From positions 1 to 21,497 of IMG/VR virus record IMGVR_UViG_3300007516_000184: 21,497 nucleotides of DNA. The stretch is one strand, 5' to 3'. The notes under the pieces are model-generated. The model was not told where the DNA came from, did no database searches, and was given only the letters and a program-made list of their open reading frames with translations. This stretch comes from a virus. A program made the translations under genes and the position numbers. Positions 1-21,497 of this stretch are shown here, piece after piece. Each line of letters begins with the position of its first letter. Position 1 is the stretch's first letter.

Positions 1-6
1 GTAATT

Positions 7-27
7 TTTGGGATTTTTATATATTTA
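7..27 (+). promoter_or_regulatory. Partial candidate promoter (-7 box) upstream of the BspA-like gene
   Basis: TATATTTA lies at 20-27, 17 nt before the ATG at 44. It is identical to the -7 box of the better-supported promoters in this window. The matching -33 box would fall just outside the left edge, so it cannot be checked. The TTTG at 7-10 is too close to be its partner. Confidence 0.35.
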
Positions 28-43
28 AAGCACCTTCAACCTA

Positions 44-2200
44 ATGGCTTATACTCCCAAAAATAAAATAACTACTGGTTTATTTAGCAGTAATAATAAC
101 TTTTTAGTATATGAAGGAAGTCAAATCCCTTATATAGGACCTTATTATAAAACTTCCAATGGAAAATTTTTTACTGGGGTTTCTCCTGATTCTCCTCCTA
201 ACCTTCCTATAACATTTCCTTCAAATGTAGAGGAGAGTTTCCAACCCCAAACCTTACAAACTCAAATAGCTTATGGGGATTTCCCTACGGTATTTGATTC
301 GTTAGATACTATGGGGTACAATCAAAAAGAAATATTAGATTATGTTTTTTTAAAAAATATAAATCTCCTAAGGCCTACAAATAAATTATTACCCCCTCAA
401 TATTATCCTTCCCCTACTGATGATAGTTATGAGAAGGGATCTATTAACAGATTTTTTTGCCTTAAAATAAACCAACCTATATATACTGAAATTAGTAAGG
501 AAACCTATGATAAATTAAATGATCAAGACCCAAATTGGTATTGGGGGGTATATAATACTTTTTTCATGCCTTGGACCATAGTAGGGGAAAGGGAAGAAGT
601 ATATAATGTAAATAGAAAAATAACACTTCTCCAAGAAAGAAGGCTTAAACAATCAAACCTTTCTACTTTTTTAAACAATAATTGGTTAAAATTTTGGAAA
701 CCTCCTATAATATCTAAGGAAATTTTTTCTAAAAAAACAAACAATTCTCCTGATATACCTGAAATTTTTGAAGTTTATATCCCTAACTTAAACCCTCCAT
801 TTGATCCCTCATCCTTTATGTTTGAGGTACAAGTAAATAATTCAAGTTTAGATTTTACCATACCTACAACTCCTGGAATAGACAGCTCATATAATTTTAT
901 AGTAAATTGGGGGGATTCCACTACAGGTACAGTTACTTCCCATTCAGACCTATCTAAAACCCATACATACGATACAGAAGGTACTTATATTATAAGGATA
1001 ACAGGGATTTTAAGAGGTTTGAAATTCGAGGGAGTGGCTGATTCTTTAAAAGTAAGAAAAATCCTAAATTGGGGTTGCCTAGATATAGGAATAGATGGGG
1101 TTAATGTATTTAATGGATGCAGTAACATGACTGTGGAAACTAATGATTTCCTTTCAGTAGATGAAGCTACTTCCCTAAATAGTATGTTCCTAAACTGTTT
1201 TATATTAAATGAATTTAATGGTATTAATGGTTTCAATACCGTAGCCTGTCTTGATATGGCTTATATGTTTTCGGGGTGCAAAAAGTTCAATCAATATATA
1301 GGGGATTGGAATACTTCGAATGTTATAGATATGAGTTCCATGTTTTATCTATGTTGGGAATATAACCAATATATAGGGGATTGGGATGTACGTAAAGTTA
1401 AATATATGGTTTCGATGTTTAACAATGCTTTAATATACAATCAATCTATAGAAAACTGGATTACTTCTGCTCTGTTAAGTACCTCTTATATGTTTATAAA
1501 TGCTAGAAAGTATAATAAACCTATGGACCGTTGGGATATGTCAAAAAACCTCAACATTTCTTACATGTTTTATAGTGCGGTTGACTTTAACCAAAATTTA
1601 AATAGTTGGAATACTTCAGAAGTGGTTAATATGGAAGGTACCTTTGGGATAACTACAAAGTTTAATTCTTTAATAACAAAATGGATAACCTCAAAGGTAA
1701 ATAATATGGGGGGAATGTTCGCTGGAGCTGCGATATTTGACATTTATATAGGAGGATGGGATACTGCTGAGGTTATAACAATGAGTAATATGTTTTTTGC
1801 TGCTCTTGAATTTAACCAAGACATAACTTTATGGAATACTATTAAAGTGGAGAGTATGGCTTATATGTTTTCCAATGCTTTAAAATTTAACCAAGATATA
1901 GGAATATGGAACACTCCCGCCTTAGAGAATACAAGCTTCATGTTTGCTTTTAATATAATATTTAATTATAGTTTAGGAAACTGGATCGTAACTTTACTAG
2001 AAAATGCTGAATCCATGTTTACAAGTAATTCATTATCCACTGTTAATTATAATTCTACATTGGTTGGTTGGGAATCTCAATCTGTATTAAAGAATGTCAC
2101 CTTTCATGGTGGATCATCAACCCCATCAGGTAAGGGAATAACAGCTCGAGCCTCCTTAAGAAATGATCATTTTTGGACTATAGTTGATGGTGATGGTTAA
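44..2200 (+). CDS. BspA-like (DUF285 repeat) phage virion/adhesin protein
   Basis: 718 aa, probably a tail or fibre protein that contacts the host surface. Residues 1 to about 250 look like a phage structural domain: near the N-terminus there is a YIGPYYKTSNGKFFTG segment of a type common in virion proteins of large Bacteroidota phages. Residues about 255-335 form a PKD-like beta domain (NWGDS, then HTYDTEGTY). From about residue 365 to 690 there are about 12 repeats of roughly 24 residues with the DUF285/BspA pattern MF...FNQ.I..WNTS.V..M. The C-terminus (NVTFHGG, then WTIVDGDG) is the usual end of such proteins. There is no signal peptide, which argues for a virion protein rather than a secreted one. 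The start ATG follows an AT-rich leader. DUF285 repeats are known from Bacteroidota and Mycoplasma surface proteins. The receptor-binding role is inferred. Confidence 0.8.
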   Translation: MAYTPKNKITTGLFSSNNNFLVYEGSQIPYIGPYYKTSNGKFFTGVSPDSPPNLPITFPSNVEESFQPQTLQTQIAYGDFPTVFDSLDTMGYNQKEILDYVFLKNINLLRPTNKLLPPQYYPSPTDDSYEKGSINRFFCLKINQPIYTEISKETYDKLNDQDPNWYWGVYNTFFMPWTIVGEREEVYNVNRKITLLQERRLKQSNLSTFLNNNWLKFWKPPIISKEIFSKKTNNSPDIPEIFEVYIPNLNPPFDPSSFMFEVQVNNSSLDFTIPTTPGIDSSYNFIVNWGDSTTGTVTSHSDLSKTHTYDTEGTYIIRITGILRGLKFEGVADSLKVRKILNWGCLDIGIDGVNVFNGCSNMTVETNDFLSVDEATSLNSMFLNCFILNEFNGINGFNTVACLDMAYMFSGCKKFNQYIGDWNTSNVIDMSSMFYLCWEYNQYIGDWDVRKVKYMVSMFNNALIYNQSIENWITSALLSTSYMFINARKYNKPMDRWDMSKNLNISYMFYSAVDFNQNLNSWNTSEVVNMEGTFGITTKFNSLITKWITSKVNNMGGMFAGAAIFDIYIGGWDTAEVITMSNMFFAALEFNQDITLWNTIKVESMAYMFSNALKFNQDIGIWNTPALENTSFMFAFNIIFNYSLGNWIVTLLENAESMFTSNSLSTVNYNSTLVGWESQSVLKNVTFHGGSSTPSGKGITARASLRNDHFWTIVDGDG

Positions 2201-2201
2201 G

Positions 2202-2233
2202 TTTGGTTTTTAGTTTAAAGGATTATATATTTA
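2202..2233 (+). promoter_or_regulatory. Bacteroidota-type promoter before the DNA polymerase gene
   Basis: TTTG at 2202-2205, then exactly 20 nt, then TATATTTA at 2226-2233, 20 nt before the ATG at 2253. It fits the sigma-ABfr consensus (TTTG, about 20 nt, TAnnTTTG) except for the last base, which is A in this phage. Confidence 0.65.
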
Positions 2234-2252
2234 AAGTATAAATCCTATATTG

Positions 2253-3515
2253 ATGTATTGGTTAGTAGAGACAGAGGAACAAGTAAAAAATTTTAAGTCT
2301 GAAGGGTATAAGGAAGGTTTTGTAGAAATTATTCCTTATAACTCATTCCAACATCCTATAACTAACTCTATTTCTCTAATTTATATAAGACCTTTAAATT
2401 CTACTAAGGGGTTTATATTTCCCATTAACCATAGTGAGGCTTTTTTACTGTCAGAAGAGATTCCAATCTCAATTTTAGAAACATTCTCAACCTTATATGT
2501 AAGAGATAAAAAGGAATTTTTACATTACATTATTCATCCTAAAATAATGGATTTAACCTTCCATAATATAAATTATAAATTAACTCTCCCCACAGTTTAT
2601 AATTTCTTCCAAAGAAAATATGAAAATAAAAAGGACCTCAATTTAATAATCCCCATAGTAAAACATTATGAGTATTGTGAAAAAATCTATAACGATCTTA
2701 AACCCTATATAAAGTCACAACATAATACATTTTTAAATAATAAATCATCTGTAGTTTTTAACTTTATAGAAAAAAATGGAATTAAAATAGATCCTGTTAA
2801 ATTTTCAAATATTTTTTACCCAACAGAAGAAAAACACATTTATACTAATTACAATTTAAAAACTACAACGGGCAGACCATCTAATTCTTTCAATAATATA
2901 AACTATGCGGCTTTAAACAAAAGTAACAAAAGCAGAGAAAGCTTCATCCCTCAAAACCAAAAATTTATAGAAATAGATATTAGTGCTTATCATCCAACAA
3001 TACTTTCCAAAATAATAAATTATGATTTTAGAGGTAAAGATATTCATCAATATTTTGCGGATTTATATGAAGTGAGTTATGATAAAGCTAAAGAAATAAC
3101 TTTCCAACAGTTATATGGTGGGGTCTTTGAAAAATATCAACATTTAAAATTCTTCCAAGAAGTAGATAAATATATTAATTCTACATGGGAAAAATTTGAA
3201 AAAGAAGGATTTATAGAATGTCCTATATCTAAAAAAAGATTTGAAAATTCTATTTTAAAAGATATGAATCCTCAAAAACTATTAAACTATATATTACAAG
3301 CTACAGAAACAGACCTTAATGTGATATTGTTATGGGATATGTCACAAATATTATACGATAAAACCACAAAATTAGTGCTTTATACGTATGACAGCTTTTT
3401 ATTCGATACCCTTGATGAAGACAAAGAGGTAATCGATAAAATCAAAGATATTTTCATTAAACATAATCTTAAATTTAAGGTAAAGGAAGGGTATAATTAT
3501 GATGAAATGCGTTAA
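2253..3515 (+). CDS. Short family A DNA polymerase
   Basis: 420 aa counted from ATG 2253; an in-frame TTG lies directly before it at 2250. The C-terminal half carries family A polymerase signatures: TTTGRPSN (about 205-211, the TGR motif), motif A EIDISAYHPTIL with metal-binding Asp242, an O-helix-like YDKAKEITFQQLYGG (276-290, Lys280), and motif C YTYDSF with Asp380. It is much shorter than Pol I Klenow or T7 polymerase. The first 130 residues may be a remnant of the 3'-5' exonuclease fold, but I see no complete set of exonuclease carboxylates. It heads a replication block with an SSB, recombinase, 5' nuclease and helicase, so it is probably the phage replicative polymerase. Proofreading may be absent or come from another gene. 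Confidence 0.8.
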   Translation: MYWLVETEEQVKNFKSEGYKEGFVEIIPYNSFQHPITNSISLIYIRPLNSTKGFIFPINHSEAFLLSEEIPISILETFSTLYVRDKKEFLHYIIHPKIMDLTFHNINYKLTLPTVYNFFQRKYENKKDLNLIIPIVKHYEYCEKIYNDLKPYIKSQHNTFLNNKSSVVFNFIEKNGIKIDPVKFSNIFYPTEEKHIYTNYNLKTTTGRPSNSFNNINYAALNKSNKSRESFIPQNQKFIEIDISAYHPTILSKIINYDFRGKDIHQYFADLYEVSYDKAKEITFQQLYGGVFEKYQHLKFFQEVDKYINSTWEKFEKEGFIECPISKKRFENSILKDMNPQKLLNYILQATETDLNVILLWDMSQILYDKTTKLVLYTYDSFLFDTLDEDKEVIDKIKDIFIKHNLKFKVKEGYNYDEMR

Positions 3516-3531
3516 AAAGGATTCATTATAG

Positions 3532-3563
3532 TTTGGCGGGGATAAAAGACTTTCGTATATTTA
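3532..3563 (+). promoter_or_regulatory. Bacteroidota-type promoter before the ssDNA-binding protein gene
   Basis: TTTG at 3532-3535 (as TTTGGC), exactly 20 nt, then TATATTTA at 3556-3563, 30 nt before the ATG at 3593. A strong promoter here would suit an SSB needed in large amounts. Confidence 0.7.
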
Positions 3564-3592
3564 ACATATAATAAATAAAACATAAATACGCT

Positions 3593-4399
3593 ATGGATAT
3601 AAAAGCAATAAAAACCAAATTAGATTCTTTGAACAATCAATCTACTGGAGGTTATGATAAAAACCTATTTTGGAAACCTACTCCAGGGAAAGAGGTTATA
3701 AGAGTCGTTCCTTCAAAATTCAACCCTAAAATGCCTTTCAAAGAAATGAAATTTTACTATGGGATTGAAAGTAAAAAAGTAATGGCTTCTCCTTTAAATT
3801 GGGGAGATAAAGATCCTATTTTTGAATTCGCTAAATCTTTAAGAAATAGTAATGATAAAGAAAATTGGAGACTAGCTAAAAAACTGGATGCTAAAGTAAG
3901 AACTTTTGTCCCCGTAATCATAAGAGGAGAAGAAGATAAAGGAGTTAAATTATGGCAGTTTGGAAAAGAAATCTATGAAGCTTTTCTTACAATGGCTGTT
4001 GATGATGAAATAGGAGACTATACTGACATAGTAAATGGTAGGGATATCAAGTTAAACACTGTAGGTCCAGAAATAACGGGTACCACTTATAATAAAACCA
4101 CAATCTCACCATCCCTAAAAATGTCTCCTCTATCAGCTAAAAAAGAAGAAGTGGAAAAGTTCTTAGAAGAACAAACAGATCATTTGTCTGTATTTAAAGC
4201 TTACTCTTTTGACGAAATGAAAGCTTCTCTAGAAGAATGGTTACAACCTGATGAATATGATGATAGTGAATTAGTGACAGAAACAGCCCCCCCAACTAAT
4301 TATAATCTTAAAAAGAAATCCTCTGATTCCGAAAAATTCAATTCTTTATTTAAAGGAAATGATGTGGAGGGAACACCAGAAGATGATCTACCCTTTTAA
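3593..4399 (+). CDS. gp32-like single-stranded DNA-binding protein
   Basis: 268 aa. The N-terminal and central parts resemble the gp32-type OB-fold core of T4-like phages (KNLFWKPTPGKEVIRVVPSKF near residues 24-45, then a WQFGKEIYEAFL segment). Residues about 215-268 are acidic and low in complexity and end in EDDLPF, the kind of acidic hydrophobic tip that bacterial SSB uses to recruit partner proteins. No Cys/His zinc site like that of T4 gp32 is visible. It has its own promoter and lies 10 nt upstream of uvsX. In the cell it should coat ssDNA at the phage replication fork and in recombination. The family is assigned from sequence pattern and position; the fold is not verified. Confidence 0.75.
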   Translation: MDIKAIKTKLDSLNNQSTGGYDKNLFWKPTPGKEVIRVVPSKFNPKMPFKEMKFYYGIESKKVMASPLNWGDKDPIFEFAKSLRNSNDKENWRLAKKLDAKVRTFVPVIIRGEEDKGVKLWQFGKEIYEAFLTMAVDDEIGDYTDIVNGRDIKLNTVGPEITGTTYNKTTISPSLKMSPLSAKKEEVEKFLEEQTDHLSVFKAYSFDEMKASLEEWLQPDEYDDSELVTETAPPTNYNLKKKSSDSEKFNSLFKGNDVEGTPEDDLPF

Positions 4400-4409
4400 T
4401 TTTTAAAAA

Positions 4410-5492
4410 ATGGCTAAAAAACAATCACAAGATTTAAAAAAAGCTATTTCTTCAGAAATTAAAAATAAATTTAATTTAGATAGTTTTAAGAATAAGAAGG
4501 GTCTAGCTTCAAATTCCAAATTTAAAGAACAAACTTGGATCCCTCTTTCTGAAGCCTATCAAGAAATAACATCAACCCCAGGAATCCCTCAAGGGCAAAT
4601 TAGTTTGCTCAGGGGTCATTCGGATACGGGAAAAACAACCGCCCTTTTAGAGGCGGCGGTGTCTGCCCAGAAAAGAAAAGTACTACCTGTATTTATTATT
4701 ACGGAGATGAAGTGGAATTGGGAACATGCTATCCAAATGGGTCTCGAAGTAAATGAAGTAAAAGATCCTGATACTGGAGAAATTGTAGACTATACTGGGG
4801 ATTTTATTTATATAGATAGAGAAAGTATAAATTCCATAGAGGATGTTGCTATCTTTATATTGGATTTGATAGATGAACAAAAGAAAGGAAATCTACCTTG
4901 GGATTTATTATTTCTTTGGGATTCAATAGGATCAGTTCCTTGTGAACTTTCTCTAAGATCTAACAAAAACAACAATGAATGGAATGCTGGAGCTATGTCT
5001 ACTCAATTTGGGAACAATGTTAACCAAAGAATAGTACTATCTCGAAAGGAATCCTATCCTTACATAAACACCCTAGTCTGTATAAACAAAGTATGGACCG
5101 CTAAGGCTGAATCTCCTATGGGTAAACCTAAGCTGATGAATAAAGGAGGTTTTGCTATGTGGTTTGATGCTGCCTTTGTAGTTACTTTTGGAAATATATC
5201 AAATGCGGGTACTTCTAAAATAAAAGCTATCAAAAGCGGGAAACAGGTGGAATTCGCTAAAAGAGTAAATATCCAAATTGATAAGAATCACATAAATGGA
5301 GTTACTACTAGAGGTAAAATAGTAATGACCCCTCATGGTTTTATTTTAGATAATGAAAAATCCCTTAAAAAATATAAAGATGACAACTCTGAAACTTGGG
5401 CCGCTATCTTAGGTGGGGGAGATTTTAATATAGTGGAAGAGGATGATCAATATGATGATAATATAGATTCTTTTACTTCTGAACCTGAATAA
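4410..5492 (+). CDS. uvsX: UvsX/RecA-like recombinase
   Basis: 360 aa RecA-family ATPase. Walker A is GHSDTGKTT at residues 69-77 (Lys75, Thr76). Walker B is LLFLWDSIG with Asp171. A further conserved stretch (MSTQFGNNVNQR, about 196-207) precedes the DNA-binding loops. The C-terminus is acidic, as in phage UvsX. It catalyses strand invasion for recombination-dependent replication and repair, working with the gp32-like SSB encoded directly upstream. The gene follows the SSB gene after 10 nt and shares its transcript. The length is close to T4 UvsX (391 aa). Confidence 0.88.
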   Translation: MAKKQSQDLKKAISSEIKNKFNLDSFKNKKGLASNSKFKEQTWIPLSEAYQEITSTPGIPQGQISLLRGHSDTGKTTALLEAAVSAQKRKVLPVFIITEMKWNWEHAIQMGLEVNEVKDPDTGEIVDYTGDFIYIDRESINSIEDVAIFILDLIDEQKKGNLPWDLLFLWDSIGSVPCELSLRSNKNNNEWNAGAMSTQFGNNVNQRIVLSRKESYPYINTLVCINKVWTAKAESPMGKPKLMNKGGFAMWFDAAFVVTFGNISNAGTSKIKAIKSGKQVEFAKRVNIQIDKNHINGVTTRGKIVMTPHGFILDNEKSLKKYKDDNSETWAAILGGGDFNIVEEDDQYDDNIDSFTSEPE

Positions 5493-5524
5493 ATTGGCTT
5501 TACTATAAGAGTTTTATATATTTA
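5493..5524 (+). promoter_or_regulatory. Bacteroidota-type promoter before the 5' nuclease gene
   Basis: ATTGGC (ATTG at 5493-5496), exactly 20 nt, then TATATTTA at 5517-5524, 19 nt before the ATG at 5544. The ATTGGC form of the -33 box recurs at 20019. Confidence 0.65.
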
Positions 5525-5543
5525 TCAATATACAAAACATTTT

Positions 5544-6569
5544 ATGAACAAAAAAAATTTATTTAATCTCCTTAATAACGTTAAGGAAGAAGGAAAAGAG
5601 ACTGTTGAAGGGAAAAGAGTTCTCATTATTGATGGTTTGAATTTATTTTTCAGGAATTTTGCAGTATTAAATATGGTAAACCCTCAAGGTTCTCATATAG
5701 GAGGTCTTGGGGGTTTTTTTAGGTCTTTAGGGTTTCTGATAAAAACTATGGACCCGTATGAGGTCTATGTAGTTTTTGATGGTTTAGATTCCTCTAAAAG
5801 CAGAAAAAATTTAATATCTGAATATAAATCAGGAAGAGATACTATGAGAGTTAATACTTTTGTATTTGATGATCGAGATGAGGAAAACGATTCCAAAATA
5901 GACCAAATAGTAAGAATAACACATTATTTAAAAACCCTCCCAGTGAAAACTATAATAATAGATAAAGTTGAAGCTGATGATGTTATAGCATTCCTAAGTA
6001 CCAACCTCCCTAAAAAACCAAAGGATAAAATATTCATAGTTTCCTCAGACCAAGATTTCCTCCAACTTATAAATTCAAATGTCACAGTCTATAGACCTAT
6101 AGAGAAAGAATTCTATACTAAGGAATCTGTAAAAGATAAATTTAATGTTTACCCTGAAAATTTTCTTATATATAAAACATTAATGGGGGATACCTCTGAT
6201 AAACTAAAAGGAGTTAAAGGTTTAGGTCCTAAAAAACTATTTAAACTCTTTCCTACATTAACCTCAAAGAAGACAACATTAGAGGATATATGTTCTATAT
6301 GTGAATCTAATATAAAGGATCATATCATTTATCCTAAAATATTAAAAACAATAACAGAGTTAGAAAAAAGTCATAAAGTTATGGATTTATCAAAACCTAT
6401 GTTAAGTTTACAAGATGAAGATTATTTAAATGAAATTATTAAAAATAAAAAATTAAATTATGACCCTGAACAATTTTTACAGTTTTATAAAAAAGACCAA
6501 TTAGGTAATATTATTAATAATGTAGATTTATGGATTAAAACAACCTTTGAAAAAATAAAAAATAAATGA
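5544..6569 (+). CDS. 5'-3' exonuclease / RNase H (FEN family)
   Basis: 341 aa. This is the T4 Rnh/FEN-type nuclease that removes RNA primers and 5' flaps from Okazaki fragments. Metal-binding acidic residues are in the expected order: VLIIDGLN (Asp30), VVFDG (Asp79), VEADD (Glu143, Asp145, Asp146), SSDQD (Asp169, Asp171) and MGDTSD (Asp216, Asp219). A helix-hairpin-helix, KGVKGLGPKKL, follows at 222-232. The first 22 residues are an extra lysine-rich leader. The stop overlaps the helicase start as ATGA, so the two genes are probably translationally coupled and act at the same fork. Confidence 0.88.
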   Translation: MNKKNLFNLLNNVKEEGKETVEGKRVLIIDGLNLFFRNFAVLNMVNPQGSHIGGLGGFFRSLGFLIKTMDPYEVYVVFDGLDSSKSRKNLISEYKSGRDTMRVNTFVFDDRDEENDSKIDQIVRITHYLKTLPVKTIIIDKVEADDVIAFLSTNLPKKPKDKIFIVSSDQDFLQLINSNVTVYRPIEKEFYTKESVKDKFNVYPENFLIYKTLMGDTSDKLKGVKGLGPKKLFKLFPTLTSKKTTLEDICSICESNIKDHIIYPKILKTITELEKSHKVMDLSKPMLSLQDEDYLNEIIKNKKLNYDPEQFLQFYKKDQLGNIINNVDLWIKTTFEKIKNK

Positions 6570-7924
6570 CTCTTTCCAATATACAAGCTTATGGGCCCTC
6601 ATTCCAAATCAAAGTTATATCATCTTTGTTAACCCATAAAGATTTTTTAAATAATATATATGATATAGTTAGACCTGAAGACTGGGACAATCCCGCCCAC
6701 TCTTGGATAATAGAAAAAATATTGAAATATTATGAGGATTATCATAATACAATATCAATGGAGATATTAAAAGTAGAACTCCAAAAAATCCCTAATGATA
6801 TATTAAAAATCTCAGTTAAAGAACAATTAAGGTTGGCTTACGAAACTAGTAAAGATGATTTAGATTATGTAAAGAAAGAATTTTCTACTTTTTGTAAGAA
6901 CCAACAACTGAAATCAGCTTTAATAGAAAGTGTAGATTTATTATCTAATGGGGAATATGATTCTATAAGGCATATAGTAGATAAAGCCCTGAAAGCGGGA
7001 GCTGATAGGAGTGTAGGACATGAATATGAGAAAGATGTAGAAGCTAGATTTAGAGAAAACTCTAGAAAGGCAATTCCTTTTCCCTGGGACTCCTTTAATA
7101 ACATAACTCAAGGAGGTTATGGGGGTGGAGATTTAGTATTAATATTTGGTAATCCTAAAGGAGGAAAATCATGGGCGGTAGTAGCCATGGCCGCCGAAGC
7201 CTTGAAAGCCGGATATAACGGAGTATATTATTCTCTAGAATTAGGTGAAGAATATGTAGGTAGAAGAATGGACGCCTGTTTAGCAGAAATTCCTGTAGAC
7301 GATTTAGGACAACATAGAGAAAAAATAGAAATGATAGCTGATTCCTTACCTGGAAGATTAGTAATCAAATCATACTCACCAAAAAGAGCTTCATTAAGTA
7401 CTATAGAAGCCCACTTAAATAGTTTAGATTTCAAACCAGACTTCATTATAATAGATTATCTAGATTTATTAAAAGGAAGACAAATTAGAGGTGAAAGAAA
7501 AGATGAAATAGATGACATATTTACAGACGCTAAAGGATTAGCTAAAGAACTAAACATTCCTATAATATCACCATCACAAGCAAACAGATCAGGAGCAGAT
7601 AAAGCTATCTTAGAAAGTACTCACATTGCAGGCAGTTTTGATAAATTAATGATAGGAGATATAATAATATCACTATCAAGAGGGAGAAAAGATAGACTTG
7701 ATGGTACAGGTAGGTGGCACTTTATGGGAAACAGATATGGTAAAGATGGATGTACTTTCTATTCTCCTTATATAGATACATCAATGGGCAAGTTTGAAAT
7801 CGAAGAAGATGAAATGGATGAAGAGGAATTAGAATACGCTCAAAAGACCCAAACTACAGATATAGAAAAATCTGAGAAAAAGAAATTACGTGAAAAGTTT
7901 TTTGAATTAGGTATGAATAAATAA
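6566..7924 (+). CDS. gp41/DnaB-like replicative helicase
   Basis: 452 aa. A primase-contacting N-terminal helical domain (about 1-145) is followed by a RecA-like motor. Walker A is GNPKGGKS at 195-202. Walker B is PDFIIIDYLD with Asp297. The polar sensor motif is SPSQANR (335-341). An arginine-rich SRGRKDR (371-377) fits the arginine-finger region. The tail after 410 is acidic, then lysine-rich. This is the 5'-3' hexameric helicase of the phage fork. It overlaps the nuclease stop by 4 nt. No primase was recognised in this window with confidence. Confidence 0.88.
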   Translation: MTLSNIQAYGPSFQIKVISSLLTHKDFLNNIYDIVRPEDWDNPAHSWIIEKILKYYEDYHNTISMEILKVELQKIPNDILKISVKEQLRLAYETSKDDLDYVKKEFSTFCKNQQLKSALIESVDLLSNGEYDSIRHIVDKALKAGADRSVGHEYEKDVEARFRENSRKAIPFPWDSFNNITQGGYGGGDLVLIFGNPKGGKSWAVVAMAAEALKAGYNGVYYSLELGEEYVGRRMDACLAEIPVDDLGQHREKIEMIADSLPGRLVIKSYSPKRASLSTIEAHLNSLDFKPDFIIIDYLDLLKGRQIRGERKDEIDDIFTDAKGLAKELNIPIISPSQANRSGADKAILESTHIAGSFDKLMIGDIIISLSRGRKDRLDGTGRWHFMGNRYGKDGCTFYSPYIDTSMGKFEIEEDEMDEEELEYAQKTQTTDIEKSEKKKLREKFFELGMNK

Positions 7925-7937
7925 AATTATATATTTA
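7906..7937 (+). promoter_or_regulatory. Weak candidate promoter before the ribonucleotide reductase gene
   Basis: TATATTTA at 7930-7937 lies 34 nt before the ATG at 7972. Twenty nt upstream there is ATTA at 7906-7909 instead of ATTG/TTTG, inside the helicase gene. The -7 box is perfect and the -33 box is weak. Confidence 0.4.
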
Positions 7938-7971
7938 TAATTACGCCCAAAAATTAACAATACAAGATTAT

Positions 7972-10197
7972 ATGTCAAAAGGAAAAGAATTTTTATCTCA
8001 ACTAAAACTATACACCGATTATTTAAAATGGGATGAATCCCTAAATCGTTATGAAACATGGAATGAAGCGGTTGAAGGAGTATTAAACACCCATACCATG
8101 AAATATGGGGATAAAATACAACCCTATCTTGATGAAGTTATGGAATCATATAAAGAAAAAGAATTCCTAGCTTCTCAAAGAAATCTCCAATTTAGAGGGA
8201 AACATTTACTAAAAAACCATGCTAGGATGTATAACTGTTGTGTTACATATGCCTACTCTCCAGATATTTTTAATAAAGGATTTTTCGTTCTTTTAGCAGG
8301 TACAGGGTTGGGAATATCTCTAAAAAATAAATATGTAAGTTTATTACCTCCATTAGTAAAAAGAGACTCAAAAGAAGCTAAACAGCATATAGTAGAAGAC
8401 TCAGTGGAGGGGTGGTCTGAAGCTTGTAAAGTACTAATATCTTCCTTTTGTTCCCATCCATCATTATATGAAGAATATTTTGGGTATCAAATAAAATTTG
8501 ATTACTCTCTAGTAAGACCCAAAGGGTCTTTGATTTCTGGAGGGTTTAAAGCCCCAGGACCCGAAGGGTTAAAACAAGCTTTAGAAAAAATAGAAAATTT
8601 AATAAATTCTGCTTTAGGAGACAAACTTCAAATTCCCTTTAAATCTATACTAATATATGATATCTTTATGCATTTATCAGATGCGGTGTTGTCAGGTGGA
8701 GTAAGAAGAAGTGCTATGAATATAATAATGGATCAAGACGATACTGATCTAATAAACGCTAAAACGGGAACATGGTATATAGATAACCCTCAAAGAGCTA
8801 GAAGTAATAATTCTGTGGGTCTTCTTAGAGGTAAGTTCTCGAAAGAGGAATTTTTAAATCTAGTTGAAATTAATCAAGGAGATAGTGATTTAGGTTTTGT
8901 TTTCATGTCTCATGAAGATGATATGTTTAATCCATGTTTTGAAATCCAATTCAATTTTTATACCAAAATAAAAAACCTAAACGAATCAGTTTTCCAGTTT
9001 TGCAATTTAAATGAAATAGATGCCCTCTCATGTTCTAACAAAACCAACAACAAGTTTAATGAAGAAACATTTTACAAAATTTGCAGAAATGCTTCTATTG
9101 TTGGGACTTTACAGGCCGGATATACTTCATTCCTTTACTTAGGAAAAGAAACAGAAGAAATAGTAGCTGGAGAGGCTTTATTAGGAGTTTCTATAACGGG
9201 GTGGATGGCTCGACCAGAACTTTTTAATAAGGAAATATTAATTAAAGGGGCTCAAATAGTAAAAGATACTAATAAGGAAGTTGCTGAATTTTTAGGAATT
9301 AACCAAGCGGCTAGATGTACAACAGTAAAACCATCGGGTAATGCTTCTGTGATTTTAAAATCTCCCTCAGGAATCCATCCCGAACATTCCCAAAATTATT
9401 TTAGAATAATGCAGTTAAATAAGGACAGTGAGACGGCTAAATATTTAGAAATACATAATCCCGAAATGTTAGAAGAATCCTCTTGGTCTGCTACAAACAC
9501 CGATTATGTTGTATATTGTCCTTTTGAAAATCCTAAAGGTACCTTATATAAAAGTGAAATGATGGGGGTAAAACATCTAGAACTGATCCGCTTAGTCCAA
9601 AATTCCTGGATTAAAGGAGGAAAAAATAAAGAGCTATGTTATTTACCAGAAACTTCCCATAATGTATCTAATACTATAATCATTGATGATATGAATGAAA
9701 TGACAGATTATATCTTTAAACATCAAAATGAATTCGCTGCCGTATCTTTCTTACCCCAAACAGGGGATAAAGATTATGCTCAAGCCCCATTTACTTCAGT
9801 ACTTACTACTCAAGAGCTAGTTAATAAATATGGAGATGGGGTGATTTTTATGGCAGGGTTAATTGTGGATGGTTTACATTATTTTAATGATAATTTATGG
9901 AAAGCTACACAACACGTCCAAGATAAAAATATGACGATAGAAGGTTCTAGAACCCAAGTCCTTCTTAAAAAAGATTGGATAAGAAGAGTAAAGAAATTTG
10001 CTTCTAATTATTTCAAAAAAGATTTAGAAAAAACTATATATTGTATGAAGGATGTTCATCTATGGCATAAATGGAATCAAATAACCCAAAACATATCTTT
10101 AATAGATTACACTTCAGTATTAACTAAACCTTCATATGCTGATATTGATACTATGGGAAGTATTGCATGTCAAGGATCCTCATGTGAAGTAATATGA
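7972..10197 (+). CDS. nrdJ: Adenosylcobalamin-dependent (class II, monomeric) ribonucleotide reductase
   Basis: 741 aa, almost the length of the Lactobacillus leichmannii ribonucleoside-triphosphate reductase (739 aa). Visible signatures: YNCCVTYAYS (Cys89/Cys90, one of the redox pair), GGVRRSA (242-248), NPCFE with Asn320, thiyl Cys322 and Glu324, Cys344 as the second redox cysteine, and a C-terminal CQGSSC (Cys733, Cys738) matching the swinging dithiol of the family. It reduces ribonucleotides to deoxyribonucleotides for phage DNA synthesis using coenzyme B12, with no separate radical-generating subunit. No ATP cone is seen at the N-terminus. It lies downstream of the replication genes and is probably coupled by ATGA to a tiny ORF at 10194. 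Confidence 0.88.
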   Translation: MSKGKEFLSQLKLYTDYLKWDESLNRYETWNEAVEGVLNTHTMKYGDKIQPYLDEVMESYKEKEFLASQRNLQFRGKHLLKNHARMYNCCVTYAYSPDIFNKGFFVLLAGTGLGISLKNKYVSLLPPLVKRDSKEAKQHIVEDSVEGWSEACKVLISSFCSHPSLYEEYFGYQIKFDYSLVRPKGSLISGGFKAPGPEGLKQALEKIENLINSALGDKLQIPFKSILIYDIFMHLSDAVLSGGVRRSAMNIIMDQDDTDLINAKTGTWYIDNPQRARSNNSVGLLRGKFSKEEFLNLVEINQGDSDLGFVFMSHEDDMFNPCFEIQFNFYTKIKNLNESVFQFCNLNEIDALSCSNKTNNKFNEETFYKICRNASIVGTLQAGYTSFLYLGKETEEIVAGEALLGVSITGWMARPELFNKEILIKGAQIVKDTNKEVAEFLGINQAARCTTVKPSGNASVILKSPSGIHPEHSQNYFRIMQLNKDSETAKYLEIHNPEMLEESSWSATNTDYVVYCPFENPKGTLYKSEMMGVKHLELIRLVQNSWIKGGKNKELCYLPETSHNVSNTIIIDDMNEMTDYIFKHQNEFAAVSFLPQTGDKDYAQAPFTSVLTTQELVNKYGDGVIFMAGLIVDGLHYFNDNLWKATQHVQDKNMTIEGSRTQVLLKKDWIRRVKKFASNYFKKDLEKTIYCMKDVHLWHKWNQITQNISLIDYTSVLTKPSYADIDTMGSIACQGSSCEVI

Positions 10198-10283
10198 TAG
10201 AATATACTTATTTAGGAAAACCTTGTTGGGTTTACACTTTATACCTAACTCAAAAATTACATATGTATAATAAAATAAAATAA
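10194..10283 (+). CDS. Possible 29-aa peptide coupled to the reductase stop
   Basis: An ATG overlaps the reductase stop as ATGA and opens a 29-codon frame (begins MIEYTYLGKPCWVYTL, ends in TAA at 10281-10283). The stop falls inside the A-rich leader of the first tag gene, as if an older gene had been cut off by insertion of the tag cassette. No family is recognised. It may be a truncated remnant rather than a functional peptide. Confidence 0.3.
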   Translation: MIEYTYLGKPCWVYTLYLTQKLHMYNKIK

Positions 10284-10284
10284 A

Positions 10285-10701
10285 ATGGACAATTTCGATT
10301 TAAAAAAATACTTAGTGGAAGGAAAGCTATTAAAAGAAGACAAAAGTGCAACTATTTTAAGTAATCAAATCTTGGATTTTTTAGAATCAAATAAAGTAAT
10401 TACATCTAATGATGCTCAAAGGATACATAAAGAGCTTACTAAATTTTTAGAAGACAAGAATAATATTAAACAACCTGATAATGTAGGAGGTTCTGCGTTA
10501 ACTGAAATAGATTATGATGGGGTTTTAGATTTAAGAGGAGAAAAAAGAGAATTAGAAGATGAAATTGAACAGCTGTTCATTGATATGGAGCAGGAAGCTG
10601 AACCCGAAGGAGGAGAAATAGCTAATAGATATGGTAACGAATTAAATGATTTAGAAGCTCGTTTATATAAGTTCAAAAACAACTGGATCATTACGATATG
10701 A
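10285..10701 (+). CDS. Tagged cassette protein 1 (possible internal head protein)
   Basis: 138 aa. Residues 1-18 are the shared tag MDNFDLKKYLVEGKLLKE. The rest (19-138) is a highly charged, mainly helical payload. It has one segment at about 25-60 (LSNQILDFLESNKVITSNDAQ and following residues) and a second, acidic coiled-coil-like part at about 85-135. DNA coding for residues 38 to about 60 is repeated exactly at 12156-12225. The A-rich leader directly before the ATG is the same as in copies 3 and 4. There is no signal peptide or membrane segment. Function is unknown. The tag contains L-V-E and L-K-E, which fit the L/I-x-E sites of T4-type prohead proteases, so packaging into the head followed by tag removal is a reasonable inference. 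Confidence 0.7.
   Translation: MDNFDLKKYLVEGKLLKEDKSATILSNQILDFLESNKVITSNDAQRIHKELTKFLEDKNNIKQPDNVGGSALTEIDYDGVLDLRGEKRELEDEIEQLFIDMEQEAEPEGGEIANRYGNELNDLEARLYKFKNNWIITI
10397..10466 (+). repeat. 70-bp direct repeat, copy A (inside tagged gene 1)
   Basis: Seventy bases identical to 12156-12225. Here they encode part of the payload of cassette protein 1 (ITSNDAQRIHKELTKFLEDK and following residues). Confidence 0.9.
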
Positions 10702-10736
10702 ATGAATCTAAATCCACAAATTAAAACAAAAATAAA

Positions 10737-11429
10737 ATGAACAATTTCGATTTAAAAAAGTATTTAGCTGAAGGTAGGCTATTAAAAGAAAATGCACCGG
10801 GATACGACACCCGAAAACAAGGTGAAGCTTTACCAACATTAGAAAATGTTAAAGCAGCTTACGAAGCTAAAAACAAAATTAAAGAAAACATAGATGATTA
10901 CATTGTAGATCAAAATTCTAAATATCTTACTGATCAGATTGAGGATGATATGATGAATAGTGAATTTGAAAGTAAAGAAGATATTAACCTATTTATAGAT
11001 AGCATCATTGAGGGGGTTAACAAATTAAGAGATAAAAAACTTAAAGAGTTCGGTGGTGATAAGTCAGATGATTTCATCAACCCTGGAAATACCATTGGAC
11101 GAGATAAAGAAAGAGATGAAGAATTTCTTAATATAAAAGAAGATAGTGGAGACATTGAAAAATTAAAAGCTGCATATAAAGAATTATATCTTAAATACCC
11201 AAATAATGCTAAAAGGGCAGGATTTGAACATAAGAGTTTTTTAGATAATGATCGATATGAAGAATTATATTTCCATTCAGATTGGCCTAGAGAATTTAGA
11301 CATGAAGATGAATATGATGGTATGGCCCACAAATACCAACAAATCATAAGAGATGTTGAAGATTGGGAGGGGGAAGTAGACAAATTGTTTACTAAGTTTA
11401 ATGTTCCTTTTAACTCACATGCCGGTTAA
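10737..11429 (+). CDS. Tagged cassette protein 2 (possible internal head protein)
   Basis: 230 aa, the longest member. It begins with the most diverged tag (MNNFDLKKYLAEGRLLKE), in which the L-x-E sites are kept (L-A-E, L-K-E). The payload starts APGYDTRKQGEALPTLENVK and is rich in Glu, Lys and Asp, with predicted helical stretches at about 35-125 and 138-225. The YHS-like aromatic patch at about 175-190 is not a motif I recognise. No catalytic motif is evident. It is separated from gene 1 by 35 nt and from gene 3 by 17 nt, with no promoter box between, so the set is probably one transcript. The minus-strand open frame opposite it is a compositional shadow. Confidence 0.7.
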   Translation: MNNFDLKKYLAEGRLLKENAPGYDTRKQGEALPTLENVKAAYEAKNKIKENIDDYIVDQNSKYLTDQIEDDMMNSEFESKEDINLFIDSIIEGVNKLRDKKLKEFGGDKSDDFINPGNTIGRDKERDEEFLNIKEDSGDIEKLKAAYKELYLKYPNNAKRAGFEHKSFLDNDRYEELYFHSDWPREFRHEDEYDGMAHKYQQIIRDVEDWEGEVDKLFTKFNVPFNSHAG

Positions 11430-11446
11430 AAATAAAATAAAATAAA

Positions 11447-11731
11447 ATGGACAATTTCGATTTAAAAAAGTACTTAGTAGAAGGGAAGCTATTAAAAGAG
11501 GAAAACAAACCAGAACCTAAATTCAAAATTGGTGATAAAGTTACAACAACACCCCAATCAGGTCTAGGTAAAGGTTTTAAGGGTATTATTTGGGATGTTT
11601 ACATGAATGAACCTGAAAATCTAGAAATAAAAGATGGTGAGTATGTTTATGTTGTTGAACATGATAATTATAGAGGAAATATGGTAATGAGTTATAGAGT
11701 AAAAGAATCAGATTTAATAAATATAGTATAA
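11447..11731 (+). CDS. Tagged cassette protein 3 with SH3-like small beta domain
   Basis: 94 aa. After the tag and a short linker (ENKPEP), the payload of about 70 residues begins KFKIGDKVTTTPQ, followed by GKGFKGIIWDVY and ends YRVKESDLINIV. This order of beta strands (a KVGDKV opening, a G-rich turn, a terminal V...DL.. strand) is typical of small SH3/KOW-like barrels, which bind nucleic acid or peptides. The fold is inferred from pattern only. The payload is unrelated to those of its neighbours. Lying only 10 nt before gene 4, it is cotranscribed with it. Confidence 0.68.
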   Translation: MDNFDLKKYLVEGKLLKEENKPEPKFKIGDKVTTTPQSGLGKGFKGIIWDVYMNEPENLEIKDGEYVYVVEHDNYRGNMVMSYRVKESDLINIV

Positions 11732-11741
11732 ATAAAATAAA

Positions 11742-12158
11742 ATGGACAATTTCGATTTAAAAAAGTACTTAGTGGAAGGAAAGCTATTAAAAGAAAATAT
11801 GGATCTTGAAATCTACGACCAATCCGTAGAATTAACAGCTGATTCTGGTGATTATAATGGTGAAATAAAAGATGGTAAAGTATCATTTTCAGTAGTATAT
11901 GATGATGAAGATGATAGAGATGGAATGGAATTTGATGAAGATAACTGGAAAGATATATTAGGTCTAGATCATGCATTCACAAAAATATCAAGTCAAATAC
12001 CTACTGAAGTTGAAGCATTAGGTGATTATGTTATGATTACCGTAGATTTAGAAGATCTTAAAGGAATGATTGGTAGGGAAAATGAGGATTTTAAAGATTC
12101 AGAAGAGGGTGAATATCAAGCTTCATTAGATAGACTTAGAACAATTGATAGGCCTTAA
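11742..12158 (+). CDS. Tagged cassette protein 4, strongly acidic
   Basis: 138 aa. The tag is identical in protein to copies 1 and 3. The payload starts MDLEIYDQSVELTADSGDYN and is very acidic (DDEDDRDGMEFDEDNW near residues 65-80), with alternating beta-type segments and a helical C-terminus. Such acidity is common in DNA-mimic or scaffold-like phage proteins, but I see no family motif. The TAA stop (12156-12158) is made from the first bases of the 70-bp repeat, so the present C-terminus was probably set by a recombination event. Confidence 0.68.
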   Translation: MDNFDLKKYLVEGKLLKENMDLEIYDQSVELTADSGDYNGEIKDGKVSFSVVYDDEDDRDGMEFDEDNWKDILGLDHAFTKISSQIPTEVEALGDYVMITVDLEDLKGMIGRENEDFKDSEEGEYQASLDRLRTIDRP

Positions 12159-12225
12159 TTACATCTAATGATGCTCAAAGGATACATAAAGAGCTTACTA
12201 AATTTTTAGAAGACAAGAATAATAT
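12156..12225 (+). repeat. 70-bp direct repeat, copy B
   Basis: Perfect copy of 10397-10466, located at the 3' end of tagged gene 4 and beyond. Confidence 0.9.
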
Positions 12226-12230
12226 CCAAT
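12156..12230 (+). pseudogene. Relic of a cassette payload
   Basis: Read in the frame used by tagged gene 1, this stretch encodes the same residues (ITSNDAQRIHKELTKFLEDK, then NNI) but then ends with Q and a stop (TAA, 12228-12230). It has no tag or start codon. It looks like the tail of a former tagged gene whose payload shared this segment. Confidence 0.6.
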
Positions 12231-12301
12231 AAGCAGGTAATACAATAGGTGAAGGTGTTTGGGGGTATAAAATAAGAAACACATAAAATAATTGAAGTAT
12301 A

Positions 12302-12568
12302 ATGGAAGAACTAAACACATTTAGAAAATATTTAAATGAGAACCAAAATCAATTTCAAGTTGTTTTTTATGGTAATGGTGAAGAGGCTAAGTACTCCCAA
12401 ATCTTTAATTCTAAAAGGGAATCTATATCGTTTGCTAATGGACAAGAATGGGATGAACAAGTAGAAGTATATAAAGATGGAGATTATAGATATGAAACCA
12501 AATATCATTATCATAACCCAGAGGATGAGGAAAATTATAATGAATATGAAATAATAGAGTTAAGCTAA
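12302..12568 (+). CDS. Small acidic protein with a divergent tag-like N-terminus
   Basis: 88 aa. The start MEELNTFRKYLNEN resembles the cassette tag in the core pattern F-x-K/R-K-Y-L-x-E and also holds an L-x-E site. The rest (QFQVVFYGNGEEAKYSQIF, then GDYRYETKYHYHNPEDEENY) is rich in Tyr, Glu and Asp and probably a small beta-sheet domain. It lies after the relic, 143 nt from tagged gene 4, and ends just before a terminator. It may be an older member of the same set. No function is assigned. Confidence 0.62.
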   Translation: MEELNTFRKYLNENQNQFQVVFYGNGEEAKYSQIFNSKRESISFANGQEWDEQVEVYKDGDYRYETKYHYHNPEDEENYNEYEIIELS

Positions 12569-12600
12569 AATCTGACAAAACATATTAAAATAAATTATAT

Positions 12601-12632
12601 TCCTAATCTCAGGAATCTTATTAGGATTTTTT
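12601..12632 (+). terminator. Intrinsic terminator after the tagged cassette
   Basis: TCCTAAT at 12601-12607 is the exact reverse complement of ATTAGGA at 12620-12626. The 7-bp stem encloses a 12-nt loop and is followed by six T at 12627-12632. It closes the transcript of the tagged cassette and separates it from the lysis and membrane module. Confidence 0.6.
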
Positions 12633-12635
12633 AAA

Positions 12636-12740
12636 ATGTATTTCCTTTCAGGAGTTGCTATAGGAATCTTTTTAGGACTCAATAAAGATATATTTAAACC
12701 ATCAAACGATGAAACAACACCAACCAACCCCTCCATCTAA
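12636..12740 (+). CDS. Small single-span membrane peptide
   Basis: 34 aa, beginning MYFLSGVAIGIFLGLNKD, then a polar threonine- and proline-rich tail. The hydrophobic stretch at residues 2-15 would span or dip into the membrane. It starts 4 nt after the terminator's T run and overlaps the next gene (12709) by 32 nt in another frame. The same frame stays open and hydrophobic upstream across the terminator but has no usual start codon. It might be a small lysis regulator or a phage microprotein. It is too short for confident assignment. Confidence 0.35.
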   Translation: MYFLSGVAIGIFLGLNKDIFKPSNDETTPTNPSI

Positions 12741-13044
12741 ATGGAATAGTACTCGATTAGTTATAGCCCTTACTTGTATATTATATATAGGTTGGGTAAC
12801 TTACATAGCAGAATATAAAGACTGGCCAGAAGTGATCCACACCGCTTTATATGCTATAGCAGCTATAGGGGGAGGGTATATAGGTTTAAATACTTTTAGT
12901 CGTGGGGGTATGATGGGAGGAGGAGTAATGAATGCTTTAGGAGGAATGGGGGGTCAAGCTATAAACATAGTCAACCAAACTAGATATAAAAACGAAACCC
13001 CGGGATTTGAGGATGAATCTGACCCTGAAGATATCCCACTATAA
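12709..13044 (+). CDS. Two-span membrane protein, holin candidate
   Basis: 111 aa. After a polar N-terminus there are two hydrophobic segments (about 17-35, LVIALTCILYIGWVTYIA, and about 45-62, LYAIAAIGGGYIGL) joined by a short charged loop (EYKDWPE). A glycine/methionine-rich stretch and an acidic tail (DESDPEDIPL) follow. The size, hairpin topology and position 58 nt before an amidase endolysin suggest a holin. The long glycine-rich C-terminus is unusual for a holin, and a virion-associated membrane protein is the alternative. TATATTTA at 12689-12696 lies just upstream but without a TTTG partner. Confidence 0.6.
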   Translation: MKQHQPTPPSKWNSTRLVIALTCILYIGWVTYIAEYKDWPEVIHTALYAIAAIGGGYIGLNTFSRGGMMGGGVMNALGGMGGQAINIVNQTRYKNETPGFEDESDPEDIPL

Positions 13045-13102
13045 AAACTAAAAACCAAAACAATCAAATCAGTAAGAATAGATAACCAATAAAAAATAAA
13101 TT

Positions 13103-13579
13103 ATGCCTATAAATTTCGGAAGACCTATAAATCGTATAGTACTTCATTGTACCGCTACTTCCCAAAAGGCTACAGTAGATAGTATCATAAACTATTGGTC
13201 TAAGGTTCTAAAATGGAAGCATGTAGGATATCATTATATAATAGGAGTAAATGGGGAAAGACATATCTTATCTAATTTAAAATCCCCAACAAATGGGGTT
13301 AAAAATTATAATTGGGATTCAGTTCATATTTCATATATAGGGGGGGCTAGAGGAGATGATAGAACTGACGCTCAAAAAGCAGAATTAGAAAATCTTCTTT
13401 TAGAATTGGTTTCACCAGATATTTTAGGTATATTACCTGTTGTAGGTCATAGGGATTTATCCCCAGACCTAGATAGAAACGGAATTATAACCCCAAATGA
13501 ATGGGTTAAGTTATGTCCTTCATTTGATGTTAATAAATGGTTAAAGGAAATTAATTTTTATAACAAGATAATAAAATGA
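13103..13579 (+). CDS. N-acetylmuramoyl-L-alanine amidase (T7 lysozyme-like endolysin)
   Basis: 158 aa Amidase_2 family enzyme that cuts the MurNAc-L-alanine bond of peptidoglycan. Zinc ligands are in place: His15 (LHCTAT), His116 (GHRDLSPD) and Cys138 (KLCPSFDV). Lys136 lies two residues before the cysteine, matching Lys128/Cys130 of T7 lysozyme, and a tyrosine pair (GYHY, 42-45) matches the T7 Tyr46 region. The length is close to T7 lysozyme (151 aa). There is no signal peptide, so release through a holin is expected, fitting the preceding membrane gene. It overlaps the next gene by 4 nt (ATGA). Confidence 0.9.
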   Translation: MPINFGRPINRIVLHCTATSQKATVDSIINYWSKVLKWKHVGYHYIIGVNGERHILSNLKSPTNGVKNYNWDSVHISYIGGARGDDRTDAQKAELENLLLELVSPDILGILPVVGHRDLSPDLDRNGIITPNEWVKLCPSFDVNKWLKEINFYNKIIK

Positions 13580-13968
13580 CAAGTAATAATTGGTATTATA
13601 AAATACCCATTGAAATACGGTTAATAATTATAGGGATTATAATCTTTACAGGATGGTCATATTTATCTCCCAAACCTCAATCCTCAAAACTTCAAGACCA
13701 AATCCAAGAACTGAATAATCAGATAGAAATAAATTCTAAATGGATATATGAAGTTGATAGTATATTAAAAACTTCAGAGGATTTATCTATTTCTGTCAAA
13801 GACCAAAACTCCGAAATACAATCTTCAATTAAACAAACTCAAAAGAAAAGAAATGACATTCTTAAGAAAGATATTAATAACATTGGTTCTTATTCTGATA
13901 GGGAACGTGACGCTCTTTGGGCAAAAATCTCAACTTCTCCCAACTACACCCTTACCCCAAAGGAATGA
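13576..13968 (+). CDS. Membrane-anchored coiled-coil protein, i-spanin-like
   Basis: 130 aa. One N-terminal membrane segment (about residues 11-29, IEIRLIIIGIIIFTGWSYL) is followed by a long polar helical region (about 38-105) with heptad-like spacing (LQDQIQELNNQIEI). This topology, together with translational coupling to the amidase, is that of an inner-membrane spanin (Rz-like) that fuses inner and outer membranes in the last lysis step. The last 116 bp are also read in another frame by the following gene, as in many Rz/Rz1 pairs. The spanin role is inferred from architecture; sequence families of spanins are highly diverse. Confidence 0.62.
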   Translation: MTSNNWYYKIPIEIRLIIIGIIIFTGWSYLSPKPQSSKLQDQIQELNNQIEINSKWIYEVDSILKTSEDLSISVKDQNSEIQSSIKQTQKKRNDILKKDINNIGSYSDRERDALWAKISTSPNYTLTPKE

Positions 13969-14395
13969 TACTATAGGGGCTATAGTAATAAATTACTACC
14001 CTATAGATTATTCTCTCATGCCAGAAAGAATTACCTTAAATGGACGGAAGATGGTTGTCTTTACCCCCCTTCAAGAAGAACAACTTTTGATAAACCAAGG
14101 ATATTCTGAATATTACAAAGGAAGTTTATTAGAATTTGTAGAAGCTAACAGTAAAAATATAGCCCTTATAGATACCCTCTTAGGTAATACTGAAGTATTA
14201 GAAAATTATTTACTATATGGTTCTAAATATCTTAAGAACACTCAATCGGGGTGGGTTAAAGGAATAGAACTTGCCGAAAAATTTGACAAGAAAAACAAAA
14301 ACAAAAATATAACCATAGTTCTCATAGGAACAGGAAGTTTCCTAGTAGGAACTTATTGTGGTATTAAAATATACCAATTAATACAAACCCCATAA
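13853..14395 (+). CDS. Exported protein with C-terminal membrane anchor, overlapping spanin-like partner
   Basis: 180 aa. The N-terminus MTFLRKILITLVLILIGNVT followed by LFGQK is a convincing signal peptide, and a second membrane segment lies at about 152-174 (ITIVLIGTGSFLVGTYCGIK). Between them is a soluble domain of about 120 residues. The first 39 codons lie inside the preceding gene in a different frame. A signal sequence is unlikely to arise by chance in an alternative frame, so I accept this start. No lipobox cysteine is present, so it is not a typical lipoprotein o-spanin. An N-terminal export signal plus C-terminal anchor resembles a u-spanin arrangement. The stop and the next start share a base (TAATG). 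Confidence 0.62.
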   Translation: MTFLRKILITLVLILIGNVTLFGQKSQLLPTTPLPQRNDTIGAIVINYYPIDYSLMPERITLNGRKMVVFTPLQEEQLLINQGYSEYYKGSLLEFVEANSKNIALIDTLLGNTEVLENYLLYGSKYLKNTQSGWVKGIELAEKFDKKNKNKNITIVLIGTGSFLVGTYCGIKIYQLIQTP

Positions 14396-15408
14396 TGAAA
14401 AAGTATATATTACCAATTCTAATTCTTCTCTCAGGTTTATCTATCTCCATTTCTGCTGCCTTATATTCAGTTATAGGTCTTTCTAAACTGTTTGCCGGTG
14501 CCTCTCTTACAGTAATGATAATGGCTGGATCTCTTGAATTCTCAAAACTTGTAGCAGCTTCCCTCTTATACACTTACAGAAAAACCATTCCTTCATTTTT
14601 AAAATATTATTTAATAATGGCTACTGTAATATTAATGGGAATCACCTCTATAGGCATCTATGGATATCTTAGTAGTGCTTACCAGGAGGTAGCAAATAAG
14701 GATCAAAATGTAGATTTCCAAATAGAACTTTTAGAAAACAAAAAAGAAAATTTTCAATCTCAATTAGTATTATATACCCAAGAAAAAACCTCAATAGATG
14801 AAGGTGTATCTTCTTTAAGAGGGGGGTTATCAAACAATAAAATCCAATATAAGGATAAACAAGGAAATATAATAAATACTACTTCAAGTTCAACAAGGAC
14901 ATCATTAGAAAAACAGTTAACTCAATCTTTTGAAAGGCAATCTCAACTTAATATCAAGATAGATGAAATAAATTCTGAAATATTTTCTTTGAATTCTCAA
15001 GTTATGGATATTAAAACTAATAATGGAATAACCTCAGAATTAGGCCCCCTAAAATATTTAGCAGAATTAACAGGGATGGGGATGAACCAAGTTATAAACT
15101 GGTTGTTATTAATTATAATATTTGTGTTTGACCCTCTAGCCATTGCTTTAATATTAGCGGCTAACTTTGCCTTCTCCCAAATTAAAATTAAAACAAACTT
15201 GCAGGGAGAGGAGATAATAACCCCTCCTACCTCAACAGACCCCCCCCTCCTAAAAAAAAAACCTAAACCTGAACCCCCAACTATAACCCCTAAAAAAGTA
15301 AAGGAAGAGGAATATATAGATCCTTCTTTATCGGGTTGGAGGAAAAATAAAATCGCTAGAGAAAAATCCAAAAAGGATGATTTCTCTTCAGGTAAAACCT
15401 ACAACTAA
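14395..15408 (+). CDS. Multi-span membrane protein with central coiled coil
   Basis: 337 aa. There are three N-terminal hydrophobic segments (about 4-22, 33-55 and 65-88), a long polar coiled-coil region (about 100-205), and a fourth strong span at about 228-255 (NWLLLIIIFVFDPLAIALIL). The C-terminus is proline- and lysine-rich (PPLLKKKPKPEPPTITPKK, about 283-301) and probably cytoplasmic. The layout (spans, extended coil, span with the FDPLAIAL motif) is seen in conserved proteins of unknown function from large phages and some bacterial membrane proteins. It could be a superinfection or envelope-remodelling factor. No function is assigned. Confidence 0.7.
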   Translation: MKKYILPILILLSGLSISISAALYSVIGLSKLFAGASLTVMIMAGSLEFSKLVAASLLYTYRKTIPSFLKYYLIMATVILMGITSIGIYGYLSSAYQEVANKDQNVDFQIELLENKKENFQSQLVLYTQEKTSIDEGVSSLRGGLSNNKIQYKDKQGNIINTTSSSTRTSLEKQLTQSFERQSQLNIKIDEINSEIFSLNSQVMDIKTNNGITSELGPLKYLAELTGMGMNQVINWLLLIIIFVFDPLAIALILAANFAFSQIKIKTNLQGEEIITPPTSTDPPLLKKKPKPEPPTITPKKVKEEEYIDPSLSGWRKNKIAREKSKKDDFSSGKTYN

Positions 15409-15414
15409 AAAATG

Positions 15415-15446
15415 TTTGGCCTTCCAGGATAAGGATGTTATATTTA
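15415..15446 (+). promoter_or_regulatory. Bacteroidota-type promoter for the deazaguanine operon
   Basis: TTTG at 15415-15418 (as TTTGGC), exactly 20 nt, then TATATTTA at 15439-15446, 15 nt before the ATG at 15462. It precedes a run of overlapping genes to at least 18704. Confidence 0.7.
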
Positions 15447-15461
15447 TATTATAAATAAATT

Positions 15462-15629
15462 ATGAGTTTCAAAAACTACATATATTATTCCCGGAATGAT
15501 AGCAAACGAGAGCCTATTGACTCTTGTAATGCCTCTAACTATTTAGATGCTGAGAGGATCTTTATGGAAAGGAAAAAATTAGGAGTGAAAATCTTTAACA
15601 AACTTTTTGAAATAAAACTTAAACAATGA
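15462..15629 (+). CDS. Small phage protein of unknown function
   Basis: 55 aa, first gene after the promoter. It reads MSFKNYIYYSRNDSKREP, continues with NASNYLDAERIFMERKKLG, and has a basic C-terminus (KLFEIKLKQ). Polar, probably helical, with no membrane segment. The stop overlaps the next start as ATGA, supporting both as genes. The pattern YYSRND...A...F..RK is one I associate with small conserved phage proteins of unknown role. Confidence 0.55.
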   Translation: MSFKNYIYYSRNDSKREPIDSCNASNYLDAERIFMERKKLGVKIFNKLFEIKLKQ

Positions 15630-15775
15630 TTGAATTTATGATGCATTTTCTAGGAATATGTGGGGAATCTCACCCTAATGTTTTGGTATTTCTTTTTGGG
15701 GAAATGGGGATTGATTTTAATATGATGTTAATGAATATCAAAGCTGTCTATTTTAAATTTAAAAAAGATGACTAA
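15626..15775 (+). CDS. Small hydrophobic phage protein
   Basis: 49 aa, starting at an ATGA overlap with the gene before and overlapping the next start by 8 nt. Hydrophobic and methionine-rich (MIEFMMHFLGICGESHPNVL, then VFLFGEMGIDFN) with a lysine-rich end (FKFKKDD). Function unknown. It is included because of its close fit between its neighbours. Confidence 0.42.
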   Translation: MIEFMMHFLGICGESHPNVLVFLFGEMGIDFNMMLMNIKAVYFKFKKDD

Positions 15776-16343
15776 TAATTTTGAACTAATAGAACCATTA
15801 CTTAATTTTTCGGATGTTAACGATTTCTATATAATTGAACTTATTCAGAGAAGGAAGGAAAATCCTTCAATCTCAAGAAATCTGAATATTATCAAGAAAT
15901 ACAATATAACTTCACTTGAGAAATTGAAGGAATGTATGGAAGAAATCATCATATTTTGTAATGTTTCAAATTGTAGAGCCTATATAAGACTCAACAGAAG
16001 AAACTTCAAGGATTTATCCCTAGAGGTTATGGTTAAAACAACAGAACTAATAAGAGATGGTCAATACAAAGCTCTTAGGAAAGTCCATGACAAAGTTGCA
16101 GGCAACCATCATTCAGAGAAGGTTAGAAAATGGATAGTTGATATTGATGAACCTGCTGATGTATTGAGAGCATCCACAATCATAGAGTATATCGAAACAC
16201 TTGGTGGTGAAGTCTATGTTGAAATACCATCATTAAACGGCATCCATATAATAACCTCTCCATTTAGGGTAGATTATTTCAAAAAAACATACCCCGATAT
16301 TGAGATTCATAAAGACAACCCAACAAATTTATACATACCATGA
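15768..16343 (+). CDS. Conserved phage protein, possible primase-polymerase-like fold
   Basis: 191 aa. An N-terminal helical part (DFYIIELIQRRKENP, about 19-33) leads to a core with RAYIRLNRR (about 70-78), then KWIVDID (about 121-127), EIPSLNGIHIITSPF (about 151-165) and a C-terminal DNPTNLYIP. The hhhDhD element followed by a Gly-x-His hydrophobic strand recalls archaeo-eukaryotic primases (D-x-D, then a catalytic His), but the match is short. Similar short proteins are widespread in large phages without known function. It overlaps the transglycosylase gene by 4 nt (ATGA). Primase-like is a hypothesis only. Confidence 0.6.
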   Translation: MTNNFELIEPLLNFSDVNDFYIIELIQRRKENPSISRNLNIIKKYNITSLEKLKECMEEIIIFCNVSNCRAYIRLNRRNFKDLSLEVMVKTTELIRDGQYKALRKVHDKVAGNHHSEKVRKWIVDIDEPADVLRASTIIEYIETLGGEVYVEIPSLNGIHIITSPFRVDYFKKTYPDIEIHKDNPTNLYIP

Positions 16344-17125
16344 AAATATCCCATGAAGTTCCAAGATGCCTCCTTGAAGAAAGCAAAAAATTTAATGACT
16401 ATCAATATGCTTTAGTCCATCTCTTAGAAAAAGATAAGGAATATGAACAACATTTCCTCCAATGTAAAGAAGAAGGAATCCCTATATATTTAGATAATAG
16501 TCTACACGAGTTAGGAACAGCGGTAGGGGGAGATATTTTATTGAAATGGATAGAAAAACTAAAACCAGAACATGTTTTTGTTCCTGATGTATGGGGAAAC
16601 GCTAATGAGACTCTAAAAAATGCTTTAGAATGGAGCAGAAAAGCCTACCCTGTAGAAACAACTCCTATAGCTATAATTCAAGCCAATACTTTAAATGAGG
16701 CTGAGATTTGTTACCAAGAATATAAAAAAGTGGGATATGAGAAAATAGCATTCCCTTATGGTAGTTCTTATTATAACAGTCTATTTCCTCATGCTAATAG
16801 ATCGATAGGAGGGGTTTTAGGGAGAAATTATCTTCTTAATAGGTTGTATTTAAATGGTACTATAAAAAAAGGAGATAGGATTCACCTTTTAGGAACATAT
16901 TGTGCTTTTGAATTTGGTTTATATAGGGGTGTTGAATATAATATTGAAAGTATAGATACTTCCAACCCTATTATGGCTTCCATAGAGGGATTAATTTATG
17001 GTCCTATGGGTTTATTTAAAAAACCTTTATCTAATTTAAACCTAAGTTTTGAAATTGATAAAAATGATATTAATTTACCATTATTATATCATAATATAGA
17101 TCTTTTTAAACAAATAATAAGATGA
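16340..17125 (+). CDS. dpdA: TGT/DpdA-like 7-deazaguanine transglycosylase
   Basis: 261 aa, TIM-barrel-like protein resembling phage DpdA, which exchanges guanine in DNA for a 7-deazaguanine base. Supporting patterns: IPIYLDNSLHELG (48-59), HVFVPDVWGNANETL (78-92, Asp83), PIAIIQANTLNEAEICY (109-125), IAFPYGSS (136-143), GDRIHLLGTYC (178-188) and YNIESIDTSNPIMAS (200-214). Asp206 in the last is a candidate nucleophile by position near the barrel's C-terminal strands. The clear QueC homologue three genes downstream in the same operon supports this reading. It is shorter than bacterial tRNA TGT (about 375 aa) and lacks the zinc site of tRNA enzymes, as expected for phage forms. Confidence 0.65.
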   Translation: MKISHEVPRCLLEESKKFNDYQYALVHLLEKDKEYEQHFLQCKEEGIPIYLDNSLHELGTAVGGDILLKWIEKLKPEHVFVPDVWGNANETLKNALEWSRKAYPVETTPIAIIQANTLNEAEICYQEYKKVGYEKIAFPYGSSYYNSLFPHANRSIGGVLGRNYLLNRLYLNGTIKKGDRIHLLGTYCAFEFGLYRGVEYNIESIDTSNPIMASIEGLIYGPMGLFKKPLSNLNLSFEIDKNDINLPLLYHNIDLFKQIIR

Positions 17126-17313
17126 GATTAAACAGAAAAGAATTTACACGAACAATGCATCCTTATGTTAAAAAAATAATATATTCAAACTCTCGAAGAA
17201 TGGGTTGGATAGATTTGGAATGGGAAAATATTATATATATATTAGCAGATAATAGACACCTATTAACCCTAGAAGAGGAAGAATTAATAAAAAAAATATC
17301 CGACAGATTATGA
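17122..17313 (+). CDS. Small basic hypothetical protein
   Basis: 63 aa, within an ATGA chain at both ends. Basic N-terminus (MRLNRKEFTRTMHPYVKKII) and an acidic helical C-terminus (LTLEEEELIKKISDRL). No family recognised. Its position between the transglycosylase and QueC genes suggests it belongs to the same programme, but that is only context. Confidence 0.55.
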   Translation: MRLNRKEFTRTMHPYVKKIIYSNSRRMGWIDLEWENIIYILADNRHLLTLEEEELIKKISDRL

Positions 17314-17498
17314 ATACTGAAAATTTATGGTGGGGTTATATTCATAAAAATGGTAGTATACAAACCAAAAGATACCTTGACAAAAGAGACTTAGAAGAGG
17401 CTTATGAATCTCCTTTTGTTTGGAGAGTTATAGAACCCTTCCTATCTAAAGATAGGGAAGAGGCTTTAGAAATAATTTCAAACAAATCCAAAATATGA
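17310..17498 (+). CDS. Small hypothetical phage protein (WWGYIHKNGSIQ type)
   Basis: 62 aa, ATGA overlaps on both sides. It begins MNTENLWWGYIHKNGSIQTK, continues RYLDKRDLEEAYESPFV and ends with a REEALEII helix. The pattern W-G-Y-I-H-x-N-G-S-I-Q followed by a DL.EAYESPFV helix is one I associate with conserved small phage proteins of unknown function. Possibly a compact alpha/beta binding domain. Confidence 0.58.
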   Translation: MNTENLWWGYIHKNGSIQTKRYLDKRDLEEAYESPFVWRVIEPFLSKDREEALEIISNKSKI

Positions 17499-18379
17499 AA
17501 AAGAAAAATGTAGTACTTTCACTCTCCGGAGGGATGGATTCTAGCACCTTGTTACTTAGATGTTTAAATGAATATGAAAATATAGTTTGTGTTTCATTTG
17601 ACTATGGTCAAAAACATAAAGAGGAATTAAATAAAGCTAGGGAACTAGTAGAATATTTAAATTTGAATCCTCATAGGAGTTTTATTACACCTTCAAAAGT
17701 AACAATCAACTATCCTCAAACTAAACATCGTGTAATAGAATTAAAAGGCCTATCCGAACTTTTGGTTAGTGGGTTAATAGAAGGAGGAACAGAAGTACCA
17801 GAAGGTCATTATGAACAGTCTAACATGAAAGAAACTGTTGTTCCTAACCGAAATAAATTATTCTCATCTATAATACAATCTATAGCTTTATCCATAGCTA
17901 ATGAAACGGAAGAATGTTGTGATATAGCAATGGGGATCCATGCTGGAGATTTTAATATATACCCAGACTGTAGACCTGAATTCAGAGATGCAGACCAAAA
18001 AGCTTTCAGATTAGGAAACTGGAATTGGGAAAACGTAAAATATTTTACCCCTTATCTTGAAGGGATGAAAATAGATATCTTAAAGGATGGTGTTAGGTTA
18101 TGTGAAGAATTAGGTTTAAAATTCAAAGAAATTTATAAAAGAACTATAACCTCTTATAAACTAATAACAATAGAAGGGAAAGTTTATAGTGACTATAAAT
18201 CCGCTTCTAGTGTCGAGAGGATTGAAGCTTTTATAAAATTAGATAAAAAAGACCCAACACTTTATGCCGACCAAAATGGACCGGTTAAATGGGAAACTGC
18301 AAAGAACCATGTGATGGAAGTTCTTAAGAACCACCTTCAAGAAAAAACTTTTAAAATGTTTAAAAAAATATATGAGTAA
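17495..18379 (+). CDS. queC: QueC-like 7-cyano-7-deazaguanine (preQ0) synthase lacking zinc cysteines
   Basis: 294 aa. The PP-loop ATPase motif LSLSGGMDSSTLL (8-20), SFDYGQKHKEEL (34-45), VVPNRN (115-120) and GIHAGDFNIYPDCRPEF (147-163) identify a QueC enzyme, which converts 7-carboxy-7-deazaguanine to preQ0 using ATP and ammonia. Bacterial QueC is about 230 aa and ends with four cysteines that bind zinc. Here the matching region (about 219-246, TSYKLITIEGKVYSDYKSAS followed by SVERIEAF) keeps the frame of the motif but has no cysteine at all, and an extra C-terminal stretch of about 45 residues follows. preQ0 is the precursor used by DpdA-type DNA modification. FolE, QueD and QueE are not in the window and may lie elsewhere or come from the host. 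Confidence 0.85.
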   Translation: MKKKNVVLSLSGGMDSSTLLLRCLNEYENIVCVSFDYGQKHKEELNKARELVEYLNLNPHRSFITPSKVTINYPQTKHRVIELKGLSELLVSGLIEGGTEVPEGHYEQSNMKETVVPNRNKLFSSIIQSIALSIANETEECCDIAMGIHAGDFNIYPDCRPEFRDADQKAFRLGNWNWENVKYFTPYLEGMKIDILKDGVRLCEELGLKFKEIYKRTITSYKLITIEGKVYSDYKSASSVERIEAFIKLDKKDPTLYADQNGPVKWETAKNHVMEVLKNHLQEKTFKMFKKIYE

Positions 18380-18704
18380 GATTAACATCAAACCTTCTAA
18401 TGACCCTCTAAAAGGTTCTGTTCCTTCACCATCTCCAACTAAAAAATCAGATCTATCTCTAAAACCTATAAATCTTCATACTTATGAGGTGGTTTATGAA
18501 AACAGAAAAACCCTTTGTGAGTTTGTAATGGATGTTGATGGGTTCTATTATGCGAGGGGCTTAAATAGTGGTTATTGGACTGAACATAACTTGCTATTAG
18601 TAGCAAATGAGTTAACTCGTATAAATAGACCTTGGAATGAAAAGATTAGAAAGGAGTTTGATAAAAAGATGAAAAATGAACCTGAAATTTTTAAAGGATT
18701 TTGA
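18372..18704 (+). CDS. Hypothetical protein between queC and thyA
   Basis: 110 aa, starting inside the last 8 nt of queC and ending at a TTGA overlap with thyA. Residues 1-35 are a disordered Pro/Ser/Lys linker (NDPLKGSVPSPSPTKKSD). Residues about 36-110 form a small mixed domain (YEVVYENRKTLCEFVMDVDG, then GYWTEHNLLLVANELTRINR). No recognised family. Confidence 0.58.
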   Translation: MSKINIKPSNDPLKGSVPSPSPTKKSDLSLKPINLHTYEVVYENRKTLCEFVMDVDGFYYARGLNSGYWTEHNLLLVANELTRINRPWNEKIRKEFDKKMKNEPEIFKGF

Positions 18705-19333
18705 ATAAACTAGACAAACAATATCTAGATTTAGTAGAACATATTCTATTGAATGGTTACGATAAATCAGATAGGACGGGGACCGGAACTTCCAGCATAT
18801 TTGGTATGCATATAACACATAACATGAAAGATGGATTTCCTATACTTACAACAAAGGAAATCAATTTTGAGAACATTGTATCAGAACTTATTTGGTTTTT
18901 GAGAGGTGACACGAACATTAAATACTTGGTGGAGAATGGGAATAATATTTGGGTGGGGAATTGCTTCTCTAATTATCTAAAGGATGGTAAACCACTTACT
19001 AGAAAAGAATTTATACATGAGATAAAAACTAATATCGAATTCGCAAAGAAGTGGGGGGAACTAGGTCCCATATATGGTAAACAATGGAGGAATTGGAATA
19101 TACGTTTTGACACAAACCATCCTGCCATTCAAAATAAAGCGTATTCCCTTACAATAAAGGATTCAATAGATCAGATCTCCGACATAATACACGAACTAAG
19201 AACCAATCCAGATTCTCGTAGGATGTTAGTATCGGCATGGAACCCCGCGGATTTACCCGTAACAGATAATAGAACATCTGATGAACTTTATCAAATATAT
19301 TTAAAAGATTTTACCCAATCAAAAAAGCAATAA
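18701..19333 (+). CDS. thyA: Thymidylate synthase, N-terminal part (split gene)
   Basis: 210 aa from a TTG start that overlaps the preceding stop (TTGA). Residues 1-186 are ThyA: DRTGTGT with phosphate-binding Arg25, LTTKEINF (49-56), ELIWFLRGDTN (62-72), GPIYGKQWR (122-130) and SRRMLVSAWNPADLP (172-186). Homology then stops: residues 187-210 (VTDNRTSDELYQIYLKDFTQ, then SKKQ) are not ThyA, and the frame ends before the catalytic Pro-Cys-His. The remaining half is the next ORF, in another frame. By itself this half cannot be catalytic. Confidence 0.85.
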   Translation: MNKLDKQYLDLVEHILLNGYDKSDRTGTGTSSIFGMHITHNMKDGFPILTTKEINFENIVSELIWFLRGDTNIKYLVENGNNIWVGNCFSNYLKDGKPLTRKEFIHEIKTNIEFAKKWGELGPIYGKQWRNWNIRFDTNHPAIQNKAYSLTIKDSIDQISDIIHELRTNPDSRRMLVSAWNPADLPVTDNRTSDELYQIYLKDFTQSKKQ

Positions 19334-19446
19334 ATTTTAAAAATATAAAATATATGAAGCCTTTAAATAAAGAAGCATTCTTAAAAGAATTAAAATGTAA
19401 TATTAAATTTAACAAAAGGTATGGATTAAAAAATATAACTGAAGGT
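19259..19446 (+). other. Extra segment splitting thyA (about 188 bp)
   Basis: If ThyA is read directly from Pro186 of the first part (codon ending 19258) to Lys32 of the second part (codon starting 19447), it gives DLPKQVLPPCHYG, a normal ThyA sequence. The 188 bases between are not a multiple of three and contain stops. The exact borders are uncertain by several bases. I see no intron core that can be assigned by eye. Confidence 0.55.
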
Positions 19447-19962
19447 AAGCAAGTATTACCACCATGCCATTATGGATTTCAAGTTTATACAAGAAAATTG
19501 TCTATGGGTGAGCGAAGAAATTGGTGCCTACAAAACAATGTCATTTTAGAACATTTAGAAGCTGGTTTAGAGAATGAAGAAGACGATATGAGAGCTAACC
19601 GTGTCCCAACAAGAGCAATCTCCTTAATATGGAATCAAAGATCAGTTGATGTTGGGTTGGGTTTACCCTATAACATAGCTTCATATGGTTTATTATTATC
19701 AATAATTGCAAAAGAAGTTAATATGGTCCCTGATATGTTGGTTGGCAGTTTAGGAGATACTCATATCTATAACAATCATAAAGATGGACTTAAAGAACAA
19801 TTAACTAGGGAACCATACGATTTACCAACACTTGTTATAAATGATGAATTCTGGAACCCAGATAGAAAAGGAGTTGAATTTATTAATAACCTAGAAATAA
19901 GCGATTTTTACCTAAACGGATATGAAAACCATCCAAACATAAAACTGAAACTAAGTAATTGA
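19354..19962 (+). CDS. thyA: Thymidylate synthase, C-terminal catalytic part (split gene)
   Basis: 202 aa. From about residue 32 it is phage-type ThyA: LPPCHYGFQVYTRKLS with catalytic Cys38, WNQRSVDVGLGLPYNIASYG (about 103-122), GDTHIYNNH (about 148-156) and a normal C-terminal NGYENHPNIKLKLSN. Residues 2-24 (KPLNKEAFLKELKCNIKFNK, then RYG) match residues 97-119 of the first half at 11 of 23 positions without gaps, so the leader may descend from another thyA copy. An AT-rich leader before the ATG makes independent translation plausible. Whether the halves reassociate into an active enzyme is unknown. Confidence 0.82.
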   Translation: MKPLNKEAFLKELKCNIKFNKRYGLKNITEGKQVLPPCHYGFQVYTRKLSMGERRNWCLQNNVILEHLEAGLENEEDDMRANRVPTRAISLIWNQRSVDVGLGLPYNIASYGLLLSIIAKEVNMVPDMLVGSLGDTHIYNNHKDGLKEQLTREPYDLPTLVINDEFWNPDRKGVEFINNLEISDFYLNGYENHPNIKLKLSN

Positions 19963-19967
19963 AAATT

Positions 19968-20018
19968 ATGGAAAACGATAAAGAAAAAGAAATATCTTCA
20001 CGAGCTTTTAAAAGATAA
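19968..20018 (+). CDS. Possible 16-aa peptide (or leftover gene end)
   Basis: ATG to TAA frame encoding MENDKEKEISSRAFKR directly after thyA and ending at the promoter at 20019. Very short; it may be the remains of a longer gene. Listed only to account for the gap. Confidence 0.2.
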   Translation: MENDKEKEISSRAFKR

Positions 20019-20050
20019 ATTGGCTTAATACCTTATATTAATTATATTAA
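20019..20050 (+). promoter_or_regulatory. Bacteroidota-type promoter before the thioredoxin/UvrB gene
   Basis: ATTGGC (ATTG at 20019-20022), exactly 20 nt, then TATATTAA at 20043-20050, one base off the TATATTTA seen elsewhere, 6 nt before the ATG at 20057. The transcript may be nearly leaderless. Confidence 0.55.
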
Positions 20051-20056
20051 AATATA

Positions 20057-20289
20057 ATGAAAAAATATTATACTTTACGTCAGATTGGTGTTTACCATGC
20101 AAAACCTTAAGCCCCATCAGGGATTCTCTTTCCAATCAAATATCATTTACAAGAGTAGATGTAGATCTAGAAAGTCAATTACGTGTAAAATATCACGTTA
20201 AAAATATTCCATGTTTAATCCTATTAAAAGATGGAGTAGAAATTCAAAGAACTATAGGAATGTTAAATAAAGAACAAATATTAAATTTT
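20057..20289 (+). pseudogene. Thioredoxin domain with frameshifted start, fused to the UvrB-like part
   Basis: The open frame from 20062 encodes a thioredoxin fold: ILYFTSDWCLPCKTLSPIRD with the WCxxC redox site, a VDVDLESQLRVKYHVKNIPC segment ending at the cis-proline position, and LILLKDGVEIQRTIG. The only sensible ATG (20057) is one frame away. One more A in the run of six A after it would give MKKILYFTSDWC, a normal thioredoxin start. So there is a real 1-base deletion, a sequencing error, or less likely a frameshift during translation. The domain runs without a stop into the UvrB-like sequence at about 20281-20289. Confidence 0.7.
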
Positions 20290-20901
20290 GATGATTTAAA
20301 AGATAGAGTAAACACAATAACTTATATGTCCGCTACTCCATCAAAATTTGAATTAGAAAATAGTGAATATATTTCGGAATTATTAACCCGTCCTAATAAT
20401 ATAGTAGATCCTAAATTAACTCTTAAGGAGGGGGATTATTTTGGAAGTAATGTTATGATTAATGATATTAAAAATATAGTAAAAAAAGGTGAAACTGTTT
20501 TTATAAACTGTATATCTAGAAGATCAGTTAATGATATTCATATTTTACTCTCATACAATAATATTGATAGTGAAGTTATACATTTCAAAATAAAACAAAA
20601 TAAACGTAAAGAGATTTTAAGAGATTTACGTAGTGGTAAAATTAATGTTATTATTGGTATTAATATGTTACGTGAGGGGATTGATGTAAAACAATGTTCC
20701 TTAGTTATTGTTGAGCAAGCTAGTAGAAATAATTTTCTACGTACTAAATCATGTTTAATTCAAGTATCAGGTAGAGCTGCTAGAAATACAAATGGAGAAG
20801 TTTTTATGTGTTGTAATCATATATCATCTTCATTAGAGGGAGCAATTGAAGAGATTGAATATAGGAGGGAAAAACAATTAAGTTTAATAGGTAGTATTTA
20901 A
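20260..20901 (+). CDS. UvrB C-terminal helicase half (second RecA-like domain)
   Basis: 213 aa counted from the internal ATG. From about residue 9 it follows UvrB: NFDDLKDRVNTITYMSATPS (9-28), RPNNIVDP matching the UvrB RPTGLLDP motif, GINMLREGIDVKQCSLVIVE (matching GINLLREGLD), SCLIQVSGRAARNTNG (matching SLIQTIGRAARN) and EEIEYRREKQ. Everything before this in UvrB is missing: the Walker A ATPase domain, the beta-hairpin for damage contact and the UvrA-binding domain, as is the C-terminal UvrC-binding UVR motif. It therefore cannot act as a normal UvrB. It may be a regulatory or dominant-negative fragment or a broken gene. It is in frame with an upstream thioredoxin domain. Confidence 0.72.
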   Translation: MLNKEQILNFDDLKDRVNTITYMSATPSKFELENSEYISELLTRPNNIVDPKLTLKEGDYFGSNVMINDIKNIVKKGETVFINCISRRSVNDIHILLSYNNIDSEVIHFKIKQNKRKEILRDLRSGKINVIIGINMLREGIDVKQCSLVIVEQASRNNFLRTKSCLIQVSGRAARNTNGEVFMCCNHISSSLEGAIEEIEYRREKQLSLIGSI

Positions 20902-21061
20902 AAATTAGTATTTTTTATTGAAGTGGGTAACTATTTAGTGAATTTTTGTTTGATAAAATCTAACAGTAATACACCGGAAGATTGACTACCTCAAATAGGG
21001 TTCGTATCTTCATAGGGTAAGAGGGGTTAGAAGCCCAATTGATAATTAAAAAATAAAAGTT
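20902..21061 (+). other. 160-bp gene-free stretch with candidate promoter and hairpin
   Basis: ATTG at 20917-20920, exactly 20 nt, then AATTTTTG at 20941-20948 (one mismatch to TAnnTTTG) could be a promoter. Downstream, GAAGAT (20977-20982) pairs with ATCTTC (21006-21011), enclosing ACCT (20988-20991) pairing with GGGT (20998-21001). This nested hairpin would lie in the 5' leader of the ORF at 21062. No tRNA or known riboswitch could be supported. Confidence 0.3.
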
Positions 21062-21286
21062 ATGGAAAGATTTAAAGTATTAGAAGTAAAAAATGTAATA
21101 GAAGAAGTAAAGGGACATTTTAATTGTACACATTCTAGTTATGTTGAAAGTTGTGTTGTTCAGAATTTATTAACTAAAGAGATTATAGAATGTGATAATA
21201 AAAGTGATGGTTTGAAAAATAAAATTTTACATTTTATTGATAATGGAGATTGTATTGTAGGTGATGAATTTATTATTAGGGATTAA
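21062..21286 (+). CDS. Small hypothetical protein
   Basis: 74 aa (MERFKVLEVKNVIEEVKGHF onwards), with an A-rich leader before the ATG. It has four cysteines (CTHSSYVESC and two later), a KEIIECDN segment and a short GDEFIIRD end, suggesting a small beta-rich domain. No membrane segment and no family recognised. Confidence 0.55.
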   Translation: MERFKVLEVKNVIEEVKGHFNCTHSSYVESCVVQNLLTKEIIECDNKSDGLKNKILHFIDNGDCIVGDEFIIRD

Positions 21287-21300
21287 GTAAATAAAAGAAA

Positions 21301-21432
21301 ATGAAAAATATATTACTGGAAAAATTAAACACTAAAATCTCAGATGATTTAGGTGTTGAGAAACTTAAGATTAAATACGAGGTATCTACAAGGGAGGTTT
21401 GGTTACTCGGATTATCTTTCGTACATTTATAG
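21301..21432 (+). CDS. Short hypothetical ORF
   Basis: 43 aa (MKNILLEKLNTKISDDLGVE onwards, ending WLLGLSFVHL), 14 nt after the previous stop and with an A-rich leader. Amphipathic N-terminal helix. Directly followed by the tandem repeat. Could be a gene truncated at its 3' end. Confidence 0.35.
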   Translation: MKNILLEKLNTKISDDLGVEKLKIKYEVSTREVWLLGLSFVHL

Positions 21433-21440
21433 TATATTTT

Positions 21441-21497
21441 AAAATAATAAAAATAATAAAAATAATAAAAATAATAAAAATAATAAAAATAATAAAA
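21441..21497. repeat. 9-bp tandem repeat at the window edge
   Basis: Unit AAAAATAAT, a little over six copies over 57 bp and continuing to the last base of the window. No interruptions. The unit resembles the A-rich leaders before start codons in this phage. Confidence 0.9.

What the first reader, a model, noticed from the sequence alone, without database searches (positions are those of the whole stretch)
10285..12158. Cassette of four proteins with one shared N-terminal tag and unrelated payloads: possible modular head-targeting system
Seen: four consecutive genes begin with nearly the same 18 residues (MDNFDLKKYLVEGKLLKE or close variants), also conserved in DNA (1 to 6 differences in 54 bp), and then diverge completely: a helical charged payload, a 212-residue charged payload, an SH3-like barrel and a very acidic domain. 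Known: T4 internal proteins IPI-III and Alt carry a short N-terminal capsid-targeting sequence cleaved by prohead protease gp21 after L/I-x-E; IPI then blocks a host restriction enzyme after injection. Inferred: this tag, with L-V-E at 10-12 and L-K-E at 16-18, has the right size, position and sites to be such a signal, making the cassette a set of co-packaged, possibly injected effectors to which new payloads can be attached. I know of no described system for this tag.
Basis: partly seen in the sequence, partly recalled or inferred. Interest (0 to 1): 0.9.

Follow-up and report, generated by a model that had tools for sequence, protein, structure and literature searches.

The report
Phage capsid-cargo tag with swappable payloads
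A T4-like phage, probably of flavobacteria, carries a row of unrelated small proteins that share one short front tag; the tag looks like a removable shipping label for loading proteins into the virus head, and relatives attach the same label to well over a hundred different cargoes.

Summary
Four consecutive genes (10285-12158) share an 18-residue N-terminal tag and then have unrelated payloads. It is not the start of one domain: related viral contigs gave 263 complete tagged proteins in 129 payload families. A near-identical 142-kb contig encodes a gp21-type prohead protease and T4-type head genes.

The tag has two hydrophobic-x-E sites, resembling the published T4 gp21 motif (L/I-X-E). The second is kept in 88.9% of 252 distinct N-termini (32% shuffled, 15% in payload stretches) although its spacing varies. 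The tag is swapped for other N-terminal modules before the same payload, and all 33 such N-termini have an [LI]xE at the boundary (10.7 expected). Payloads occur fused head to tail, with a site at 16 of 20 junctions. A cultured Flavobacterium phage, immuto, carries the tag or a close variant on four genes.

Best reading: a capsid-targeting and processing signal working like that of T4 internal proteins, with unrelated, mostly acidic cargo. Packaging, cleavage and injection are inferred; no virion data were found.

The parts
10285..10701 (+). tagged gene 1 (138 aa; tag 1-18, payload pI 4.40). The C-terminal half of its payload also occurs behind another N-terminal module (MRKSELKSFIKEN..TLTE) in L060
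10285..10338 (+). tag of gene 1: MDNFDLKKYLVEGKLLKE, candidate cleavage sites after L-V-E (residue 12) and L-K-E (residue 18)
10737..11429 (+). tagged gene 2 (230 aa; tag MNNFDLKKYLAEGRLLKE, payload pI 4.72)
10737..10790 (+). tag of gene 2
11447..11731 (+). tagged gene 3 (94 aa; strand-rich payload, also found behind the MKELNAFRKYL module in L285 and L286)
11447..11500 (+). tag of gene 3
11742..12158 (+). tagged gene 4 (138 aa; payload pI 4.05, folded core modelled from residue 20 on; also behind other modules in L351 and L355)
11742..11795 (+). tag of gene 4, modelled with low confidence and outside the folded core
12302..12568 (+). fifth small ORF, MEELNTFRKYLNEN...: its start resembles the alternative module seen in L285, L286 and L355 (11 of the first 13 residues equal to L286, a weak match, E 0.09); possible further cassette member
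12156..12225 (+). 70-bp exact copy of an internal piece of gene 1 (10397-10466), a trace of recombination at the end of the cassette
13103..13579 (+). N-acetylmuramoyl-L-alanine amidase (likely endolysin) downstream of the cassette
   Evidence: PF01510 E 1.5e-11
16340..17125 (+). homologue of the gene annotated DpdA (DNA 7-deazaguanine insertion) in phage immuto; placed by mapping the hit in the near-identical contig to window coordinates; no Pfam match of its own at E 0.01
17495..18379 (+). QueC, 7-deazaguanine precursor synthesis
   Evidence: PF06508 E 4e-37
3593..4399 (+). T4 gp32-like single-strand binding protein, context
   Evidence: PF08804 E 4e-13

Best explanation
The shared N-terminus is a capsid-targeting and processing propeptide of a T4-like phage lineage. 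During head assembly the tag (hydrophobic residues F4, L6, Y9, L10) binds the prohead core. The gp21-type protease then cuts after the hydrophobic-x-E sites (L-V/A-E at 10-12 and L-x-E near 14-24), freeing the payload inside the maturing head. The payloads then enter the next host with the DNA, where at least some act against host defences. Shown here: conservation of the tag and its sites, payload diversity, exchange of the tag for other modules, poly-payload fusions that keep the sites, and a gp21-type protease, scaffold-like protein and capsid protein in the same genome. Inferred: binding, cleavage, packaging, injection and anti-defence function. The confidence given is for targeting and processing; injection on its own I put at about 0.55, and the first rival below shares the targeting step.
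For: Tag on 263 complete proteins in 129 payload families at E<1e-6 (118 at E<1e-3); synonymous codons vary within it. Second [LIM]xE within 16 residues after the YLxE motif in 88.9% of 252 distinct N-termini, against 31.9% shuffled and 14.7% of 1678 payload 16-mers; spacing bimodal (offsets 4-5 and 10-11); E of YLxE in 241 of 252. In 96 distinct N-termini outside the peptide used for the first scan: E in 90, second site in 85. Same payload behind other N-terminal modules: 33 homologues in 12 payload families; [LI]xE up to two residues into the homology in 33 (10.7 expected from 2011 other ORFs with matched stretches), strictly before it in 29 (9.3 expected). Internal payload junctions: 16 of 20 with a site, background 13.8% of 3177 8-mers in the same proteins. 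gp21-type protease in 9 of 20 records and 10 of 16 further records, in 9 of the 11 of 100 kb or more, including the contig nearly identical to the window; motifs GEL[DN]HP and G[VI]SSRG shared with T4 gp21. Five scaffold-like proteins have 3.6-5.2 [LI]xE per 100 residues against a gene median of 1.5 in G021 and 1.1 in immuto. T4 ipII and ipIII start MKTYQEFIAE, with the same aromatic-aliphatic-x-E pattern as YLAE; ipI differs (MKTFKEFTSTTTPVSTITE). Gene 4 model: folded core starts at residue 20, tag outside it. Cultured Flavobacterium phage immuto carries the tag or a close variant on four genes, three of them by the strict DNA pattern.
Against: No virion proteomics for any tagged phage was found, so packaging and cleavage are unproven. 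Payloads are mostly acidic (median pI 4.57 over 129 families), whereas mature T4 internal proteins are basic (pI 9.0-9.7). The T4 determinants (residues 4 and 7) are spaced differently from F4 and Y9. The tagged proteins were found with patterns and expressions that fix most of residues 1-10, so conservation there is partly built in. Related tags share ancestry, so the site counts and P-values overstate independence. 28 of 252 N-termini lack a second [LIM]xE within 16 residues (26 within 24), and 4 of 20 junctions lack a site. Against shuffled composition the scaffold excess of sites reaches 0.05 in only 2 of 5 lineage scaffolds. One 102-kb tagged record (G007) shows none of gp21, gp23, gp32 or sheath. 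No payload could be tied to an anti-defence function.
Confidence: 0.78

Rival explanations
1. The tag brings proteins into the prohead core and is cleaved, but the payloads act in head morphogenesis (as core or scaffold helpers) and are degraded or remain in the head; they are not injected effectors. This shares the targeting step with the best explanation.
For: T4 IPIII mutants show slower head assembly (PMC9026906, passage). Some tagged genes lie a few kb or less upstream of the terminase-portal-protease-capsid cluster (G012; immuto gp076 and gp077). Payloads are acidic, unlike the basic T4 internal proteins.
Against: Payloads are extremely variable (129 families), which fits arms-race cargo better than a structural role; head genes themselves are conserved enough to be found by one Pfam model each.
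Confidence: 0.27
2. The conserved stretch is mainly a DNA-level element: a translation start or recombination anchor through which new genes are added to the cassette, with no role for the peptide.
For: Tag DNA is more alike within a locus than between loci (3.66 against 4.65 differences per 36 nt; 0 of 300 label shuffles reach this). The upstream 15 nt are also more alike within a locus (5.5 against 6.8). A 70-bp copy of gene 1 lies at the end of the cassette.
Against: Synonymous codons vary at each tag position examined other than Met1 (residues 2-12 in 168 proteins chosen for having the same peptide up to residue 10). Replacement modules have other peptide sequences but carry an x-E site at the boundary. 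Internal copies keep the L-x-E part. Recombination through the tag may still be how the cassette grows.
Confidence: 0.05
3. The tag is a localisation or docking signal with another target (membrane, host protein, replisome) unrelated to the head.
For: A short hydrophobic-charged N-terminal stretch could serve many targets. The window cassette lies between replication and lysis genes, not in the head operon.
Against: An [LI]xE at the payload boundary in the exchanged modules, and a site at most fused-payload junctions, points to the head protease specifically. T4 ipII and ipIII likewise lie beside the lysozyme gene rather than in the head operon.
Confidence: 0.1
4. An ordinary paralogous family whose C-termini evolved fast.
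For: Genes lie in tandem (69 of 90 neighbouring tagged pairs lie within 150 nt) and tags are similar.
Against: Payloads of the same family occur behind different N-terminal modules with the homology starting near the end of the module, which is module exchange, not divergence.
Confidence: 0.02

Closest known systems
T4 internal proteins IPI, IPII, IPIII and their capsid targeting sequence (CTS)
   Same: Short N-terminal propeptide shared by proteins with unrelated mature parts; hydrophobic-x-E site at its end; gp21-type protease and T4-type head genes in the genome; genes in small clusters, one near a lysis gene; modified phage DNA likely (DpdA homologue and QueC here).
   Different: No clear sequence similarity of the tag beyond aromatic-aliphatic-x-E; two tandem sites with a variable spacer; mostly acidic, not basic, cargo; many more payload families (129 here; at least 10 Ips reported in T-even phages, passage); exchange among about four module types; poly-payload proteins.
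N-terminal propeptides of SPN3US and phiKZ head proteins
   Same: Identical N-termini on diverged proteins (gp53 and gp54) with protease motifs; multiple sites in a propeptide (PMC5694885, passages).
   Different: Several of those propeptides exceed 100 residues and the motif is A-x-E or S/A-x-E; those phages are giant phages of another lineage.
Polyvalent proteins of phages and conjugative elements
   Same: Several effector parts in one injected polypeptide (PMC5512222, abstract and passages).
   Different: Those are multidomain proteins with recognisable enzyme domains and sometimes their own peptidase; here the units are small orphans separated by head-protease-like sites and also occur singly.

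Membership tests
T4-type internal proteins with CTS | short shared N-terminal propeptide before unrelated mature regions | tested here: met
   263 complete tagged proteins, 129 payload families; that the stretch is a propeptide is inferred
T4-type internal proteins with CTS | gp21 cleavage motif L/I-x-E at the end of the propeptide | tested here: met
   [LI]xE in 87.3% and [LIM]xE in 88.9% of 252 N-termini, against 28.7% and 31.9% shuffled; T4 motif from PMC9026906
T4-type internal proteins with CTS | gp21-type prohead protease in the same genome | tested here: met
   absent from the 21-kb window record itself but present in the near-identical 142-kb contig G021, E 2e-28
T4-type internal proteins with CTS | T4-type scaffold, portal and gp23 capsid protein | tested here: met
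   gp23 by Pfam, E 2e-73; portal, terminase and scaffold in G021 named only by position and resemblance to the annotated immuto operon
T4-type internal proteins with CTS | targeting residues as in T4 (positions 4 and 7 of MKTYQEF) | tested here: inconclusive
   the tag has F4 and Y9, not an aromatic at 7; the invariance of F4 in 129 representatives is built in, since my search expression requires F
T4-type internal proteins with CTS | basic mature proteins | tested here: not met
   median payload pI 4.57, window payloads 4.05-5.05; T4 IPs 9.0-9.7. For this reason filed as a new variant that works like the T4 system, not as a T4 internal protein
T4-type internal proteins with CTS | present and cleaved in virions | not testable with these tools
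   no proteomics for immuto or relatives found (search listings; passages of PMC7077304, which does not mention immuto)
T4-type internal proteins with CTS | injected; inhibits a modification-dependent restriction enzyme | not testable with these tools
   only circumstantial: DpdA homologue and QueC in the window
Polyvalent proteins | several recognisable enzymatic domains in one injected polypeptide | tested here: not met
   Pfam matches in at most 2 of 129 payload representatives at E 1e-3, both to domains of unknown function

The most novel reading that the evidence does not exclude
A general cargo code in T4-like phages of Bacteroidota. About four different N-terminal modules (FDLKKYLxE..LxE; MKKSELxxxIKEEI..LxE; MIKLxDILxE; MKELxxFRKYLxEGxIKE) are interchangeable loading labels. 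Some phages chain several effectors into one precursor (L116: 436 aa with four junctions carrying a site), which the head protease cuts into separate injected proteins inside the capsid: a phage polyprotein of effectors.
Probability: 0.5. Interest if true: 0.87.

Novelty: new variant of a known kind. Interest (0 to 1): 0.78.

Why it matters
If right, the tag gives a simple sequence handle for finding injected phage effectors: in the loci fetched here it already marks 129 payload families, almost all without any database match. It would extend the T4 internal-protein principle from enterobacterial phages to aquatic phages, with interchangeable labels and chained cargoes. The question is directly testable because a cultured phage (immuto on Flavobacterium sp. 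LMO8) carries the tag.

Tried and rejected
The tag as the start of one conserved domain: rejected. A T4-like late promoter (TATAAATA) before the genes: no excess, 7 matches in the window against 9.0 expected; one lies before gene 4. Finding the tag in named phages by tblastn of gene 3: nothing usable, best E 7. Fold search of the gene 4 model in the PDB: no match at E<=0.001. Defence library scan: two REase_II models at E 2e-4 and 4e-4, one of 129 members each, treated as weak. The strict tag pattern is absent from Microcystis phage Mel-JY01, Rhodothermus phage RM378, uncultured phage LR756508 and Synechococcus phage Sf-FR1; T4 has one match and one in the reversed control. The genome-contig scan gave one locus, from a MAG. 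My recollection that cyanophages carry the 'CPLATQD' payload was not borne out (7 records each, no cyanophage). Virion proteomics for relatives: passages of PMC7077304 (which has no mention of immuto) gave none, and the listing for immuto names showed no phage paper (10 of 187 listed). Repoila 1994 is not held; it is known here only through citations.

Limits of the counts. N-terminal position and conservation of residues 1-10 are therefore partly built in. Less biased checks: the in-frame distance from the previous stop (0-44 residues in 208 of 209 tagged ORFs, one of 203; the four window genes were entered as 0 by hand and are left out here); the any-position search in fetched loci (256 of 260 with a Met within 7 residues upstream; of the other four, two are internal, L162 and L030, and two lie near an ORF start); scans of seven tagged contigs at any position after a Met (18 of 18 matches within 8 residues of the previous stop); and E12 and the second site in N-termini outside the seed peptide. 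Loci overlap and only identical proteins were collapsed, so close relatives are counted more than once. The gp21 tests cover 36 records that I chose, mostly the longer ones. In one search hits were restricted to homology starting near the payload start, and its site count reached six residues into the homology and allowed Met1 as first residue; one search repeats it with matched stretches and without Met1. Two of the 33 (L266, L245) are merely variants of the same tag. In one search hits below 50% identity or starting late were dropped before counting, near-identical junctions were collapsed, and one of the four negatives (L394) is the L409 junction shifted by four residues. Two further internal copies keep the whole tag (L162, L030) and are not among the 20. 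In one search the capsid and scaffold genes of immuto were not picked up by the motifs used.
Full report
WHAT IS THERE. Four consecutive + strand ORFs (10285-10701, 10737-11429, 11447-11731, 11742-12158) begin with the same 18 residues or a close variant and then diverge. The tag DNA differs at 1-7 of 54 positions between pairs. Payload lengths are 120, 212, 76 and 120 residues with pI 4.05-5.05. A fifth small ORF at 12302 begins MEELNTFRKYLNEN, which resembles another module (11 of 13 residues, E 0.09). A 70-bp exact copy of part of gene 1 lies just after gene 4, a sign of rearrangement in the cassette.

WHICH PHAGE. The window is a 21.5-kb viral record. It matches the 142-kb contig IMGVR_UViG_3300027976_000007 (handle G021) over its whole length at 99.89% and 99.94% in two pieces. 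Gene order in the window (polymerase A, gp32-like, recombinase, exonuclease, DnaB, ribonucleotide reductase) follows that at the start of Flavobacterium phage immuto, although the reductase is of another kind. Immuto is also the closest named match of a capsid protein from one of the tagged contigs (G012; 58.7% identity). I therefore infer a T4-like phage of a Bacteroidota host.

PROTEASE AND HEAD GENES. The window record has no gp21-type protease. G021 has one (E 2e-28) and a gp23-type capsid protein (E 2e-73), with scaffold-like, portal-like and terminase-like genes alongside (named by resemblance to the immuto operon). In the 36 tagged records that I tested, PF03420 is present in 9 of 20 and 10 of 16, and in 9 of the 11 of 100 kb or more. 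Of the two large ones without it, G010 has a gp32-like gene and G007 shows none of the four hallmarks tested. The proteases share GEL[DN]HP and G[VI]SSRG with T4 gp21, and most have an L-I-E near their own N-terminus as T4 gp21 does (that these motifs hold the catalytic His and Ser is recalled). Scaffold-like proteins of five contigs carry 3.6-5.2 [LI]xE per 100 residues, T4 gp22 5.95, and genes of 150 aa or more a median of 1.5 in G021 and 1.1 in immuto; against shuffled composition P is 0.099, 0.004, 0.202, 0.051 and 0.023 for the five.

THE TAG IS A MODULE. A pattern scan of IMG/VR stopped at its limit with 119 stretches, and four relative searches added more. Together these, the whole-contig pieces, immuto and the window gave 266 complete tagged proteins, counting identical ones once; the 263 with payloads long enough to compare fall into 118 families at E<1e-3 or 129 at E<1e-6 by single linkage. 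Of 129 representatives, at most 2 match Pfam, at most 4 PHROGs and at most 2 the defence library at E 1e-3. Synonymous codons vary at each of residues 2-12, so it is not one conserved DNA string; conservation of residues 1-10 themselves is partly built in by the way the proteins were found. Tags are more alike within a locus than between loci, which fits copying of the tag within a genome. Neighbouring tagged genes are usually adjacent (69 of 90 pairs within 150 nt).

THE CLEAVAGE-LIKE SITES. The published T4 gp21 motif is L/I-X-E, and the T4 propeptides of 10-19 residues target proteins to the core (PMC9026906, passages read). T4 ipII and ipIII, read directly, begin MKTYQEFIAE; ipI begins MKTFKEFTSTTTPVSTITE. 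In this tag the E of YLxE, which the search expression did not require, occurs in 241 of 252 distinct N-termini. A second [LIM]xE follows within 16 residues in 88.9%, against 31.9% in shuffles and 14.7% of 1678 payload 16-mers. Its distance is bimodal (offsets 4-5 or 10-11), so two different spacers end in the same motif. In 96 distinct N-termini outside the peptide of the first scan the figures are 90 and 85. A model of gene 4 from 12 sequences (mean pLDDT 74.4) places the folded core from residue 20, just after L-K-E at 16-18, with the tag itself at low confidence.

MODULE EXCHANGE. Searching payloads against all ORFs held found 33 homologues in 12 payload families in which the tag is absent, or in 2 cases a variant of it, with homology starting near the end of the N-terminal module. 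With stretches matched in length and Met1 not counted, [LI]xE up to two residues into the homology is found in 33 of 33 (10.7 expected from 2011 other ORFs) and strictly before the homology in 29 of 33 (9.3 expected); the first holds for all 12 families. The replacement modules, grouped by eye, are of three main kinds: MKKSELxxxIKEEI..., MIKLxDILxE and its like, and MKELxxFRKYLxEG. For the window itself, gene 3 and gene 4 payloads occur behind other modules (L285, L286; L351, L355). The C-terminal half of the gene 1 payload occurs behind MRKSELKSFIKEN (L060). For gene 2 only a variant of the same tag was found (L266, L245).

CHAINED PAYLOADS. Some tagged proteins contain a second payload that elsewhere stands alone behind its own tag. 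Of 20 distinct junctions, 16 keep [LIMVF]xE at the boundary (background 13.8%; binomial 5e-11 if junctions were independent, which they are only in part), while the FDLKKYL part is kept in 0 of the 20; two internal copies outside that set keep it (L162, L030). The clearest case is L116:6200-7507 (436 aa) with ENKLLKE, AEGKLLKE, EEGKLLKE and SEGKLFEE at its junctions. Keeping the cut site while losing the targeting part is what one expects if one label suffices for loading and the protease then separates the units.

FUNCTION. T4 Ip1, Ip2 and Ip3 are injected and each blocks a different GmrSD type IV enzyme (PMC12373910, passages read). The window carries QueC and a DpdA homologue, and 8 of 9 large tagged records have a DpdA homologue (in G026 only a 43-residue match at the contig end). 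A modified genome plus co-packaged inhibitors is therefore plausible, but no payload has been tied to a target. The acidic character of the payloads (median pI 4.57; G021 ORFs of 150 aa or more, 5.90) differs from the basic T4 proteins.

VERDICT. It works like the T4 capsid-targeting system with good confidence. It is filed as a new variant because a typical T4 trait (basic cargo) is not met and because module exchange and chained payloads go beyond what I found described. Searches for the tag letters (none), for capsid targeting with Bacteroidetes or flavobacterial phages (12 of 76 listed), for shared N-termini with modular effectors (12 of 21 listed) and for internal proteins with polyproteins (8 of 9 listed) showed no description of this tag in the listings of the open-access library; subscription papers were not searchable.

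Noticed in passing
18701-19333 and 19354-19962: Thymidylate synthase appears split into two ORFs in different frames; the Pfam match covers only the first half of the profile in the first ORF.
   Followed up: no
13576-13968 and 13853-14395: Two overlapping ORFs after the amidase, with a hydrophobic start each, arranged as in Rz/Rz1-type spanins (resemblance recalled, not tested).
   Followed up: no
44-2200: A 718-aa protein with DUF285 repeats (E 4e-75) at the window start, possibly a surface or tail-associated repeat protein.
   Followed up: no
L011:9729-10163: A recurrent tagged payload rich in cysteines, with homologues annotated 'high potential iron-sulfur protein' in other phage records: a possible Fe-S protein in a capsid.
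   Followed up: partly
NC_055915.1:117631-118632: Immuto gp077, annotated cob(I)alamin adenosyltransferase, starts MADNFNLRSFLTENKLTKNAQLLKEG, a variant of the tag, so an annotated enzyme may be a tagged cargo; gp076 next to it is tagged too, directly before the terminase.
   Followed up: partly
G007 (IMGVR_UViG_3300032291_003205): A 102-kb tagged record with no gp21, gp23, gp32 or sheath match; whether it is a fragment or another phage type is unknown.
   Followed up: partly
G011 (IMGVR_UViG_3300032296_003307): A 268-kb tagged record with two gp21-type proteases and at least two gp23-type capsid genes: a chimera, a concatenation or a phage with duplicated head genes.
   Followed up: no
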